This document shows, in pieces, positions 1-64,000 of a DNA stretch of 64,000 nucleotides (its first letter is position 1; each line of letters opens with the position of its first letter). Source of the stretch: Christensenella sp. GTDB taxonomy: Bacteria; Bacillota; Clostridia; Christensenellales; UBA3700. A model generated the notes under the pieces. The model saw nothing but the letters and a program-made list of their open reading frames with translations. It had not been told where the DNA came from and searched no databases. The position numbers and the translations under genes were made by a program. Location: contig JALFUR010000004.1 of assembly GCA_022784465.1 (NCBI GenBank), forward strand, positions 203,804 to 267,803, read 5' to 3'.

Positions 1-527
1 GTTTAAATTTTGAGGAAGCAAAACCAGATATTGATGAAATTGCAGAGCTTCCTGGTCAAATAGTAATTTGTAAAGGTAACCATGATTATTGGTGGGGAAC
101 TATGAAAAAAATGCAATCTTTCTTGCCTGAAAATATTCATGCTTTACATAACAATTGTTTACGATTTGGAGATGTTCTTATCTGTGGAACAAGATTATGG
201 TCTATAGGGCCAACTAATACAGATGAGGATAATAAGATTCTTTATGGCCATGAAATGAAAAGACTAAAGAATTCGTTAGAAGCAATGGAGAAGGAAAGAA
301 AACAAACAGATACTGTTATTTGTATGCTCCATTTTCCTCCATTTGATTTTACTCAAAAGGAAAACGATTTTACAGCTTTGTTTCATGAACATGGGATAAA
401 AAAAGTGGTTTATGGACATTTACATGGTGATGTATGTAGAGCAGATCCATACAAAAAAATTAACGGAATAGAATATTATTTAACTGCTTGCGATCAGGTA
501 TGTAATACTCTAGTTCAAATATTATAA
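1..527 (+). CDS. Metallophosphoesterase, 5' end outside window
   Basis: Calcineurin-like metallophosphoesterase of the COG1768-like predicted phosphohydrolase type; it would hydrolyse a phosphoester with a dinuclear metal centre, substrate unknown. The frame is open from base 3, so the start lies before the window. Metal-ligand motifs seen in order are GNHDYWW (about base 75), the histidine of MLHFPPF (about 324) and GHLHG (about 414). The missing N-terminus should hold the DxH and GD motifs. No membrane segment is seen. The gene ends just before a strong terminator and is separate from the division cluster that follows. Confidence 0.85.
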   Translation, partial: LNFEEAKPDIDEIAELPGQIVICKGNHDYWWGTMKKMQSFLPENIHALHNNCLRFGDVLICGTRLWSIGPTNTDEDNKILYGHEMKRLKNSLEAMEKERKQTDTVICMLHFPPFDFTQKENDFTALFHEHGIKKVVYGHLHGDVCRADPYKKINGIEYYLTACDQVCNTLVQIL

Positions 528-546
528 TTATTTGAAAAGCCTATTT

Positions 547-575
547 TAGCACCCGAAAAAGGGTGCTATTTTTAT
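547..575 (+). terminator. Rho-independent terminator
   Basis: A perfect stem (TAGCACCC pairing with GGGTGCTA, short A-rich loop) is followed by a T-rich run. It closes the metallophosphoesterase transcript and insulates the mraZ promoter region. Confidence 0.85.
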
Positions 576-602
576 TGATTATTTTTGTCAAATTTACGAT
601 TT

Positions 603-617
603 TCCATTTTTTTCCAC
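603..617 (-). promoter_or_regulatory. Inverted distal copy of the MraZ-like box
   Basis: The complement of these 15 bases is identical to bases 757-771, the repeat next to the mraZ -35 element. It lies about 150 bases upstream in the opposite orientation. Position and identity suggest a second MraZ binding site; this is inference. Confidence 0.4.
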
Positions 618-756
618 TTTTGACCAAAATTGTTAAATTGTGGAAATGTTGATAACTTTGTGGATAACTCAAATTTAGGGTAAAAAAGTGTTAAAATTTT
701 CAAATAATCGACACATAATGCATATTTTTGATTAAAACAAAAAATTTTACATATTG

Positions 757-777
757 GTGGAAAAAAATGGAAAAAAA
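757..777 (+). promoter_or_regulatory. Probable MraZ operator (direct repeats)
   Basis: Two direct copies of TGGAAAAAAA (758-767 and 768-777) are spaced exactly 10 bases apart and abut the -35 element. Known MraZ operators are short GTGG/TGG-containing direct repeats about one helical turn apart upstream of mraZ, so autoregulation of the dcw operon is the natural reading. Confidence 0.6.
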
Positions 778-779
778 TC

Positions 780-808
780 TTGACAATGATATGTGTGCAT
801 TATATAAT
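780..808 (+). promoter_or_regulatory. Sigma-A promoter of the dcw operon
   Basis: TTGACA (780-785), a 17-base spacer, then TATAAT (803-808): a perfect consensus promoter. Transcription should start near 815 and run through mraZ and the division cluster. Confidence 0.9.
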
Positions 809-837
809 GAATGTGAAAAATAATCGAGGAGGAAAGT

Positions 838-1341
838 ATGGGCTATTTGTTTTCAGGCAGTGTAGAATTAACAGCTGACGATAAAAATCGTTTTAGATTC
901 CCTGCAAAATATAAAGATGCTTATTTATCTTATGACGCTTCTAACGAATTAGTTATAGAAGATGTTTATGTTTTAAAAATGCCTCATACCAACTTCTTAA
1001 CAGTTATGCCTAAAAAGGTTGCAGAATCTTTCATTAGACAAATGCAAAAACTTTTATACATTAACGAAACTAGAGATACAAGAATTGCTAAATATTGCAT
1101 TTCGCATATTGAACCATGTAAGGTTGATTCTCAAGGAAGATTTGTTATTTCTCAAAGACAAAAGGGTAGTTTAATACTTGATAAAGAAATTGTAATGGTT
1201 GGAATGGGAAACCAAATTGAAATCTGGGATAAGAAAGTTTATGAAGCTTCAATGGCTTCTGCTGAAGAAGAATTAAGCGCTTCATTTGATGAATCACAAG
1301 AAAGATCAATTATTGATAACATGGTAATAGGTATTGAGTAG
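838..1341 (+). CDS. mraZ: Transcriptional regulator MraZ
   Basis: MraZ is a ring-forming DNA-binding protein with two SpoVT/AbrB-like domains that regulates its own dcw operon. The 167-residue product starts with the family-typical MGYLFSGSVELTADDKNRF and is a little longer than the usual 140-155 residues because of an acidic C-terminal tail. The GAGGAGG ribosome site lies 5-12 bases before ATG 838. It is the first gene after a consensus promoter and two TGGAAAAAAA repeats, so autorepression is expected. rsmH begins one base after its stop codon. Confidence 0.95.
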   Translation: MGYLFSGSVELTADDKNRFRFPAKYKDAYLSYDASNELVIEDVYVLKMPHTNFLTVMPKKVAESFIRQMQKLLYINETRDTRIAKYCISHIEPCKVDSQGRFVISQRQKGSLILDKEIVMVGMGNQIEIWDKKVYEASMASAEEELSASFDESQERSIIDNMVIGIE

Positions 1342-1342
1342 A

Positions 1343-2275
1343 ATGGAATTTAAACATATTCCGGTGCTATTAAATGAATGCATTGAAGGGTTAGATATTA
1401 AGCCAGAAGGAATATATGTTGATTGCACATTAGGCGGAGCTGGCCATTCTAGTAAGATAGTAGAAAAATTAACAACAGGAAAATTGATTGCAGTAGATAA
1501 AGATGAAGATGCTTTAAAAGCTGCTAAAGAAAGATTAAAAGAATATAGTGATAAAATTATCTTTATTCATGATGATTTTAAAAACACTATTATGAACCTT
1601 GACAAAATCGGTATAGAAAAAGTTGATGGAATACTAATAGATTTAGGAGTTTCATCATATCAATTGGATAATGCAGAACGTGGCTTTTCTTATAATCAAG
1701 ATGCTAGATTAGATATGAGAATGGATCAAAGCCAATCTCTTTCAGCATACGAAGTTGTAAACAATTATTCAGAAAAAGAAATATCAGATATCCTTTGGAT
1801 GTATGGTGAAGAAAAACTTTCAAGAAAGATTGCATATAATATTGTAAAAAATAGAGAAAAAGCACCAATTGAAACAACATTGCAATTAGCAGAAATAATT
1901 ATTAATTCATATCCTGCAAAATTGAGATGGAAAGGTGGAAATCCATGTAAAAGATCTTTTCAAGCCATTCGCATAGAAGTAAATGGAGAATTGAGAGGAT
2001 TAAAAGAAGCAATAGAAGAATTAGCGTTGCGACTTAAAGTAGATGGAAGAATGTGTGTTATTACATTCCATTCTCTAGAAGATAGAATAGTAAAACAAGC
2101 ATTTCAGTATTTAGAAAAAGATTGTATATGTCCACCAAATCAACCGATATGTACATGTAATAAAAGAAGTGAAGTAAAAATTCTAACAAAACATCCAATA
2201 GTTGCTTCACAAACAGAATTAGAAGAGAATACAAGATCTCAAAGTGCAAAATTGAGAATAATAAATAGAAAATAA
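1343..2275 (+). CDS. rsmH: 16S rRNA (cytosine1402-N4)-methyltransferase
   Basis: RsmH (MraW) uses S-adenosylmethionine to methylate N4 of C1402 in the decoding centre of 16S rRNA. The product (310 residues from ATG 1343) begins HIPVLLNEC and has the SAM-binding DCTLGGAGHS motif, LIDLGVSSYQLD and the closing CITFHSLEDRIVK segment, all typical of the family. I chose ATG 1343 over the in-frame TTG at 1334 because it lies one base after the mraZ stop and gives the standard N-terminus. Its second place in the dcw cluster is conserved across bacteria. Confidence 0.96.
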   Translation: MEFKHIPVLLNECIEGLDIKPEGIYVDCTLGGAGHSSKIVEKLTTGKLIAVDKDEDALKAAKERLKEYSDKIIFIHDDFKNTIMNLDKIGIEKVDGILIDLGVSSYQLDNAERGFSYNQDARLDMRMDQSQSLSAYEVVNNYSEKEISDILWMYGEEKLSRKIAYNIVKNREKAPIETTLQLAEIIINSYPAKLRWKGGNPCKRSFQAIRIEVNGELRGLKEAIEELALRLKVDGRMCVITFHSLEDRIVKQAFQYLEKDCICPPNQPICTCNKRSEVKILTKHPIVASQTELEENTRSQSAKLRIINRK

Positions 2276-2293
2276 AAAAAGGAGGTAGAAAGT

Positions 2294-3052
2294 ATGTACG
2301 AATCATTAATGGAAAGAGAAAATCAAGCAACAAGAGTTTCTCAATACTCTAATGATAGATATGTGGTAAATAATAATGGTTATTATGATACATATGGAAA
2401 TAATAGACCATACTATTCTAATAATCAACCAATACAAAATGTTACTCCATATAGAGCAGCACCTGTACATCAAAATTATTATTACACAAAACCACAAAGC
2501 GATAACATCAATACTGCTGTGCCTCCACAACAACTATCTTCTATGGTTCAAAATACAGCTAATATGTTCCAACAAGCTCCTGTATATCAACCAACATATG
2601 AAGATTATCAACAATACAATAATGTTAGGGTAAATGCTCAAAGCTATCCTACAAATATGTATTATCAACAACCAGTAAACAATGTTTTGGGTAATCAAAG
2701 AATAGAGAATCAAAATATAAAAGAGATTCAAGAGTACGAAAAAGTTGCTCCTGCTACAAAAGGAAAAATTAAGAATAAAATGACTAAAGCCTTAATAGCA
2801 GTATATTTTATGATTATCGCAATTTGCGCAGCACTTATTCTTATAAACTTAATAGCCGGAGCTACAGGAAGCGAAGCAGTTGCTTCCTCTGTTTCTGGCG
2901 AAGTAATTTCTTCAGAAATCAATTATATTGTTAATGAAGATGGTTCAGTAGATTCATTGACAACTACACCAAAAGTAATTGAATATGAATATGATACTTC
3001 AACAAATTGGTTTGATAGATTATGTGATGCAATAGGCAAATCATTAGGATAA
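2294..3052 (+). CDS. Q/N/Y-rich single-pass membrane protein in the ftsL position
   Basis: Not recognised by sequence. The 252-residue product has about 150 residues of asparagine-, glutamine- and tyrosine-rich low-complexity sequence, a basic stretch, one membrane segment (about 165-189) and a 60-residue exterior tail that ends FDRLCDAIGKSLG. The ribosome site AAAGGAGG is strong. It occupies the slot between rsmH and the division PBP where ftsL is normally found, and the topology (cytoplasmic N-terminus, one membrane pass, exterior C-terminus) is the same, but no leucine-zipper coiled coil follows the membrane segment. It may be a divergent FtsL or an unrelated division factor. Confidence 0.6.
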   Translation: MYESLMERENQATRVSQYSNDRYVVNNNGYYDTYGNNRPYYSNNQPIQNVTPYRAAPVHQNYYYTKPQSDNINTAVPPQQLSSMVQNTANMFQQAPVYQPTYEDYQQYNNVRVNAQSYPTNMYYQQPVNNVLGNQRIENQNIKEIQEYEKVAPATKGKIKNKMTKALIAVYFMIIAICAALILINLIAGATGSEAVASSVSGEVISSEINYIVNEDGSVDSLTTTPKVIEYEYDTSTNWFDRLCDAIGKSLG

Positions 3053-3097
3053 AAAAATAAAATACACCACGGATAACAAATAAAAATAAAAGGAGTT

Positions 3098-4987
3098 ATG
3101 GTGGTGGATATATCAAAAAGATTAATAGATAAAAAGTTACTTACGATTATAATTGTGGTAACTTTTTTGTTTGTTATGTTGGTATCTAGATTGTTTTATT
3201 TACAGATAATTAACGCTGATGAATTAGTTGCAAAAGCATATTCGCAATGGACAAGAGATCTAGCTTTTACCGCAAATAGAGGCGAAATTTTAGATAGAAA
3301 TGGAGTTACTTTAGCATCTTCAAATACAAGTTTTACTCTATATGCAAGACCAAATGAATTATCTAAAAGTGAAGATGAAATAAATAAAATTATTGAAATA
3401 TTAGATATAGACAAAGAAGCTTTTTTAACAAAAATCAATAAGAAAGTCAGCGAAGTAAAAATAGCTACAAATATATCTAAAAAACAAATGCTTTCACTTG
3501 TGAAATTGAACTATTCAGGATACTATTTGACAGTTGATTCAAATAGATATTATCCTTTTGGAAATTTTTTAACTCAAACTATTGGATTTACTTCTTCAGA
3601 TAATGTTGGAATATCTGGACTTGAATTGCTATATAATGCCCAGTTAATGGGGATTGATGGGGCAAGTTATACTCAAAGCGATCTTATTGGTAATAAAATC
3701 TCTAATTCAAAAACTACATATTTATCTCCACTTGATGGATTTAGCTTGAATTTAACAATAGACTCAAATATGCAATTATATGTTGAGCAAGCAGTAAATG
3801 AAGCTTTAATAAAGTACAGTGCAAATAGCGCTTCATGTATTATGATGAATGCAAATACAGGAGAAATACTATCCATTGCTTCAGCGCCAACTTATGATTT
3901 AAACAATATTCCACGAAACGATTCAAATACTTTAAACGCTCAATCTAAACAGTTAATTATTTCTGATGTGTATGAACCAGGTTCTACATTTAAGATAATA
4001 ACTTCTGCAATTGGACTTGAAGAGGATAAAATCAAAAAAGGTTATTATTGTCCAGGGTTTCATATTGTGGATGGACAACGAATTAAATGCTGGAAAAGCA
4101 TAGGCCATGGCAGTCAAAATTTTGCAGAAGGAATATGTAATTCTTGTAACTGTGTGTTCATGGATGTAGCTTTATCTGTAGGAAAAGAAACTTTTTATGC
4201 TTATTTAGATAAATTTGGATTAAAAAACAAGACAGGTTTAGATTTTCCAGGAGAATCATCTTCAATTTTATTGCCACTAGATAACGTTAAAAATGTAGAT
4301 TTGGCACGTATAGGATTTGGTCAAGCAATAGCTGTTACTCCTATTCAATTGATATGTGCTGTGTCTAGCATTTTAAATGGGGGAAATCTTATAAAACCGT
4401 ACCTAGTCAAATCAATTTATGATAAAAATACGAATATTGTTGTAAAAGAAAATAATACAGAAATTGTTAAAAATACAGTAAGTGAAGAAACCTCAAATTT
4501 ATTAAAAGAATACTTGGTTAATGTCGTTGAAAAAGGATCTGGAAAAAATGCAAAGATTGATGGATATACTATTGGCGGAAAAACAGGTACTAGTCAAAAA
4601 TATTTAAATGGAGCAATTGCCAAAGGAAAATATATTTCATCTTTTTTAGGATTTACTCAAATTGGCAATGATAACATTGTATGTTTATTTATGGTAGATG
4701 AACCAAAAGGGTATTTATATTATGGATCAATTGTAGCTGCTCCATATGTTAAAAATATTTTTGAAAATACTTTCAATTATTTAAAAATTGAAAGAAAAGA
4801 TTATCAAGAAAGATTAGTGACTATGCCTTCTTTAATTGGATTAAGTCTTCAAGAAGCATTAAGTATTTTAAAAAATGCTGGGTTAAGTTATGAGTACACA
4901 GGAGAACAAGGAATGGTAAATTATCAAATGCCTAACCCTTACGACACAATAGATAAAGATAGTGTGGTCTTTTTTAATGTGGAATGA
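3098..4987 (+). CDS. Class B penicillin-binding protein (PBP2/SpoVD type) with PASTA domain
   Basis: Peptidoglycan transpeptidase that cross-links septal or spore peptidoglycan. One membrane anchor (about 15-37) is followed by a PBP dimerisation domain (RGEILDRNGV) and the transpeptidase domain with STFK (296-299), SCN (349-351) and KTGT (495-498); a PASTA domain fills about 574-629. This architecture and dcw position fit FtsI/PBP2B or SpoVD; the two cannot be separated by sequence alone. ATG 3098 is only two bases after AGGAG; the in-frame GTG at 3101 or 3104 is better spaced and may be the true start. Confidence 0.9.
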   Translation: MVVDISKRLIDKKLLTIIIVVTFLFVMLVSRLFYLQIINADELVAKAYSQWTRDLAFTANRGEILDRNGVTLASSNTSFTLYARPNELSKSEDEINKIIEILDIDKEAFLTKINKKVSEVKIATNISKKQMLSLVKLNYSGYYLTVDSNRYYPFGNFLTQTIGFTSSDNVGISGLELLYNAQLMGIDGASYTQSDLIGNKISNSKTTYLSPLDGFSLNLTIDSNMQLYVEQAVNEALIKYSANSASCIMMNANTGEILSIASAPTYDLNNIPRNDSNTLNAQSKQLIISDVYEPGSTFKIITSAIGLEEDKIKKGYYCPGFHIVDGQRIKCWKSIGHGSQNFAEGICNSCNCVFMDVALSVGKETFYAYLDKFGLKNKTGLDFPGESSSILLPLDNVKNVDLARIGFGQAIAVTPIQLICAVSSILNGGNLIKPYLVKSIYDKNTNIVVKENNTEIVKNTVSEETSNLLKEYLVNVVEKGSGKNAKIDGYTIGGKTGTSQKYLNGAIAKGKYISSFLGFTQIGNDNIVCLFMVDEPKGYLYYGSIVAAPYVKNIFENTFNYLKIERKDYQERLVTMPSLIGLSLQEALSILKNAGLSYEYTGEQGMVNYQMPNPYDTIDKDSVVFFNVE

Positions 4988-4988
4988 T

Positions 4989-6422
4989 ATGTTACTTAAA
5001 AACTTATTAGAAAATGTAAAAGTAATTAAATTACAAGGTAATGAAAATTTGGAATGTAATGATATTGCAATTAATTCAAAACTAGTGACAGATAAATCTC
5101 TTTTTATTTGCTTAAAAGGAAACAAATTTGATGGCTCAGCTTTTGTTAATGAAGCTATAGAAAATGGAGCAAATGTGATTGTGTGCGAAAAAGAGATTGT
5201 ATGCGATGCAACATGTGTTGTAGTAGAGAATGCTAGAAAAGCATTATCTTCTATTGCTTCAAATTTTTATGGCAAACCATCAAATTTAATGAGGATTATA
5301 AGCGTTGTTGGAACAAATGGTAAATCAACAACAGCATATATCATATATAATTTGCTGAAAAACTATGGTATTAAAGCAGCTTTAATTGGGACCATGTATG
5401 TAGAGTATGATGGTATAAGAAAAGAATCCACCATGACAACGCCTGATCCAATTGAACTTAATTGTATGTTTAAGGATATGTGTCAGGTAGGTGTTAGATA
5501 TGTTGTAATGGAAGTATCTGCACATGCAATTTTTTATCAAAAATTATATGGGATTAAATCATTTGTGAAAGTGTTTACTAACTTTTCCCAAGATCATTTG
5601 GATTTTTTCAAGAATATGGATGATTATAGAAAATGTAAACAATCATTTTTTCTTGAAAAAGATAATTCTATTCATGTTATAAACATGGATGATAATCTAG
5701 GAGTAGAGTTAATAAAAAAATCAAAAAATGAAACAATTACTTATGGTTTGTCAAATCCGTCAGATGTTTTTTGCATAGATATTGAAAATAAATCCGATGG
5801 TTCTGGATATATTTTAAATTTGTTTGATTCCATAATGGATATATCATCCAAGTTTTTTGGTAGATTTAATGTTTACAATACTATGGCTGCTGCCATTGTA
5901 GCAAAGTTGTGTGGTGTAAAAGACTATTCTATTGAACAAACACTTTCTTTATTAAAACCGCCAGAGGGAAGATTTAATGTCTTTGAAATAAATAAAGTGA
6001 AATATATAGTGGATTTTGCACATACACCAGATGGGCTTTTTAATTTATTAAAAGAAGCTAAGAAAATTTCTAGAGGAAAAATGATTACCATTTTTGGGTG
6101 TGGCGGAGATAGAGATACTTCAAAAAGAGCAATAATGGGGAGAATTGCAAAGAATATGTCAGATATAGTTATATTAACATCAGACAATCCAAGGACGGAA
6201 AAGAAAGAGGCAATTATTGAAGATATTTTGCAGGGAATAACAAATAAGGATAATTTGCTAATTGAGGTTGATCGTAAAAAAGCTATTGCTTTAGGTTCAA
6301 AAATCGCAAACGATGGGGATATTGTTTTAATCGCAGGAAAAGGAAGCGAGTCATATATAGAGGAAAATAATACTTTCATTCCTTATTCAGATATTCAAGA
6401 GGTAAGCAATTTAAGTGTTTAG
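4989..6422 (+). CDS. murE: UDP-MurNAc-dipeptide:meso-diaminopimelate ligase
   Basis: Cytoplasmic ATP-dependent ligase adding the third amino acid to the peptidoglycan stem peptide. The P-loop VVGTNGKSTT, the middle-domain EVSAHAI segment and the C-terminal DNPRTE motif are visible. DNPR is the signature of meso-DAP-adding enzymes, so the wall should be DAP type. The 477-residue length is normal. ATG 4989 starts two bases after the PBP stop codon; upstream in-frame GTG 4962 and ATG 4977 overlap the PBP gene and are less likely. The next gene is mraY, with no murF between. Confidence 0.95.
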   Translation: MLLKNLLENVKVIKLQGNENLECNDIAINSKLVTDKSLFICLKGNKFDGSAFVNEAIENGANVIVCEKEIVCDATCVVVENARKALSSIASNFYGKPSNLMRIISVVGTNGKSTTAYIIYNLLKNYGIKAALIGTMYVEYDGIRKESTMTTPDPIELNCMFKDMCQVGVRYVVMEVSAHAIFYQKLYGIKSFVKVFTNFSQDHLDFFKNMDDYRKCKQSFFLEKDNSIHVINMDDNLGVELIKKSKNETITYGLSNPSDVFCIDIENKSDGSGYILNLFDSIMDISSKFFGRFNVYNTMAAAIVAKLCGVKDYSIEQTLSLLKPPEGRFNVFEINKVKYIVDFAHTPDGLFNLLKEAKKISRGKMITIFGCGGDRDTSKRAIMGRIAKNMSDIVILTSDNPRTEKKEAIIEDILQGITNKDNLLIEVDRKKAIALGSKIANDGDIVLIAGKGSESYIEENNTFIPYSDIQEVSNLSV

Positions 6423-7404
6423 TGTAAAAATAATAATTAGCTTTATACTTACTTTTTTGCTTGCAATGGTTTTGTCCAATTCAATAATTAGACTAATAAA
6501 GAGAATTGGGATAAGGCAAACTACTTTATTCTATGTGGACAATCATAATAGTAAAAATGGCACACCTACAATGGGCGGTATAATTTTTATTGTTCCAATA
6601 ACAATTATTGCTTTGATTTACATTAAATCTATAACGCTTATTGGTTCTATAGCAATCTTTGTAATGTTATCTTTTTCACTAATTGGTTTTTTAGACGATT
6701 TTTTGAAAGTAAAAAGAATGAAAAACTTGGGTTTAAAAGCTTATCAAAAAATAATTGCTCAATCACTAATTAGCATAGTTGTTGCCTTGTATTGCTATTA
6801 TCATTATGCTATAGGCTCGTCAGTTTTTATTCCGTTTTTAGATATATATCTAGATTTAAAATGGTGGTATATACCTTTTACGTTTGTAGTATTTATTGCT
6901 ACTACAAATTCTGTAAATTTAACAGACGGATTAGATGGACTGGCAACAAAAACTGCAATAGCATATTTTTCAACATTTTTAATAATTTTAATTTTATTAA
7001 ATTTTAAAAGTCCATCACAAAACACTGAATCTTTGATTCTCTTTTCTTCTTGCACATTAGGTGGGTTGTTTGCTTTTTTATGGCAAAATGCATATCCAGC
7101 GAAAATATTTATGGGAGATACTGGCTCTTTAGCTTTAGGGGGAGGAGTTGCTTGTGTAGCTATTTTTTCAAAAAATCCATTTTTAATTTTAGTTATAGGC
7201 ATAATTTATGTTGTTACTAGCATAAGTGTAATAATGCAAGTGGTTTCATTTAAATTAACGGGTAAGCGAATATTCAAAATGGCTCCACTGCATCATCATT
7301 TGGAATATAAGGGAATAAAGGAGAGTAAGATCGTTTCGTATTACACGATAATTACCATATTTTTTGGAGTTATTAGTGTTTGGGATCTAATAAGAACGTT
7401 ATGA
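6415..7404 (+). CDS. mraY: Phospho-N-acetylmuramoyl-pentapeptide transferase
   Basis: Integral membrane enzyme that transfers phospho-MurNAc-pentapeptide to undecaprenyl phosphate to make lipid I. The 329-residue product is made of about ten hydrophobic segments. Family motifs are GTPTMGG, FLDDFLK, the NSVNLTDGLDGLA loop and APLHHHLE near the C-terminus, which hold the aspartate and histidine residues of the active site. The GTG start at 6415 overlaps the last bases of murE, with AGAGGT upstream. The end overlaps murD by ATGA. Confidence 0.96.
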   Translation: MFSVKIIISFILTFLLAMVLSNSIIRLIKRIGIRQTTLFYVDNHNSKNGTPTMGGIIFIVPITIIALIYIKSITLIGSIAIFVMLSFSLIGFLDDFLKVKRMKNLGLKAYQKIIAQSLISIVVALYCYYHYAIGSSVFIPFLDIYLDLKWWYIPFTFVVFIATTNSVNLTDGLDGLATKTAIAYFSTFLIILILLNFKSPSQNTESLILFSSCTLGGLFAFLWQNAYPAKIFMGDTGSLALGGGVACVAIFSKNPFLILVIGIIYVVTSISVIMQVVSFKLTGKRIFKMAPLHHHLEYKGIKESKIVSYYTIITIFFGVISVWDLIRTL

Positions 7405-8708
7405 ATGCAGTTGTTGTAGGTTATTCAATTAGTGGAAAGTCAGCTTGTGAATTATTAAAGGCTAATAATTGGAATGTAAAAGTTTATGAAGATGATTATG
7501 ACATAAAAACCTGGCCATATAAAAATATAAAAGGCAAAGATTTATTTGAAGAATTATCTGATGTTGATTTAGTTGTTGTTTCGCCATCAATTCCTTTTGA
7601 TTCAAAAATTGTATCCTATGCTAATAAGTATGGGATAGAGGTTATAAGTGAGATTGAATTAGCATATAGATATGCGAATCACGATATAGTAGCAGTTACG
7701 GGAACAAATGGAAAGACAACTACAACGTTAATGATTAAATCTATATTGTCTAATTCTGGAATTGATGCTCATGAAGTTGGAAATATTGGCAAACCGTATT
7801 CTTCTGAGTTAAAAGATATGACAGAGAGCAGTGTTGCGGTCTTAGAGGTTTCGTCTTTTCAATTAGAAGGAGTTTCTAAGTTTAAAGCAAAATATGCCAT
7901 TTGCTTAAATATATCAGAGGATCATCTTCAGCGTCATAAAACTATGAGCATTTATTCTTTATGTAAACAAAGGGTGTTTATTAATCAGGAAAAAGAAGAT
8001 GTTGCGATTTTAAACTATGATGATCAAATTGTGAGAAATTTTTCAAAGACAATTAATAGCAATATTTATTATTTTTCAACAAAACAAAAAGTGAAAGGTA
8101 CATATGTTCTTGATGGATACATAGTTTGTGAAATAAATAACTTTGAAAAGATTATGCCTATTAAAGATTTGAATATAAAAGGGGAGCATAATTTATCTAA
8201 TGCACTAGCTGCAATAACACTTGCTAAACTTTTAAACATTGATAACTGTATAATAAAATCTACTTTGTCATATTTTAAAGCACCGGCATTTAGAATTGAG
8301 TATATTGGTAAAATAAAGGGAAAAGATATTTATAATGATTCTAAAGCAACCAATATAGATTCAACAATAAAAGCATGTAAAAGTATTAAAGATTCTATAA
8401 CTTTAATAGTGGGTGGTTATGATAAAGGCATAGCATATGATTCTTTTTATAATCAACTTCCAGAAAATGTTAAGCATATCGTATTTTATGGAGACAATAC
8501 ATATACTATGCTAAGTTTTATGCCGCAAGATGTGCCATATGACTATAAAATAGCTACTTCTATGAAAAGAGCCGTAGCTATGGCTTTTGAAAGTGATTCA
8601 AATGTAATTTTATTTTCTCCAAGTAGTTCAAGTTTTGATAAATATGCTTCTTATTTAGAAAGAGGAGAAGATTTTTCTTCTACAATAAGGGATTATTATT
8701 CTTGTTGA
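7401..8708 (+). CDS. murD: UDP-MurNAc-L-alanine:D-glutamate ligase
   Basis: Cytoplasmic Mur ligase adding D-glutamate to UDP-MurNAc-L-Ala. The 435-residue product has an N-terminal Rossmann-like UDP-binding domain (VVVGYSISGKSA), the P-loop VTGTNGKTTTT, the NLSNALAAI central segment and NDSKATN at the start of the C-terminal domain. ATG 7401 overlaps the mraY stop as ATGA, which argues for this start over the in-frame TTG at 7380. ftsW starts within its last codons, so the genes are probably translationally coupled. Confidence 0.95.
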   Translation: MNAVVVGYSISGKSACELLKANNWNVKVYEDDYDIKTWPYKNIKGKDLFEELSDVDLVVVSPSIPFDSKIVSYANKYGIEVISEIELAYRYANHDIVAVTGTNGKTTTTLMIKSILSNSGIDAHEVGNIGKPYSSELKDMTESSVAVLEVSSFQLEGVSKFKAKYAICLNISEDHLQRHKTMSIYSLCKQRVFINQEKEDVAILNYDDQIVRNFSKTINSNIYYFSTKQKVKGTYVLDGYIVCEINNFEKIMPIKDLNIKGEHNLSNALAAITLAKLLNIDNCIIKSTLSYFKAPAFRIEYIGKIKGKDIYNDSKATNIDSTIKACKSIKDSITLIVGGYDKGIAYDSFYNQLPENVKHIVFYGDNTYTMLSFMPQDVPYDYKIATSMKRAVAMAFESDSNVILFSPSSSSFDKYASYLERGEDFSSTIRDYYSC

Positions 8709-9805
8709 AAATATATAATAAGAGGCTATTTATTTTTGCTGTTTTGTTATCATTGATTGGACTTTTAATGATATATTCAGCTTCTTATTATTCAGCAAAA
8801 ATATATTACAATGATTCATTTTTCTTTCTGAAAAAACAAGCTATTTCTTTATTGTCCGCCATAATATGCTTTTTTATTTCAAAAAACATCCAATTAGAAT
8901 TTTGGCGAAAAAATGCGATTGTCTTATATGTAATTTCCATTATTTTGCTAGTAATGGTGTTTATTCCTAAAATTGGAGTGGAAAATTATGGGGCAAGAAG
9001 ATGGATTAATCTATTTGGAATATCTTTTCAACCATCTGAACTTGCTAAATACGCTCTTGTACTTATGATATCTTCATTAATTCATAAAATAGATAATCCA
9101 GGAAAAAGATTTGTTTTAATTGCTTTAGTCTCTTTAATCGTTGTCGTATTAATTTTGTTAGAGCCGAACATGTCAATTGCAATTACAATTTCATTTGTTG
9201 TGTTAATAATGATTATTTTTGGTGGATTAAAGCTTAAATATTTACTTTTATTGCTAATACCTGTAATTGCATTTGGAGTAGTTTTAGTTCTGATGGAGCC
9301 ATATAGATTAGCGAGATTAAGTGCATTTATAGATCCATGGAAAAGTCCACAAAATGAAGGGTATCAATTAATTCAATCTTTTTACGCTTTAGCCGGGGGA
9401 GGATTATTTGGCGTTGGATTATTTAATTCAAGACAAAAATACTTATTTTTACCTTTTGCAGAAAGCGATTTTATTTTCTCAATTATTTGTGAAGAGTTTG
9501 GCTTTGTTGGAGGATTAATTATTATTGCATTGTTTATAGCAGTATTTATTGAAGGCTTATTAATTGCAAAACAAGCTTCTACAAAGTTTGAAGCTTTTTT
9601 GTCTATAGGAATAATTTCAGTAATTATAGTTCAAGCACTATTAAATGTTGCTGTTGTTACAGGTTCTATTCCTCCAACAGGTTTACCACTACCTTTTGTT
9701 AGTTATGGGGGAACTAGTATTTGCGTAATATATTTTTTCATTGGAATGCTTGATGTTATTAAGAAAAATTCACTACAGAACAAATGCTTGAATAAGATAT
9801 ATTAG
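8702..9805 (+). CDS. ftsW: SEDS peptidoglycan polymerase FtsW
   Basis: SEDS-family glycosyltransferase that polymerises lipid II at the division septum with its cognate class B PBP. The 367-residue product has about ten membrane segments, beginning with LLSLIGLLMIYSAS, and the family motifs GARRWI, FQPSELAK, a large loop with GEGYQ-like NEGYQLIQ, and the C-terminal PFVSYGGTS. RodA and SpoVE are close relatives; the location between murD and murA supports FtsW (or SpoVE). The start is TTG at 8702 or 8705, overlapping murD, with no strong ribosome site, consistent with coupled translation. Confidence 0.92.
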   Translation: MLKIYNKRLFIFAVLLSLIGLLMIYSASYYSAKIYYNDSFFFLKKQAISLLSAIICFFISKNIQLEFWRKNAIVLYVISIILLVMVFIPKIGVENYGARRWINLFGISFQPSELAKYALVLMISSLIHKIDNPGKRFVLIALVSLIVVVLILLEPNMSIAITISFVVLIMIIFGGLKLKYLLLLLIPVIAFGVVLVLMEPYRLARLSAFIDPWKSPQNEGYQLIQSFYALAGGGLFGVGLFNSRQKYLFLPFAESDFIFSIICEEFGFVGGLIIIALFIAVFIEGLLIAKQASTKFEAFLSIGIISVIIVQALLNVAVVTGSIPPTGLPLPFVSYGGTSICVIYFFIGMLDVIKKNSLQNKCLNKIY

Positions 9806-9811
9806 GTGCTT

Positions 9812-11071
9812 ATGAGTATATATGAGATAGTGGGAGGCAACCCAATTGAAGGGAGTTTAAATATTCAAGGGTCTAAAAACTCTGTATTGCCAATTTTGGC
9901 GGCAAGTATTTTGTCTGATGAAAAATCAACCATAAAAAATTATCCTCATATTTTGGATGTAGAAAATATGATAGATATTTTAACTGCATTAGGATGCAAG
10001 ATTAAAAAAGATGATGAAAGTATAGAAATAGATCCATCAAATATTAAAGAATATGAAATCAATTCGCTTCTTGCTTCAAAATTGAGATCTTCAATTTTTT
10101 TATTAGGGCCAATGCTTTCGAAAATTAAAATTGCCAAAATTGCATATCCAGGTGGATGCGACATAGGACTTAGACCAATAGATATTCATATTCAAGGTCT
10201 TATGGATTTAAATATAGATGTTGTTGAAGAATCAGGTTCTATTATTTGTAGTTCGAAAAATGCTAAAGCAGGGGATGTTACATTAGATATTTCTTCAGTT
10301 GGTGCAACGGAAAACATTATGATGGCAAGCGTATTTTTAAAAGGTGAAACAGTTATAAGAAATGCCGCAAAGGAGCCTGAGATTGTTGATTTGCAAAATT
10401 TTTTAAATAAGATGGGAGCAAAAATATCTGGAGCAGGAAGTGGAATAATTAGAATTGAAGGAGTAGATAAGCTAAAAGGGGTTGAATATGAACCCATTCC
10501 GGATAGAATAGTTTTAGGTACATACATGATAGCAACAGCTATGACAAGAGGTAGATTAGAGGTGTCAAATTACTGCCTTGAACATGTCCAATCACTGGTG
10601 TCTAAACTCCGAAAATCTTCTTGCCAGGTATATGTCAAAAATGGTAAAATGCAAATAAGGTGTATAGGCAGGCCGAAAAGTATAGATAAAATCGAAACAA
10701 TGTTTTATCCGGGCTTCCCAACAGACCTTCAAGCACAAATCTTATCTTTACAATGTATATCCAAAGGATATAGTGTTATTGTTGAAAACATTTTTGAATC
10801 AAGATATAAGTATGTATCTGAGTTATCTAAAATGGGAGCAAACATAACAGTTAAAGATAGAGTGGCTTTTGTTAAAGGAGTTGAAAAATTACACCAAGCT
10901 AATCTTAGCGCTACAGACCTTCGTGGAGGAGCGGCTTTAGTTTTAGCGGCACTAGTTGCAGAAGGAAAAACAACGATAAAAAATATCTTTCATATTGATA
11001 GGGGATATGAAGATATGGCGAAAACATTAAGTAGTTTAGGAATAAACATTTACAGGATTGAAAATGAATAA
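9812..11071 (+). CDS. murA: UDP-N-acetylglucosamine 1-carboxyvinyltransferase
   Basis: Transfers enolpyruvate from PEP to UDP-GlcNAc, the first committed step of peptidoglycan synthesis and the fosfomycin target. The 419-residue product opens with the substrate-binding GSKNSVLPILAA, carries the catalytic cysteine in GGCDIGLRPID (a cysteine here implies fosfomycin sensitivity at the target level) and the late DLRGGAAL motif. Start ATG 9812 lies six bases after the ftsW stop; a GTG at 9806 is also in frame. In many clostridial clusters murG precedes this gene; here it does not. Confidence 0.95.
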   Translation: MSIYEIVGGNPIEGSLNIQGSKNSVLPILAASILSDEKSTIKNYPHILDVENMIDILTALGCKIKKDDESIEIDPSNIKEYEINSLLASKLRSSIFLLGPMLSKIKIAKIAYPGGCDIGLRPIDIHIQGLMDLNIDVVEESGSIICSSKNAKAGDVTLDISSVGATENIMMASVFLKGETVIRNAAKEPEIVDLQNFLNKMGAKISGAGSGIIRIEGVDKLKGVEYEPIPDRIVLGTYMIATAMTRGRLEVSNYCLEHVQSLVSKLRKSSCQVYVKNGKMQIRCIGRPKSIDKIETMFYPGFPTDLQAQILSLQCISKGYSVIVENIFESRYKYVSELSKMGANITVKDRVAFVKGVEKLHQANLSATDLRGGAALVLAALVAEGKTTIKNIFHIDRGYEDMAKTLSSLGINIYRIENE

Positions 11072-11816
11072 AAAACTTGTGATTCTTTTATCGTGTTTAG
11101 CTGTAATAGTTGTTATTGTAATTTGTATGAGCATTGCTTTTACAATTGATGAGGTAAATGTCAAAACAACTAATGGCTTAACAATTGATGAAGAAGTAAT
11201 AAATGACATAATATTAGATAGCGGAATAGTTGCACACTCAAGCATTTTTGGATTAGAAGAGAGCACTGCTATTTCTAATATAGAAAAAATGCATCCTGAA
11301 TTGAAAGTTATTTCTATTGAAAGAAAGTTCCCAAACGATGTTTATATAAATATATCCAAACGAATACCCATTTTATTTGTTGCCATTTCTGATGGCTCAT
11401 TTGCATTGTTAGATAGGGAACTAAAAGTTGTAGAGATTGTAAGCGAAGTTGAAGGAGCATATATAACTCCAATAACTGGCATATCAGTTAATCAAATACA
11501 AAAAGGTAGTTTTGTAGAATTTGAATGGTTAAAACCAATTATTTCTTCTGCAGAAGATTTATCTTTTGTTAATGAAAGATTTTCTACTTTAATTACAAAA
11601 ATTGAAAGAGTAACGTATGAAGACTTGGAAAATCAAACACTTTTAACAACTAATACTGGAGTTGTATTTGTAATAGACGACAATTTAGGAACTGATGCAT
11701 TTAATAGTTTCTATACTTATTACATAAATGAAAAGAATGTAACTAATCAAGATCATGGCTATATCTATTATGATCCTGAAGAAAAAAGTTTAAAACATAA
11801 AGACTCTTTAATATAA
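11064..11816 (+). CDS. Cell division protein FtsQ/DivIB
   Basis: Bitopic divisome protein linking FtsW/PBP with other late division proteins. The 250-residue product has a short basic cytoplasmic start (MNKKLV), one membrane segment (about 5-27) and an exterior region beginning with a POTRA-like stretch, in which ERKFPNDVYINISKR is the characteristic strand before IPILFV. Sequence similarity in this family is weak, so position after murA and before ftsA is a large part of the evidence. ATG 11064 overlaps the murA stop by eight bases; a TTG at 11058 is less likely. Confidence 0.85.
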   Translation: MNKKLVILLSCLAVIVVIVICMSIAFTIDEVNVKTTNGLTIDEEVINDIILDSGIVAHSSIFGLEESTAISNIEKMHPELKVISIERKFPNDVYINISKRIPILFVAISDGSFALLDRELKVVEIVSEVEGAYITPITGISVNQIQKGSFVEFEWLKPIISSAEDLSFVNERFSTLITKIERVTYEDLENQTLLTTNTGVVFVIDDNLGTDAFNSFYTYYINEKNVTNQDHGYIYYDPEEKSLKHKDSLI

Positions 11817-11850
11817 TATATATAATATTTAAAAATTTTTAATATTTTTA

Positions 11851-11879
11851 TTGACTTTTATTATAATAATTATTAATAT
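11851..11879 (+). promoter_or_regulatory. Promoter of ftsA, probably giving a leaderless mRNA
   Basis: TTGACT (11851-11856), a 17-base spacer and TAATAT (11874-11879). Transcription would start about seven bases after the -10 element, that is at the A of the ftsA ATG (11886). No ribosome site precedes that ATG. Confidence 0.5.
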
Positions 11880-11885
11880 TTAAGT

Positions 11886-13025
11886 ATGGGTAAAGATGTT
11901 GCAGTTTTGGATATTGGCTCCAGTAAACTAGTTTTTGCTGTAGGCCGAAAATCTTATACAGGTAGTTATACTGTAGATTCTTTCTCTTGTAATGCGTATA
12001 TAGGATATTATGAATCTAATTTTTGTGATATTTCAACATTAGAGGATGATGTTATTACCACAATAAAACAAGCAAATTGTTTGAAGATGCCAAAATGTCT
12101 TTATGTAGGTGTTCCAGCAGAGTTTTCTAAAATTGAAACCAATATTTCCCAAATGATCTTTAACAGAGAACGATTAATAACATCGTCAATCGTGAATGAA
12201 ATGCACAGTAGAGGCGATGTTTATTCATTTGACCCAAAATATTCAGTCTTTTCTTCATCAGCAATGTTTTATGAGCTAGATGGTGGAAAAAGAGTATTTA
12301 ATCCTGTAGGAGAGAGGGCATCTCAAATAAAAGCTTATATATCTTACATGTTTGTAGATAAAGAGTTTGTTAAAATGTTTGATTCTATTGCTCAAAATGC
12401 AGGGTTTAAAGAGGTTAAATATGTTTCTTCTGCATGGGCAACTGCAAATAGATTTATTGATATAAATGCAAGAAATCTTGGAGCAATCTCATTAGATGTC
12501 GGATTTGGTACTACATCACTTTCTTTGATAAAAGGTGATGGAATTGCATGTTTAGAATCTGCGCCATATGGAGTTGCAAGTATATTTGATAAACTATCAA
12601 AGCAATTGAATGTGGATTTTTATGAAGCACTAACGTTAAAGAATTCATTAAATTTGAATTATGTGAATTCGGATGGTGCGATTTATTCGTTATTTGTTAA
12701 AAATCAAATTAGATCTTATAAGTCTATAGATATCAACAATTCTGTAAAAACAAGATTGGATGAAATTGTCGATTTTATCAATGAAACAATAGAATCAAAT
12801 CCTGGCATAGTAAGTAACACTACACCTGTATATCTAACAGGAGGCGGTGTGACAGAAATAAAAGGAGCGGTACTATATCTAGAACATAAATTAAAAAGAC
12901 GTATCAGGGTAGTAGTAGTTGAAGTTCCTAAATATAATAAGCCATATTTTACATCAATGTTTTCTTTAATTGATGTTGCATATGAAATAAATGAAAATAA
13001 TAGTTTTTGGAAAAAGTTATTTTAA
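11886..13025 (+). CDS. ftsA: Cell division protein FtsA-like
   Basis: Actin-like ATPase that tethers FtsZ polymers to the membrane. The 379-residue product starts with the phosphate-1 loop VLDIGSSKL, has a second phosphate loop SLDVGFGTTSL and the adenosine motif YLTGGGVTEIKGA. The last residues NNSFWKKLF form a short amphipathic helix like the FtsA membrane-targeting tail. It is somewhat shorter and more divergent than FtsA of model organisms, but its place directly before ftsZ supports the call. The start codon has no Shine-Dalgarno and sits at the predicted transcription start. Confidence 0.85.
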   Translation: MGKDVAVLDIGSSKLVFAVGRKSYTGSYTVDSFSCNAYIGYYESNFCDISTLEDDVITTIKQANCLKMPKCLYVGVPAEFSKIETNISQMIFNRERLITSSIVNEMHSRGDVYSFDPKYSVFSSSAMFYELDGGKRVFNPVGERASQIKAYISYMFVDKEFVKMFDSIAQNAGFKEVKYVSSAWATANRFIDINARNLGAISLDVGFGTTSLSLIKGDGIACLESAPYGVASIFDKLSKQLNVDFYEALTLKNSLNLNYVNSDGAIYSLFVKNQIRSYKSIDINNSVKTRLDEIVDFINETIESNPGIVSNTTPVYLTGGGVTEIKGAVLYLEHKLKRRIRVVVVEVPKYNKPYFTSMFSLIDVAYEINENNSFWKKLF

Positions 13026-13039
13026 AGTGGAGGGTATGT

Positions 13040-14314
13040 ATGGAAAACTTTAAACAAGCAAAGATTTTAGTAATGGGCGTTGGTGGCGGCGGATGTAACG
13101 CTATTAACGGCATGATTGAAGCAGGTGTTAAGAGTGCAGAATTTATTGCGGTTAACACTGATGAACAAGCATTAAATATGTCAAAAGCAGACGTAAAAAT
13201 TGCTATTGGTAAAACAACAACTAAGGGTCTTGGAGCTGGAGCTCGCCCAGATGTTGGAAGAAGTGCAGCTGAAGAATCAAGAGATGAAATAAGAAAATAT
13301 CTTGAGGACGTTGATATGTTATTTATCACAGCTGGTATGGGAGGCGGAACTGGTACAGGTGCTGCTCCTGTTATTGCACAAATTGCAAGAGAAAAAAATA
13401 TTCTTACTATCGGTGTTGTAACAAAGCCTTTTGGATTTGAAGCAAAGGTTAGATTACATAACGCTGAAGAGGGAATTAGAAATTTAAAAGAAAATGTTGA
13501 CTCTTTAATAGTTATTCCAAATGATAATCTATTAAAAGTTTTAGGAAATGATGTAAGCTTTTTGGAAGCTTTCAAACATGCAGATTCAGTATTAAGAGAC
13601 GCGATTAGAGGTTTAGCAGATTTGATTGCTACTCCAGTACTACTTAATTTGGATTTTGCTGATGTTAAAACAATTATGCAAGGGAAAGGAAGAGCACACA
13701 TCTCTGTTGGATGTGCTGAAGGAAAAGATAAAATATCTGTTGCTGTTAAACAAGCAATATGCTCACAATTATGCGATTCTAATATTGCAGGTGCTACAGG
13801 CGTATTGTTATCTATCGTTGGAGGCCCAGCTTCACTTGGATTAAAAGATGTATCTGACGCTGCAAATTTAGTTAGAGGATGTATTTCTCCAGAAGCTAAC
13901 TTGATCTTTGGTGCTGGCCTTGAAGAGAATTTTGGAGACAAAGTTCAAGTATTAATTGTTGCTACTGGTTTTGAAGAAAATAAGTCAGCAAGTCCATTTA
14001 GAAGTGTTAAAGATGGATGTGTTATGAGTAATGAAGAATTTATAAAGAGATTAGGATTGAATAACAATGTTTCAGACAATAAACAATCTCAACAAAATGG
14101 ATATTCTGCTTCGCCAAATCAAGCATATAATCCACAAAATATGTATAATCCAAATCCTTATCAAGCTAAAAGTTATGATCAAGTTTATGGTAGCCAAGCT
14201 GCTCAACCAGCACAACCTGTTCAACCTGTTCAACCTGTTCAACCTACACAACCACAACAAGAGAACAGAAGATTTGCTCCTTGGCAAAGGATTATGAATA
14301 ATAGAGACATTTAA
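13040..14314 (+). CDS. ftsZ: Cell division protein FtsZ
   Basis: Tubulin-like GTPase that forms the cytokinetic ring. The 424-residue product has the N-terminal GVGGGGCNAIN loop, the tubulin signature GGGTGTG (101-107), the T7 loop segment NLDFADVKTIM and a 100-residue disordered linker rich in Asn, Gln and Pro. The extreme C-terminus, FAPWQRIMNNRDI, stands where the conserved FtsA/EzrA-binding peptide normally is, but differs from the usual PxFLRxR pattern. ATG 13040 follows GGAGGG and yields the standard N-terminus; an upstream in-frame start at 13007 overlaps ftsA and is rejected. Confidence 0.97.
   Translation: MENFKQAKILVMGVGGGGCNAINGMIEAGVKSAEFIAVNTDEQALNMSKADVKIAIGKTTTKGLGAGARPDVGRSAAEESRDEIRKYLEDVDMLFITAGMGGGTGTGAAPVIAQIAREKNILTIGVVTKPFGFEAKVRLHNAEEGIRNLKENVDSLIVIPNDNLLKVLGNDVSFLEAFKHADSVLRDAIRGLADLIATPVLLNLDFADVKTIMQGKGRAHISVGCAEGKDKISVAVKQAICSQLCDSNIAGATGVLLSIVGGPASLGLKDVSDAANLVRGCISPEANLIFGAGLEENFGDKVQVLIVATGFEENKSASPFRSVKDGCVMSNEEFIKRLGLNNNVSDNKQSQQNGYSASPNQAYNPQNMYNPNPYQAKSYDQVYGSQAAQPAQPVQPVQPVQPTQPQQENRRFAPWQRIMNNRDI
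14204..14248 (+). repeat. Nine-base tandem repeat in the ftsZ linker
   Basis: Five units of the form CAACCNNNN encode QPA-QPV-QPV-QPV-QPT. The three central units (14213-14239) are identical CAACCTGTT copies, so the array may vary in copy number by slippage; it changes the length of the disordered FtsZ linker in three-residue steps. Confidence 0.9.
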
Positions 14315-14356
14315 TTAATTTAGATATATATTTTTATACAACATATATACCCAAAA

Positions 14357-14398
14357 GAGAGGTGGCTTAGTTTCGTACGGAGTTGCCTCTTTTTTTTT
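14357..14398 (+). terminator. Rho-independent terminator after ftsZ
   Basis: A stem with wobble pairs (AGAGGTGGC with GTTGCCTCT) is followed by a run of nine T. It ends the dcw transcript before the sporulation locus. Confidence 0.8.
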
Positions 14399-14423
14399 GC
14401 TTTCATATTATTATTCAATTTTT

Positions 14424-14430
14424 TTCGACT
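14424..14430 (+). promoter_or_regulatory. Possible Spo0A box upstream of spoIIGA
   Basis: TTCGACT matches six of seven bases of the inverted 0A box TTCGACA. It lies 24 bases before the spoIIGA start, with a TAAAAT -10-like hexamer at 14443-14448. In Bacillus the spoIIG operon is activated by Spo0A-P, so a box here is expected, but a 7-base match in AT-rich DNA is weak evidence. Confidence 0.3.
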
Positions 14431-14454
14431 ATCTATATTTTGTAAAATCAAATT

Positions 14455-15222
14455 ATGGAACTTTACATAGAATTTTATATTATAAATAATTTTATTTTGA
14501 ATTTTTTTATTAATCTATTTTGCGTCAAAATAAATAAAGAAAATCTAGTAAAAATTCGCATATTTTTAACAACATTATTTGAGGTTATTATTAGCATTTT
14601 ATTCTTGTATTTTGATTTAGATAAGTTGTACATAAAAATTGCATTGTTATTAATTATCCCAATTATTCTTTGTAAGATAAATAGTGTTAAGCAATATATA
14701 AAACTTGTTTTTGTATTATTAGCTGTAACGGGTTTTATTGGTGGTTGTATTTATGCCATTTTAATAATGAAAAATGTGGATTTATACAAAATTAGTTTTT
14801 CATACAAAGTTACAGTTATCTACATAATTTTTATTGCTTTTTATTTTCTTTTAAAAAACATAATTTACAAATTTGATCAAATAAAAAGAAATATAATTTT
14901 TCTTGAAAATCTTGAATTAATCGTAAAAGATAAACATCTAAAAGTAAAAGGATATTATGATTCAGGAAATGTTTTATATAAAGATTTTAAGCCAGTTTGC
15001 ATAATTAGTAAAAAAGTGTATATTTGGTTATTAAAAAACAATTGCATTAATAAAATAGATTATGTAAACCCATTGACTGTAAATTCTCAATCAAGTTTGA
15101 AAGTTATAAATCTAGATGAAATGTTTTTTACTAAAGATAAAAAATCTATAAAAAATGTTTTATGTGCGGTATCAGATAATTTAAAAGAATATGATGTCTT
15201 GATACATGCAGATATGAGGTAA
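14455..15222 (+). CDS. spoIIGA: Sporulation sigma-E factor processing peptidase SpoIIGA
   Basis: Membrane-bound aspartic protease that removes the pro-sequence of sigma-E in the mother cell after asymmetric division. The 255-residue product has five hydrophobic segments in its first 140 residues and a cytoplasmic protease-like domain with the active-site motif YYDSGN (D169) followed by KPVCIISKK. Length and two-part architecture are as expected. It lies four bases before sigE, the conserved spoIIG arrangement. There is no clear ribosome site before ATG 14455; a -10-like TAAAAT ends only six bases upstream. Confidence 0.88.
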   Translation: MELYIEFYIINNFILNFFINLFCVKINKENLVKIRIFLTTLFEVIISILFLYFDLDKLYIKIALLLIIPIILCKINSVKQYIKLVFVLLAVTGFIGGCIYAILIMKNVDLYKISFSYKVTVIYIIFIAFYFLLKNIIYKFDQIKRNIIFLENLELIVKDKHLKVKGYYDSGNVLYKDFKPVCIISKKVYIWLLKNNCINKIDYVNPLTVNSQSSLKVINLDEMFFTKDKKSIKNVLCAVSDNLKEYDVLIHADMR

Positions 15223-15225
15223 AAA

Positions 15226-15927
15226 ATGTTCAAAAAACTATTTAATTTACTTAAAAAAATATTTAAAAATCAAACACAAGACGTCTTTTATGTTTGTTGT
15301 GGCGAAGCGCTTCCATCGCCTTTATCTAAAGAAGAAGAATCCATTGCAATTAAAGAGTATAATAATGGCTCTATTCAAGCAAAAAATAAATTAATTGAAC
15401 ACAACTTAAGACTAGTTGTATATATAGCAAAAAAATTTGAAAATACGGGAGTTGATTTAGATGATTTAGTATCAATTGGCACTTTAGGGCTTATAAAAGC
15501 TGTAAATTCTTTCAATTCAGATAAAGATATTAAATTGGCAACATTTGCTTCTAGATGTATTGAAAATGAAATTTTAATGCATTTAAGAAAGATTTCTAAA
15601 ACAAAAAATGATGTCTCGCTAGAAGACCCAATAAATATAGATAGTGAAGGTAATATTTTAATGCTTGAAGATGTTCTTTCCTCTGAAGAAGAAACAATTA
15701 TAGATAAATTGCAAAAAGAGACAGAGGAAAAGATGCTAGAGGAAAGTTTCAAAAAACTTACCTTAAAAGAGCAAGAATTAATAAAACTTCGTTTTGGAGT
15801 TTTTGGTGGAGAAAAGAAAACGCAAAAAGAAATTGCAGATTATTTTGGAATCTCTCAGTCATATATTTCACGTTTAGAAAAGAAAATAATGGATAAACTT
15901 AAATATGAGATGGAAAAATTAATGTGA
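15226..15927 (+). CDS. sigE: Pro-sigma-E, early mother-cell sigma factor
   Basis: RNA polymerase sigma factor of the early mother cell, made as an inactive membrane-associated precursor. The first about 30 residues (MFKKLFNLLKKIFKN and on) form the basic amphipathic pro-sequence cleaved by SpoIIGA. Region 2 contains NLRLVVYIAKKF and DLVSIGTLGLIKAV, and region 4 ends with the helix-turn-helix TQKEIADYFGISQSYISRLEKK. Length (233) is normal. GAGGT precedes ATG 15226, four bases after spoIIGA. Confidence 0.95.
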   Translation: MFKKLFNLLKKIFKNQTQDVFYVCCGEALPSPLSKEEESIAIKEYNNGSIQAKNKLIEHNLRLVVYIAKKFENTGVDLDDLVSIGTLGLIKAVNSFNSDKDIKLATFASRCIENEILMHLRKISKTKNDVSLEDPINIDSEGNILMLEDVLSSEEETIIDKLQKETEEKMLEESFKKLTLKEQELIKLRFGVFGGEKKTQKEIADYFGISQSYISRLEKKIMDKLKYEMEKLM

Positions 15928-15975
15928 ATAATTAAATAAATATTACTCAAACTTAAATTACATAAGAGGTGAATT

Positions 15976-16746
15976 ATGGCAAGAGTAATATTAAATGGCT
16001 ACGATATAGAATCTAGTCAAGTGCTAAATGAAGAAGACTTTTTAAGATTATTTAGAGAATTTAAAAAAGGGGATAAAAACGCAAAAGACAAATTAGTTAT
16101 GGGCAATATAAAACTTGTACTTTCTATTGTCCAAAAATATAAACAACCAAAATGCGATTTAGATGATTTGTTTCATACTGGAATAATTGGACTATTAAAA
16201 GCTTTAGATGGTTTTGATGAGCGATATAATGTTAAGTTTTCAACATACGCAGTTCCCATGATTCAAGGGGAGGTAAGAAGAGTTGTTAAAGATAATGGCG
16301 GAATAAAAATTCCACGAATATTGAGAGATATTTCATATAAAGCAGTGAACTTTAAGAAGAAGTTTATCCAAGATAATTTTAGAGATCCAACAACCTTTGA
16401 GATAGCCTCATCTATTGGTGAAGATGAACACAACGTAATAAGAGCATTTGAGTCTATGAGCGACGTTACATCATTATATGATGAAGTATATTCGAATGGT
16501 GAAGATTCTCTCACTTTAATGGATCAAATAAAAGAAGATAAATATACACTTGAGAGAATGGAAGATGAAATAGATTTGAAAAATGGCATGAAAAGATTGC
16601 CTCAAAAAGAAAGGCAAGTATTATATCTAAGATATTTTTCAGATAAAACACAAGTTGAAATTTCTTCATTAATTGGTATATCTCAGGCTCAAGTCAGCAG
16701 ATTGGAAAATAGCGCATTAAAAAAATTAAGAGATATATTTGCATAA
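15976..16746 (+). CDS. sigG: Late forespore sigma factor sigma-G
   Basis: Sigma factor for late forespore genes. The 256-residue product begins with the sigma-G-type VILNGYDIESSQVL segment, then region 2 (NIKLVLSIVQKY, DDLFHTGIIGLLKALDGFD), region 3 and region 4 with the recognition helix QVEISSLIGISQAQVSRLE. The order sigE-sigG matches Bacillus and Clostridium. It has its own ribosome site (AGAGGTG) and a 48-base gap from sigE that can hold a promoter, as expected from its separate timing, although I did not identify one firmly. Confidence 0.94.
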   Translation: MARVILNGYDIESSQVLNEEDFLRLFREFKKGDKNAKDKLVMGNIKLVLSIVQKYKQPKCDLDDLFHTGIIGLLKALDGFDERYNVKFSTYAVPMIQGEVRRVVKDNGGIKIPRILRDISYKAVNFKKKFIQDNFRDPTTFEIASSIGEDEHNVIRAFESMSDVTSLYDEVYSNGEDSLTLMDQIKEDKYTLERMEDEIDLKNGMKRLPQKERQVLYLRYFSDKTQVEISSLIGISQAQVSRLENSALKKLRDIFA

Positions 16747-16764
16747 TTAGGCATATAAATTAAT

Positions 16765-16995
16765 GTGAATATCAGTTATTGTGAGCTAAGAGAAAAAGAA
16801 GTAATAAATATCTTTGATGGTAAAAAACTCGGAAGAGTCCTAGATTTGAACTTTGATGACAAAGGACAAATTAGGACTTTTTCTGTTCCTGGAGAAAAGA
16901 GTTTTTTTAAGAATTTTTCTCAAGAACCACAAGTTATTCCTTGGTGTAAAATTATTAAAATTGGAATAGATACTATTTTAGTAGATTTATGTTAA
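16765..16995 (+). CDS. YlmC/YmxH-family PRC-barrel sporulation protein
   Basis: Small PRC-barrel protein (76 residues) of the YlmC/YmxH family, which is linked to sporulation by conservation and position; the biochemical role is unknown. The product reads ISYCELREKEVINIFDGKK and GRVLDLNFD at the N-terminus and ends with a hydrophobic IPWCKIIKIGIDTILVDL strand pair. In clostridia it usually follows sigG, as here. The start is GTG 16765, with no good ribosome site; 18 bases separate it from sigG, so it may be translated by readthrough. Confidence 0.85.
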   Translation: MNISYCELREKEVINIFDGKKLGRVLDLNFDDKGQIRTFSVPGEKSFFKNFSQEPQVIPWCKIIKIGIDTILVDLC

Positions 16996-17130
16996 TGTAC
17001 CATTAAAGTAACATGTAAAATAATGGGTATTTTCAAATGGAAAAAGGCGAAATATAATGAATACGAAAAGAAAACTTTACCTTAATTTTATTTTGATTAA
17101 CTGATTTCATGTTTTGGTACTCCTTTTTTA

Positions 17131-17166
17131 GAATAAAGCCACAATTCGTTGTGGCCTATTCTTTTT
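17131..17166 (+). terminator. Rho-independent terminator after ylmC
   Basis: GCCACAA pairs with TTGTGGC, an outer GAATA/TATTC adds to the stem, and a T run follows. It separates the sporulation genes from the next operon. Confidence 0.85.
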
Positions 17167-17172
17167 ATGGTA

Positions 17173-17201
17173 TTGAAAAAATATATTATTGCGTGTATAA
17201 T
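17173..17201 (+). promoter_or_regulatory. Sigma-A promoter of the ESCRT-like operon
   Basis: TTGAAA (17173-17178), a 17-base spacer and TATAAT (17196-17201). The elements fit vegetative sigma-A rather than the sporulation sigma factors encoded just upstream. Transcription should start near 17208, 27 bases before the first gene. Confidence 0.85.
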
Positions 17202-17234
17202 TTATATATAAATATGCGTAATAAAGAGGCGTAA

Positions 17235-17999
17235 ATGAGAAGTAGTTCAAGACTAATTGGATTAAATGATACAGAATTATCTAATGATGATATTTTTGTA
17301 AGAAAAACGTTAGATAGGGCTAGAGACGATAGTAAAGTTGTTGTCGATGAAACTCATGTTGCAATTTTACTTAAAGAGGGGATTGCTCTTGAAACTCTAA
17401 AGCCTGGCGTTTATCCAATAGTAAATAAAGGAACATTGTTTCAAAGTAGCGAAAAGCTTAGTTCAATAAAAATAGAATTATTTTATATTTCAAAAACTGC
17501 AAAAATCAAAATATTATGGGGAACCCCTGTTTTATTTGACGTTCATGATCCTATCACAGATTCTTCTGCAAAGATGGGTGCTAGTGGCGAAATTGAAATT
17601 CGAGTTAAAAATCCACGTCAGTTTTATCTTGAAGTTGTTGGATCTAGTAAGTCGTTTACTGTAGATGATTTAAAAGATAGGATAAAGGGCAAAATGCTTG
17701 CAATTATTGAACCTACAATTGCTGATTTTATTGAAGAGAACAATATTCCATTAAGTAGAGTTTCTGAAGAAAAATTAGTTTTATCTAAATATGTTGAAAA
17801 GGTGCTTGCAAAAATGCTTTCACGTGAATATGGGTTAAATATTGATTCGTTCATTATAAATAGTACAAATATTCCATCATCAGATATAGATAAATCTTTA
17901 ATTGGTAGAAGTGAACAAAAAACTGTATGTCCTAATTGTGGATTAGTACTTGTAAGTGGCAGTATTTTTTGTAACAATTGCGGAACAAGGGTTAGATAG
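17235..17999 (+). CDS. SPFH/band-7-like protein with C-terminal zinc ribbon
   Basis: First gene of the seven-gene cassette. The 254-residue product has no signal peptide or membrane segment. Residues about 30-225 look like an SPFH (band 7/stomatin) domain of the soluble YdjI type: HVAILLKEGIALETLKPGVYPI, a GEIEIRVKNPRQFYLEVVG strand and a helical stretch ending in YGLNIDSFIIN. The C-terminus is a zinc ribbon with two CxxC pairs (CPNCG and CNNCG). SPFH proteins scaffold membrane microdomains; here the role is probably recruitment of the other cassette proteins to a membrane site, which is inference. AGAGG precedes ATG 17235. Confidence 0.75.
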   Translation: MRSSSRLIGLNDTELSNDDIFVRKTLDRARDDSKVVVDETHVAILLKEGIALETLKPGVYPIVNKGTLFQSSEKLSSIKIELFYISKTAKIKILWGTPVLFDVHDPITDSSAKMGASGEIEIRVKNPRQFYLEVVGSSKSFTVDDLKDRIKGKMLAIIEPTIADFIEENNIPLSRVSEEKLVLSKYVEKVLAKMLSREYGLNIDSFIINSTNIPSSDIDKSLIGRSEQKTVCPNCGLVLVSGSIFCNNCGTRVR

Positions 18000-18007
18000 G
18001 TTGCATT

Positions 18008-18382
18008 ATGGGACTATTAAGTATTTTTAGTAAAACAGGAAGAGATAAGAATATGGTTATAGATATTTCTAGGAGCCATATCTCTAAAGTGCTTGAAGAA
18101 AAAAATAGAATTGAATCTAATGCGGAAAAGATTGAACACTTAATGTTATTAGCAGAAAAATATCCAGATTTTTATGACCAATTGAGTGAGATATTTATTG
18201 ATGTGAAATATTCTAATCCAGTTGTAAATAATGACATAAAAATTCTTGATGAACAAATTGCTTCAAAGCTTGATGATTTAACACTACTTTTATCTAAAAC
18301 AAGAATAAGAAGCGATTTAGCAGTTAATCATTCATTAAGAGATATTAAAGAATTAATACACAAAAGAGAAATGAAAGAATAG
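18008..18382 (+). CDS. Small helical protein with MGLL N-terminus, ESCRT-like operon
   Basis: Function not recognised. The 124-residue product is predicted all-helical by its heptad-like pattern, soluble and highly charged. It begins MGLLSIFSK, an amphipathic start shared in form with the next two genes (MGFLSFLK, MGLFKSKQ) and with eukaryotic ESCRT-III proteins such as CHMP3. It could be a short ESCRT-III-like subunit or an adaptor. It follows the SPFH gene by eight bases and precedes the next gene by eight, so it is part of the operon. Confidence 0.6.
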   Translation: MGLLSIFSKTGRDKNMVIDISRSHISKVLEEKNRIESNAEKIEHLMLLAEKYPDFYDQLSEIFIDVKYSNPVVNNDIKILDEQIASKLDDLTLLLSKTRIRSDLAVNHSLRDIKELIHKREMKE

Positions 18383-18390
18383 GAGGAACC

Positions 18391-19011
18391 ATGGGATTTT
18401 TATCTTTCTTAAAATATAGAAAATTAAAAAGAGAAGATGTTATTGAATCTATTATTAAACTTGAAAAAGAACAAGAGATGATAGAAGATGGCATCGTAGA
18501 AAAAGAAGCAGAAATTAAAGAGCTTTTAGAAAAAGGAAAAAAAGAAAAGTCTCAAGATATTAAGTTGTTGTATGCAAAAAAGATTAATTTCTTAAAAACG
18601 CAGAAAGAGCGTGATGCTAAACGTGGAATGTTTTTGCTATATAACATTGATCAATTAAACAAATTGAAAACTGCAATAGAAGACAAGACTTTCTATGGTG
18701 ATGTAAGCAAGGATAAGATAAATAAATTGTTGCAAGATCCTGCAGGCTTAAGTGCATATTTAAATAAAGCGTTAAAGACTAGAATTAAAACAGAAGAAAA
18801 CCTTACAAATGCAGATGAAACATTTGCTGCTGTTGATATGCAATATGATGAAAATGAAAAGATTTACGGAGCAGGTCAAAATGATGACCAACTTCTTGCT
18901 ATGTTTGAAGAAACAGAAGCTGCTGATTCTGAAGCAGATATTCAAACTATAGACAATGAGGGTGTTGCCGGATTATATAAAACAAAACAAAAAGACATAG
19001 CGGAGGAGTAA
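18391..19011 (+). CDS. Putative ESCRT-III-like coiled-coil protein (first)
   Basis: The 206-residue product begins MGFLSFLKYRKLKRE, continues as a long basic helical hairpin (KEQEMIEDGIVEKEAEIKEL, then KKINFLKTQKERDAKRG) and ends in an acidic tail. Basic N-terminal core helices with an acidic C-terminal region are the overall plan of ESCRT-III (Snf7) proteins, which polymerise on membranes. No clear MIM motif is visible in its tail. GGAGG precedes ATG 18391 and the next gene follows after five bases. The ESCRT-III assignment rests on length, charge layout, N-terminus and neighbours; PspA/Vipp1-like or a plain coiled-coil protein are alternatives. Confidence 0.6.
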   Translation: MGFLSFLKYRKLKREDVIESIIKLEKEQEMIEDGIVEKEAEIKELLEKGKKEKSQDIKLLYAKKINFLKTQKERDAKRGMFLLYNIDQLNKLKTAIEDKTFYGDVSKDKINKLLQDPAGLSAYLNKALKTRIKTEENLTNADETFAAVDMQYDENEKIYGAGQNDDQLLAMFEETEAADSEADIQTIDNEGVAGLYKTKQKDIAEE

Positions 19012-19016
19012 AAGTT

Positions 19017-19607
19017 ATGGGATTATTTAAATCTAAACAAGAAAAAGAAATTGAAAAGAAAATGCTTGTAAAAAAGACAATTAATCAAATGAACAAGCAT
19101 ATTGCAATTCTTGAAGGACAAAAGAAAGTTTATCTTGATGCTGCAAAAAGAGCTAAAAAGCAAGGTCTTAAAGCTCAATATGATTTAGCTATTACAGGAT
19201 TAAAAATGACTCTTGCTCAACAAAAAAGAGCTCAAGAAATGCTATTAAACTTTGAAATTACTTCTCAACTAAAAGATATGACTCAAATGACTCATGATTT
19301 TCTTGGTGGATTATCTATTTTAAGTAAGGAAATGACAAAGTTAACAAATTCAAAGGAATTTGCTAAAGTTCAAGAACAATTTGAAGCTGCTATGGAAGGA
19401 GTACAAACTCAGTCAGAACAAATGGAAGTATATCTTGAAACTTCAGCAACAGAATTTGATGCAAATAAGGGAGACGCAGGTGCTATTTCTGATGACGAAA
19501 TCAATGCTCTTATTGACGAAGAAATTGGACAAGATGAAATTTCTTCAGATTCAATTGATGCGGAATTAGAAAAACTAAAGAAGAAAATGGCACAAAAAGA
19601 AAATTAG
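19017..19607 (+). CDS. Putative ESCRT-III-like protein with MIM1-like tail
   Basis: The 196-residue product reads like a CHMP/Vps2-type ESCRT-III protein. It begins MGLFKSKQEKEIEKK, close to the CHMP3 start. A helical core follows (KKVYLDAAKRAKKQGLKAQY, then KMTLAQQKRAQEMLL), with a middle segment (TQMTHDFLGGLSILSKEMT, FAKVQEQFEAAMEGV) matching the CHMP1 pattern around its fourth helix, an acidic stretch DDEINALIDEEI, and a final helix IDAELEKLKKKM that fits the MIM1 pattern LxxRLxxLK with I and E substitutions. Such tails bind the Vps4 MIT domain; the next gene encodes a MIT-like/AAA protein. It likely polymerises on the inner face of the membrane and is remodelled by that ATPase. Confidence 0.72.
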   Translation: MGLFKSKQEKEIEKKMLVKKTINQMNKHIAILEGQKKVYLDAAKRAKKQGLKAQYDLAITGLKMTLAQQKRAQEMLLNFEITSQLKDMTQMTHDFLGGLSILSKEMTKLTNSKEFAKVQEQFEAAMEGVQTQSEQMEVYLETSATEFDANKGDAGAISDDEINALIDEEIGQDEISSDSIDAELEKLKKKMAQKEN

Positions 19608-19623
19608 TTTATAAGAGGTAGTT

Positions 19624-21087
19624 ATGGCTGAAGATACATCTTTTTTAAGAGATATTTTTAATGTCTACTATGAAAAGGCAAAAGTTGCTCATGCTAATGG
19701 AAATTTAGAATTAGCAAAGCGCAATTATTATTTGGCTGCTGAAACATTATTGAAAATTGCAAAAAATTCAACTCCAGCATTGAAAAAAGCTCAATATGAT
19801 AGAGCTTTGCGTTTGCAAAATATTGCTGAAGATTTAGAAAAACGTCAAATACCAAAATCTTATTCAACAAAACCAGTTTCTTCTTCATCAAATACTTTTA
19901 ATCCAGAATTAAAAGAACAAAACGAAGAAGAAGATAATGGTAAAGAATGGCAATCTGCTGAAATACCTAATTTGAAATTTTCGGATGTTGCAGGTCTTGA
20001 TGATGTAAAAAAGACTATAACAACAAGAGTAATTAATCCATTAAAATATCCAGATAAATATGCAAAATACGGTAAAAAGAGCGGTGGTGGCGTTTTGCTT
20101 TATGGACCTCCAGGAACAGGAAAAACCATGATCGCTAAAGCTATAGCTGGTGAGGTTGGAGCTACATTTTTTGCTGTTAAAGGTTCAGATATCATGTCTA
20201 AATGGGTAGGTGAATCAGAAAAAAATATTAGTTCATTGTTTGAGGCAGCAAGAAAAGAACCAATGGCAATTATATTTATCGACGAGATGGATAGTTTGTT
20301 TGGTGCTAGAGGAAGAGATACTCATAACGATAAAAGAGTTAATGAGTTCTTGCAACAAATCGATGGCTTTGCTTCAAAAGCTGAAAACTTGTTATTGCTT
20401 GGTGCTACAAATAGGCCTTGGGATGTAGACTCTGCTGCAGTAAGATCTGGAAGATTTTCAGAAAAAATCTATGTTACTTTGCCAGATGATAAAGCAAGAG
20501 AATTTTTATTAAGGAAATATTTGGGAAATGCGCCTTTAGATAAAGACATTAATTGGGAAATGCTTGTTAAGTTTACAAAAGGTTATTCTGGTGCAGATAT
20601 TGCTGAAGTATGTGATAAAGCAAAGGAAGAACCACTAAATAAATACATAGAAACTAATCAAGAAGTTCCAGTTTCAATGATTAATGTTTTAGAGGCAATT
20701 AAGAAAGTTAAACCAACTGTTAAAGAAAAAGATATTAAAGTATTTGACGATTATGCAGGTATAACTTCAAATGTAGAAAAAGAGCCAGTTTTAAATGAAA
20801 AAGAAGAAGATGATGTATTTGTTACATTTGCTTCGCGCAATGTTTCAATATTCCCAGGAACTTATCCTGTTTTAAAATTTACTCTTTCAAAAGATTTTGA
20901 AAAAGTTTATATAAATGTAGATGGTTCAAATTACATTTGTAAAAAAGAATTAAATAGTTGGATAAGTGAACCAATTAAAATTGACGAATCTGGAGAATAT
21001 GAAGTTATCATTTCTTCTCAAAACGAAATAGCTAGGGAAAAAATAAAATTTACAAAAGGACTAGAAGAAGACGATTTAGGCCTATAA
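19624..21087 (+). CDS. Vps4-like AAA ATPase with N-terminal MIT-like domain
   Basis: Meiotic-clade-like AAA ATPase. Residues about 5-75 form a MIT-like three-helix bundle (AKVAHANGNLELAKRNYY, then YDRALRLQNIAEDLEK); 75-105 is a polar linker; the AAA domain has Walker A GPPGTGKT (161-168), pore region SKWVGESEK, Walker B IIFIDEMD (216-223), sensor GATNRPWDVD (260-269) and an arginine finger in SGRF (275-278). MIT-linker-AAA is the Vps4 plan; Vps4 disassembles ESCRT-III polymers. Unlike Vps4, an extra beta-rich region of about 110 residues follows (about 375-487). The gene comes 16 bases after the MIM1-bearing ESCRT-III-like gene. FtsH-like origin is unlikely: no membrane segment, no protease motif. 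Confidence 0.8.
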   Translation: MAEDTSFLRDIFNVYYEKAKVAHANGNLELAKRNYYLAAETLLKIAKNSTPALKKAQYDRALRLQNIAEDLEKRQIPKSYSTKPVSSSSNTFNPELKEQNEEEDNGKEWQSAEIPNLKFSDVAGLDDVKKTITTRVINPLKYPDKYAKYGKKSGGGVLLYGPPGTGKTMIAKAIAGEVGATFFAVKGSDIMSKWVGESEKNISSLFEAARKEPMAIIFIDEMDSLFGARGRDTHNDKRVNEFLQQIDGFASKAENLLLLGATNRPWDVDSAAVRSGRFSEKIYVTLPDDKAREFLLRKYLGNAPLDKDINWEMLVKFTKGYSGADIAEVCDKAKEEPLNKYIETNQEVPVSMINVLEAIKKVKPTVKEKDIKVFDDYAGITSNVEKEPVLNEKEEDDVFVTFASRNVSIFPGTYPVLKFTLSKDFEKVYINVDGSNYICKKELNSWISEPIKIDESGEYEVIISSQNEIAREKIKFTKGLEEDDLGL

Positions 21088-21096
21088 AAGGGTTGT

Positions 21097-22539
21097 ATGA
21101 GCGACAAAACTATAGACAAGTTAAAAGCTAATTTTGATGGTATGATTGTAAAGAAATCTTCTTTGCAAAATGTTTTCGCATCTTTGTCTTTGCCAGCTTT
21201 TATTCGAGACTGGTTTTTAAAAAAATATGCAGATAAAGACGGATGCGTTAATGTAAATTTTGTTTTAGAAAAAATAAAAGATGTTATGCCTAGAAAAAAT
21301 GAATGGAATGCAATTTTAGATAAATTGCTTTCTGGAGAAAGAGTAAGGTTTTTAACAAAACTATCTGTCTCAATAGATATAAAGACAAAAAAATACACTT
21401 TTTCTTTGCCAGATTTTGGAATAACAGATAAAGAAACTTACATATCACAATCTGTGTGGGAAAAACACAAAAAAGCATTACTTGTCACAGATGGAGAATT
21501 TTGGGGCATCGTTGATTTAGAATATTTAAATATAGATAATGGCAAGAAAACTGAAGGAAAAATAGCTCTTGTCGACTTTAAAGATTTTAGACCATATAAA
21601 ATTGATTTAGATTTTTATAAAGCTGCAAGAAAAAATTTTGAATTAGATGAGTGGATTGATGTTCTACTTGGTGCTATTGACTATAATGCTAATGGCTTTA
21701 AGAGCGAATTAAATAAGTTAACCATGCTTTCTAGATTGCTTCCTTTTGTTGAAAAAAGATTAAACCTAATTGAACTTGCTCCAAAAGGAACAGGAAAAAG
21801 TTATATTTTCTCTCAAATTTCCAAGAAAGGATGGCTAGTTAGCGGTGGTGTAATGACTAGATCAAAAATGTTTTACGATATGAGCAAAAAACAGGAAGGT
21901 TTAGTAAGTTATTATGACTATGTTGCTTTAGATGAAATTTCTACAATAAAGTTCCCAGATATAAATGAGATGAGAGGAGCTTTAAAAGGTTATTTAGAAA
22001 GTGGTTCATATAATGTTGGAAATAAAGCAGGAATGGGCGATGCTGGCCTTATGATTTTAGGAAATATTCGTTCTGAAAATATGGATGTCAATTTAAATAT
22101 GTTTGAAGAATTACCATCTTTATTTGAAGACACAGCTTTAATAGACAGATTGCATGGTTTTATTAAAGGATGGGATGTTCCTAGAATGAATGAGAATATG
22201 AAAATCAACGATTGGGGATTAAATACAGAATATTTTTCTGAAATAATGCATGCTTTAAGAGAAGATGTAATTCAAAAATCCCTTGTTGATCAATTAGTTG
22301 AAGTTCCACTTGAGGCTGACACAAGAGATACAAATGCTGTAAAGAAAATAGCAACAGCATATATGAAATTATTGTTTCCACATTATTCGACAGTTGATGA
22401 AGTGGATAAAGAATTATTTAAAAAGTATTGTTTAGAGCCTGCTGTTGAAATGAGAAAAATAATAAAAATACAGTTAGGAATAATGGATATAGAATATAAG
22501 AAAAAACCAATGCAAGAATACAAAATAAAAGAAGGATAA
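21097..22539 (+). CDS. BrxL-like AAA+ ATPase lacking a Lon protease domain
   Basis: The 480-residue product resembles the ATPase part of BrxL, the Lon-like protein of BREX phage-defence systems: Walker A LIELAPKGTGKS (228-235 for the loop), then LVSGGVMTRSKMFYDM, GLVSYYDYVALDEIS (Walker B, D279-E280), and a GNIRSENM sensor-like segment. BrxL proteins are usually near 680 residues with a C-terminal Lon-type domain; here the chain ends after the AAA+ region, so it is probably a motor without protease activity. No other BREX gene (pglX, brxC, pglZ) is present. It lies nine bases after the Vps4-like gene and almost touches the TIR gene. Confidence 0.72.
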   Translation: MSDKTIDKLKANFDGMIVKKSSLQNVFASLSLPAFIRDWFLKKYADKDGCVNVNFVLEKIKDVMPRKNEWNAILDKLLSGERVRFLTKLSVSIDIKTKKYTFSLPDFGITDKETYISQSVWEKHKKALLVTDGEFWGIVDLEYLNIDNGKKTEGKIALVDFKDFRPYKIDLDFYKAARKNFELDEWIDVLLGAIDYNANGFKSELNKLTMLSRLLPFVEKRLNLIELAPKGTGKSYIFSQISKKGWLVSGGVMTRSKMFYDMSKKQEGLVSYYDYVALDEISTIKFPDINEMRGALKGYLESGSYNVGNKAGMGDAGLMILGNIRSENMDVNLNMFEELPSLFEDTALIDRLHGFIKGWDVPRMNENMKINDWGLNTEYFSEIMHALREDVIQKSLVDQLVEVPLEADTRDTNAVKKIATAYMKLLFPHYSTVDEVDKELFKKYCLEPAVEMRKIIKIQLGIMDIEYKKKPMQEYKIKEG

Positions 22540-22540
22540 G

Positions 22541-24631
22541 ATGAAATTAGAAGCTTTTCAATGTCCAGTTTGTTTATCGACACATTTTAAGGTAGAAGGA
22601 GACAACTATCAATGTTTGTCATGCGGTAATGTATACACAAAAAGACAAGCAGATAGCCAAATGTTCATTGATCTTAGAATTGCTAATAGTTTTAGACAAT
22701 TTGCAGAGTTTTCAAAAGCTAAATCTATGTATGAGGAGATTATTGCAAAGTATCCTGAGGAAGATTTGTCTTTAGCATATTGGGGCTTATTGCTATGTGA
22801 TCAACAAGTTCTAATTGAAACAGATAATAATGGAGAATTATTCCCATCATTTTATAAAGTAAAAGAACAACCAATAAACACATCTTCAGTTTATAGAATG
22901 TTCTATAACTATGTAACAAAAAATTCAAAAGAAAAATTAAAGATTTATGCAGAAAGATTGAATGTTATTGAAAACGCTAGACAAAAGGCCGTTGTTATTG
23001 AGCAAACAACAAAACCTTATGACGTGTTCTTATGTTTTAAGAAAACTCAATTGCATTCGGATTTTGTTACAAAAGATTTTGATTTAGCTAATGAGATATA
23101 TAACGGAATATCAGATAAATATAAAGTATTTTATTCAGAAAAGTCTTTAAAGGGCATTAGAATAAGAGAATATGAACCAAATATATATTATGGATTACAT
23201 ACGGCAAAGGTAATGATTCTAATTTGTTCTAAAAAAGAATTTTTAGAGTCCCATTGGATGAAAAATGAATGGAAAAGATTTTTAGAAATCAACAAGAATA
23301 ATCCAGCAGGTTCAAGATGTATTATTCCAATTTTTGTAGATAATTTTTCACCAGATGATTTGCCGATGGAATTATCTCATTTGCAAGGTTTAAAATATGG
23401 TATTTCTTTGCTTGGAGATATAGAAAGAGAATTAGATTCAATTATTCATCCTGTAGATAAGGATGCTGAACAACAAAAACAAATTAATTCTAATACTGCA
23501 GCTATTGAAAAAATCACAAAGCTTTTAAAGGAAGGCCAAACAGATAAGCCAGTATTTAACACTAAAATTGATTCTTATTTGAAACTTATAAGAGTTCAAA
23601 TTGAAGATTTAGGGGATTTTGAAGAAGCAGAAGATTTAATAGATAGAGTTCAACATATTGATGCTGAAAATTATATGGCTTGGTATTATAGGTTGCTTGT
23701 TGAATTTAAATCTAGTGATATGAATAATCTTGTTATGCACTCAAATTATAAAGAAAGCGTAAATTATAGATTATTAGTTAAATATGCAAGGGATTCAATA
23801 GCTAAAGATTTTGTTGCTTCAATAGATAAAGCAAGAGAAGATTATTTAGTAAAAACTGCAGAAATTGTTAATAAAAAACTAGAGGAATTAGATAATAATA
23901 AAAGGCCAAATAAGGAAGATATAAATACGATTCGTATGTTTTATGAATCTTTAGATAAAGAAGCAAGAGCTTATGTAAGAAATTTGAAAACAATTGTTAC
24001 AAATGCTTATCAAAAGATTCAAGACAATAAAATAGGAGATTTCAATTCTATATTAACTAAGGTTGAAAAGAAGAACCATCCAAACTATGACGATATCATA
24101 CAAATAAAAGATGAATATAAATCTTTATCAAAAGAAGAAAAGGAAAAAGTTGGCAATTACAAACAAGTAATTGTTGAGGCATCAAATAAGATGAAACAAA
24201 ACAAAGTTCAAATTGTTCAACAAGCCTTAGATGATTTAGATCAAGCGGTTTTACCTCAAAGAGAGGAAATTATTAAAGTTGAGAAAAAATATAAAGCTTT
24301 AGAGGATGAATACAAACAATATGTTCGCAACTTTAATGAAATAATGGCTAGAGCTTATGATAAAAAATATAAAAATGATGCAAAAGTATTAAACGAATAT
24401 TTAACTAAGCTTCCTTCAGAAAAGGTTGCAAGTAGAGAACTATATATAAAATTTGAAAATAGATATAGAGCTCTGCCAAGAAAATATAGAGAGCTTGTAA
24501 CAAATATTGAGTATCTAGATAATTATTATGACAAATTAATTCAACAAGAGAAAAAAGTTGAAGTAAAACAAAATGATAAACAAGATAATTCTCAACCTAA
24601 AAAGAAAAATTGGTTTTGGAATAAAGGATAA
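22541..24631 (+). CDS. Zinc-ribbon/TIR-domain protein with four helical repeats
   Basis: The 696-residue product starts with a zinc ribbon (C8xxC11 and C25xxC28), followed by a TPR-like helical stretch (about 40-95). Residues about 159-275 form a TIR domain: PYDVFLCFKKTQ, DLANEIYNGISDKYKVFYSE, then SKKEFLESHWMKNEW, where E243 is the candidate catalytic glutamate of NAD-cleaving TIRs. The C-terminal half has four related 55-60-residue helical repeats (pattern Y..L..E.K..V.N) and ends in a basic tail. TIR proteins act as NADases or signal producers in bacterial immunity. As the last cassette gene it may be the effector. ATG 22541 directly follows the BrxL-like stop. Confidence 0.78.
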   Translation: MKLEAFQCPVCLSTHFKVEGDNYQCLSCGNVYTKRQADSQMFIDLRIANSFRQFAEFSKAKSMYEEIIAKYPEEDLSLAYWGLLLCDQQVLIETDNNGELFPSFYKVKEQPINTSSVYRMFYNYVTKNSKEKLKIYAERLNVIENARQKAVVIEQTTKPYDVFLCFKKTQLHSDFVTKDFDLANEIYNGISDKYKVFYSEKSLKGIRIREYEPNIYYGLHTAKVMILICSKKEFLESHWMKNEWKRFLEINKNNPAGSRCIIPIFVDNFSPDDLPMELSHLQGLKYGISLLGDIERELDSIIHPVDKDAEQQKQINSNTAAIEKITKLLKEGQTDKPVFNTKIDSYLKLIRVQIEDLGDFEEAEDLIDRVQHIDAENYMAWYYRLLVEFKSSDMNNLVMHSNYKESVNYRLLVKYARDSIAKDFVASIDKAREDYLVKTAEIVNKKLEELDNNKRPNKEDINTIRMFYESLDKEARAYVRNLKTIVTNAYQKIQDNKIGDFNSILTKVEKKNHPNYDDIIQIKDEYKSLSKEEKEKVGNYKQVIVEASNKMKQNKVQIVQQALDDLDQAVLPQREEIIKVEKKYKALEDEYKQYVRNFNEIMARAYDKKYKNDAKVLNEYLTKLPSEKVASRELYIKFENRYRALPRKYRELVTNIEYLDNYYDKLIQQEKKVEVKQNDKQDNSQPKKKNWFWNKG

Positions 24632-24636
24632 ATATT

Positions 24637-25095
24637 ATGAAATGTGTTTTTTGTGGATGTTTAGATAGTAAAGTTATTGATAGCCGTTTAAATGAAGATG
24701 GAACTTCAATTAGACGTAGAAGAGAATGCAATCAATGTGGAAGACGTTTTACAACATATGAAACTATGGAAATTGCTCCTGTTATGGTTGTTAAGAAAAA
24801 TGGAGCAAGACAAGAGTTTTCTCGTAATAAATTGAAAATGGGAATATTAAGTGCATGTGCAAAACGTCCTGTTCCAATGGAAAAAATTGATGCTTTAGTT
24901 GATGAAATCGAAAAGAAAATAGCTAATTCTTTAGAGCAAGAAGTTACTTCTTCTCAAATTGGAGAATATGTTATGGAAGGCTTAAAGAAATTGGACGATG
25001 TAGCATATATCAGATTTGCTGCAGTATATAGAGAATTTAAAGATATAAACAGCTGGTTAAATGAAATTAAAGATTTGGTAAAAGAAAAGAAATGA
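24637..25095 (+). CDS. nrdR: Transcriptional repressor NrdR
   Basis: NrdR senses ATP/dATP and represses ribonucleotide reductase genes. The 152-residue product has the zinc ribbon (C3, C6, C31, C34, including CVFCG and RRRECNQCGRRF) followed by an ATP-cone (PVMVVKKNGARQEFSRNKL). Length and domains are exactly those of the family. It starts six bases after the TIR gene, so the cassette seems to have been placed between ylmC and nrdR, with nrdR now possibly read from the cassette promoter. Confidence 0.97.
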   Translation: MKCVFCGCLDSKVIDSRLNEDGTSIRRRRECNQCGRRFTTYETMEIAPVMVVKKNGARQEFSRNKLKMGILSACAKRPVPMEKIDALVDEIEKKIANSLEQEVTSSQIGEYVMEGLKKLDDVAYIRFAAVYREFKDINSWLNEIKDLVKEKK

Positions 25096-26069
25096 TAAAA
25101 AATAGTAAAAAAATCTATTTATTTGTAATTTCTATTGTTATTATTTGTATATTAACAACAACATTTGCTTGCAAAAAAGAGACAAACGAGGAAGAGACTC
25201 CAAAAGATATAGTTCCTTTATATGTTGTTGATGATAATAATTCCACATTTTATTATATGGGTCTTTATCCACAAACAGTTTCCGATGTGGATGTCAGTTT
25301 AATCAAACAAGGTGTTTTAGATGAAACTACAGGTTGGTATACATACGAAGAAAATCAATATGCTGTAGTTAAGGCTCAAGAAATCTCATCTCCATATAAT
25401 AGACTTTTATCAAATGGTGAAGCAGTCGTAAAAGACAAAGAATATGCCTTTTTAGTAGAGCCAATTAGATGGAAATTAATATATTCTCCTGTAGGAGAGA
25501 TGTTGCTTTTATCTGAAAAAATAATTGATGGTTCTATATATCAAGATTATTCAAATTTAGAAAAATTTAATGATGATTATATAATTGAAAATGAGGTATA
25601 TGCCAATTCTTATTATCATTCTGAGGTAAGAGTTGTATTAAGTGATATATATAAAAAAGCGTTTAATCATTATGATTCAACGCAAATTGACAGAATTCTA
25701 ATAAAGACTCAAGATAACATAAATACAAATGGTGGCAATAAAACAATGTATTCTGAAAGACAAATCAATACTCAAGATGCATTATATATTTTGTCATACA
25801 GTGATTTCTATAATCCAAATTATAGAGTGTCACTTGCATCTAATGTCGAAAACTATTCGGTTAACAGAAAAAAAATAGTTTCAGACTATGCTATAGTCAA
25901 GGGTGTACCTTCATTTGAAGGCAGATATGGGACATGGTGGACAAGGTCAACAACGGATAGAGAAAAAGCTTCTACTATTGTAAGAAAAATAGATGTTCTA
26001 GGAGATTTGAAAGAGGGAGATATATCTTTGTGTTCTGGAATAGTACCTGCTATTTGGGTAGAAAAATAG
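25092..26069 (+). CDS. DUF6273-like exported lipoprotein
   Basis: The 325-residue product has a signal peptide with a lipobox-like TTTFAC (lipidated cysteine about residue 27) and an acidic linker. The rest matches the pattern of DUF6273-type extracellular domains: FYYMGLYPQTV, then PIRWKLIYS, LLLSEKIIDGSIY, YYHSEVRVVL and a final WWTRS and GIVPAIWVEK. The function of these domains is unknown. It overlaps the nrdR stop (ATGA) and precedes two ABC ATPase-permease fusions, so it may be their exterior partner. Confidence 0.72.
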   Translation: MIKNSKKIYLFVISIVIICILTTTFACKKETNEEETPKDIVPLYVVDDNNSTFYYMGLYPQTVSDVDVSLIKQGVLDETTGWYTYEENQYAVVKAQEISSPYNRLLSNGEAVVKDKEYAFLVEPIRWKLIYSPVGEMLLLSEKIIDGSIYQDYSNLEKFNDDYIIENEVYANSYYHSEVRVVLSDIYKKAFNHYDSTQIDRILIKTQDNINTNGGNKTMYSERQINTQDALYILSYSDFYNPNYRVSLASNVENYSVNRKKIVSDYAIVKGVPSFEGRYGTWWTRSTTDREKASTIVRKIDVLGDLKEGDISLCSGIVPAIWVEK

Positions 26070-26092
26070 TTTTTCTACAATTGAGGTAAATA

Positions 26093-28225
26093 ATGAAACC
26101 TTTATTAAAATTAGAAAAAATAAGTAAAGTATATACAACTAATAACACAGTTGCTATTGGACTTAGAAATATTGATCTAGAGTTTAATATTGGCGAGTTT
26201 GTTACAATTACAGGAAGTAGCGGCTCTGGTAAAACAACATTGTTAAATGTGATTAGTGGTATAGATACATACGAAGAAGGCGAATTATACTTTGAGGGAA
26301 ATTCTACTTCGCACTTTACTCAACAAGAATGGGAAAAATATAGAATCGAAAATATTTCTTTTATTTTCCAGGATTACAACATTTTAGATAGTTTTACTGT
26401 ACTTGAAAATGTAGAATTTGCATTGCTTCATATTGAAAATCCAATTGAAAGGCGAAAAAAGGCCATAGAATTAATAAAAAAGGTTGGTTTGTATTCTCAC
26501 TTGAACCATAAAGGAAGTAAGCTTTCTGGTGGCCAAAAACAAAGAACAGTAATAGCAAGAGCTTTAGCAAAAGAAAGCCCAATTATTCTTGCAGATGAAC
26601 CAACGGGAAATTTAGACAGTAAAAGCGCAAAGGAAATCGTTCAATTATTAAAAGATATTTCTGATGAAAAATTAGTTATTGTTGTAACTCATAATGCAGA
26701 GCAATTTTCTGATGTTGCTACAAGAAATATTAGATTGTTTGATGGTTCAGTTGTAGATGATGAAGAATATGTCAAAATTGAACCAAGAGAATGTATAAAA
26801 ATTGAACAACCAAAACTAAAAAGTACTTTTTTAAGTGGTTGTTTATTAGGTATAAAAAGATTTAAATCAAGACCAAAATTTACAACATTTATTGTTTTGA
26901 TGCTGTTTGTAGCGATTTTCTTTTCATTTTTAATATGTGCCTCTGAAAACTATGATGTTTCTTCGTCAAAAAACATATTTAATCATGTTGATGGTAGGGT
27001 GATTATAGCAAAAACGGATGGGTCAATTATTTATAAAGAAGATTTGGAAAAAATTTCAAATATTAAAGATTATGTTTTAGATGATAATGTTCTTGAATTA
27101 AAGACGCAACTGCGTTTTATGGATCAAGCTTTAGATTATAATAATTATTATTCTTTCACTTGTAATTATGATTATACAGGGCGAATAACTAAAGGTAGAA
27201 TACCTCAAAAAGATAATGAGGTCTTTTTGTGTGTTCCTCTTGTTTGTAAAGATGTGTGCGAGCAATATTTAAATAAGACAATTCAAATTGATAATTTTTC
27301 ATTCACATTAGTAGGATTTAAAACATATGTAGATAACACAAAGGATGGATATATTTATTTAACTAGACAAGGCTTTAATGATATGGCTATTACTAAAGCT
27401 ATAAACAACATTTATTACAATGTTGATACTTATTCTTCATTATCTTCTTCTAATGCAAATGAAGCCTATCTTTCTTTATGTTGGACTGAAGTAAAATATT
27501 TGCAAGTTGATCCTTCATTAAACAAGGGAGAAATACTAGTTCCAAACAAATTTAATATAATCTCAGTAGAGGATACTTCTTACGAGTTTAATTTAAATAG
27601 TAAAACAATTAGTATTAATTTTGATACAGTAATAAAAAGCGATGTTGAAGAAATATATATTTCTTTAGAAGATGCTTATGAAATTTATGAAAATAACTAT
27701 GATTTATTTAAAAATACTCAAGCTTCTATCTTTTATAAAAATGATTTAGAAGCAAAACAACATCTGCAGGAATTAGTTGATCTTGGATATGTTCCAATAA
27801 TGTCAAATTCAACACAAAAAACACAAAATTATTTGACTTTAATAACATCAATTTTCTCTATTATAGGATTAATTGTTGTGTTGTTGTTTATTGTTGTTTT
27901 CATGAACTTATGTACAAGAAGAAGTGTAGAAACAATGAAAAAAGATATTGCAATTTTTAGATCTATGGGTATTAATAGAAAAGTTATATCAATTTCTACA
28001 TATTTCCAATTATTGTTTAGTGGATTTATATCTATTTTATGTTTAGTGCCTGTATATTTCATTGCATATTTTACAAAGCTTTCATTATATGTATACTATT
28101 TGCCAATTCAATATTATTTATTGGTAGTTGCATGCATTGTATTTATCGTAATGATGCTTTCAATCAAATTTAATAAGAAATTATTCGCCGAAAGCATTAA
28201 GAATAATTTAAAGAGGGTATCATGA
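26093..28225 (+). CDS. MacB-like ABC transporter, fused ATPase and permease (first)
   Basis: The 710-residue protein joins an ABC ATPase (Walker A GSSGSGKTT, signature LSGGQKQR, Walker B IILADEPTGNLD; about 1-225) to an FtsX/MacB-type permease: one membrane segment at about 265-285, a large exterior domain and three C-terminal segments beginning LITSIFSIIGLIVVLLFIVVF. Such mechanotransmission transporters drive exterior work, lipoprotein handling or peptide resistance rather than simple transport. The fused order ATPase-permease is like MacB. The ribosome site TGAGGT is present, and the next paralogue overlaps by ATGA. Confidence 0.87.
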   Translation: MKPLLKLEKISKVYTTNNTVAIGLRNIDLEFNIGEFVTITGSSGSGKTTLLNVISGIDTYEEGELYFEGNSTSHFTQQEWEKYRIENISFIFQDYNILDSFTVLENVEFALLHIENPIERRKKAIELIKKVGLYSHLNHKGSKLSGGQKQRTVIARALAKESPIILADEPTGNLDSKSAKEIVQLLKDISDEKLVIVVTHNAEQFSDVATRNIRLFDGSVVDDEEYVKIEPRECIKIEQPKLKSTFLSGCLLGIKRFKSRPKFTTFIVLMLFVAIFFSFLICASENYDVSSSKNIFNHVDGRVIIAKTDGSIIYKEDLEKISNIKDYVLDDNVLELKTQLRFMDQALDYNNYYSFTCNYDYTGRITKGRIPQKDNEVFLCVPLVCKDVCEQYLNKTIQIDNFSFTLVGFKTYVDNTKDGYIYLTRQGFNDMAITKAINNIYYNVDTYSSLSSSNANEAYLSLCWTEVKYLQVDPSLNKGEILVPNKFNIISVEDTSYEFNLNSKTISINFDTVIKSDVEEIYISLEDAYEIYENNYDLFKNTQASIFYKNDLEAKQHLQELVDLGYVPIMSNSTQKTQNYLTLITSIFSIIGLIVVLLFIVVFMNLCTRRSVETMKKDIAIFRSMGINRKVISISTYFQLLFSGFISILCLVPVYFIAYFTKLSLYVYYLPIQYYLLVVACIVFIVMMLSIKFNKKLFAESIKNNLKRVS

Positions 28226-30690
28226 TTAACGTAAAAGGATTAAATAAATATTTTAATAAGAAACAATCTAATGAAATTCATGTAATCAATGATATTAATT
28301 TAAATTTGCCAAATAAGGGTTTAATTGCTCTTTTTGGTAAAAGTGGATGTGGTAAAACAACATTATTGAATGTTCTTGGCGGATTAGATGATTTTGATAA
28401 AGGTTCTATCTATATAGATGATGAACATTTTACTGCTAAAAATAGAGATTATATAAGAAATAAAAAGATTGGTTATATTTTCCAAAATTATTGTCTAGAT
28501 TCAAATTATTCAGTATTAGAAACAATTGAGAATGCTTTAATAATTGCTGGGGCTAATGCAAAAAGCAAAGATTTAAAAGAAAAAGCAATATTGGCATTAA
28601 AGTGTGTTGGCATGGAAAAGTATATGAACAGAAATGTAGTAGACTTGTCTGGTGGTCAACAGCAAAGAGTTGCAATAGCAAGAGCTATTGTAAAAGGTCC
28701 TAAAATTATTCTTGCAGATGAACCAACAGGGAATCTTGATGAAGAAAACACGATTCTTATTATGGATATTCTAAAAGAATTATCTAAAGATAAACTTGTT
28801 TTACTTGTTTCTCATGAACAGGATATTGTTGAACAATATGCAGATGAAATAATTCAAATTGTAGATGGTGAAGTTGAATCAGATATTTTAAATGATTCAA
28901 TAGATAATACATCCATAAAGGCATCTAAGAATATTTATTTAGAAGATTATGCAAAATCTACATTTGAACACAATGGAATTAAAATTGATTATTATGGTGA
29001 TGTTTATTCTAAAGCTACATCAATAATAATTGTGGCAAATAATGGAAAGCTATATTTAAAATCTAATGATAAAAACTTAAATATAGTAAATGATAGATCT
29101 GAAGTCCAAATATATGATCACAAAGAAAAGGTCAAAAAGAAAACAAATAGATATGATATTGAATCTTTTGATTCGATAAAATCTAAAAAGAATGGTAAAT
29201 TATATACCTTTAAACAGGCATTTAAAGATGGATTAAAAACGACATTTGGTAAGAAGAAAAAAGGACAAAAGAGTTTAAGAATTTTGTTTTCTTTGCTTGC
29301 CATCGTTGTAGTTTTCTTATCTGCAAAAATTGGTGCATCATATTATTCTCAAAACAGCTTAAATTATGTAGTTAATGAAAACGCTTTATATATAAATGCT
29401 TCTTATGATGACTATCTATCTATTTATGATAAAAACTATGGTGATGCATATTTTGTAAGAAATGGAAGAAGTTCTGTCTTTGAAGAATTTTATGTTCAGC
29501 CATCCGGTTTTGAAACTAGTGCTGAAATGAAAATTACTTTTAAAGCATTTAGTTTTCCTATGTCGATTTTTGGCGACAAAAAGATTATAGCGGGTCACCA
29601 AGTAAAAGAAAAGAATGAAGTTTATATTTCATCAAAGACTGCTAATGAAATAATTAATAATTCAAAATATAGCTTTATAAATTCTTACAATTCTTTAATT
29701 GGAATGACTTTAAAAGAATCATCTATGTTTGATATTTCATCTATTCCAAATAACGACTATCTTTACAACTATGACAAGTTTGTTATTGCAGGAATATATA
29801 ATTCCAATGAAAGTGAAATATGTATACCCGATGCCTTTTTCCAAGATGCAGAATATTATGTATCTTTATCAAATTATAATAGCCTTTATATATGTTCTGT
29901 AGATAAATGCAAATTGGATTTAAATTTACAAAAAGGTGAGGCAGTATTAATAAAATATCAAGGATATACAGGAGATGATTCTAAAATTGATGTATTGACA
30001 TATAATGCAGACGATGTTTTTGATTCATATGAAATAGTACAAGTTATAGAGAACGATGGTTATGGAGATAATCTTTTAATAATAAATGAACAAGATTATA
30101 AAAAATACTATTTTTATAATATGCAATGGCAATCTTTATATAATGAATATAATCGAAATTCAGTAATAATATACGAGGATGATGAAAGCGAAAGACAAAA
30201 TATCTACAATGAGATAAAAAATCTTTATCCATCTGTAAAAGTTATGAATAAACAAGAATATGTCGAGCAAGAGAAAGATATTAATAATCAAGATAATAGC
30301 ATTTATTATATTATGGTTGCTTTAGTGTTGCTAGTAATTGCAATTGTTATCTTCTTTGTAATGAGAACTAATTTGTTCAATAAGATAAAAGAAATTGGTA
30401 TAGCTAGAGCTATTGGGGTAAATAAATCGAATATAATATTTAGATTCTTTGTAGAATCATTAGCTTTAGTTACAACATTAGTATTTTTTGTTCATTTAAT
30501 AATTAGTATTATATTCTGGAAGTTGATGACATTTGGTACAACAATATATACAACATTCTATTATCCTATTTCGTTATATTTAATTTCACTTGCAATATTG
30601 TTCGCTGTAATATCTTTAGCTGCGATTTTGCCTTCAGCCATGTTGCTAAGAAAAACTCCTGCGCAATTATTGTCTAAATACGATATATAA
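28222..30690 (+). CDS. MacB-like ABC transporter, fused ATPase and permease (second)
   Basis: Paralogue of the preceding gene (822 residues). The ATPase part shows GKSGCGKTT, LSGGQQQR and IILADEPTGNLD. A linker of about 130 residues with low similarity to the first protein precedes the first membrane segment (about 355-370, ILFSLLAIVVVFLSA), followed by the exterior domain and three C-terminal segments ending in a QLLSKYDI tail. Since each chain carries one ATPase and one permease, the two probably form a heterodimeric transporter. ATG 28222 overlaps the first gene. Confidence 0.87.
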   Translation: MINVKGLNKYFNKKQSNEIHVINDINLNLPNKGLIALFGKSGCGKTTLLNVLGGLDDFDKGSIYIDDEHFTAKNRDYIRNKKIGYIFQNYCLDSNYSVLETIENALIIAGANAKSKDLKEKAILALKCVGMEKYMNRNVVDLSGGQQQRVAIARAIVKGPKIILADEPTGNLDEENTILIMDILKELSKDKLVLLVSHEQDIVEQYADEIIQIVDGEVESDILNDSIDNTSIKASKNIYLEDYAKSTFEHNGIKIDYYGDVYSKATSIIIVANNGKLYLKSNDKNLNIVNDRSEVQIYDHKEKVKKKTNRYDIESFDSIKSKKNGKLYTFKQAFKDGLKTTFGKKKKGQKSLRILFSLLAIVVVFLSAKIGASYYSQNSLNYVVNENALYINASYDDYLSIYDKNYGDAYFVRNGRSSVFEEFYVQPSGFETSAEMKITFKAFSFPMSIFGDKKIIAGHQVKEKNEVYISSKTANEIINNSKYSFINSYNSLIGMTLKESSMFDISSIPNNDYLYNYDKFVIAGIYNSNESEICIPDAFFQDAEYYVSLSNYNSLYICSVDKCKLDLNLQKGEAVLIKYQGYTGDDSKIDVLTYNADDVFDSYEIVQVIENDGYGDNLLIINEQDYKKYYFYNMQWQSLYNEYNRNSVIIYEDDESERQNIYNEIKNLYPSVKVMNKQEYVEQEKDINNQDNSIYYIMVALVLLVIAIVIFFVMRTNLFNKIKEIGIARAIGVNKSNIIFRFFVESLALVTTLVFFVHLIISIIFWKLMTFGTTIYTTFYYPISLYLISLAILFAVISLAAILPSAMLLRKTPAQLLSKYDI

Positions 30691-30712
30691 CAAAAAAAAT
30701 ATAAATATAATT

Positions 30713-30768
30713 TAAATTCAGTAAGCAGAATTACATGCTTACTGGATTTTTTTAGTAAGTAATATTTA
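30713..30768 (+). repeat. Broken duplicate of the sigK leader and first codons
   Basis: Bases 30713-30752 match 31251-31291 with four substitutions and one indel, covering the sigK ribosome-site region, the ATG and five further codons; ten more bases (AGTAATATTT) match after a short gap. The copy reads M-L-T-G-F-F-stop, so it is a dead fragment of the sigK start. Part of it now forms the terminator hairpin of the ABC operon. Confidence 0.75.
30717..30753 (+). terminator. Rho-independent terminator after the ABC pair
   Basis: CAGTAAGCA (30719-30727) pairs perfectly with TGCTTACTG (30736-30744), followed by GATTTTTTT. The right arm lies within the sigK-leader duplicate. Confidence 0.85.
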
Positions 30769-31135
30769 GAAGATTCTAGATTAAATGGAAATGTGGAATG
30801 TAAGCTAAAATTTATAAATCATCATATTTTTTTATTCTACAAAACAGTTTAATAATTTCTTGATAGTACTAGTTTTTGCTATTATGTTCAAAAAAGTGTT
30901 GTATTAAAACGCAAAAAGGAACGTAAAAGTGTGGAAATCTTACGCAAAACAGTTCAAATGTAGGATAAATTTTAGATCTTAGGATGGAAAAAGATTACGT
31001 TTAATCGAAAAAACGGATAGAAAAAGGTTATGGTGTATAGCCTTACAAGACAATATATTCTGTTTAATCTGAGATATAAGCGCCGTTTAGATACTTTAAT
31101 TCATTCTTGTGATCTAAAAATATAATTGACCAAAT

Positions 31136-31165
31136 TTAGTCTAATCGTGATTAGTCTAATCGTGA
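31136..31165 (+). repeat. Palindromic 15-base tandem repeat upstream of sigK
   Basis: TTAGTCTAATCGTGA occurs twice in direct succession. The unit creates overlapping inverted repeats: CTAATC-GT-GATTAG and GATTAG-T-CTAATC. The arrangement looks like a two-site operator for a dimeric regulator about 110 bases upstream of sigK. No regulator is identified. Confidence 0.6.
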
Positions 31166-31217
31166 TTTGACAAAAAATATAGCAAGTTAAGGAATAGTTA
31201 TAAATAGGTTTAGAAGA

Positions 31218-31245
31218 GATAATTTAATAATAAAAATTATACAAT
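31218..31245 (+). promoter_or_regulatory. Possible sigma-E-type promoter of sigK
   Basis: TATACAAT (31238-31245) resembles the sigma-E -10 CATACANT, and GATAATT (31218-31224) resembles its -35, with 13 bases between (14-15 is usual). Transcription of sigK by sigma-E is established in Bacillus, but the match here is modest. Confidence 0.3.
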
Positions 31246-31250
31246 CAGCA

Positions 31251-31311
31251 TAAATTTCAGTGAGGAGAATCATATGCTTACTGGATTTTTTGCTTTACTT
31301 AGTAATATTTT
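31251..31311 (+). repeat. Intact copy of the sigK leader repeat
   Basis: Partner of the duplicate at 30713-30768, offset by 539 bases. It contains the functional GTGAGGAGA ribosome site and the sigK ATG. Confidence 0.75.
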
Positions 31312-31969
31312 ATTTTTTACAGGATATATAGATGGAAAGAGTTTTGCAAAGCCATTATCCAAAGATAAGGAACTTGAACTATTAAGAAAAATAAAAGCTG
31401 GAGATATAAATGCAAAGAATAAGCTTGCTGAACACAATATGCGATTAGTTGTACATATTGTAAAAAAATATGCTTCTTATGGCGATAATGATGAATTAAT
31501 TTCTGTTGGCAATTTAGGCTTATCTAAAGCTATTAATACTTTTGATGTAGATAGACAAACAGTTTTTGCTACTTATGCTGCTAGGTGCATAGAAAATGAA
31601 ATATTAATGAGTATAAGGGCAAATAAAAAATATAAGGATAACTTGTCTTTATATGAACCAATTAGTTTTGATAAAGATGGCAATGAAGTGTCTTTAATAG
31701 ATATTATCGCGGATGAAGAAGAAAGTATATTAGATAAGTTAGAAAAGAAAGAAATTAAAGAAAAAATGGAGTTAATGCTTGATGCGGTTCTAGATGAAAG
31801 AGAAAGAGAAATAATTAAATATAGATATGGTCTATCTAATAATGGAGTTTTAACACAACAAGAAATAGCAGATAAATACAATATTTCTAGATCGTATGTT
31901 TCTAGAATTGAAACTAAATCTTTATTAAAATTAAGAAAATATATGTTAACTAATAAAATACAGTTATAA
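31274..31969 (+). CDS. sigK: Pro-sigma-K, late mother-cell sigma factor
   Basis: Late mother-cell sigma factor that directs coat and cortex genes. The 231-residue product has the hydrophobic sigma-K-type pro-sequence (MLTGFFALLSNILFF), which is normally cut by SpoIVFB, then SFAKPLS, region 2 with NMRLVVHIVKKY and ELISVGNLGLSKAI, ATYAARCIENEILM, and region 4 with EIADKYNISRSYVSRIE. It is uninterrupted, so no skin-type element splits the gene, although its leader is duplicated 539 bases upstream. AGGAG lies nine bases before ATG. Confidence 0.93.
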   Translation: MLTGFFALLSNILFFTGYIDGKSFAKPLSKDKELELLRKIKAGDINAKNKLAEHNMRLVVHIVKKYASYGDNDELISVGNLGLSKAINTFDVDRQTVFATYAARCIENEILMSIRANKKYKDNLSLYEPISFDKDGNEVSLIDIIADEEESILDKLEKKEIKEKMELMLDAVLDEREREIIKYRYGLSNNGVLTQQEIADKYNISRSYVSRIETKSLLKLRKYMLTNKIQL

Positions 31970-32086
31970 ATATTAAGGAAAATTGTGGATAAATAAGTTT
32001 GAAAAAACAAGAAAAAATCAGATAGTATTTTGTATAGGTGCATTCTCTGAATGTCATAATTTTAGTTATTTGTTATGATGAATATT

Positions 32087-32115
32087 TTGACAAATTTAAA
32101 AAAATGAAATATATT
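32087..32115 (+). promoter_or_regulatory. Sigma-A promoter of rnpB
   Basis: TTGACA (32087-32092), a 17-base spacer and TATATT (32110-32115). The predicted start near 32122-32125 coincides with the first base of the RNase P RNA P1 stem. Confidence 0.88.
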
Positions 32116-32124
32116 CATAAATAC

Positions 32125-32441
32125 AAGATGGCCAGATGATCGCAGTCCATAAGGAATGAGGAAAGTCCGAGCACCACAAGGCAGAGTGCTGGCTAATTAC
32201 CAGTCAAGGTGACTTGAAGGAAAGTGCAACAGAAATAGACCGCCTTAATAAGGTAAGGATGGAAAGGCGAGGTAAGAGCTCACCGTTCCCGAGGTGACTT
32301 GGGAAGCCCTGTAAACCCCACTTGGTGCAAGAGAAAACGACGTTTAGTAGCCTGCTAGTCGGAAAATCGCTTGAATATATTGGTAACAATATATCTAGAC
32401 AGATGATCATCTAATACAGAACTCGGCTTATAGACCATCTT
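32125..32441 (+). ncRNA. rnpB: RNase P RNA
   Basis: Catalytic RNA that matures the 5' end of tRNAs. The ends AAGATGG and CCATCTT pair as helix P1, giving about 317 bases. Conserved blocks are GAGGAAAGTCCGAGC (near 32158), ACAGAAA, a purine-rich GTAAGAGCTCACCG (near 32273) and the 3' AGAACTCGGCTTATAG block (near 32418). It has its own consensus promoter. Confidence 0.95.
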
Positions 32442-32444
32442 GTT

Positions 32445-32482
32445 AAAGGATTATTTCTAAATAAAATTGGGAATAATCCTTT
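32445..32482 (+). terminator. Perfect hairpin after rnpB, abutting the next start codon
   Basis: AAAGGATTATT (32445-32455) pairs perfectly with AATAATCCTTT (32472-32482). No clean T run follows, so termination may be weak. The stem ends two bases before ATG 32485 of the next gene and could also control its translation. Confidence 0.5.
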
Positions 32483-32484
32483 AT

Positions 32485-35400
32485 ATGTTTTATATCGTAA
32501 TTTCTTTAATAATTGTCATTTTAATATGTACTAGGCAAATATTTGCAAAGGTATATTATCCAGAATTTGTAATATATAAAGAAGATAGTTTATCTGCTGT
32601 AAAAAGACTTGCGAATAACTTGAATAAATACAATTTTTCTGCACTTATCCCAAATGTCTATTTAATAAAGAAAAACCTGTTTAAATATTATTATTTTTGT
32701 AATATTTCAAAGAAGAAGAATCAATATTTGCCTGTTGATGTATTTTTTTATAACAATTTCAAAAACATAAATAGAATATTTTATAAATATGATTTTTTTA
32801 AACTAACCAAAGTTTCTCATTATAAAAGTAGATTGAGAATTATAGAAATAACTAAAACAATATTAGCCTATGATAATTTTATAGATGAAAAAACTTTATT
32901 TAAGCACCTAAAAGCATTTTTAGAGATTGAAGAGTTTAACTTTGATGAGCTATATTGCTTAAAAGAAGCCGTAATTTTGTCAATTTTTGAAAATTTGTCA
33001 AAAGCTGCACAGGAAATCGTTTTAATTAAAAATTTTAAAAATAAGCCAAATTTAAAAGACCCAAATATGGTCTATCAACTGTCAGTTGTTTCTGTAAAAA
33101 TAGAAAACTTAATAAAATCGTTATTTTTAATAGATAATATAAATGAAACAAAATTCTATAATTTATCCAAAATATATAATTATCTAAAAAACGAATATAG
33201 CGACAAAGATAGTTTAATTTTATCTAAAATTGTATGCAAATATTCAAAGAGAAACAAAATTAATGAAATTGAAGCATACAATAATGCAAAAGAGGTTTCG
33301 TCTAAATTAAATATAACCTTTAATCGTGTGTTTTCGGATTATTTTTTTTCTTTAAAAAATAACAAAATAACAGTTTCAACAAAAAAGATTATTGTAACAA
33401 TCTGTACTTTTTTTACTGTTGTAACTGCCACCATAATAGGCGTTTTGCCGCTTTTTTTAAATGTAGATGTCTCTATTTATCAAATTGTTTTGTTATCTAT
33501 ATCTAGCTTAAGTAGTATTTATTATTTGCTTAAAAACTCATTTATAAATAATTATTTATCATTAAGAAAAAAATTGCTCTGGATATACGGAGTATCTTTT
33601 GTTGCTGGATTAATAAACATAATACTAGTTATCAGTTCATTTAATATGTTTTTAGCTATATATAGTTCTATAGTTGTATTTTTTGTTCCTGTTTGCTATT
33701 TAGGGAAAAAATTTCAACATTTTAAAATAAAATTTTCATATTTGTTCATAAAACAAACACATTGGAAAGAAATATCAAAGGATATATCTTTAGAATTTGG
33801 CTATAAAAACTTTCCTCATGTTGATGTTTTATGTGGCGATAAGATTGCTTTTATCGTGGATTCTTATGGAAGAAACTATATTTACCATGAAAATAAAGGT
33901 TCTATCAACAGATTTTTTGATCCATTTAATATGGTAGGACATTATTTTAAAACTAAAACTGGCTGTTTTTCGTATTATCCAAATTACAATAAAAACGAAT
34001 ATTTAAAAACTATTATGAAAAAAGATAATGTAATTTTTAAATCTAAAAATGGGTGTATGAAAATTATGTTATTAAAAAAAGATGATGCAATTTTATATGA
34101 AATATTTTCAAAAGAATCAGATATTGTTTTAGATTTAAACTTGAAAACTTTTAATTTTATCGACAAAAATGAAAAATATATTATATTCAATCTTATAGGT
34201 TATTATTTGGCAATAATGCTAATTGATGGAAATATCTATTTTGAAGAGAATGGATGCATATATATTAAGCTTTTGTCTAATAAACTAAGTGTGCTTGAAT
34301 TTGTAGATTCAAATTTAAATCAAATATATGAAAAAATAGAAAAAACTAAAAATAACAATTATATTGCAGTTTCGAAAAAATTTAACTTAATTTATAAAGA
34401 CAATCTTTCATTGCTGATAAACAATGAAAAAGATTTAAATTTATATATTTATCTTTGTACAATTTTGAATTACCCAATATTAAAAGAGAAGGAAAATTAT
34501 GTCTGTTTAAAAAATATTGCAGCTATAGAAAATGATATAGATATAATTAAGCTTGTTGAAATAGGGAAGAGCTTAAATGATTTTGGTCAAAATATTGATC
34601 TATTTATTTTTTATAAATCTCCAAAATTATTTGAAAATTTAAAAAATTACAAAAACTTAAAATTAATAAAAATGGATAAAAACTTTATAAAAAACGAACA
34701 AAAATTAAAGTATAAAATTTATACATTTTTAAATGAAGAAAATTTAAATATTCAATATTTGGAAAATGAAGAAAACAGTTTTTGTAAAAGCTTTGAAATT
34801 AAAATGAAAAACCAAATTTTTAGTAATATAAATTTTGGGAAAAAAATGGTTTTAAATAATTTGTCAATAAGTAGTAATAAAAACGAAATCGCATATTTGT
34901 CTTCTTTAAAAGGAGGAATGATTCTAGGAGAAGACGCCTTCTATTTAAATGGCAAAAACAAATTTATTTCATCACGGGTAAATTTGTTCGCTTTTTGTGG
35001 TAGTAAAAATTATGTTTTTAAGCCTTCTTTTCTAAAAAATGCTTTAAATTGGAATAATTCGCATTATGAAAATGTAGCAAATATCGAGATAGGGCAATTT
35101 TATCAAGAATATGGACTTTTGTATAATGGTGTTTGTTTTTTTAGTAGATTTAGACTAAATTTTAACAATATAAAAGCGCAGCCTGTTCTTTTATATTTTG
35201 AAAAAGAACTTTCTAAAAACGGAATAAAATCTATGTTTATGAAGTGTACAAAACTGGATGAATATACTCTTTTGATTAAACTTGAGGATCTAAAAGAGTC
35301 TATTTTTTTAAAGACCAATTTTCCTTTTGAATTAATACTTAATAAATATAATGTTCAAAACTTTTCAGATAAAGATATTTCTTATTTTAGATATAAAGAT

Positions 35401-36642
35401 TTTGATCTATTTTTTCCTTGTTTGATTTTATCTTATAAGGGTTATTTTAGTTCAAAAAGCGAACAAGAATTTATTATTGTATATTCAAGTGATAAAGAAA
35501 AAATAATTAATTTTGATTTTAAAAATTTTGATAAATTAAAAAATTTTGAGTTAGCTTTGTCAAAAGTTAAACCTTCTTTAATAATTTCATCTAAAGATTA
35601 TTTGCTTGATTTAGTTTTTAATGAAATATTGATAAATAATATTAAACAGTATTTAGATTCTCATATTGATAAGCAAGAAGTACATGGGGTTATTGTTGAA
35701 ATTGATGCAATATGTTTAAAAGCATATTTATCTATAAATCCTGATTATGTTAAGGAAAAAATATTGTATTTGTCTTCATATATGTTTATTGAAGGGGATT
35801 TTTTATATGATTTTCATGGTTTTAGTGGAATAAGAAAAAAAGAAAATAAAGATATTTTTGCTTTTATTGATTTAGTAAATGCATATTTATCTTATACTCA
35901 AAATTATGAAATACTATATGAAAAAATTCCATATATTGTTAAAACAAAATATTCTTTTTATTCATTTACTATATTTTCTGAAACTTTAATCCAACATATT
36001 ATGCGAGCATTTAATGCTATAAAAAATTTTACTTCACTAAAAGATGCTTTATATTTAATTAATATGATAAATAATATGTCTTGTTTTTTTGATAACGAAT
36101 ATATTGTAGAAATTAATAAACATAAAGTGAAATGCAATGAGTATTTAAGTAAGATCTCTTTTAATACAATTACTGAAAACGCTGATATAATCATGTTTTT
36201 AAATTATTTGTTGCCAAATAAAAATATTGAACTTATGAAAAAGATCGATTTAAAATATCTAAGTGATATAGAGAGAATTAACTACTATAAATTATTAAGT
36301 TTTTATGAGAATAAAAACATGTATAATTATGACAACAGAATTAATCCTCTTAAAACTCAAAAAAGTTTTACTTCAATTCAAGTTGATGCATATTATTACT
36401 TATCAATAGAACAGGAATACTTGGGAATCAAAAAAGATATTTATTCTATTGAATGCAAAAAAATTCCATTTTCTTTAGATTTAAAAATGACATATTTAGA
36501 TATGGGTAAAGATATTAATATATCTTTTATGAATAATAATAAACCAAATTCTACAATTATAGATAAATACGAATATTTGAATAAAAAAAGAGTATTATAT
36601 AGCGAAGTAAAAGAAAAGATTATATTTTGCTGCGACTATTGA
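32485..36642 (+). CDS. Divergent cyclic-beta-glucan-synthase/GH94-like membrane protein
   Basis: The 1385-residue chain is very Asn/Lys/Ile-rich. The N-terminal part (about 35-180) resembles the regulatory region of NdvB-type cyclic beta-1,2-glucan synthases (FNFDELYCLKEAVILSIFEN). Four or so membrane segments cluster at about 305-410. The C-terminal third resembles a GH94 barrel: IEGDFLYDFHGFSGIR near residue 1100 matches the family EGDVxxWWHPxxxxGIR pattern, but the following DD pair of active enzymes reads KENKD. The glycosyltransferase domain of NdvB (full enzymes near 2800 residues) is absent. It may be degenerate or have another glycan-related role. No free ribosome site precedes ATG 32485; TTG 32467 lies inside the hairpin. 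Confidence 0.5.
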   Translation: MFYIVISLIIVILICTRQIFAKVYYPEFVIYKEDSLSAVKRLANNLNKYNFSALIPNVYLIKKNLFKYYYFCNISKKKNQYLPVDVFFYNNFKNINRIFYKYDFFKLTKVSHYKSRLRIIEITKTILAYDNFIDEKTLFKHLKAFLEIEEFNFDELYCLKEAVILSIFENLSKAAQEIVLIKNFKNKPNLKDPNMVYQLSVVSVKIENLIKSLFLIDNINETKFYNLSKIYNYLKNEYSDKDSLILSKIVCKYSKRNKINEIEAYNNAKEVSSKLNITFNRVFSDYFFSLKNNKITVSTKKIIVTICTFFTVVTATIIGVLPLFLNVDVSIYQIVLLSISSLSSIYYLLKNSFINNYLSLRKKLLWIYGVSFVAGLINIILVISSFNMFLAIYSSIVVFFVPVCYLGKKFQHFKIKFSYLFIKQTHWKEISKDISLEFGYKNFPHVDVLCGDKIAFIVDSYGRNYIYHENKGSINRFFDPFNMVGHYFKTKTGCFSYYPNYNKNEYLKTIMKKDNVIFKSKNGCMKIMLLKKDDAILYEIFSKESDIVLDLNLKTFNFIDKNEKYIIFNLIGYYLAIMLIDGNIYFEENGCIYIKLLSNKLSVLEFVDSNLNQIYEKIEKTKNNNYIAVSKKFNLIYKDNLSLLINNEKDLNLYIYLCTILNYPILKEKENYVCLKNIAAIENDIDIIKLVEIGKSLNDFGQNIDLFIFYKSPKLFENLKNYKNLKLIKMDKNFIKNEQKLKYKIYTFLNEENLNIQYLENEENSFCKSFEIKMKNQIFSNINFGKKMVLNNLSISSNKNEIAYLSSLKGGMILGEDAFYLNGKNKFISSRVNLFAFCGSKNYVFKPSFLKNALNWNNSHYENVANIEIGQFYQEYGLLYNGVCFFSRFRLNFNNIKAQPVLLYFEKELSKNGIKSMFMKCTKLDEYTLLIKLEDLKESIFLKTNFPFELILNKYNVQNFSDKDISYFRYKDFDLFFPCLILSYKGYFSSKSEQEFIIVYSSDKEKIINFDFKNFDKLKNFELALSKVKPSLIISSKDYLLDLVFNEILINNIKQYLDSHIDKQEVHGVIVEIDAICLKAYLSINPDYVKEKILYLSSYMFIEGDFLYDFHGFSGIRKKENKDIFAFIDLVNAYLSYTQNYEILYEKIPYIVKTKYSFYSFTIFSETLIQHIMRAFNAIKNFTSLKDALYLINMINNMSCFFDNEYIVEINKHKVKCNEYLSKISFNTITENADIIMFLNYLLPNKNIELMKKIDLKYLSDIERINYYKLLSFYENKNMYNYDNRINPLKTQKSFTSIQVDAYYYLSIEQEYLGIKKDIYSIECKKIPFSLDLKMTYLDMGKDINISFMNNNKPNSTIIDKYEYLNKKRVLYSEVKEKIIFCCDY

Positions 36643-36667
36643 GCAAATATGTAATATATGGTAAAAT
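36639..36667 (+). promoter_or_regulatory. Promoter of the DUF2804 gene
   Basis: TTGAGC (36639-36644), a 17-base spacer and TAAAAT (36662-36667), overlapping the end of the preceding gene. Confidence 0.6.
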
Positions 36668-36698
36668 ATGTTCACAAAAAAGTTTTAGTGGTAAGGGT

Positions 36699-37781
36699 AT
36701 GGAAAAATTTAATAAAGTTATTTCTGAAAAAAGAAGACCTATAGAAACTCCAAATAGTCTTATTAAAGATGACGGTACAGCTTTATTTGGTACATTTGAT
36801 AAAGAGTTTGTTGAAATGGATTTAACAAAACTAGATAGACCAACTATGGCTCCAAATATATTTAATAGATTTAAGTTAACGCTTTGGGAAGCTTGTGAAG
36901 TAAATTTAAAAGATGGAATACTTCTTGCAGCTTGTTCAGATATGGCTTTATTTGGTAAGATTTTCATTTTGTTTTATGATAAAAAATCAAGAAAAATTTA
37001 TACTTGGGATACAAATACAAGAAGCAAAAAGGCTGTAATTGCCGACAATTTGATAAATTCAAGTGAAACTAAATGCTATACAAAAAAAGGGCATGTACAT
37101 TTTGTAAATAACTTAGATAAAGGGTTAGCTTCAATCTCAGGTAAACATATAAATGCTAACAAGGATACTATTGAGTTTGAGTTTAATATGATAAGACTTT
37201 CAAATCCTTCTATAGTATCAATTCCTTTTGGAGAGAATAGGCCACTATATTCGCAAAAAGATTTCTTAAAAGCAACAGGAAAAATAGTTGTAAATGGAGT
37301 TGAATATTTATCTGATGATACTACAACTGCACTTATGGATGATCATAAAGGCTATTATCCTAGAAAGGCACATTATGATTGGCTTGCAACTATGGGAAAA
37401 TGTGAAATTAACGGGAAAATGGAGTATTTAGGCTTTAATTTAACAGATAATCAGTCTATCAATCCTTCTGATTATAATGAAAATATTTTATGGTTTCATG
37501 ATAAATATTCTTTGTTGCCACCTGTTAAATTTGAAAAAAGTACAGATTTACATAATTATGATGGATATTCAGAATGGATAGTTAAAGATGAATATGACAT
37601 GGTTAATTTAAAATATAAAATTTATGCTGTGAATACAATGGTAATAAACTTAAAAATTGCCAAGATAGATTATTTTGTAAATTTTGGAGAAATCGAGGGA
37701 TATCTTAGAGATGAAGAAGGCAACAAATATGTCGTTGACGGGATGGTTGGAATCTCTGAAGATAAGACTCTTTTATTATAA
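36699..37781 (+). CDS. DUF2804-family protein
   Basis: A 360-residue protein resembling the DUF2804 family, whose function is unknown. Visible features are the early KRRPIETPNSLI segment with a small polar turn, MALFGKIFILFYD in the middle, and the GYYPRKAHYDWL stretch (about 230) followed by GFNLTDNQS. It has no signal peptide or membrane segment. ATG 36699 follows AAGGG; an in-frame start at 36627 overlaps the previous gene and precedes the promoter, so it is rejected. Confidence 0.7.
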   Translation: MEKFNKVISEKRRPIETPNSLIKDDGTALFGTFDKEFVEMDLTKLDRPTMAPNIFNRFKLTLWEACEVNLKDGILLAACSDMALFGKIFILFYDKKSRKIYTWDTNTRSKKAVIADNLINSSETKCYTKKGHVHFVNNLDKGLASISGKHINANKDTIEFEFNMIRLSNPSIVSIPFGENRPLYSQKDFLKATGKIVVNGVEYLSDDTTTALMDDHKGYYPRKAHYDWLATMGKCEINGKMEYLGFNLTDNQSINPSDYNENILWFHDKYSLLPPVKFEKSTDLHNYDGYSEWIVKDEYDMVNLKYKIYAVNTMVINLKIAKIDYFVNFGEIEGYLRDEEGNKYVVDGMVGISEDKTLLL

Positions 37782-37811
37782 TATTATTATATTTTCGTGT
37801 GCACAAGCGTG

Positions 37812-37840
37812 TTGAATTATATTTAATATAGTGGTATATT
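37812..37840 (+). promoter_or_regulatory. Promoter of rarA, probably giving a leaderless mRNA
   Basis: TTGAAT (37812-37817), a 17-base spacer and TATATT (37835-37840). The rarA ATG begins seven bases after the -10 element, at the expected transcription start, and no ribosome site is present. Confidence 0.55.
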
Positions 37841-37847
37841 GTAATAT

Positions 37848-39140
37848 ATGAACACTTTATTTGATTTTAACACGAATGCTGCAGCTCCGCTTGCAGAGAG
37901 AATGAGGCCAACTACATTAGATGAATTTGTTGGGCAAGAGCATATTATTGGAGAAAATTCATTATTAAGACGCGCAATAAAAACTGGTACGCTTGGCAGT
38001 TGTATTTTTTATGGTGGTCCAGGTTGTGGTAAGACAACTTTAGCTAATATTATTGCTAATACTACTAATTCAGATTTTGTTAAATTAAATGCTGTATCTA
38101 GCGGCGTATCCGATGCAAAACAAGTAATTGAAGATGCTAAAAGAACACTTGAGCTTTATGGCAGAAAAACATATTTATTATTAGATGAATGTCATAGATG
38201 GAATAAGGCACAGTCAGATTGTGTTTTAGAAGCAATTGAAAAAGGAATTATACTTTTTATTGGTTCAACGACTGAAAATCCATTTATTTCTATGACAAAA
38301 GCTATAGTATCAAGATGTAGAGTTTTTGAGTTTAAAAAAATTTCCGATGAAGATATTTTAAAAGTATTAAATAGGGCGCTAAAAGATAAGGAAAAAGGAT
38401 TAGGCAATTATAGTGTTAATATTTCTGAAGATGCTTTAAATCACATAGTTTTTGCTGCAAATGGTGATGTTAGAAACGCTTTAAATTCTCTTGAACTAGC
38501 AGTTTTGAGTACTACACCAAATTCCGATGGAACTATTGTAGTAGATAAAAATGTTGCTATGCAATCATCTCAAAAACAAACTTTATCTATAGATAATAGT
38601 ATGTATTATGATATGATTTCTGCTTTTATTAAATCTATGAGAGGTAGCGATTCTGATGCTGCTTTATACTGGGCGGAAAGATTAATTCAATCAGGATGCG
38701 ATCCGCTATTGATTGCTAGAAGAATAATAATTCATTCTTCAGAAGACGTTGGAATGGCAGATCCTAATGCTTTAGTTGTAGCTACAAGCGCTTTAACAGC
38801 TTTTCAATCTATTGGAATGCCGGAAGGCAAAAAATTGCTTTATCAAGCTATAATTTACGTTTGTGAAGCACCTAAATCAAATAGCGTAGAAGTTGCACAA
38901 TTTAAAGTTGAAGATATTGTTTCAAATACAAAGCCAGGAGATGTTCCGCTATATCTTCAAGATCCAAATTATAAATTAGAAAAGATATCTGGTTATAAAT
39001 ATCCTCATGATTATGGTGGATGGGTAGAGCAACAATATTTGCCAGACAATTTAAAAGATGTACAAATATATACCCCTTCTAAAAATGGTTTTGAAAAAAA
39101 CCTGGTAAGGGCGAAAATAATCAAACATAATAAAGATTAA
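37848..39140 (+). CDS. rarA: Replication-associated recombination protein A (MgsA/YrvN family)
   Basis: AAA+ ATPase acting at stalled replication forks, related to eukaryotic WRNIP1. The 430-residue product has PLAERMRPTTLDEFVGQEHI near the N-terminus, Walker A GGPGCGKTT, Walker B LLLDECHRW, the sensor STTENPF and the C-terminal tetramerisation region with HSSEDVGMADPNAL and the YPHDYGGW motif. ATG 37848 gives the family-typical N-terminus and directly follows the promoter, so translation probably starts on a leaderless mRNA. It heads a long run of co-directional genes. Confidence 0.95.
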   Translation: MNTLFDFNTNAAAPLAERMRPTTLDEFVGQEHIIGENSLLRRAIKTGTLGSCIFYGGPGCGKTTLANIIANTTNSDFVKLNAVSSGVSDAKQVIEDAKRTLELYGRKTYLLLDECHRWNKAQSDCVLEAIEKGIILFIGSTTENPFISMTKAIVSRCRVFEFKKISDEDILKVLNRALKDKEKGLGNYSVNISEDALNHIVFAANGDVRNALNSLELAVLSTTPNSDGTIVVDKNVAMQSSQKQTLSIDNSMYYDMISAFIKSMRGSDSDAALYWAERLIQSGCDPLLIARRIIIHSSEDVGMADPNALVVATSALTAFQSIGMPEGKKLLYQAIIYVCEAPKSNSVEVAQFKVEDIVSNTKPGDVPLYLQDPNYKLEKISGYKYPHDYGGWVEQQYLPDNLKDVQIYTPSKNGFEKNLVRAKIIKHNKD

Positions 39141-39152
39141 AGGAGTTAGTTA

Positions 39153-39929
39153 ATGTTACAAATTAATAATTTTTCAAAAAAGTACAAAAATAATGATAAA
39201 TATTCTGTAAAAAATGTATCGTTTGAAGTAAAAGATGGAGAGATCTTTGGTTTTTTAGGACCTAATGGTGCTGGAAAATCAACAACAATTAAATGTATTA
39301 CTGGTATATTACCTTTTACAGAAGGAACTATAAATGTAGCTGGATATAATGTTCACGAGGATCCAATTAATGCAAAATTACAAATTGGATTTGTTCCAGA
39401 TAATCATATGATGTATGAACAATTAACAGCTAGAGAATATGTTAATTTTATGGCAGATATATATAAAGTTGGAGCAGAAGATAGAAAAAACAGATCAAAT
39501 AAATTATTAGAATTATTTGAATTAACAGATGTCTTTGACAAACAAATATCTTCTTTTTCTCATGGTATGAAACAAAAAATATGTATCATAGGAGCTCTAG
39601 TACATAAACCAAAATTATGGATATTAGATGAGCCATTGACAGGATTAGACCCTAAAAGTGCGCATATTTTAAAAGAACTTATGAAAGAGCATTGCCAAGA
39701 GGGAAATTCTGTATTTTTCTCTTCTCATATGCTAGAAGTTGTTGAAAAAATTTGCGATAGAGTAGCTATTATTGACAAGGGTGAATTAATTGCATGTGAT
39801 GTTGTTGAAGAATTAAAGAAGAAAGATTCTTTAGAGAATTTCTTCCTAGCTGTTACAAATGAAGACAACAAAGTATCTAATGAAGATTTTTCTTTAGAAA
39901 AAGCCGAGGAGTTGTTTAAAAATGAATAA
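39153..39929 (+). CDS. ABC transporter ATP-binding protein
   Basis: ATPase subunit of an ABC-2-type exporter (258 residues): Walker A GPNGAGKST, Q-loop region, signature SFSHGMKQK, Walker B LWILDEPLTGLD and H-loop SSHMLE. The signature is FSHGM rather than LSGGQ, common in this subfamily. AAAGGAG precedes ATG 39153. The permease gene overlaps its last codons, so the two are certainly a pair. Substrate unknown. Confidence 0.92.
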   Translation: MLQINNFSKKYKNNDKYSVKNVSFEVKDGEIFGFLGPNGAGKSTTIKCITGILPFTEGTINVAGYNVHEDPINAKLQIGFVPDNHMMYEQLTAREYVNFMADIYKVGAEDRKNRSNKLLELFELTDVFDKQISSFSHGMKQKICIIGALVHKPKLWILDEPLTGLDPKSAHILKELMKEHCQEGNSVFFSSHMLEVVEKICDRVAIIDKGELIACDVVEELKKKDSLENFFLAVTNEDNKVSNEDFSLEKAEELFKNE

Positions 39930-41634
39930 TAGCAATTTAATGACATTAATCAAATTTAATATCAAATATTATTTGTTGCCTAGGTTTGCAGATAAAAAAG
40001 AAAAGAGAAAATACATAGGAATAATAATATTATTTACATTTGCATTTATTGTGCCAATTGGTATGCTTGTTGCAACAATTTACACATCAGCAGCTTCTTT
40101 GACAAGTGAACTTGAACTTGCAAAAATGCTATCAGTATTATTTGTTTCTTCAGAAATAGCAACGTTATTCTTTTCTTTGTTTTCATATCTTCAAATAATG
40201 TATTTATCAAAAGATAACGAATTTTTGTTGTCTTTGCCTGTAAGAACTGTAGATATCTTTATTGGAAAAATTGTCACAACTTTATTATCTCAAGTGTTAA
40301 TTACCGCAATTATTTTGATTCCATCAATGATTTCTATTGTTTTAGGTGTTACAAAAGCTAATTTAATTTCATTATCGGCTTGGTTTTATATTGTATTTCC
40401 AATAGCAATTATTACACTTCCATTTTTACCACTTATGGTAATTGCGATAGTTTCATTCCCAATAATGAAAATTATGACATATTTGAAAAAACACCCAACA
40501 TTAGGTGCGATTATTTCTACAGCATTAATATGCGCTTTTATTGCAGCTATTTATATTCCATTATATTCGACATTATATGGTCCAAATTCTCCAATAGGGG
40601 AAGATGGGGAACTTGCCATGGATTTAAGTTCAATATTTGGTATTGGAGAAAAAATTCCGCATACATTTTGGATTGCTAAGGCTGCAATGAATATTTCTCC
40701 AGCATTAAATTTGCTTTTCTATATTTTAGTAGCAATAGCAGTTTTTGCTATAGGTATTTTAATTGCAAATTTCCTTTATAAAGGTTTTATGTATTCTGCT
40801 AATGAAAATTCTGGAATTGTTAGACAGGTTAAAAAAGGCGAAGAGTTCCAAATTTTGAATACAGAAAAAAGTTTATTAAAAAGAGAGTTTTTAGTTTTAA
40901 CAAGAGATTCTCAAAAATTCATGAATATTTTAATGAGTGTTATAATGGGTCCATTAATGACAGCAATTTTAATTTTCGTAATGAAAATGGCTGCATCTTC
41001 AGAACCTGTTGATCCTGAAACAGGAGAAGCATTTGCTTTTACAGCAGCTACATTTTGTGGATTTGCTTCATGCTTTACAATCATGATGTTAGGAGGCTCA
41101 AATGTAGGAGCATCTGCAGGTTTTTCTTTAGAAGGACCTTCGTTTAATATTTTAAAAACGCTTCCAATTAAGGGAAGTAGTGTATTTAAAGCTAAATTGA
41201 AGTTTAATGATATTTTGAACATCATATCTATTTGTATTGTTGCTGTTGTGATGATGATAATGATTGATGGCGTTAACATTTTAGATATTGTTGGCTTAAT
41301 TGTATCGTCATTCTTGATAGTAAATTCACTGGATTATTTCTCTTTAAAAAGAGATTTAAAGAATCCTAAACTAAATTGGACAAATATAAAGGAAATTACA
41401 AAGAACAATTTCTCAACACTAGTTCCTATGCTTATTTCTTTGCCAGCTGCATTTGCGGGTATGATTATAGGAATAGTTTGTGAAGTCGTATTTTATAATC
41501 TAAATAGATATCTTGTTTCTTTGATTATATGGGGAACAATGATAATTATTGGTTTATTGTATTTTATTATTCTAAGAGGTGGAAAAATAAAATTAGAAGA
41601 AATCGATAGAATATACGAGGAGATTGAAGCATAA
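39922..41634 (+). CDS. ABC-2-type permease
   Basis: Membrane partner of the preceding ATPase: 570 residues with about 12 hydrophobic segments in two halves separated by a cytoplasmic region (KKGEEFQILNTEKSLLKREF). The architecture fits large clostridial ABC exporter permeases with no assigned substrate. ATG 39922 overlaps the ATPase gene by eight bases. ruvX starts at the next base after its stop. Confidence 0.85.
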   Translation: MNNSNLMTLIKFNIKYYLLPRFADKKEKRKYIGIIILFTFAFIVPIGMLVATIYTSAASLTSELELAKMLSVLFVSSEIATLFFSLFSYLQIMYLSKDNEFLLSLPVRTVDIFIGKIVTTLLSQVLITAIILIPSMISIVLGVTKANLISLSAWFYIVFPIAIITLPFLPLMVIAIVSFPIMKIMTYLKKHPTLGAIISTALICAFIAAIYIPLYSTLYGPNSPIGEDGELAMDLSSIFGIGEKIPHTFWIAKAAMNISPALNLLFYILVAIAVFAIGILIANFLYKGFMYSANENSGIVRQVKKGEEFQILNTEKSLLKREFLVLTRDSQKFMNILMSVIMGPLMTAILIFVMKMAASSEPVDPETGEAFAFTAATFCGFASCFTIMMLGGSNVGASAGFSLEGPSFNILKTLPIKGSSVFKAKLKFNDILNIISICIVAVVMMIMIDGVNILDIVGLIVSSFLIVNSLDYFSLKRDLKNPKLNWTNIKEITKNNFSTLVPMLISLPAAFAGMIIGIVCEVVFYNLNRYLVSLIIWGTMIIIGLLYFIILRGGKIKLEEIDRIYEEIEA

Positions 41635-42066
41635 ATGAGACATTTGAGTATAGATTTAGGAGAAGTTAGAATCGGATTAGCAATGAGTGATTCTATGGGA
41701 ATAATTGCTAATGGACTTGAAACATACCAAAGAAAATATATCTATAAAGATATTGAATATATTGCAAAATTGGCTATGGACAACCTTGTTAAATGCGTAG
41801 TTATTGGTCTACCAATAAATATGAATGGAACAAGAGGAGAACGTGTTGAAAAATCAGAACAATTTGCTTCTATGCTTAATGATAAATTCAAGGAATTGAA
41901 TTATGAATGTAAAATTGATTTTCAAGACGAAAGATTGACAACAGTTTCTTCTGAAAGAGTTTTAATTGAGGCTGGAGTAAGAAGGGAAAATAGAAAAAAA
42001 GTTATAGATAAAATGGCTGCTACAATTATTCTTCAAACATATTTAGATTGCCATGTAGGTAGATAA
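41635..42066 (+). CDS. ruvX: Putative pre-16S rRNA nuclease / Holliday-junction resolvase-like YqgF
   Basis: RNase H-fold nuclease of the YqgF/RuvX family, implicated in 16S rRNA 5' maturation. The 143-residue product has SIDLGEVRIGLAMSD, GLPINMNGTRGER and DERLTTV, which supply the acidic active-site residues, and a C-terminal aspartate in KVIDKMAA. Length and motifs are typical. It abuts the ABC permease gene and overlaps the next gene by TAATG. Confidence 0.93.
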   Translation: MRHLSIDLGEVRIGLAMSDSMGIIANGLETYQRKYIYKDIEYIAKLAMDNLVKCVVIGLPINMNGTRGERVEKSEQFASMLNDKFKELNYECKIDFQDERLTTVSSERVLIEAGVRRENRKKVIDKMAATIILQTYLDCHVGR

Positions 42067-44447
42067 TGACAAAAAAATATAATGGTTATTTCTTATGTAT
42101 TTTATTAATGCTTCTAATAAGCATAGCTTGTTTGCTTGTTGTTTTTAATGGACAAGTTGAAGCTGAAGGCGAAATACAATACAATTTAACCTTATTTTAT
42201 AGTGAAGAAGATGTAGGAACATCGTACTTGTTTGCTGAGGGAACACAAATATCGCTTCCAAATGATTTATCTGATTATGATGAAAATTATAAATATACTT
42301 TTTATGGTTATGATTCAGAAACAAAAACAAAAGGAGAAATACTTTCATCGCTAACTATAACAATGAATGATAATATTTCATTGTTTGTAGAAAAAGTTAA
42401 AAAACTTAATTATATTATATATAATTATACGTTAGATGGAGTCAAAGATAATGATTTTAATTCTTATTCTTGTTATGGTCAATATTCTATTGAACAAAAG
42501 GATAATTATAAGATTAGATACTATAATAGTGAAACAAAAGAAATTGGCGATGAAATAGCGTATGATACTATATTCTATGAAGACAAAACTTTTGTTCAGA
42601 TCCCAGCTTTTAATGTAATTGCTTACGATTATAACGATGAGAAAATATCTACAACTTATATCGATTGGCATGAGGAGTATATTTTCCCAGCAAAGAGTAG
42701 TATAGAAGGTGAAAAATCTTTAGGCTGGTCATATAATAAGGATTCAAATAGATTAATTAATTCAATTGTTAAAGATTCTTTTGACGATATATCAATATAC
42801 GAATATGTAGAAAAAACTTTTGAATTTGATATTCAAGTTAATGAAACTGTTTATGCAGATAAAGATACACTTCAATCACAATTGATAGATTTACCTACAA
42901 CTTATTATGAGTTATGCAATTTTTTATTGTCGTTGCAAAATAGTAACTGCTCATATACTTTGTTTGTATTAAAAGATGGAGAAAATATTGTATTTAATGG
43001 CTATGATTCTAATTATAGAATTGATGAAACAAAAGGCTCTCCAATTCAATTAACTTTAGATGAGGTGTATGAAACCTATACAATAACATACAATCTTAAC
43101 GGAGGTTCATTTACTCAAGAACAAAACGTGTTATATGAGTATAATTACGCCTCTGGATTTGCACTTAGAAGCCCATCTAGATTAGGTTATACATTTATAA
43201 ATTGGACTATTACTGGCACGGATACTCCAATAGATTTAATTTTTGATAGAGAAGGAGATCTTGAAATTGATGCTAATTGGGAAGCTAATAAATATACAAT
43301 TAGTTTTGTTATTGATCCATCATTAGGCGTTTATGAAGATTATGAAGCAACTTATAATGAGAGATTAATTGGTATAAATGATGATAGATTGCCAACAAAA
43401 TATGGTTATTCATTTATAGGCTGGTCCTATGTTGAAAATGAAAGAAGCGGCATCGTGGATTCTAACACTATATATCAATTTGCACGTAATATTTCTTTAT
43501 ATCCAGTTTTTGAAAATTTAAAATTTAATATATCATTTGATTCAGGATTTGAAGAATGTAAAGTTGATCCTATTGAAGTTGAATATGATAAACCAATAAA
43601 TATTTCAGATTTAACTTATAAAGGATATACATTTAAAGGATGGATATATGAAGATAGAATCTTTAAGAATGAGGATATATACACTTATATAAATAACATC
43701 ACATTAACTGCAGTATGGAAAGCAAATAAATATAATATTAATTTATATGTAGCTGAAGATAAAGAGCCTCAAATAATTGAGGTTACATATGATTCTTCAG
43801 TAAATTTAATATCATCTTACGTATTAGAAAACACAAAGAACTTAATTGGCTTTTATTTAGACGAAATACAAAAAGACAATCTAATTGCTGAGCGAGATGG
43901 AATTATTGAAAAATGGACGTTAGATAAAGATGTAAACATATATGTTTATTGTTTAGACAAAGAAGATTATATTAGTAATGCGCAAATAAGTATATCTAAT
44001 CTTCCTGATGATTACACATTGCTTTTAGATAATAAAGCTATTGAAAGTGACACAAAAATAGACGAAATAGGCGTTCACACAATTATTGTAAAGCAAAACA
44101 ATAATTCTGTTTATGTTTATAACATAACTATAAAAGAAGATTATACTATTGATACTTCAATTGTTTATGATGCTCCACCTGTTATAAACAAAATTAATGC
44201 TACAGTTTTATTAGATGGAAAAGAAATTGAGTTTAAAGATGGCAAATATAGATTAGACAAAAATGGCACTCATACAATAACTGTTCTTGGAGCAGGAGAT
44301 TATAAGCAAGAATATACGTATACCTATGAAAATAAAAATATTTTTTATTCTTGGTTTTTCCTTGGAATAGGAATTTTAGTTATGGTAATTACGATAGTAT
44401 TTGCAGCAATAGGAAGGAGGCATATGATTCAAGATGACACTGATTGA
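42066..44447 (+). CDS. InlB-repeat surface protein with C-terminal membrane anchor
   Basis: The 793-residue chain has an N-terminal signal peptide (about 8-30), a long exterior part with at least three Listeria-Bacteroides InlB-type beta repeats (pattern YNLNGGSF...GYTFINWT...I.ANWEANKYTI, about 340-590), and one C-terminal membrane segment (about 762-784) ending in a short charged tail. It is a type I membrane protein, probably binding something outside the cell. As the first gene of the vWA/PP2C/kinase run, overlapping ruvX by TAATG and the next gene by 14 bases, it is a candidate sensor or receptor for that system. Confidence 0.75.
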   Translation: MTKKYNGYFLCILLMLLISIACLLVVFNGQVEAEGEIQYNLTLFYSEEDVGTSYLFAEGTQISLPNDLSDYDENYKYTFYGYDSETKTKGEILSSLTITMNDNISLFVEKVKKLNYIIYNYTLDGVKDNDFNSYSCYGQYSIEQKDNYKIRYYNSETKEIGDEIAYDTIFYEDKTFVQIPAFNVIAYDYNDEKISTTYIDWHEEYIFPAKSSIEGEKSLGWSYNKDSNRLINSIVKDSFDDISIYEYVEKTFEFDIQVNETVYADKDTLQSQLIDLPTTYYELCNFLLSLQNSNCSYTLFVLKDGENIVFNGYDSNYRIDETKGSPIQLTLDEVYETYTITYNLNGGSFTQEQNVLYEYNYASGFALRSPSRLGYTFINWTITGTDTPIDLIFDREGDLEIDANWEANKYTISFVIDPSLGVYEDYEATYNERLIGINDDRLPTKYGYSFIGWSYVENERSGIVDSNTIYQFARNISLYPVFENLKFNISFDSGFEECKVDPIEVEYDKPINISDLTYKGYTFKGWIYEDRIFKNEDIYTYINNITLTAVWKANKYNINLYVAEDKEPQIIEVTYDSSVNLISSYVLENTKNLIGFYLDEIQKDNLIAERDGIIEKWTLDKDVNIYVYCLDKEDYISNAQISISNLPDDYTLLLDNKAIESDTKIDEIGVHTIIVKQNNNSVYVYNITIKEDYTIDTSIVYDAPPVINKINATVLLDGKEIEFKDGKYRLDKNGTHTITVLGAGDYKQEYTYTYENKNIFYSWFFLGIGILVMVITIVFAAIGRRHMIQDDTD

Positions 44448-46206
44448 GAATAATGCTTTAAATCTTATGATCTTTTTTATTGTTGTATCTTTTGCAATAT
44501 TTGTATACAACCTTTCTTTTGAGCTTATTTTTAGAAATAGAAGATGTATAAATTATGCTACGTATCCATTCTTCATTAAAATGTATAATTTGCAAACGAA
44601 TTTATACAATTTATCCGCACTTGCAGGTGTAATTTTATTTAGTTTTATATTATTTGCAATGTTTATTGGTTCTAGAGTCGTTAGAATATATCTATTTACT
44701 ATTATTCCAATAGATGCATCTATGGCTGTATTTATATATTATGAATTGACAAGGTCAAAATATAATAACTCTAAACTAAATATTTTCAATGCTTATTATA
44801 ACGAAGTAGCAAATATAGAAAAATCTAAAAATAGATTATTTACTAAGATAAATACTATTGAAGAAGAGTTTGAAAGAGAAATTAAAATATATATAAATGC
44901 TTTTGAAAAATTAAATTCTCAATATCCTAACCAAAGAGAAAAAGATAGATTATATGCACTTGTTGAAGAAAAACGACAAGTATTTATTCAAAATAAAAAT
45001 GAATTAATAAATTACAATACTACAATTATTGGTCAGTTTAATGATTCGTTAAGAGAATATGTAATACAGGGAATTCAGCCAACTTTTGAAATTGAAGAAT
45101 TCACGCATATAGATGTTGGAGAAATGAAATCCTTTGTTGAGTTCATTTGCGGCGAATTTAGAGATTATATCAAAGATAAATCGTACATATTAATCACAAA
45201 TGGAACAATTAAAAATGGTGAGAAAATAGTTGAATTATTAAATATAGCTAAAGAATTAAATATTCAATATTCAGGCAAAGAAATTTTAGACATTTTGATA
45301 TATTGTTCTCAAAAAGTACAAAATAAATCTTTGGTTGCAGCAAGTTTATTAAATCAACATTATTTATCTAACGATATGTTGTATGGCACAGTTTTAGATA
45401 GAGATTGGTCATGGTGCTTTAGCCAAGATGCACTAGCTGGTTTTACTATTAAAGATTTAATACATTTGTATCAATTAGTAATCGAAAAGAATGCAAGACA
45501 ATGTTGTAGTAAACTTTTAAGTTTTTCTTCAATAAATCAAGAAGATATAATCGATAGGGTTTTAACAAACACGTTAGAGAACAATGCATGTGTTCAAATG
45601 ATGCGATTCCACAAGATTATTTTGAACAACAATCAAGTCTTTGATGAAGAGGTTAACATGTATGAAAATATGGCATATTCGATTAAGCTTTTTAATTCTT
45701 CATCAAACCCTCCTATATCAAATGATTGGATTAATCAAATATGCATGGAAAATTCTTTCTATAGCAATAAAGATGAAATAGCAAGAATGTATCAAAAAGA
45801 CGCTGAAGCAATAATCAAGAAAACTCCGCATATTAATGATATATTGCTATGTTTTTATGAAGGAGAATTATCTAAAAATAAATATGTAGATTCTAATAAT
45901 TTGCTAAACTTTTATATGGATAATTTAAAGACATTAAATATATCGACTATTATTTACTTGAACATATTGCTTAGTGCTGTAATTTTAAAATATGACACAT
46001 TAAGAAGTCATAAAAAATTAGCAATAGATTCTATAAAAGATTCAGAATTATATACTAAATTAGATTTAAAATTGGAAAATGCAGAAGAGTGTGGAAAAAA
46101 GATTATCAAGAGTTTAATTAAAAATCACTTGGATATCATTATTCCAATAGTAAATAGAACGGAAAAAGAAAGACAATCATTAGACAAATTAATAAATATA
46201 AGGTGA
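44434..46206 (+). CDS. Membrane-anchored coiled-coil protein of the signalling operon
   Basis: Not recognised. The 590-residue chain has three hydrophobic segments in its first 110 residues (about 10-32, 63-83 and 88-104), a coiled-coil region (about 125-210) and a helical, soluble C-terminal domain rich in leucine and asparagine. The topology suggests a membrane platform with most of its mass in the cytoplasm. It overlaps the surface-protein gene before it and touches the vWA gene after it, so it probably connects the exterior protein with the cytoplasmic vWA, phosphatase and kinase. Confidence 0.6.
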   Translation: MTLIENNALNLMIFFIVVSFAIFVYNLSFELIFRNRRCINYATYPFFIKMYNLQTNLYNLSALAGVILFSFILFAMFIGSRVVRIYLFTIIPIDASMAVFIYYELTRSKYNNSKLNIFNAYYNEVANIEKSKNRLFTKINTIEEEFEREIKIYINAFEKLNSQYPNQREKDRLYALVEEKRQVFIQNKNELINYNTTIIGQFNDSLREYVIQGIQPTFEIEEFTHIDVGEMKSFVEFICGEFRDYIKDKSYILITNGTIKNGEKIVELLNIAKELNIQYSGKEILDILIYCSQKVQNKSLVAASLLNQHYLSNDMLYGTVLDRDWSWCFSQDALAGFTIKDLIHLYQLVIEKNARQCCSKLLSFSSINQEDIIDRVLTNTLENNACVQMMRFHKIILNNNQVFDEEVNMYENMAYSIKLFNSSSNPPISNDWINQICMENSFYSNKDEIARMYQKDAEAIIKKTPHINDILLCFYEGELSKNKYVDSNNLLNFYMDNLKTLNISTIIYLNILLSAVILKYDTLRSHKKLAIDSIKDSELYTKLDLKLENAEECGKKIIKSLIKNHLDIIIPIVNRTEKERQSLDKLINIR

Positions 46207-46208
46207 GT

Positions 46209-46832
46209 ATGAAGGCGAAACTATTAATATCATTTGTCATAGATAATTCAGCTGCAGTTCAAGGAGAAAAATTTGAAAAAATTAAAGCTGCTTTAATGAA
46301 TTATGAAAAGGCAATGAAAGAATCTGATGTTGATAATATTGAGATTGAAATTGTTACTTTTAACGATTTTGATCCTATTGTTATTAATAAGTTTGGAGAT
46401 ATGAATATTGATTATGACAATCTAAATGTATTTAGAATGCCATTTTTAGGAAAAGCAATAGATTTAGCGCTTCAAGATTTATTGAATCGAGTTGAGTTTT
46501 ATAATACTTTGGAAGTTCCTTTATATAAGCCTTGGCTATTTGTACTTACCGATGCATACAGTTTTGATGATTTAGAGGAAATTGCAAAGAAAATTAAGCA
46601 AAATGTCGCTGAAAACAAGCTTCTTTACATGCCTTTTATGTTATCAAAAAAGAAAATACCAACAAACATTGAACCATTATTGTCTACTAAAAAATTTATG
46701 AGAATTAAAGAGAATACATATGATTTATTCTTTAATTGGTTCTTTAATATGACAACAAAAAGAGCAAATACAGAACTTGGCGAATCAGTTAAATTTGATC
46801 GCTCAGGTTTTGAAGGATGGGCTGTAATATGA
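46209..46832 (+). CDS. vWA-domain protein with degenerate MIDAS
   Basis: A 207-residue vWA-like protein related in form to TerY. The first strand ends in VIDNSAAV, so the MIDAS motif DxSxS has lost its second serine (A16); the later FVLTDAYS keeps an aspartate. Metal binding may therefore be weak or absent. The order vWA-PP2C-kinase-vWA follows. Start ATG 46209 lies three bases after the preceding stop; a GTG at 46203 is also in frame. Confidence 0.7.
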   Translation: MKAKLLISFVIDNSAAVQGEKFEKIKAALMNYEKAMKESDVDNIEIEIVTFNDFDPIVINKFGDMNIDYDNLNVFRMPFLGKAIDLALQDLLNRVEFYNTLEVPLYKPWLFVLTDAYSFDDLEEIAKKIKQNVAENKLLYMPFMLSKKKIPTNIEPLLSTKKFMRIKENTYDLFFNWFFNMTTKRANTELGESVKFDRSGFEGWAVI

Positions 46833-47794
46833 TATTTACTAAATGGAGACATTCACAATCAGTTAGAATTGGCTTGGATCATATTGATAGCAATATGCCA
46901 TGCCAAGATAATGCTTATTATTTATGTAAAAATGGTGTCCATGTATTAGCTTTAAGTGATGGTGCTGGCTCAAAAAAATTCTCTCAAATTGGTTCAGATA
47001 CAGTAACAAAAGCTATTTGCTCATATTTAATTTCAGAATTTGATGCTTTATCTATGATTTCTGAAGTATACGGAAAGAGTGAAGAAGAAATCGAAGATTC
47101 AAGAAAAATTGTAAAAAACTCAATATTTAATCATTTGAAAAAAGAATTATTAGATAAAGTATCAGGAGAGGTCACCTTTGATGATTTAGCTTGCACGCTA
47201 TTATTTGTTGCTATAAAAGAAGGTAGATATATAATGGGGCATATTGGAGATGGTGTAATTGCTGGATTGTTTAATTCTGGAAAGAGCGAAACACTTAAGG
47301 TTTTATCTCATCCAGAAAATGGTGAGCAAATAAATATAACATTCTTTTTAACTGACCCAGATGCAATTGATCATTTAAGAATTACAACAGGGAATTTTAA
47401 TCATTTAACAGGAATCTTGCTGATGTCTGATGGTCCTGAAGAAGTACTTTATAATTCTATTAATGGATTGCACCTTAATTGTCTAAAATTATTCGATAAT
47501 TTCAATAGTTATTCATGTTCAAAATACGACATAATTTTAGAAAAGTTTTTATCTACTCAAGTAGCTAAATATAGCTATGATGATTTAAGTTTAAACTTGT
47601 TATATTTAAGTTCAATAGATGGATCTAATGCATCAAAAGAATTGTTAGAAGATTTCTTTATAGATATAACAAATAAAAACCAAATAATACAAAGAAGCAG
47701 CTATGGAGTGTTTTTAGATAATGCTCATAAGTATAAACAAAGAGACAACTTGTCATACATTTTGGAAGGGACGAGATTAAATGGCAAAGATTAA
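46829..47794 (+). CDS. PP2C-like protein phosphatase
   Basis: Metal-dependent serine/threonine phosphatase of the PP2C type (321 residues from ATG 46829; ATG 46817 is an alternative). Motifs: SNMPCQDNAYY, ALSDGAGS (metal-binding aspartate), DDLACTLLFV, GHIGDGVI, LMSDGPEE and YDDLSLNLLYL, all in the family order. Soluble. It should oppose the kinase encoded next, with which it overlaps by 14 bases. This phosphatase-kinase-vWA grouping is the TerY-P triad arrangement. Confidence 0.88.
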   Translation: MIFTKWRHSQSVRIGLDHIDSNMPCQDNAYYLCKNGVHVLALSDGAGSKKFSQIGSDTVTKAICSYLISEFDALSMISEVYGKSEEEIEDSRKIVKNSIFNHLKKELLDKVSGEVTFDDLACTLLFVAIKEGRYIMGHIGDGVIAGLFNSGKSETLKVLSHPENGEQINITFFLTDPDAIDHLRITTGNFNHLTGILLMSDGPEEVLYNSINGLHLNCLKLFDNFNSYSCSKYDIILEKFLSTQVAKYSYDDLSLNLLYLSSIDGSNASKELLEDFFIDITNKNQIIQRSSYGVFLDNAHKYKQRDNLSYILEGTRLNGKD

Positions 47795-49112
47795 TAGATT
47801 GTACTATATTGAAGAAAGTGTATTTAGTACTGAAAAGTTATATAGCTTTTTGGAGGTTTTGCTTAGCGATTCAAATGTTGAAGCTTATTTTGCCGTATCT
47901 TCGTCTATACAAGATGAAATAAAGAGATATTTCTCAATGGGTTTAAATGAAGATGCATATAATATTCAAACATACCTATTCTTTTTCGCTAATAAAAAGA
48001 GACTTGAATATATTGATACAAATGGATATTTAGATATGGATGATTTTTTGAAAAAGACATCCAAGTACAATGAAACCTTTGTTTTGACGCAGCAAGAGAA
48101 GATTTATGACGCATTTAAGGGACTTAAATCAAAGAAGCAAGACTTGAAGATATATTGCTTAAAACACCAAAATATAGTAGAATGGAAGGAGACAGAAAAG
48201 CAAGTATATAGCGCTTATTATTTGGCAAAAGACATATACATTAATAGTATAGATATTGACAAAATAGACGTTGTATATTCTCAAAAATATGGATTTTTAA
48301 AACTGGATAAAGAATCAGGAATATCTGGTGGAGAGGGCATTTGTTATAAAACTTACAACAACTTTTTTGTTAAGTTATATAACAAAAATCATTTAAATTA
48401 TATTAATTTAAAAAAGCTTCAAAAAATGCTTACGATGGATATTACTAATGAGTTTATTTTGTGGCCACTAGATATTGTATATTACAACAATAATTTTGTT
48501 GGATATGTAATGAAAGAACTTAAAGATTGTCAAAACATTGATGATATGCGTGATTTAGGTTTTAGAGTTGGTGATATGGTTCCTATGGATAGATATAAAA
48601 TTTGTTTAAATTTTTTAAAGCAAGTTGATTATCTTCATAGAAAGAATATTTTAGTAGGAGACATGAAACCAGATAACATCTTAGTGAGAGAACCTAACGA
48701 TTTATTCATTATAGATGCTGCTAGTTTCCAAATTGAAGATTATTGTTGTCCTGTATGTCATCCTGCATACACAGAATTGACTTATACAGGTGATGATTTA
48801 AGGAAAAAACTTAGAACAATTGAAAACGAGTATTTTCCAGTCAATAGAATACTATTTGAAATGATGATGTTAAAAAGTCCATTTTATAATAGAGAAAATA
48901 TTGAAGTTAACGAAGAAGGTAATAGAAAATTCGAGTATCCTATGAAAAAGAGTCAAGTAGTAGGAACGCCTGGTCAACATATTAAGTTATGGTTTGCAAT
49001 GACTCAAAAAATGAGAGAGTATTTTTATCAATATTTTGTTCTTGGTAAAATTACTGATATATCCGAATGGATTAGAGAATTAGAATTGTTTATAAAACAA
49101 AAGGAGGGGTAG
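47781..49112 (+). CDS. PIN-like domain fused to a serine/threonine kinase-like domain
   Basis: The C-terminal two thirds (about 175-440) is a protein-kinase fold: glycine loop SGGEG (182-186), lysine K198 in FFVKLYN, catalytic GDMKPDN (D294) and the metal-binding aspartate D312 in IIDAASF in place of DFG. A substrate-side segment contains CCPVCHPAYT. The first about 150 residues look like a PIN-type fold: an acidic YYIEES start, AVSSSIQDEIKRYF, DMDDFL and a TFVLTQQEKIYDAF strand-helix; this part of the call is tentative. It overlaps the phosphatase gene. As the triad kinase it probably phosphorylates partners encoded nearby. Confidence 0.75.
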   Translation: MAKINRLYYIEESVFSTEKLYSFLEVLLSDSNVEAYFAVSSSIQDEIKRYFSMGLNEDAYNIQTYLFFFANKKRLEYIDTNGYLDMDDFLKKTSKYNETFVLTQQEKIYDAFKGLKSKKQDLKIYCLKHQNIVEWKETEKQVYSAYYLAKDIYINSIDIDKIDVVYSQKYGFLKLDKESGISGGEGICYKTYNNFFVKLYNKNHLNYINLKKLQKMLTMDITNEFILWPLDIVYYNNNFVGYVMKELKDCQNIDDMRDLGFRVGDMVPMDRYKICLNFLKQVDYLHRKNILVGDMKPDNILVREPNDLFIIDAASFQIEDYCCPVCHPAYTELTYTGDDLRKKLRTIENEYFPVNRILFEMMMLKSPFYNRENIEVNEEGNRKFEYPMKKSQVVGTPGQHIKLWFAMTQKMREYFYQYFVLGKITDISEWIRELELFIKQKEG

Positions 49113-49115
49113 TTT

Positions 49116-49805
49116 ATGGCAGATTTTTTAGATGATGATGTAAACTTTGGAGATTGGAGTTCACTTGAATTAAATGTCTCAAGACGTGTACCAATTTGTT
49201 TGGTTCTTGATAGAAGTGGCTCTATGGTGGAATGTGACGGTTCTAAAATAAGTAAAATTGAAGAATTAAATAACAATTTGAAAGGTTTTTTGGATTATGT
49301 AAGAAACAATTCAAAAGCTAGTAGAATTTGTGATATTTGTATCATTTCATTTGGTGGCGTTGATGAGGTTGATGTAGTTAGTGGATATTCAAATATTAGG
49401 GATTTAAAATATAAGCCACTTGTTCCATATGGAAGAACACCAATGGGTGCTGCTGTAACAAAAGCAATGGATTTATTAAAAATAAGAAGAAATTATTATA
49501 GAAATAATGACATTGAACATTATAAGCCAATTATGCTCTTGATGACAGATGGACTTCCTACAGATAGCTATCAAGCTGCAGCCGCAGAATTTTCAAGAAT
49601 GGTAAAAAACCATGAAGTTAAAGTTTTTCCTGTAGGAATTGGTAAAAACTTTAATAAAGAAGTATTGAGACAATTCTCTCCAATAGTTGAACCAAAAACT
49701 ATTGATGGGGCAGAGAATTTTGCAAAACTATTTAAATTATTGAGTGCATCTTCATCAAATCCAAATGACGATTCACTAGATAAATGGTTTAATGATGAGG
49801 CATAG
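49116..49805 (+). CDS. TerY-type vWA-domain protein
   Basis: A 229-residue vWA protein with an intact MIDAS: LDRSGSM (D32, S34, S36), YGRTPMGAAV and LMTDGLPTD. TerY proteins are the metal-binding vWA members of Ter-linked and TerY-P phosphorylation systems. It follows the kinase by three bases with GGAGG upstream. Contrast with the other vWA gene of the operon, whose MIDAS is broken: one may bind metal-dependent ligands and the other act as a scaffold. Confidence 0.88.
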   Translation: MADFLDDDVNFGDWSSLELNVSRRVPICLVLDRSGSMVECDGSKISKIEELNNNLKGFLDYVRNNSKASRICDICIISFGGVDEVDVVSGYSNIRDLKYKPLVPYGRTPMGAAVTKAMDLLKIRRNYYRNNDIEHYKPIMLLMTDGLPTDSYQAAAAEFSRMVKNHEVKVFPVGIGKNFNKEVLRQFSPIVEPKTIDGAENFAKLFKLLSASSSNPNDDSLDKWFNDEA

Positions 49806-49807
49806 AA

Positions 49808-50239
49808 ATGAACTGTAAACAATGCGGAGGAAATATAACAGAGTCTGATCAATATTGTCCACATTGCGGAGCATCAAATCCGTATTATGTGCAAAATCAA
49901 CCAAAGGTTGAACCTTTTATTGATCCATTTGCAAATGAAGAAAACGAAACTGATACTAAAGCAAGTGGTATAGATTCTATAAGAAGTAATTATAACGGAT
50001 GGTCAGAAAGCTCAAAAAATACAGTAGAGCATTATAATGAAAAAGAAGAATCTAATAAAAAAGATAGACCTTCATTTGGATTAGCATTACTTTCTTTTGC
50101 TTTTCCACTTGTTGGATGGATTATGTATTTTATTTTTAAATCAGATAAACCTAAAATGGCTAAACAGGCTTTAAATAGCGCATGGTTTGGCGTTTTTTGT
50201 TCAATATTTTTATGTATTCTTGCGATGATTATATCGTAA
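49808..50239 (+). CDS. Zinc-ribbon membrane protein
   Basis: A 143-residue protein with an N-terminal zinc ribbon (CKQCG and CPHCG), an acidic linker of about 65 residues with Asn and Ser, and two C-terminal membrane segments (about 95-110 and 120-142) joined by a KSDKPKMAKQAL turn. The layout suggests a membrane-tethered adaptor for the phosphorylation system. It starts two bases after the TerY-type gene and is the last gene before a strong terminator. Confidence 0.75.
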   Translation: MNCKQCGGNITESDQYCPHCGASNPYYVQNQPKVEPFIDPFANEENETDTKASGIDSIRSNYNGWSESSKNTVEHYNEKEESNKKDRPSFGLALLSFAFPLVGWIMYFIFKSDKPKMAKQALNSAWFGVFCSIFLCILAMIIS

Positions 50240-50260
50240 AAAGTATTATATAGAATAATT

Positions 50261-50298
50261 AGTTCCTAAGTTGTAACAGATTTAGGAACTTTTTTTTA
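50261..50298 (+). terminator. Rho-independent terminator closing the signalling operon
   Basis: AGTTCCTAA pairs perfectly with TTAGGAACT across an 12-base loop, followed by eight T. Confidence 0.88.
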
Positions 50299-50332
50299 TT
50301 TAATTAAATATTATGTTTTTTTTCAATATATA

Positions 50333-50361
50333 TTCAAAATATATGGACAATATGTTATAAT
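50333..50361 (+). promoter_or_regulatory. Extended -10 promoter
   Basis: TGTTATAAT is an extended -10 (TATAAT at 50356-50361) with a weak -35 TTCAAA (50333-50338), 17-base spacer. It precedes the 77-residue gene by about 27 bases of leader. Confidence 0.7.
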
Positions 50362-50394
50362 ATATGTAGAAAATATGAAAAGGAGGGCAAAACC

Positions 50395-50628
50395 ATGAAA
50401 GAGAGAGATTTAGCAATGGAATTAATTAATGAAGCTCAAAGAAATAGGGCAATGTATGGAATCGCTTATTCTACAGTGAATATTTCTGAGTTTGGTGAAG
50501 GCAAGTATGATTTAGTTGAATTTAAATCAATTGTTTCTGAAATGGGATATAAAGTTATTCCTATTGAAGAATCTCACTTAAGAAATACTCCTATGAAAAA
50601 CAAATACGTTGTAATAGGGCATAATTAA
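50395..50628 (+). CDS. Small protein of unknown function
   Basis: Not recognised. A 77-residue soluble, mixed alpha/beta product (MKERDLAMELINEA, then YDLVEFKSIVSEMGYKVIPI). The strong ribosome site AAAGGAGGG seven bases before ATG, an extended -10 promoter upstream and a separate promoter for the next gene show that it is a genuine, independently expressed gene. Confidence 0.7.
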   Translation: MKERDLAMELINEAQRNRAMYGIAYSTVNISEFGEGKYDLVEFKSIVSEMGYKVIPIEESHLRNTPMKNKYVVIGHN

Positions 50629-50654
50629 TTGATTTTTTATCAAATTATCTTCTT

Positions 50655-50683
50655 TTGACAATAATTTATATCTTATGTATAAT
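50655..50683 (+). promoter_or_regulatory. Consensus sigma-A promoter
   Basis: TTGACA (50655-50660), a 17-base spacer and TATAAT (50678-50683): a perfect consensus in front of the DUF1292 gene. Confidence 0.9.
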
Positions 50684-50709
50684 TATTGTAATATTCGGAG
50701 GGCCTTATT

Positions 50710-51060
50710 ATGGATCAAAATAAAGAAAATGAAAACATTTTTGCTGATGAAGATTTAGTAGTTTTAAAAGACGAAGATGGAAAAGAAATTGAATTTATTC
50801 AAATTGCCACAATAGATTATGATGATGAATGGTATGCTTTTTTACAACCAACAGAGTTAGGCGATTTAGAAGATGATGAAATGATAATTTTCAAAATGGA
50901 AGAAGATGAAAACGGTGAAACAATCTTTATTCCTGTTGAAGATGAAGATTTGATGAATAAAGTATACGATGAGTATGTAAAAGAGTACGAAAATATGCAA
51001 GAAGAGTGCAAAGATTGTACTAGTTCTTCATGTGAAGGATGCTCAAAATTTGAAGAATAA
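50710..51060 (+). CDS. DUF1292-family acidic protein with cysteine-rich tail
   Basis: A 116-residue very acidic protein resembling the DUF1292 (YrzB-like) family, of unknown function: DLVVLKDEDGKEIEFIQIA, then YAFLQPTE and DEMIIFKMEE. The last 16 residues carry a cysteine cluster (ECKDCTSSSCEGCSKF), with four cysteines that could bind a metal. GGAGGG lies before ATG 50710, and a perfect consensus promoter suggests strong expression. Confidence 0.78.
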   Translation: MDQNKENENIFADEDLVVLKDEDGKEIEFIQIATIDYDDEWYAFLQPTELGDLEDDEMIIFKMEEDENGETIFIPVEDEDLMNKVYDEYVKEYENMQEECKDCTSSSCEGCSKFEE

Positions 51061-51065
51061 TTATT

Positions 51066-51096
51066 AAGGTTGGCACTAATGTGCTGACCTTATTTT
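51066..51096 (+). terminator. Hairpin terminator abutting tcdA
   Basis: AAGGTTGGCAC pairs with GTGCTGACCTT (two wobble pairs), loop TAAT, followed by ATTTTAT. It ends the DUF1292 transcript, and the tcdA ATG (51099) begins eight bases after the stem. Confidence 0.7.
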
Positions 51097-51098
51097 AT

Positions 51099-51803
51099 AT
51101 GAATAATCAATTTTCACGCACTACAATTCTTATAGGTGAATCATCTATGGCAAAACTGGCTAATGCTAGGGTTGCTATTTTTGGCATTGGAGGAGTAGGC
51201 GGATATGTTGCTGAAGCATTGTCTAGAAGTGGTGTTTCCTCATTTGCTTTAATAGATAAAGATGTTGTTTCTGAATCTAATATAAATAGGCAAATTATAG
51301 CTACTTATAATACGATTGGTCAAAGCAAGTGTGAAGTTATGAAAGATAGAATATTATCTATTAATCCTAATGCTAAAGTTGATATTTATAATATTTTTTA
51401 CTTACCTGAGAACAGTGATTTAATCGATTTTTCTTCCTTTGATTATATAGTTGATGCCGTGGATACTGTTAAAGCCAAAATCAGCATTATTAAAAGAGCA
51501 AAAGAATTAGGTATTCCTATAATAAGTTCAATGGGAGCAGGAAACAAAATGAATCCAACAATGGTTGAAGTTTCGGATATATATAAGACTTCAGTTTGTC
51601 CTTTAGCAAAAGTTATGAGAAGGGAATTGAAAAAAATAGGGATAAAGGATTTGAAAGTTGTTTTTTCAAAAGAAGAACCAATTGATCACGAACAAATAAT
51701 TGATCCAGATTCTAAAAAAGTAATTCCAGGAAGCTGCTCGTTCGTGCCTTCTGTATTTGGCCTAGTTATGTCTTCAGAAATAATCAAAGATTTAATAAAG
51801 TAA
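51099..51803 (+). CDS. tcdA: tRNA threonylcarbamoyladenosine dehydratase
   Basis: E1-like (ThiF-fold) enzyme that cyclises t6A37 to ct6A in tRNAs, using ATP. The 234-residue product has the nucleotide-binding GIGGVGGYVAEALSRSG, DKDVVSESNINRQ, DAVDTVKAKISII and SSMGAGNKMNP, all typical of TcdA/CsdL. ATG 51099 gives the known N-terminus RTTILIGES; the in-frame GTG 51081 lies inside the terminator stem. No ribosome site is evident. Confidence 0.9.
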   Translation: MNNQFSRTTILIGESSMAKLANARVAIFGIGGVGGYVAEALSRSGVSSFALIDKDVVSESNINRQIIATYNTIGQSKCEVMKDRILSINPNAKVDIYNIFYLPENSDLIDFSSFDYIVDAVDTVKAKISIIKRAKELGIPIISSMGAGNKMNPTMVEVSDIYKTSVCPLAKVMRRELKKIGIKDLKVVFSKEEPIDHEQIIDPDSKKVIPGSCSFVPSVFGLVMSSEIIKDLIK

Positions 51804-51844
51804 TTTTTTAAGAACAACTTTGTATTTATGTAATTGTATGAATA

Positions 51845-51874
51845 TTGATATATAAAGTATTTGTGCTTTATAAT
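51845..51874 (+). promoter_or_regulatory. Promoter of the ABC transporter genes
   Basis: TTGATA (51845-51850), an 18-base spacer and TATAAT (51869-51874). Confidence 0.65.
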
Positions 51875-51913
51875 AAAATAAAGAAAAAAACGCATCAATA
51901 CATTGCTACAATT

Positions 51914-52606
51914 ATGATATCTTTAAATAATATAAACAAAACAATAAAGAAAAAACCCATATTATCTAATGTTTGCATGAACATAGGTAATGGAGAGATA
52001 TGTGCACTTTTAGGCTTAAATGGCGCTGGAAAAAGCACACTTATGAAAGTAATTTGCAATTTATGCAAGCAAGATAGCGGAGTTGTCTATATTGACAATG
52101 TTGAAAAATTAGATAATAAAAACGTTGGTTTTATGATTAATGCGCCTGCGTTTTATAATGAATTATCTTTAATTGAAAATTTATATTTGTTTTCTAAACT
52201 TTATGATAACGTGACATTGCCAGTAATTAAGGATACACTTGAGCTTTTAGGATTATCTAGTCAATCCACAAAAAAATACAAATATTTGTCAACAGGAATG
52301 AAACAGAGAATGTACTTTGCTTTTGCCATTATGTGTAATCCAAAATTATTAATATTAGATGAGCCTTTTTCTGGAATAGATCCATTGTCAATAGTATTAT
52401 TTAAAAACATAATAAAACAAATGGCTTCTAATGGTTGTTGTATATTAGTTTCTGGACATGACATTAGGGAATTAGAGAGTTTTTGTACAAGTGTTTATAT
52501 TTTAGATAAAGGTAAAATTGTTTACGAGAATAAAGATTTAACTTCAATTGAAAATTTAGAACAAATATTTATAGATAATGTTTCTTCAAGTGGAGATGCC
52601 CAGTAG
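51914..52606 (+). CDS. ABC transporter ATP-binding protein
   Basis: ATPase of an ABC-2-type transporter (230 residues): Walker A GLNGAGKST, signature YLSTGMKQR, Walker B LLILDEPFSGID and a SGHD switch region. I chose ATG 51914 because it begins MISLNNINK, the normal start of such domains; the upstream open frame to 51845 overlaps the promoter. No clear ribosome site. Two permease genes follow directly, forming an exporter of unknown substrate, with resemblance to bacteriocin-immunity-type transporters. Confidence 0.88.
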   Translation: MISLNNINKTIKKKPILSNVCMNIGNGEICALLGLNGAGKSTLMKVICNLCKQDSGVVYIDNVEKLDNKNVGFMINAPAFYNELSLIENLYLFSKLYDNVTLPVIKDTLELLGLSSQSTKKYKYLSTGMKQRMYFAFAIMCNPKLLILDEPFSGIDPLSIVLFKNIIKQMASNGCCILVSGHDIRELESFCTSVYILDKGKIVYENKDLTSIENLEQIFIDNVSSSGDAQ

Positions 52607-52607
52607 A

Positions 52608-53621
52608 ATGAATCGCATTTTTCGCTATGAAATTACAAAAATATATACCAATAAATCAAAAATAATTTTATCTTTTGTGTTTATTTTTCTTATAGTTTTA
52701 TTCTGTATTATTGGGTTTTTTAAGTTGCCAAAATTTGAGACTTCTTTATTGGAAAGAGAAACAATTTTAAAAGGTTATGAGGATACAATAGATCAACTAA
52801 ATGAAGAAATTCAACAATGCAAAGAACGAGGAGATTTCGATTCGGTTTTAGACTTAGAATCAAAGATTGAATATTATAATTATTTTTTGAAAAACAAAGA
52901 GATAGAAGCAGATTATTATATTGACGAGAAAGGGCCTTTTTTTAGCACGATTCGATTTTTTAATCATAATAATTATTCGTCAACAAGCGCTATGCTTTAT
53001 CTTTTAATACCATCATTTTTTATTCAAATTTTTGTTACAATATATCTTATAAATAAAGTTTTTTTAATGGATATCGGCACAGAAATTAAAAACATAATCA
53101 TAGATGATATTAATTTAAAAATGTTGTTTAAAAACAAATTGTTATTTATGAATATATGTATCATTCTATGTTGGTTGCCATTTACAATTATTGGATTATT
53201 GTTAGGATTGTTTAATTTAGATGTTAGAATGATTTTTTTTATTAATAATCAATTATTAGTAAAAAATTCTATTGAAATATTTTTGTGCATACAAACCGGA
53301 TTTTTAACAATTAGCATATTTATTTCATCAATTATTTTCTTGCTTGGAAGTGTACTAAGAAAACAATCTTATACAAATATATATGCATTTTTTATTTTTG
53401 TGTGTATATTTATTATTTCAAAAATGTTATCTTCGATCTTCTTAAAAGATGCTACTCAAGGCGGTTTTAATGATGTTGTGTATTATTTGCCTATATCAAG
53501 TATAATCCAGTCAATATATGGATTTAATTTGCAGTTCATTATAACAATAATTGTTCATTTATTGATTGCATATTTTTTTGTATTTTTAAGTTATAAGCAG
53601 TATATTAAAATAGAGGAATAA
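52608..53621 (+). CDS. ABC-2-type permease (first)
   Basis: Membrane subunit of the transporter: 337 residues, one N-terminal membrane segment (about 20-45), an exterior charged helix (KGYEDTIDQLNEEIQQCKER) and five more hydrophobic segments. ATG 52608 lies one base after the ATPase stop; ATG 52596 is another in-frame option. The second permease overlaps by TAATG and has the same layout, so the two probably form a heterodimer. Confidence 0.82.
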   Translation: MNRIFRYEITKIYTNKSKIILSFVFIFLIVLFCIIGFFKLPKFETSLLERETILKGYEDTIDQLNEEIQQCKERGDFDSVLDLESKIEYYNYFLKNKEIEADYYIDEKGPFFSTIRFFNHNNYSSTSAMLYLLIPSFFIQIFVTIYLINKVFLMDIGTEIKNIIIDDINLKMLFKNKLLFMNICIILCWLPFTIIGLLLGLFNLDVRMIFFINNQLLVKNSIEIFLCIQTGFLTISIFISSIIFLLGSVLRKQSYTNIYAFFIFVCIFIISKMLSSIFLKDATQGGFNDVVYYLPISSIIQSIYGFNLQFIITIIVHLLIAYFFVFLSYKQYIKIEE

Positions 53622-54610
53622 TGAATAGTAAAAAAATTCTTAGATGCGAAGCAGATCGATTTTTTTTAGACAAGAGAATGTCTATTAGTTTTTTTGTTAT
53701 TATTTTATCTTTGTTAATTTTATTTGCTTTATATTCTATTTATACTATTAAGCCATATATTCATAATGATGAAACTGTTGAATACTCTTTATCTGATGCA
53801 AGTAGAGAGTATTTAGAAAATAGATTGAATGAATATAAAAGTATGCTTGATGGAACATATGAAGGGATGAGATTACCAAATGAAACACCAAGTGTGATTA
53901 AATCTAAAATTAATTATTATTCATTTTTATTAGAGAATAACGTTAATCCGGACTGGTTTTATACATATTCAGATAATTTAATTTCAAATTCGAATAATTA
54001 TGGCACTAACGAGATGTTTTTATGGTTCAATATATCGATGTATTTAATGTTTGTCGTAGCTATTTTATTGCCAATTTATTCAATAGGTATAGAAAAGGAA
54101 AAAGATAGAATTAAAAATTTTATGGTAAATAATACATCTATAAAAAACATTCATATAGGTAAATTATCTTTCTACTATATTCTCATGATTGCAATTTGGT
54201 TTATTCAAATGTTAATAGGAATGCTTATGGGTATTTCGACGGCAAGTCAACAAGTGTTGTTGCAATTTGGGTTGCAATATAAAGCAATTAATTGCATTGC
54301 TTGGTATTTGGTTGAAGAAATAATAATTCTTTTTGTCATGTTTTCTATTTATAATTTGTCGTATTTAATGCAAGTAATTGTGAAAAAAATGAAAGTTGCA
54401 ATATTGTTAACAATATTGATACCTATAGTTTTATTAGGCTTATCATATTTGGTAATTTTAATTACCTTTAGTTATATATTAACTGATTTTTTTGCTGAGG
54501 TATTCTTAGTAAGAAGTATTACTGCAGATATTCTTATAATTGTGCCTATAGCAATAATATCTTCAATTATTTATATTTTTGTAATCTTAAAAGCAGACTT
54601 AAAACAATAA
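53621..54610 (+). CDS. ABC-2-type permease (second)
   Basis: Second membrane subunit, 329 residues, with the same plan as its neighbour: a first membrane segment (SFFVIILSLLILFALYSIYT), an exterior helical stretch containing YLENRLNEYKSML and five C-terminal segments. ATG 53621 overlaps the preceding stop codon. Confidence 0.82.
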   Translation: MNSKKILRCEADRFFLDKRMSISFFVIILSLLILFALYSIYTIKPYIHNDETVEYSLSDASREYLENRLNEYKSMLDGTYEGMRLPNETPSVIKSKINYYSFLLENNVNPDWFYTYSDNLISNSNNYGTNEMFLWFNISMYLMFVVAILLPIYSIGIEKEKDRIKNFMVNNTSIKNIHIGKLSFYYILMIAIWFIQMLIGMLMGISTASQQVLLQFGLQYKAINCIAWYLVEEIIILFVMFSIYNLSYLMQVIVKKMKVAILLTILIPIVLLGLSYLVILITFSYILTDFFAEVFLVRSITADILIIVPIAIISSIIYIFVILKADLKQ

Positions 54611-54683
54611 TAAGCATTTGTAGTATTATTTTAGTTATAGACAAAATTATTTATTTATATATAAAAAATGTGCGTAAAAACGT

Positions 54684-54712
54684 TTGTTAAATCAATATTC
54701 ATTTGTTATAAT
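54684..54712 (+). promoter_or_regulatory. Extended -10 promoter of rpsB
   Basis: TTGTTA (54684-54689), a 17-base spacer and TGTTATAAT with TATAAT at 54707-54712. It gives rpsB a leader of about 105 bases. Confidence 0.8.
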
Positions 54713-54740
54713 CCATATAGTCAATATACACCTATAGTTA

Positions 54741-54779
54741 GTTTTTAGCAGTTGCTCAATTGCCGGAGTCGTTAAAAAC
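54741..54779 (+). promoter_or_regulatory. Structured leader of rpsB, possible S2 autoregulatory element
   Basis: GTTTTTAGC (54741-54749) can pair with GTTAAAAAC (54771-54779; one wobble), closing a 21-base loop that contains a GCCGGAG block. No T run follows, so it is not a terminator. Ribosomal-protein leaders often bind their own product; the S2 assignment is inference. Confidence 0.45.
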
Positions 54780-54822
54780 GTAGATTATGGGGAAGAAATA
54801 AAAAACAAAGGAGAATTTAAAA

Positions 54823-55581
54823 ATGGCAGTAGTTGAAATGAAAAGCTTATTGGAAGCTGGTGTTCATTTTGGTCACCAAAAGAAACTTTGGAATCCAAAA
54901 ATGAAAAAGTACATTTACCCAAAGGGTGAAAGAGGAGATATCCATATTATTAACCTTGACGTATCTTTGGGATTAATTGAAAAAGCTTACGAATTTGTAA
55001 GAGAAACAGTTAAAGAAGGAAAATCTATTCTTTTTGTTGGTACAAAGAAACAAGCTCAAGATGCAATTAAAGAAGAAGCTGAAAGATGCGGTATGTATTA
55101 CATGAACCAAAGATGGTTAGGTGGTACATTAACAAACTTCAAAACATTGAGAACAAGAGTAGAAAGATTAGCAAAGATTAATCAACAAGAATTAGCAGGT
55201 GAATTTAATTTATTACCAAAGACAGAAGTTGCTAAGTTAATCAAAGAAAAAGAAAAACTAGAATTAAATCTTGGTGGAATTAAGAACATGACAAATTTAC
55301 CAGGAGCTTTATTCGTAGTAGATTTAAATAAAGAAGATATAGCAATTAAAGAAGCTCACAAATTAAATATTCCAGTTGTTGGATTAGTAGATTCTAACTG
55401 TGATCCAGATTTAGTAGATTACGTTATTCCAGGAAACGATGATGCTATACGTGCTATTAAATTAATTGCTAGCATTATTGCAAACGCTGTTATCGAAGCA
55501 AGAGAAGGAACTTCTTTCCAAGTTGAAGCAACAGCAGAACCTGAAGTTGTAGAAGAAGCTGCAACAGAACCACAAGCATAA
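54823..55581 (+). CDS. rpsB: 30S ribosomal protein S2
   Basis: Structural protein of the small ribosomal subunit. The 252-residue product shows [41 protein letters not shown] and [20 protein letters not shown], followed by an alanine/glutamate-rich tail typical of clostridial S2. AAAGGAG precedes ATG 54823. rpsB-tsf is a near-universal pair. Confidence 0.98.
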
Positions 55582-55598
55582 TTACAAGGAGATTGAAA

Positions 55599-56468
55599 AT
55601 GGCTTTTACAAATAAAGATGTTATGGATTTACGTGCAAAAACTGGCGTAGGAATGATGGATTGCAAAAAGGCTCTTATCGAAACAGATGGAGATATGGAA
55701 AAGGCAATTGAATATTTAAGAGAAAAAGGAAAAGCTACTTCTGAAAAGAGAGCAGGAAAGATTGCTTCACAAGGTATTGTTGATACATATATTTCTGGAA
55801 ACGTTGGAGTTATTGTTGAAGTTAACTGTGAATCAGATTTCGTTGCTAGAGGAGCTCAATATAAAGAATATGTTCAAACAGTAGCTAAATATATTGCAGA
55901 GCATGATGTTGCTGATGTTGAATCAGTATCTGCAGCTTTAACAGATGTTACAGCTGAAGCAGTTGCAAAGATTGGTGAAAAGATTTCTATTAGAAGATTT
56001 GATAAATTTGTTTCAAATGGTACAGAAATTAATAGTTATATCCATATGGGTGGCGCTATTGGTGTTTTAGTTGAAACAAAGGGTGCTTCAAGTGAATTAG
56101 CTCATGATATAGCATTACAAATTGCTGCATCTGCTCCAAGATATGTTAACAGCAGTGAAGTTCCAGCTGAAGAAGTTGAAAAAGAAAAGGAAATTTTATT
56201 AGCTCAAGCAATGAATGATGAAAAGAATGCTAATAAACCTCAACAAATTCTTGAAAAGATGATTATGGGTAAAATTGGTAAGTTCTATAAAGAAGTTTGC
56301 TTAGTTGATCAACCATTCGTAAAAGATCCATCTAAGGATATTAAATCAATTTTAGGTGGTGCTCAAGTTATTAAATTTACACGTTTAGTAATGGGCGAAG
56401 GTCTTGAAAAGAAGGAAGAAGATTTGGGAGCTGAAGTTGCTGCTCAAATCGCAAATGCAAAGAAATAA
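55599..56468 (+). CDS. tsf: Elongation factor Ts
   Basis: Nucleotide-exchange factor for EF-Tu. The 289-residue product begins MAFTNKDVMDLRAKTGVGMM (UBA-like domain), has the TDFVAR-like ESDFVARGAQY and FLYIHMGG-like SYIHMGGAIGVLVE segments and a C-terminal dimerisation-type region. ATG 55599 follows AAGGAGA; an in-frame TTG at 55593 is rejected. A terminator hairpin follows before pyrH. Confidence 0.97.
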   Translation: MAFTNKDVMDLRAKTGVGMMDCKKALIETDGDMEKAIEYLREKGKATSEKRAGKIASQGIVDTYISGNVGVIVEVNCESDFVARGAQYKEYVQTVAKYIAEHDVADVESVSAALTDVTAEAVAKIGEKISIRRFDKFVSNGTEINSYIHMGGAIGVLVETKGASSELAHDIALQIAASAPRYVNSSEVPAEEVEKEKEILLAQAMNDEKNANKPQQILEKMIMGKIGKFYKEVCLVDQPFVKDPSKDIKSILGGAQVIKFTRLVMGEGLEKKEEDLGAEVAAQIANAKK

Positions 56469-56474
56469 TTAAAT

Positions 56475-56504
56475 AGGGGAAACCTAAGGGTTTCCCTTTT
56501 TTTT
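56475..56504 (+). terminator. Terminator between tsf and pyrH
   Basis: GGGAAACC (56477-56484) pairs perfectly with GGTTTCCC (56489-56496), loop TAAG, followed by eight T. The pyrH ribosome site AGGAGG starts immediately after, so pyrH depends on readthrough or an unseen promoter. Confidence 0.85.
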
Positions 56505-56513
56505 AGGAGGAGT

Positions 56514-57215
56514 ATGGCTTACAAAAGAGTTTTAATAAAAATTAGTGGAGAAGCGCTTGCAGGTGAAAAGGGTTTTGGATTAGATCAAGCTACTTTAAAG
56601 ATGGTTGCTTCACAAATTAAAACAGTTGTAAATAGCGGCATAGAAGTTGGACTTGTAATTGGTGGAGGAAACTTCTGGAGAGGAAAACAACACGATTCTA
56701 CAATGGATAGATCTGCTGCAGATCATATGGGTATGCTTGCTACAGTTATGAATGCTATTGCTATGCAAGATGCTCTTGAATCAATCGGTGTAGTTACAAG
56801 AGTTCAAACAGCTTTAACTATTACTCGTGTTGCTGAGCCTTATATTTATCGTAAAGCTATAAGACATTTTGAAAAAGGTAGAGTTGTCATCTTTGGTGCT
56901 GGTACAGGAAATCCATTCTTTAGTACAGATACAGCAGCTTCTTTAAAAGCAGCTGAAATTCATGCTGATGCTTTATTATTAGCAAAAAATATAGATGGAG
57001 TATATAGTTCAGATCCAAAGAAAGATCCTAATGCAATCAAATATGATGAAATTTCATGTAAAGAAGTTATAGCAAAAGGACTTCAAGCAATGGATACTAC
57101 AGCTATTGCAATGTGCATGGAAAACAATATTCCAATTGTTGCTTTTGGCCTTAAGGATAAAGACAGTATCATTAAAGCAGCTAAAGGCGAAAAGATTGGT
57201 ACATTGATTAAATAG
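56514..57215 (+). CDS. pyrH: UMP kinase
   Basis: Amino-acid-kinase-fold enzyme that phosphorylates UMP to UDP. The 233-residue product has [38 protein letters not shown] and [16 protein letters not shown], all family signatures. Its place after tsf is conserved, but the usual partner frr is displaced by an inserted lipoprotein gene. Confidence 0.97.
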
Positions 57216-57238
57216 TTAACAAAGATAAAGAGGATTTC

Positions 57239-58849
57239 ATGAACAAAAAATATAGTATATTTCTAATATTTGTTTTATTTACTATATTAATAGTGTTATT
57301 TTGTTCATGCTCAGACAAAGAATCAAATGCTGAAGGTATAGTTGAAATCTCTGTTAAATTCTATATAGGAGATGAACTATACCAAGAAAGTACTTATAAA
57401 ACAGGAGATTTAATTTATGCTCCTGATATTAAAGAATATAATGGTTATACTATTAGCTATTGGGCTATAGGAAACGGATGGGTTTTCATGCCATATACTG
57501 CTGGCACAGAAGACATTGTATTTAAAGCAGTAACTTATAAAGAAGTTCCTATCACTTATTATTCAGATTCTGAGGTATTTTATTCGGGAGTTAGTTTGCC
57601 TGGAGAAAAAATTTATGCTCCATTTGAAGTTCCTGTAAAAGAAGGATATACTTTCCAATATTGGACAATCAATAATGAGAAAGCATCATTTCCATATAAA
57701 ATTTCAGATACAGATAAATCATATGTGTTTAATGCATATTTTATAAAAAATGTTGATGTTAAATTTTATGTTGATGATTATTTATATGAAACAAAGAATA
57801 TCCCATATGCGTCTACTGTATCTTCGCCAAGTGCGCCAACAAAAGAAAAATATAATTTTATTTGCTGGAAAGATGAAGAAGGTAATATTTTAGATAATTC
57901 TAAACAAATTACATCAAGTGAATCGTATTATGCAGTTTTTGAACAAGTAATGTACGAAGTAAATTATTACATAGAAGGAACATTATATCAAAAACTTATT
58001 GTTGAAAGTTATGCTCCTAATATATATTATCCAAATGCTGAATATTTTTACGGCTGGTATAAGGACTCATCATTTAAAACGAAATTTGATTTTTCTACTA
58101 AAATAACATCAAATATTAATTTGTATGGTAAAACAGTAAGTGATAATTTCCAAGTTTTATATAATCAATTTGGATCATCTAGTTATATATCTATTTCAGA
58201 TGAAAAAATAGCTGATTTTGATAATAATTATAGTTTTGATAATTATAAAAATATTATGACTCTTGCATTAAATAAATATGATAAATCTGCGATTGTTTCA
58301 TATAAATTCCAAAGAGCAAATAAAAAATATATAATTATTTCTTATGATGTAATAAATGGTTTAATTAAAGCGACATATGGTTCTACAATCGATGAAGGGG
58401 CATATTCTTATGTTGAACTATCAGTATCACAATATAAATATGCAGATTTGAATTTTTCTTCATATTCAGTAATTAATTATAACGAAGGATCTTTTGTTAC
58501 TGATTTAACTGGCTTATCATTGCAAATTGCAGAAATTGCATATAATGAAATTCATGGAAAATATAAAGAGTACATTGCTGGATTTGATAATACTATAACA
58601 TACGATGAAATCCCATCATTCACTCCATCTTGTACAATAAATAACGAAAATGGTGTTATTAGTATTAGTTCAAATGTTAATGCTTTTTCTGTTAAAATAT
58701 CAGCTAATAATAATGTTGTTGCTTATTCAACAAATGTTAAAGAAGTTAAATATAATTCTAAAGCGGATACAACATATGATGTAGTAGTAAAATTTGTTTA
58801 TACAGTTAATTCTAAACAATATATGTGTATTCTTTCTAAAACAATATAA
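57239..58849 (+). CDS. InlB-repeat lipoprotein
   Basis: The 536-residue chain has a signal peptide with a cysteine-rich lipobox (LFCSC, lipidated residue about 22-24), then at least three beta repeats of the InlB/Listeria-Bacteroides type (about 35-290; pattern G.TI..W..., YAPFEVPVKEGYTFQYWT) and a C-terminal region of unclear fold. It is anchored outside the membrane, function unknown. It lies between pyrH and frr, which are normally adjacent, with AAAGAGG before ATG. Base and codon use look like those of its neighbours. Confidence 0.75.
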   Translation: MNKKYSIFLIFVLFTILIVLFCSCSDKESNAEGIVEISVKFYIGDELYQESTYKTGDLIYAPDIKEYNGYTISYWAIGNGWVFMPYTAGTEDIVFKAVTYKEVPITYYSDSEVFYSGVSLPGEKIYAPFEVPVKEGYTFQYWTINNEKASFPYKISDTDKSYVFNAYFIKNVDVKFYVDDYLYETKNIPYASTVSSPSAPTKEKYNFICWKDEEGNILDNSKQITSSESYYAVFEQVMYEVNYYIEGTLYQKLIVESYAPNIYYPNAEYFYGWYKDSSFKTKFDFSTKITSNINLYGKTVSDNFQVLYNQFGSSSYISISDEKIADFDNNYSFDNYKNIMTLALNKYDKSAIVSYKFQRANKKYIIISYDVINGLIKATYGSTIDEGAYSYVELSVSQYKYADLNFSSYSVINYNEGSFVTDLTGLSLQIAEIAYNEIHGKYKEYIAGFDNTITYDEIPSFTPSCTINNENGVISISSNVNAFSVKISANNNVVAYSTNVKEVKYNSKADTTYDVVVKFVYTVNSKQYMCILSKTI

Positions 58850-58919
58850 CTGTTTATTTTTTTTATTAAAAACACAAAATAATTAAGATTTTACGCTGTT
58901 TTATTAATATATTAATTTA

Positions 58920-58948
58920 TTGAAATAAATTATATGATATGTTAAACT
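58920..58948 (+). promoter_or_regulatory. Promoter of frr
   Basis: TTGAAA (58920-58925), a 17-base spacer and TAAACT (58943-58948) preceded by TG one base upstream (extended -10). Confidence 0.6.
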
Positions 58949-58976
58949 TAATGTAGCAATTTAAAAGGAGATTTTT

Positions 58977-59549
58977 ATGCTAGATAGTATTGAAGTATTG
59001 GAAGTATTTGACGAATACGATGAAAAACTTAAAAAGGGTTTAGATAGTTTAAAATATGAGTTTTCTACTTTAAAAGCAGGAAGAGCAAATCCTCATATTC
59101 TAGATAAAGTTGTTGTAGATTATTATGGAGCTCCAACTCCATTAAAACAAATGGGAAATATTCAAGTTCCTGAAGCTAGAATGATTTTAATAACAGTTTG
59201 GGATCAAAGCGCATTAAAAGATGTTGAAAAAGCTATTTTAGCTGCAAATATTGGAATTACACCAACTAATGATGGAAAATGCATTAGATTAATTTTCCCA
59301 GAGCTTACTCAAGAAAGAAGAAAAGAACTTGCAAAACAAATAAAAGCATTGTCTGAACAAATTAAAATCCAATTGAGAAATGCTAGACGTGATGCAAACG
59401 ATTCTTTAAAGAAATTAAAGAAAGATAATATTATTTCTGAAGATGAGCAAGCTACACTAGAAAAAGATGTTGATAAAAATCTTTCACAAATTATTGAAAC
59501 TGTAGATAAGCTTACAAAAGAAAAAGAAGAAGAAGTAATGAGCGTATAA
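58977..59549 (+). CDS. frr: Ribosome recycling factor
   Basis: Splits post-termination ribosomes together with EF-G. The 190-residue product has LKAGRANPHILDKVVVDYYG, TPLKQMGNIQVPE, PTNDGKCIRLIFPELTQERR and the helical KQIKALSEQIKIQLRNARRD segment, all typical. AAAAGGAG precedes ATG 58977, and the gene has its own promoter. A 57-residue ORF overlaps its stop codon by TAATG. Confidence 0.97.
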   Translation: MLDSIEVLEVFDEYDEKLKKGLDSLKYEFSTLKAGRANPHILDKVVVDYYGAPTPLKQMGNIQVPEARMILITVWDQSALKDVEKAILAANIGITPTNDGKCIRLIFPELTQERRKELAKQIKALSEQIKIQLRNARRDANDSLKKLKKDNIISEDEQATLEKDVDKNLSQIIETVDKLTKEKEEEVMSV

Positions 59550-59722
59550 TGATAGGAAAAACATTAGAAGAGGCATTATTACTTTTAAAAGATAAAAAAG
59601 TGGAAATAATTTATAATACTTCAAACAAGCTGGCAGATTATGACGCTCAGCTTGTTGTTGGTTATAGAGAAGAAAAAGATAAAGTATATTTAATCGTCTC
59701 AAATTTTAAATTAGAGGTTTAA
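59549..59722 (+). CDS. Small ORF between frr and uppS
   Basis: A 57-residue ORF that starts at ATG 59549 in a TAATG overlap with frr and ends one base before the uppS GTG. The product begins MIGKTLEEALLLLKDKKVEI, alternates with strand-like segments (AQLVVGYREE, VYLIVSNFKLEV) and has a mixed alpha/beta pattern loosely like a PASTA or small regulatory domain. Tight packing between two coupled genes and the lack of an alternative explanation for the space argue that it is translated. No function is assigned. Confidence 0.6.
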   Translation: MIGKTLEEALLLLKDKKVEIIYNTSNKLADYDAQLVVGYREEKDKVYLIVSNFKLEV

Positions 59723-59723
59723 A

Positions 59724-60416
59724 GTGGAAGATAAATTAAAAATTCCTAGACATATAGCATTTATTATGGATGGCAATGGAAGATGGGCAAAAAAAAGAGG
59801 TTTGCCTAGAAAATTTGGTCACAAAGAAGGTGCTAAAGTTTTAAGAATGATTGTTGAGGAATGTAAAAATGCAGGAGTAGAATATTGCAGTTTTTATGCT
59901 TTTTCTACTGAAAACTGGAAACGCTCTCAAGATGAAATTGATTCAATTTTTGATTTAATAAAAAAATTTGCAGACGAAGAATTAGATAAATATGCAGATG
60001 CTGGATATAAAGTTAAATGCATGGGAGATATTTCTGTTTTACCAGAGGAAACAAGAAATTCTTTAATTAAAATTGTTGAAAAATCTAAAAACAACAATAA
60101 AATGATAGTTAATCTTGGAATTAATTATGGTGGTAGAGCAGAAATTGTAAATGCGGTAAATTATATTTTATCTCAAGGTTTAAATAAAATAGATGAACAA
60201 ATGTTGTCTGATTGTATGTATACATGCAACATGCCAGATCCTGATGTTATTGTAAGAACTTCCGGAGAGAAAAGATTGTCTAATTTTATGCTTTGGCAAT
60301 CAGCATATAGTGAGCTTATATTTATAGACGACCTATGGCCAGATCTTAAAAAAGAAACGTTATATAAAATTTTTGAAGAATATTCAAAGCGAAATCGTCG
60401 TTTTGGAAAGGAATAA
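59724..60416 (+). CDS. uppS: Isoprenyl transferase (undecaprenyl diphosphate synthase)
   Basis: cis-Prenyltransferase making the undecaprenyl carrier for cell-wall synthesis. The 230-residue product shows HIAFIMDGNGRWAKKRGL (catalytic D16), FGHKEGAKV, FYAFSTENWKRS and the C-terminal RTSGEKRLSNFMLWQSAYSE. The start is GTG 59724, with GAGGT six bases before. It opens the uppS-cdsA-dxr-rseP-ispG run that is standard in Bacillota. Confidence 0.96.
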   Translation: MEDKLKIPRHIAFIMDGNGRWAKKRGLPRKFGHKEGAKVLRMIVEECKNAGVEYCSFYAFSTENWKRSQDEIDSIFDLIKKFADEELDKYADAGYKVKCMGDISVLPEETRNSLIKIVEKSKNNNKMIVNLGINYGGRAEIVNAVNYILSQGLNKIDEQMLSDCMYTCNMPDPDVIVRTSGEKRLSNFMLWQSAYSELIFIDDLWPDLKKETLYKIFEEYSKRNRRFGKE

Positions 60417-60419
60417 TAT

Positions 60420-61277
60420 ATGTTAAAAAGAACATTAACTGCTGTTGGAATTTTAGCAATTGTATTTGGTTTTGTTTTAGGTTTACGCCAAATACATGTT
60501 GCTTTTGTATTTGGACTTATACTTGTTATTTCAGTAATAGGAACATATGAAATGTGTAAATGCTTAAAAGCAACAAATGAATATAATCCAATGATGATTG
60601 TAAATTTAATTGCATCTGTTGCTATAAGCGTATTTACATATTTTTTCGATTATCAAGGATTAGTACTATCTACATTGATATTTATAATTATAATGTTGTC
60701 TATATTTACATTTGATCATAAGTATGAATTAAAAGATGTATTTGCATCAATTTTTGTATTATTCTATCCAATTATTCCAATTGCTTTATTTATTCATATA
60801 AATAACTTGGCGGTTGGTTTATATGCTATGCTTTTGACAATCTTTGTTCCTGCAATGACTGATACAATGGCATATTTTACAGGATTTTTAATTGGTGGTA
60901 AAAAACTATGCCCAACAATTAGTCCTAAAAAAACTGTTGCTGGAGCGATAGGTGGTGTATTTGGCGGAATTATAGGAGCATTATTAATTTGGTTATTATT
61001 CGATGTAGTAGGATTATTTAATTCATTTAATAATGTTGTAGCTGTATCTATACATGAAACACAATGGATAGCAATACTTATTTATATTGCTTTAGGTGCA
61101 ATTTCAGCACCAATATGTGAAATAGGAGATTTAATTGCTTCTTGGATTAAAAGAAAAGCAGGAATTAAAGATTATGGCAATCTATTCCCAGGCCATGGTG
61201 GCGTTATGGATAGAATAGATAGTATTATTGTCATGATTCCAATAACATTAATTTTTATCTCAATTTTAGGATTGTAA
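60420..61277 (+). CDS. cdsA: Phosphatidate cytidylyltransferase
   Basis: Membrane enzyme making CDP-diacylglycerol from CTP and phosphatidic acid. The 285-residue product has about eight membrane segments, the PTISPKKTVAGAIGGVFGG segment and the C-terminal signature (SWIKRKAGIKDYGNLFPGHG, then GVMDRIDS). It lies three bases after uppS. Confidence 0.95.
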   Translation: MLKRTLTAVGILAIVFGFVLGLRQIHVAFVFGLILVISVIGTYEMCKCLKATNEYNPMMIVNLIASVAISVFTYFFDYQGLVLSTLIFIIIMLSIFTFDHKYELKDVFASIFVLFYPIIPIALFIHINNLAVGLYAMLLTIFVPAMTDTMAYFTGFLIGGKKLCPTISPKKTVAGAIGGVFGGIIGALLIWLLFDVVGLFNSFNNVVAVSIHETQWIAILIYIALGAISAPICEIGDLIASWIKRKAGIKDYGNLFPGHGGVMDRIDSIIVMIPITLIFISILGL

Positions 61278-61278
61278 T

Positions 61279-62409
61279 ATGAAAAAGAAAGTAATAATAT
61301 TAGGCTCAACTGGATCAATAGGAACTCAAACTTTAGATGTTATAAGACAATATAAAGATCAATTTGAAGTTGTAGGACTTGCATGTAATTCTAATGTTCT
61401 GCTTTTATCTAGACAAATTAAAGAATTTAATCCTAAGTTTGTCGCTGTTGCTGATGAAAAAGCAGCTGAAAAAATTAATCCTTCTGGTTTTACTTTATTT
61501 AAGGGCGATATGGCAATAATTAGTATGTGTACTATTAAATGTGACATACTTGTAAATGCACTAGTTGGCATAGAAGGATTATCTCCAACAATTACAGCCT
61601 TAAAGTTTGGAACTAATATAGCGCTTGCAAATAAAGAAACTCTTGTAACAGGTGGAGAACTTGTAATGAAACTTGCAAAAGATAATAATTTATCTATTCT
61701 ACCTGTAGATAGTGAACATTCTGCAATATGGCAATGTTTAGATTTTAATGTTGATAAAAAAATAAATAAAATTATCCTAACAGCATCTGGCGGTGCATTT
61801 AGAGGAAAAACAAAAGAAGAGATTGCAAATCTTAAAGCTAAAGATGCGCTACTTCATCCTACTTGGAATATGGGTGATAAAGTAACAATAGATAGCGCAA
61901 CACTAATGAATAAAGGATTAGAAGTTATTGAAGCAATGCATTTATTTAATGTAAAGCCAGAAAATATCGATATTGTTATTCATAAAGAAAGTGTAATTCA
62001 TAGTATGATTCAATATGATGATGGCTCAATAATTGCTCAAATGTCATATCCGGATATGAAACTTCCAATTCAAGTTGCACTAAATTATCCAAATAGAGGA
62101 GATCATTTATTTTCTCCACTTTCATTTAATAATTTGCAGCTTAATTTTGCCTCTTGCGATTATGATACTTTCCCATGCTTGAAAATCGCTTTAGATGTTG
62201 CTAAACAAGGTGGATTATATCCAACAATTATGAATGCGGCTAATGAAGAATTGGTAAAGTTGTATCTACAAGATAAAATAAAATTTTACGATATATCATA
62301 TCATATATCAAAAGCATTAGAAAAATTTGAGACAAGTGATAAGTTAAGCTTGTTTAATATTCAAAGAATTGACTATGACGTAAGGGAGTATATAAAAAAG
62401 ACAATATGA
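61279..62409 (+). CDS. dxr: 1-deoxy-D-xylulose 5-phosphate reductoisomerase
   Basis: Second enzyme of the MEP isoprenoid pathway, NADPH-dependent, fosmidomycin target. The 376-residue product has the NADPH fold GSTGSIGTQTLDV, NALVGIEGL, ANKETLVTGG, the metal-site PVDSEHSAIWQCL and TASGGAFRGK, then HPTWNMGDKVTIDSATLMNK. Together with ispG it shows that isoprenoids are made by the MEP route. It starts one base after cdsA. Confidence 0.97.
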   Translation: MKKKVIILGSTGSIGTQTLDVIRQYKDQFEVVGLACNSNVLLLSRQIKEFNPKFVAVADEKAAEKINPSGFTLFKGDMAIISMCTIKCDILVNALVGIEGLSPTITALKFGTNIALANKETLVTGGELVMKLAKDNNLSILPVDSEHSAIWQCLDFNVDKKINKIILTASGGAFRGKTKEEIANLKAKDALLHPTWNMGDKVTIDSATLMNKGLEVIEAMHLFNVKPENIDIVIHKESVIHSMIQYDDGSIIAQMSYPDMKLPIQVALNYPNRGDHLFSPLSFNNLQLNFASCDYDTFPCLKIALDVAKQGGLYPTIMNAANEELVKLYLQDKIKFYDISYHISKALEKFETSDKLSLFNIQRIDYDVREYIKKTI

Positions 62410-63500
62410 TATTTTTAGGTGCGAGTTTTGTTTCTGTATTACAATGGATTGGCTATATTTTAGTAGCTTTGCTTTGTCTTATGTTTATGATTGTTGTGCA
62501 TGAGGCAGGACATTATATTGCAGGAAAAATTTTCAAATTTCATATTTTAGAGTTTTCTATTGGATTTGGACCAAAATTGTTCCAAACAACAAATAAAAAA
62601 ACTGGTGAAAAATTTTCTATAAGATGTATTCCTTTAGGAGGATATTGTCAATTTGATGGAGAAGATGAAGAAGGCTCAAGTGAAGATACTTTTAATTCAA
62701 AACCTATTTGGCAAAGAATAATTGTTTTATTTGCTGGTGCATTTATGAATCTTATTTCAGCAATTTTAATAATAATGATTTTCTTTATGGCTTGGGGGGA
62801 TTATCTTCCTAAAGTTTATAAAACTTATGATTATGTAGATACAGCTTATGTTCAACAACTTCAAGAAGGAGATATCATATATAAAGTTGATGGTAAAAAC
62901 TGCTATTCATTAGTTAACACAACTAAATTGCAAAATAGAATTAAAGGAAAAGAACAAGTTGAATTAACTATTCTTAGAGATGGAGAAGAAGTTATAGTTA
63001 ATGTATCTTTACAAGATTATAAAGGTACAACAGTTGATCAAAACAATCAAGAAATAGAAGTATCTGGTCATGGACTAGGCATATCTGTTGTATACGAAAA
63101 AACTCAACTTGGTTTTTTCAGTGCAATAGCAAGAGCATTTGAATTTTGTTGGGAAGTTATATCATTAATATTTGTTTCAATTGGTTCGTTGTTCTCAGGT
63201 GGTGCAAAAGTAAGTGAAACGTTAGGGGGCACAGTCACGGCTATTTCAGCTTTAGCTGAACTAACAAAATATGGATTTGCCTCTGTAATGTACGGCGTAT
63301 GCGTGTTAAGTGCTTCTGTCGGAGTTATGAATCTTTTGCCATTCCCAGCATTAGATGGATGCAGAATTTTGGTTTGTATCATTGAAGCAATTATTAGAAA
63401 ACCAATAAATAGAAAAGTTGAAGGAATTATAAATTTCTGTGGACTTATTATTTTATTTGGTATGGCAATATTGTTTGATTTATTACATTTTTTAGGTTGA
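62406..63500 (+). CDS. rseP: RIP metalloprotease RseP
   Basis: Site-2-type intramembrane zinc protease (364 residues). The first membrane segment holds VVHEAGHYIAG (H32, E33, H36), the last segments hold LLPFPALDGCRI with the zinc-binding aspartate, and a PDZ domain (about 140-215; LQEGDIIYKVDGKNC) lies between. It cleaves membrane-bound regulatory or signal peptides. It is RseP/YluC, not the sporulation enzyme SpoIVFB, as shown by the PDZ domain and operon. ATG 62406 overlaps dxr. Confidence 0.94.
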   Translation: MIFLGASFVSVLQWIGYILVALLCLMFMIVVHEAGHYIAGKIFKFHILEFSIGFGPKLFQTTNKKTGEKFSIRCIPLGGYCQFDGEDEEGSSEDTFNSKPIWQRIIVLFAGAFMNLISAILIIMIFFMAWGDYLPKVYKTYDYVDTAYVQQLQEGDIIYKVDGKNCYSLVNTTKLQNRIKGKEQVELTILRDGEEVIVNVSLQDYKGTTVDQNNQEIEVSGHGLGISVVYEKTQLGFFSAIARAFEFCWEVISLIFVSIGSLFSGGAKVSETLGGTVTAISALAELTKYGFASVMYGVCVLSASVGVMNLLPFPALDGCRILVCIIEAIIRKPINRKVEGIINFCGLIILFGMAILFDLLHFLG

Positions 63501-63501
63501 T

Positions 63502-64000
63502 ATGAGTGAAAAAAAGATAAAAGTAGGTAATCTATATATTGGTGGAAAAGATATAATTATACAGTCAATGACAAATACTAAGACTGTAGATATTGATTTG
63601 ACTATCAAACAAATTCTTGAACTTGAAAAAGCAGGATGTGAACTTGTTAGATTGTCTATTCCTAATGAGGAGAGCGCTACGGCTTTAAAAGAGATAAAAA
63701 AAGCTGTTTCTTTGCCAATTGTTGCTGATATTCATTTTTCGTCTAAATTGGCTATTTTAGCCGCTGAAAATGGCGCTGATAAAATTAGAATAAATCCAGG
63801 GAATATTGGCTCAAAGGAAAAAGTTGCATATTTGGCAAAATTTTTAAATGAGAGAAATATTCCTATTAGAATAGGTGTTAATGGTGGTTCTTTAGAAAAA
63901 GAATTAAAAAACCTAAATCAAGTTGACGGAATGGTACAAAGCGCTCTTAATCATATAAGAATACTTGAAGATAACAACTTTGATAACATCGTGGTTTCTT
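63502..64000 (+). CDS. ispG: 4-hydroxy-3-methylbut-2-enyl diphosphate synthase, 3' end outside window
   Basis: Iron-sulphur enzyme of the MEP pathway. The first 166 residues are in the window: VGNLYIGG, QSMTNTKTVD, GCELVRLSIP, VADIHFSSKLAI and DKIRINPGNIG followed by RIGVNGGSLEK, which form the TIM-barrel domain. The iron-sulphur cysteines would lie beyond the window. ATG 63502 begins one base after the rseP stop. The frame is open to the window end. Confidence 0.95.
   Translation, partial: MSEKKIKVGNLYIGGKDIIIQSMTNTKTVDIDLTIKQILELEKAGCELVRLSIPNEESATALKEIKKAVSLPIVADIHFSSKLAILAAENGADKIRINPGNIGSKEKVAYLAKFLNERNIPIRIGVNGGSLEKELKNLNQVDGMVQSALNHIRILEDNNFDNIVVS

What the first reader, a model, noticed from the sequence alone, without database searches (positions are those of the whole stretch)
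19017..19607. CHMP-like protein from N-terminal anchor to MIM1-like tail
The chain begins MGLFKSKQEK (CHMP3 begins MGLFGKTQEK), has the basic core helices, a segment resembling CHMP1 (FAKVQEQFEAAMEGV, then a SAT element and DDEINALIDEEI) and ends in IDAELEKLKKKM, which fits the Vps4-binding MIM1 pattern. Agreement of five elements in the right order is more than coiled-coil similarity would give.
Basis: partly seen in the sequence, partly recalled or inferred. Interest (0 to 1): 0.85.

Follow-up and report, generated by a model that had tools for sequence, protein, structure and literature searches.

The report
Bacterial ESCRT-III and Vps4 gene cluster
A gut-type Clostridia bacterium carries a mobile seven-gene cluster that encodes what looks like the membrane-cutting ESCRT-III/Vps4 machine, known until now as a paired system only from archaea and eukaryotes, linked to proteins typical of bacterial immunity.

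Summary
The ORF at 19017-19607 (196 aa) is real. It belongs to a family found in 23 fetched Clostridia loci, nearly always next to the same partners. The single window protein scores nothing in Pfam, but a close relative (46% identical) passes Pfam's Snf7/ESCRT-III cut-off, and Snf7 is the family matched most often across members. The layout is that of ESCRT-III: basic long hairpin, acidic C-terminal half, fourth and fifth helices, short terminal helix. The only match in 72,556 plasmids is a Thermococcus gene inside an archaeal ESCRT locus. The next gene encodes an AAA ATPase with a predicted MIT domain (closest solved fold: Sulfolobus Vps4 MIT) and a Vps4_C domain. The operon is SPFH, two small helical proteins, ESCRT-III, Vps4, BrxL, TIR protein, inserted between ylmC and nrdR; kin have the empty site. 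[quoted passage not shown] The strict MIM1 pattern is not met and the 'SAT element' is not conserved. Membrane activity and an immune role are inferred, not shown.

The parts
16765..16995 (+). ylmC/ymxH-like core gene (left edge of the insertion; not part of the system)
   Evidence: ORF; the same small gene lies directly between sigG and nrdR in kin without the cluster
17235..17999 (+). SPFH/Band-7 protein with C-terminal zinc ribbon: probable membrane platform
   Evidence: Pfam Band_7_1 E 1.7e-17 plus zinc ribbons; a relative in 18 of 23 loci
18008..18382 (+). g2, 124-aa helical protein, no known family; some relatives have an N-terminal hydrophobic segment
   Evidence: no Pfam match; relatives in 15 of 23 loci at the same place
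18391..19011 (+). g3, 206-aa helical protein, possible second subunit; weakly similar to small helical proteins beside archaeal and Chloroflexota Vps4
   Evidence: no Pfam match; profile similarity to Thermococcus/Chlorohelix neighbours
19017..19607 (+). ESCRT-III (CHMP/Snf7-like) protein, the finding
   Evidence: family member above the Snf7 cut-off; helix layout; archaeal ESCRT-locus relative; charge pattern
19555..19604 (+). C-terminal MIM1-like amphipathic helix (I-D-x-E-L-x-x-L core)
   Evidence: conserved terminal helix in the alignment; strict MIM1 0 of 22, relaxed 13 of 22; predicted helix 177-195
19624..21087 (+). Vps4-like ATPase: MIT + AAA + AAA_lid_3 + Vps4_C + C-terminal beta-like domain
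   Evidence: AAA 1.1e-41, Vps4_C 23.9 bits (cut-off 21.3); CdvC model aligned over residues 8-377; Walker A/B, pore loop SKWVGESEK
19624..19878 (+). MIT domain (residues 1-85)
   Evidence: pLDDT 87 three-helix bundle; top Foldseek and VIA match 2w2u, archaeal Vps4 MIT, Z 13.3, rmsd 1.6 over 74 of 75
20761..21084 (+). C-terminal extension of Vps4 found only where BrxL is present
   Evidence: 6 of 6 BrxL loci carry it, none of the complete Vps4 proteins in BrxL-less loci
21097..22539 (+). BrxL (Lon-like AAA), orphan: no PglZ in the genome
   Evidence: Pfam BrxL_ATPase 5.8e-115, TIGR02688 445 bits over cut-off; PADLOC BrxL 4.4e-201; PglZ absent
22541..24631 (+). zinc ribbon + TPR + TIR protein: probable sensor/effector
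   Evidence: TIR_2 36.1 bits (cut-off 28), TPR_6; variable relatives in most loci
24637..25095 (+). nrdR (right edge of the insertion; core gene)
   Evidence: TIGR00244 1.7e-57; next to ylmC/sigG in kin without the cluster

Best explanation
The locus encodes a bacterial ESCRT-III/Vps4 machine. The CHMP-like protein binds the inner face of the membrane through its basic helical hairpin and assembles into filaments, probably at sites marked by the SPFH protein and with g2/g3 as co-subunits. Its acidic C-terminal half ends in a short helix that is captured by the MIT domain of the neighbouring Vps4-like ATPase, which threads and removes subunits and so drives remodelling. The BrxL and TIR proteins are exchangeable partners that tie membrane events to a response, most likely defence against phage or envelope damage. 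Shown by computation: family relationship, helix layout, MIT and Vps4_C domains, conserved operon, mobile insertion. Inferred: filament formation, membrane binding, tail-MIT contact, and above all the biological role (about 0.45 for defence).
For: Snf7 is the family matched by most members (8 of 22), one above the curated cut-off. Helices 7-49, 52-109, 113-149, 159-174, 177-195. Basic core (pI about 9.9) and acidic tail (pI about 4.2) in all 22 members. The only plasmid hit is an archaeal gene next to a PP2C, a Vps4-like ATPase (Vps4_C 35.8 bits) and a Ser/Thr kinase, a set-up described for the 'Main' archaeal ESCRT clade (PMC10936438). MIT domain. Vps4 gene in 22 of 23 loci with the ESCRT-III gene, in the same order. 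SPFH with zinc ribbon also occurs in the archaeal Meth_adaptin ESCRT loci. Empty site in same-family genomes, patchy spread (14 of 151 genomes of the order). TIR, TIR-LRR and BrxL partners.
Against: The window protein alone matches no Pfam family. The AlphaFold model has only moderate confidence (pLDDT 69) and its PDB matches have E above 0.1, mixed with BAR domains and ferritins. No member has the strict MIM1 pattern. The tree of AAA domains did not place the ATPase with archaeal Vps4 rather than Cdc48, and the PDB sequence search puts p97/Cdc48 first. Pfam's MIT model itself was not reached. The widened N-terminal profile matches designed TPR proteins better than MIT domains by sequence.
Confidence: 0.77

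Rival explanations
1. The small protein is a coiled-coil adaptor for a generic AAA+ unfoldase (IetA/Cdc48-like). The system remodels BrxL or TIR protein complexes and never touches or bends membranes.
For: PADLOC IetA models match the AAA domain (5.5e-41); the AAA tree does not single out Vps4; long-helix fold matches are unspecific; the N-terminal profile also resembles TPR repeats.
Against: IetA models cover only the AAA part; MIT fold with archaeal Vps4 as best match; Vps4_C above cut-off; Snf7 above cut-off for a family member; archaeal ESCRT-locus relative; SPFH membrane partner.
Confidence: 0.12
2. It is a divergent PspA/Vipp1-type membrane stress protein that has joined an AAA ATPase, rather than an ESCRT-III of the archaeal/eukaryotic branch.
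For: PspA and Snf7 are homologous, PspA is common in bacteria and is sometimes linked to Band-7 proteins and AAA ATPases (PMC11237479). A Vipp1 structure is among the Foldseek matches (7o3w).
Against: No PspA family match in the window protein, among the listed matches of its 22 relatives or in the whole genome, whereas Snf7 is matched; MIT partner; terminal helix after an acidic linker; archaeal ESCRT-locus relative.
Confidence: 0.07
3. The cluster works in cell division or sporulation, as its place beside ftsA-ftsZ-spoIIGA-sigE-sigG might suggest, comparable to the archaeal Cdv system.
For: Position 3 kb downstream of ftsZ in the window, and directly after an ftsZ gene in the closest relative L004.
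Against: Same-family genomes have the site without the cluster. In other genomes of the order it lies among unrelated genes. Absent from most relatives, while ftsZ is kept in the kin examined.
Confidence: 0.04

Closest known systems
Archaeal ESCRT systems (Vps4/CdvC + ESCRT-III/CdvB; 'Main' and 'Meth_adaptin' clades of Makarova et al. 2024, PMC10936438)
   Same: ESCRT-III gene beside a MIT-AAA-Vps4_C ATPase; small helical neighbours; SPFH with zinc ribbon in Meth_adaptin loci; sequence relative in a Thermococcus ESCRT locus.
   Different: Bacterial host; no adaptin-like, winged-helix, kinase or phosphatase gene recognised inside the operon; instead BrxL and zinc-ribbon/TPR/TIR proteins. [quoted passage not shown]
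Bacterial PspA/Vipp1 (phage shock protein) systems
   Same: Same superfamily; SPFH/Band-7 partners; bacteria.
   Different: No PF04012 match; MIT-bearing Vps4-type ATPase and a terminal interaction helix.
Bacterial Vps4-like transfers and Snf7-AAA associations (Ravi et al. 2024, PMC11237479)
   Same: Vps4-like ATPase in bacteria.
   Different: In the reported transfers snf7 is replaced by a TPR-6TM gene; the reported bacterial Snf7 homologues carry a transmembrane segment and lie in ABC-transporter operons. No SPFH-ESCRT-III-MIT/Vps4-BrxL-TIR operon was found in the passages read.
BREX (BrxL)
   Same: BrxL protein above the NCBIfam cut-off.
   Different: No PglZ in the genome; BrxL sits at the end of the ESCRT-like operon and is present in only some loci.
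IetAS and other AAA-based defence systems
   Same: AAA domain similarity; patchy insertion.
   Different: No IetS-type partner recognised; MIT and Vps4_C domains present.

Membership tests
ESCRT-III / Snf7 (PF03357) | Sequence profile match at the curated score | tested here: met
   Met by relative L036 (34.0 against 27.3 bits), nearly by L037 (26.9); the window protein itself scores nothing. Membership is by transitivity inside the family (46% identity).
ESCRT-III / Snf7 (PF03357) | Long alpha1-alpha2 hairpin, then alpha3-alpha5 and a terminal helix | tested here: met
   Predicted helices 7-49, 52-109, 113-149, 159-174, 177-195, moderate confidence.
ESCRT-III / Snf7 (PF03357) | Significant structural match to solved ESCRT-III | tested here: inconclusive
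   CdvB ranks first and CHMP2A has probability 0.98, but all E-values are above 0.1 and BAR domains score alike.
ESCRT-III / Snf7 (PF03357) | Basic core and acidic C-terminal region | tested here: met
   pI 9.6-10.2 and 4.1-4.6 in all 22 members.
ESCRT-III / Snf7 (PF03357) | MIM motif in the tail | tested here: inconclusive
   Strict MIM1 0 of 22; relaxed spacing 13 of 22, not the window protein; a terminal I-D/E-x-x-L helix is conserved. Archaeal CdvB proteins use another MIM type, which was not tested.
ESCRT-III / Snf7 (PF03357) | Polymerises on and remodels membranes | not testable with these tools
   needs purified protein
Vps4 / CdvC | N-terminal MIT domain | tested here: met
   Predicted fold, best match archaeal Vps4 MIT 2w2u, Z 13.3, rmsd 1.6 over 74 residues, yeast and human Vps4 MITs also near the top. 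The Pfam MIT model was not reached.
Vps4 / CdvC | AAA domain with active motifs and Vps4_C | tested here: met
   Vps4_C 23.9 against 21.3 bits; Walker A 161, Walker B 216, pore loop 192.
Vps4 / CdvC | ESCRT-III gene in the neighbourhood (criterion of PMC10936438) | tested here: met
   22 of 23 loci; criterion read.
Vps4 / CdvC | AAA domain groups with Vps4 in a tree | tested here: inconclusive
   Long branches, few archaeal comparators.
PspA / Vipp1 (PF04012) | PspA_IM30 profile match | tested here: not met
   Not among the matches of the window protein nor anywhere in the genome; the control search finds it in 9 of 14 known genomes.
BREX | PglZ with BrxL | tested here: not met
   PglZ absent from the genome.

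The most novel reading that the evidence does not exclude
A bacterial immune or membrane-damage system whose core is an ESCRT-III/Vps4 membrane-remodelling machine with exchangeable sensor and effector modules (TIR, TIR-LRR, BrxL), probably acquired from or shared with archaea.
Probability: 0.42. Interest if true: 0.94.

Novelty: new variant of a known kind. Interest (0 to 1): 0.84.

Why it matters
[quoted passage not shown] A compact bacterial system with a MIT-bearing ATPase next to an ESCRT-III protein would extend the paired system to a third domain. It would give a small set of proteins for reconstitution and make it testable whether ESCRT-type membrane remodelling serves bacterial immunity. 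The exact match between presence of BrxL and an extra C-terminal domain on the ATPase gives a concrete clue to how the ATPase is wired to its partner.

Tried and rejected
Pfam, PADLOC and NCBIfam with the single protein gave only weak chance matches (GlxA, PtuB, CdvC). Pfam Snf7 over 291 genomes of the class found nothing: the model is too insensitive, and even its Sulfolobus control stays below cut-off. The family profile over 398 genomes of the phylum gave only the own genome plus one weak hit, which is a chemotaxis-receptor coiled coil, so the family looks confined to this order within Bacillota. No relatives in phages or viral contigs. VIA-align on the ESCRT-III model does not separate ESCRT-III from BAR domains. 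The AAA tree was uninformative. g3 against the ESCRT-III profile: low probability, so g3 is not claimed as ESCRT-III. An attempt to search archaeal genomes with the Thermococcus locus as centre was not possible. Literature searches for a bacterial ESCRT-III + Vps4 + BrxL/TIR system found none in the held library; subscription papers and preprints were not covered.

Full report
Observation. The ORF at 19017-19607 is exactly as described. The window comes from a 1.59 Mb Clostridia genome; the closest relatives are MAGs named Christensenella/Christensenellaceae/Clostridia. Upstream lie ftsA, ftsZ, spoIIGA, sigE, sigG and a small ylmC-like gene; downstream lies nrdR (gene names other than nrdR are from sequence likeness and my own knowledge).

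The cluster. Seven tightly packed genes (gaps 1-16 bases) lie between ylmC and nrdR: SPFH with zinc ribbon; g2; g3; the ESCRT-III-like protein; a Vps4-like ATPase; BrxL; a zinc-ribbon/TPR/TIR protein. In same-family genomes sigG (with the ylmC-like gene where read) is followed closely by nrdR with no cluster, so the cluster is an insertion. The ESCRT-III-like gene was found in 14 of 151 genomes of the order, two of these weakly, and in none of the eight same-family genomes sampled. Nine further loci came from the genome collection.

Conserved neighbourhood. Of 23 loci with the ESCRT-III gene, 22 have the ATPase, 18 the SPFH gene, 15 g2, 14 g3 and 5 BrxL; 16 have a stretch matched by the iterated profile of the TIR protein, which drifts to zinc ribbons and short repeats and so overcounts. 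Several loci are cut by contig ends, so these are lower bounds. The order is SPFH > g2 > g3 > ESCRT-III > Vps4 > variable partner. The one locus without the ATPase (L040) is in a genome with a second, complete copy (L033). Two genomes carry several ESCRT-III-like paralogues in one locus (L039, L041).

Is it ESCRT-III? The single protein has no Pfam match. Of 22 family members 8 match Snf7, more than any other family, and L036 passes the curated cut-off with 34.0 bits. With a widened profile that includes the archaeal relative, the best of 177,635 PDB sequences is CHMP2A, colinear over the core, E = 0.033. AlphaFold with the family alignment gives helices 7-49, 52-109, 113-149, 159-174 and 177-195, the ESCRT-III order, at pLDDT 69. 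Foldseek ranks archaeal CdvB first and gives CHMP2A a probability of 0.98, but no E-value is significant and other long-helix proteins score alike, so the fold search counts as inconclusive. The basic core and acidic C-terminal half are kept in all members.

Independent support. Among 72,556 plasmid records the only tblastn match (E = 5e-4) is a hypothetical gene of a Thermococcus peptonophilus plasmid. It lies beside a PP2C phosphatase, a Vps4-like ATPase with Vps4_C at 35.8 bits and a Ser/Thr kinase, as described for the 'Main' archaeal ESCRT clade (PMC10936438). This gene scores 60.8 bits against the bacterial family profile; 2000 shuffles of it in blocks of seven residues reach at most 16.0. 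A Chloroflexota plasmid (Candidatus Chlorohelix) has a related ATPase with a MIT-like N-terminus, two small helical proteins and a kinase, so such systems may occur in more than one bacterial phylum.

Is the partner Vps4? The ATPase has AAA, lid and Vps4_C domains above their cut-offs, and the archaeal CdvC model aligns over residues 8-377, though far below that model's own cut-off. Residues 1-85 are predicted with pLDDT 87 as a three-helix bundle. The best structural match by both methods is the MIT domain of the Sulfolobus Vps4 (2w2u; Z 13.3, rmsd 1.6 over 74 of 75 residues), with other archaeal, yeast and human MIT domains close behind. Sequence evidence alone is weaker: MIT chains appear among the PDB matches at E from 0.007 upward, and TPR proteins outrank them with a broader profile. 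The AAA domain is about as close to Cdc48 as to Vps4 and a tree did not resolve this. By the published criterion (MIT domain or ESCRT genes nearby) it counts as Vps4 on both grounds. In three loci (L010, L033, L035) the ATPase is a two-AAA protein.

The tail. A short terminal helix with the core I-[DE]-x-x-[LIM]-x-x-hydrophobic is conserved after a variable acidic linker. It has the spacing of MIM1 but not its arginine. I therefore call it MIM1-like and treat binding to the MIT domain as an inference.

Partners. The TIR protein belongs to a variable set: TIR with TPR, TIR with BspA-type leucine-rich repeats, and zinc-ribbon proteins without TIR. All six ATPases in BrxL loci, and none of the complete ones in BrxL-less loci, carry an extra C-terminal beta-like domain with a conserved acidic end (G-[LIF]-x-E-[DN]-[DY]...); the beta-like reading is by eye. 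The loci are related, so this is suggestive rather than a clean statistical test; it points to a physical link between the ATPase and BrxL. The genome has no PglZ and no PspA.

Mechanism. Most likely the ESCRT-III protein assembles at the membrane with SPFH, is remodelled by the MIT-bearing ATPase, and the TIR/BrxL proteins turn the membrane event into a response. TIR and BrxL partners, exchangeable modules and mobile insertion speak for defence; direct evidence is lacking.

Novelty. [quoted passage not shown] Another 2024 paper reports bacterial Vps4 transfers in which snf7 is replaced, and a few bacterial Snf7-AAA operons of another type (PMC11237479). The operon described here was not found in the held literature. 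I file it as a new variant of a known kind.

Noticed in passing
window 46817-49112: A PP2C-like phosphatase gene followed by a protein-kinase-like gene (overlapping ends), read by eye from the translations. A kinase/phosphatase pair also accompanies archaeal 'Main' ESCRT loci, but this one is 22 kb away.
   Followed up: no
window 42066-44447 and 57239-58849: Two large predicted surface or secreted proteins with repeats that look like the Listeria-Bacteroides type (by eye).
   Followed up: no
L047 (Thermococcus peptonophilus plasmid NZ_CP014751.1): An ESCRT locus on an archaeal plasmid: ESCRT-III-like protein, PP2C, Vps4, Ser/Thr kinase, two small helical proteins; annotated only as hypothetical/ATP-binding. 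Shows that such loci can be plasmid-borne.
   Followed up: partly
L050 (Candidatus Chlorohelix allophototropha plasmid NZ_CP128401.1): A Chloroflexota plasmid with a MIT-like AAA ATPase, two small helical proteins and a Ser/Thr kinase: a second bacterial phylum with an ESCRT-like locus.
   Followed up: partly
L039 11509-13419: An ESCRT-III-like domain fused to a C-terminal part that resembles an FtsK/SpoIIIE-type ATPase (by eye), with two more paralogues in the same locus.
   Followed up: no
L010, L033, L035: In these loci the Vps4-like protein has two AAA domains behind the MIT-like region, similar to the two-AAA partner reported for some bacterial PspA systems.
   Followed up: partly
L041: A locus with three ESCRT-III-like paralogues, two AAA proteins and a SNF2-type helicase.
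   Followed up: no

Follow-up and report, generated by a model that had tools for sequence, protein, structure and literature searches.

A Vps4-like MIT-AAA ATPase encoded beside ESCRT-III-type proteins in a conserved Clostridia operon: a likely motor for ESCRT-III disassembly in bacteria

The window, i.e. the whole stretch of 64,000 nucleotides that was analysed, is part of one long contig (JALFUR010000004.1) of the genome (1.59 Mb, 98% complete) of Christensenella sp., a Clostridia bacterium from the gut. It holds a tight operon of seven genes, all on the + strand and separated by gaps of 1–16 bases, which encode in this order: an SPFH protein with a C-terminal zinc ribbon (17235–17999; Pfam Band_7_1, E 2e-17), the small conserved protein ORF124 (18008–18382), which has a hydrophobic N-terminus in several of its relatives, the two proteins E3a (18391–19011) and E3b (19017–19607), an ATPase of 487 amino acids (19624–21087), a BrxL-like AAA ATPase (21097–22539) and a zinc ribbon-TPR-TIR protein (22541–24631; Pfam TIR_2, E 1e-8). 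The operon is flanked by sigG and a small ylmC-like gene on one side and by nrdR on the other. A promoter-like site lies 34 bases before the SPFH gene (17173–17201, + strand) and is recognised by its consensus matches only (11/12), the total of such sites in the region not being above that of shuffled sequences; a terminator-like hairpin is found upstream of it (17138). The genes ftsZ, ftsA, sigE/sigG and nrdR were read from the list of open reading frames of the window. The G+C content of the operon (0.295) is near that of the window (0.283), and this, together with the flanking ftsZ, sigE/sigG and nrdR, indicates that the operon is bacterial DNA. Further downstream, beyond nrdR and a small lipoprotein-like gene, there are two adjoining ABC transporter fusion genes (26093–30690).

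The ATPase gene begins with an ATG, and the stretch AAGAGGT, similar to a ribosome site, is placed 5–11 bases upstream. Pfam matches of the protein were AAA (residues 157–285, E 1e-41), AAA_lid_3 and Vps4_C (PF09336; residues 347–377, 23.9 bits versus a cut-off of 21.3). The NCBIfam profile CdvC (NF041006) was aligned over the whole MIT-AAA length, residues 8–377 of the ATPase corresponding to profile positions 7–364 (E 2e-66), with a score of 224 bits versus the curated equivalog cut-off of 650. An AlphaFold2 model, built on 46 homologues, displays three helices of 20–23 residues (5–24, 28–47 and 51–73; pLDDT about 95), which are joined by a disordered linker to the AAA domain; a beta domain follows. 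The parts distinguished, all on the + strand, are an MIT-like three-helix bundle, seen in the model helices and in MIT profile matches (residues 5–73; 19636–19842), a low-complexity linker mostly with pLDDT below 60 (residues 74–110; 19843–19953), the AAA domain with its lid and Vps4_C-type C-terminal helix, as defined by Pfam and the trees (residues 111–378; 19954–20757), and a C-terminal beta domain (residues 398–487; 20815–21084) with eight strands between residues 400 and 478 (pLDDT about 95), for which the profile search found no family match. The preliminary description of this DNA, made from its letters, had read the order bundle, linker, AAA as the plan of Vps4, and the Pfam matches, the CdvC alignment and the model bear this out. 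It had also counted about 110 residues in the beta-rich C-terminus: the beta-rich character stands, while the extension proper has about 90 residues, the larger figure including linker.

The motifs quoted in that description (SKWVGESEK, FIDEMDSL, GATNRPWDVD) are all present, and the family conserves the residues of both Walker motifs (A and B), of the sensor and of the pore loop. In the Walker A motif GPPGTGKT (residues 161–168; 20104–20127), G161 and PGTGK 163–167 are invariant in the alignment of 46 sequences, with P162 and T168 conserved in at least 90%. In pore loop 1, SKWVGESE (residues 192–199; 20197–20220), K193 and G196 are invariant in the same alignment, with W194 and V195 conserved in at least 90%, and the loop is in register with SKWMGESE/SKWLGEAE of yeast and archaeal Vps4. 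On the other hand, the arginine-finger region reads R-S-G-R-F; Vps4 has RRRF there, and Cdc48/FtsH are the closer match. There is neither a protease motif nor the HEXXH of the FtsH zinc protease in the ATPase sequence. The family recurs at 40–68% identity across 45 aligned relatives, so the observation is more than a chance resemblance in one protein. Variants of about 700 amino acids, composed of MIT, a CbbX/SpoVK-like AAA and a Vps4-like AAA, were observed in eight loci (L017, L018, L019, L021, L022, L036, L150 and L151).

Concerning the N-terminus, the point at issue was whether it is MIT or TPR. Taken alone, the N-terminus of the window ATPase did not match Pfam MIT, and neither MIT nor TPR matched it well. 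Among 20 family N-termini, MIT was the Pfam family most often matched (4/20, best E 1.1e-4), versus 3/20 for TPR_8 (best E 0.16). A profile of these 20 N-termini was run against PDB chains: the top row was a designed repeat protein (7rdr), and the matches included 2mpk (E 0.001), Sulfolobus Vps4 2w2u (0.004), 2v6y (0.17) and SKD1 1wr0 (0.34), which we take to be MIT domains (table labels: chitin synthase, p60 katanin, SKD1). With the same profile, Vps4 N-termini from a halophile, Chlorohelix and Thermococcus scored better than 1000 of 1000 shuffles, and 4lcb and human VPS4B were above 998 of 1000, while yeast Vps4 was no outlier (80 of 1000 shuffles were as good). Profile-profile comparison with three MIT domains gave a weak match (probability 39%, E 3e-4). 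Altogether, the identification of the N-terminus as MIT is well supported by these comparisons, if not proven, and the preliminary alternative of a TPR fold is the less fitting of the two.

The gene immediately before the ATPase, E3b, had been called ESCRT-III-like in the preliminary description. The window E3b alone gave no match to Pfam Snf7 (PF03357), which matched 19 of 63 members of the E3b family (best E 2.8e-8); among ten members scanned singly, those of L082 (34.0 bits) and L084 (27.3 bits) reached the curated cut-off of 27.3. In a search of 72,556 plasmids, the window E3b had a single match (E 5e-4), to a gene of Thermococcus peptonophilus whose operon also encodes MIT-Vps4. The protein of this gene is itself Snf7-like (E 4e-4, below the cut-off), and the E3b family profile covers it end to end with 56 bits, the best of 9000 shuffles being 12.3. 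The E3b model (mean pLDDT 76) contains helices 7–48, 52–110, 113–149, 159–174 and 177–195, in the order of ESCRT-III. With this model, CdvB and CdvB2 occupied ranks 1–4 of 350,542 chains in Foldseek, at an E value (0.047) that is not significant by itself, and VIA-align gave Z 11 to Shrub, yet near 10 to unrelated helical proteins. The C-terminal helix of E3b is conserved as I-D-x-E-[ILM]-x-x-[LVI]-[RK]-K-K-I, a motif that we take to resemble an MIM1 tail. Judged by these sequence relationships, E3b is a homologue of ESCRT-III (Snf7), and the preliminary designation was correct, with relatives that reach the Pfam cut-off.

The other candidate, E3a, is probably a second ESCRT-III-type protein. 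Its family profile detected a Chlorohelix protein encoded beside Vps4 (21.8 bits, with 0 of 1000 shuffles as high). It also detected an ESCRT-III-type protein of Thermococcus; the score of 14.4 bits was above its 1000 shuffles, but is to be read with 1 of 9000 shuffles elsewhere having reached 15.2. E3a had no significant match in Pfam or PDB and none to E3b, and the E3a and E3b profiles had no sequence match in the PDB. The idea that they are near paralogues was rejected, as profile comparison found nothing. PspA/IM30 (PF04012) had no match in the whole host genome, the controls in B. subtilis and E. coli being positive. Two E3b-type ESCRT-III domains were seen as parts of larger proteins: in one of 648 amino acids the domain is fused to an FtsK/SpoIIIE-like DNA translocase (L148:10509–12452, − strand), and in one of 556 amino acids to a RuvB-like AAA domain (L149:3969–5636, − strand), both motors being assigned by motif reading.

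The distribution of the system was studied by scanning 84,980 species genomes for E3b, which yielded 81 stretches matching the pattern, from 62 contigs. The ATPase was present in all 62, on the same strand as E3b, at less than 500 bases from it in 50 contigs and within 3.9 kb in the rest; the ATPase family has, in consequence, the ESCRT-III neighbour looked for by Makarova et al. Co-occurrence was also high for E3a (58/62), SPFH (57/62) and ORF124 (56/62), several of the absences being at contig ends. In a separate search of the order, the ATPase was within about 1.5 kb of E3b in 24 of 30 loci, and in 4/4 of the remaining loci that were refetched wider (all but L116 and L117). E3b occurred in 37 of 396 genomes of the order, in 19 of 142 genera and at least nine families, i.e. 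with a patchy pattern. Among 200 genomes of the order, 20 had relatives of the ATPase at E ≤1e-60; double-AAA variants are counted here, and other AAA proteins may be too. In a sample of the phylum, E3b was found in its own genome only (1/398), so the system is narrow within that sample. The contigs with a name were mostly from uncultured Clostridia and Christensenellaceae, with one Izemoplasma. PspA/IM30 is nearly absent from the order (2/396 genomes). A Chlorohelix plasmid (Chloroflexota; L144, 1–4655) encodes two small helical proteins, MIT-Vps4 and a serine/threonine kinase; its Vps4 nests inside the euryarchaeal group (100/99), and this operon looks like a transfer from archaea. The best reading of the data is a bacterial ESCRT-III/Vps4 module that is patchy in one Clostridia order, reaches Izemoplasma, and occurs separately on the Chloroflexota plasmid.

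Another observation concerns the C-terminal extension of the ATPase. It is present in 8 of 62 contigs, exactly the eight that have BrxL, and neither was found in the other 54; sequence beyond the ATPase extends for 1.5 kb in 48 of these and for 6 kb in 37. This amounts to four independent pairs on the tree, 4/4 in agreement, too few for significance; in the tree count, the extension was entered for both traits, as extension and BrxL are identical in those rows. The preliminary suggestion that the beta-rich C-terminus might recognise the SPFH protein was discarded: SPFH is nearly universal (57/62), so it does not account for an extension whose distribution is that of BrxL. The beta-rich C-terminus would rather be a docking domain for the BrxL branch. 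The BrxL-like protein of the window is matched by the Pfam and NCBIfam BrxL profiles in the N-terminal and ATPase domains only. It lacks the Lon protease part, no other BREX marker was found, and PglZ had no match in the 98% complete genome; it is therefore a BrxL outside BREX. As to the last gene of the operon, a TIR-type domain was detected with a domain profile in 34 of 62 contigs, and the KNEW motif of the TIR proteins, presumably the position of the catalytic glutamate, is kept in all seven aligned (that of the window and six others). Many contigs contain equivalents of an operon protein of 1276 amino acids (L042:11754–15581), which reads as a zinc ribbon, a degenerate TIR, TPRs, transmembrane helices and outer GLUG-like repeats, and is a possible surface receptor.

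The place of the AAA domain was determined in three maximum-likelihood trees of 62, 59 and 62 rows, the last two with ATAD1, and all without Asgard Vps4. L131, L010, L011 and the second AAA of L028 were left out of the 59-row tree, the AU tests and the last 62-row tree, and the latter was further run without L130, L133, L015 and L023, the reasons being a long branch, a duplicate branch or thinning of FtsH. The AAA domain falls together with Vps4 of archaea and of eukaryotes, katanin and ATAD1, and is split from Cdc48 D1/D2, PAN and FtsH with support 100/98 (59 rows) and 100/96 (last 62 rows). Thus, the meiotic affinity read from the motifs in the preliminary description agrees with the phylogeny, in which FtsH is far away; nesting within Vps4 finds no support there, since the bacterial clade is a sister group in all three trees, the archaeo-eukaryotic members forming a group without it (87/81, last tree). 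In AU tests, a single clade of the bacterial proteins with FtsH was marginally rejected (p 0.034), as was their union with Cdc48 D2 (p 0.036); a single clade with archaeal CdvC was not rejected (p 0.148), nor was it recovered in the tree. By plain pairwise score the nearest solved AAA is p97 D2, and a fold search with the whole ATPase model gave p97-type AAA chains only among the best 50 matches. Given the sister placement, the marginal AU rejections and p97 D2 as the nearest structure, it can be said that 'works like Vps4' is a stronger statement for the ATPase than 'is a Vps4'.

What can be read directly from the sequence is that the N-terminus is MIT-like, that the AAA engine is intact and has a pore loop of the Vps4 type, and that E3b, a homologue of ESCRT-III, shares the operon with E3a, probably a second one, and with the SPFH protein. 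It seems reasonable to interpret the ATPase as a motor of the Vps4 type that takes ESCRT-III apart in a bacterial system, which we consider likely. By analogy with the known families, E3b (and E3a) would form polymers on the cytoplasmic side of the cell membrane, in a position set by the SPFH scaffold and ORF124. The MIT domain would bind the conserved C-terminal helix of E3b, and the hexameric ATPase would thread subunits through its pore, so that the polymer would be remodelled or stripped. The beta-rich C-terminus could act as an accessory docking domain, tracking BrxL and not SPFH, and the TIR and BrxL proteins might be swappable outputs or sensors. The job of the system is probably not cell division, since ftsZ and ftsA are in the window, but rather membrane repair or the response to envelope stress, in an order with hardly any PspA; in our opinion, membrane maintenance under stress is the most likely, possibly with an immune output.

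The alternatives to this interpretation differ in weight. One of them, which we hold to be possible without favouring it, is that the ATPase belongs to a bacterial lineage, sister to the meiotic AAA proteins, which acts on the neighbouring ESCRT-III-like proteins without descending directly from Vps4; the MIT-like bundle could have been recruited independently, as the TPRs are in a related Streptomyces protein. The sister position in all three trees is in its favour, as is the fact that this Streptomyces single-AAA protein (with N-terminal TPR and a TPR-protein neighbour) falls on the same side, on a long branch. However, the matches of the N-terminus to MIT domains of archaeal Vps4 exceed those of shuffles, and E3b has a homologue in an archaeal ESCRT-III whose gene lies next to that of Vps4, so the ATPase-E3b pair looks inherited together. 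Much further from the evidence is an FtsH- or IetA-like bacterial AAA with a Vps4 likeness due to convergence in a conserved domain. The AAA domain does score with the FtsH profile (207 bits) and with IetA (124–139 bits), but the protein has no protease domain and no HEXXH, the FtsH of its own genome and related FtsH proteins are far off in the tree (100/100), and the joint clade is the one rejected by the AU test; we consider this explanation very improbable. As the system has been described as archaeal and eukaryotic only, by Makarova et al. (PMC10936438), archaeal DNA binned by contamination into a bacterial genome should also be considered. Against it, the genome is of Clostridia type and one long contig carries the operon together with the flanking sigG and nrdR, the G+C content of the operon is close to that of the window and the system recurs in 62 contigs from many assemblies, by which contamination is refuted in practice.

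The remaining alternative concerns the role of the operon, and can be compatible with a Vps4-type motor. It proposes chiefly an anti-phage or conflict system, with a conserved membrane-polymer core whose outputs vary (TIR, BrxL or a DNA motor); the ATPase would then reset or trigger the polymer. BrxL and TIR proteins are defence proteins in other systems. Here, the TIR-type domains of 34 contigs, the KNEW kept in the seven aligned, the BrxL of eight contigs, the fusions of the ESCRT-III domain to FtsK-like and RuvB-like motors in two genomes and the patchy spread over at least nine families all point in this direction. On the other side, PADLOC recognises in this operon only BrxL and a distant IetA-type AAA, and SPFH together with ESCRT-III-superfamily proteins is also seen in non-defence systems. 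A mainly defensive role is thus a tentative proposal, more doubtful than probable. Of similarly speculative standing is a broader view, in which a full bacterial ESCRT-III/Vps4 machine would be a platform for membrane surveillance or immunity. Its constant core would comprise SPFH, ORF124, the two ESCRT-III types and the Vps4-type motor. Its interchangeable sensors and outputs might include the TIR proteins, the surface-repeat membrane receptors, BrxL and the ESCRT-III-fused FtsK-like or RuvB-like motors, the beta domain of the motor docking the BrxL branch.

Returning to the disassembly motor as the preferred reading, its meaning depends on what has been described before. According to Makarova et al. 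(2024; PMC10936438), the ESCRT-III/Vps4 pair is confined to archaea and eukaryotes, and an SPFH protein with a zinc ribbon occurs in Meth_adaptin systems. The available sections of Frohn et al. (2022; PMC8970359) speak of archaea only. Ravi et al. (2024; PMC11237479) report transfers of VPS4-like AAA to bacteria, with snf7 displaced by a TPR/6TM protein, and bacterial Snf7 homologues with a transmembrane segment beside a two-AAA protein. Our search of the literature, which covered sources other than preprints and most subscription journals, gave no report of ESCRT-III and Vps4 together in Bacillota. The statement that the pair is restricted to archaea and eukaryotes would change with a conserved operon of bacteria that has both components and is seen in 62 contigs. 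Bacteria may also have a working ESCRT-III/Vps4 version with new partner proteins; they would gain a membrane machine of the Snf7 type, driven by Vps4 and different from PspA/Vipp1. This raises the question of whether the system came from archaea or represents an ancient sister branch, and offers an ESCRT of few parts with new partners (SPFH, BrxL, TIR) that is testable in a bacterial host.

Compared to known systems, the operon shares with BREX a BrxL-like protein, here adjoining the ATPase, and is set apart from it by the lack of PglZ. With the cases of Ravi et al. (PMC11237479) it shares a VPS4-like AAA in bacteria, but snf7 was displaced there while the ESCRT-III genes are kept here, and the layout of their bacterial Snf7 with a two-AAA protein differs from that of this operon. 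The PspA-YdjI membrane-stress operon of Bacillus subtilis, which PMC10936438 and PMC11237479 cite, likewise places a YdjI-type SPFH-zinc ribbon protein beside an ESCRT-III-superfamily protein; unlike it, the present operon has an E3b of Snf7 type, not PspA type, and a Vps4-type ATPase. The resemblance to the crenarchaeal CdvB/CdvC division system lies in the full-length MIT-AAA alignment to CdvC and in CdvB as the top fold match of E3b, whereas here no CdvA was seen, FtsZ is in the window and the curated CdvC score was missed. The euryarchaeal ESCRT operons, such as that of the Thermococcus peptonophilus plasmid (L141), are similar in combining MIT-Vps4 and several small ESCRT-III proteins in one operon, with a Snf7-like protein matched end to end by E3b and another matched more weakly by E3a. 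The present operon differs from them in belonging to Bacillota, in having an AAA domain outside the archaeal clade and no kinase or phosphatase, and in the addition of ORF124, BrxL, TIR proteins and a beta-rich C-terminal domain.
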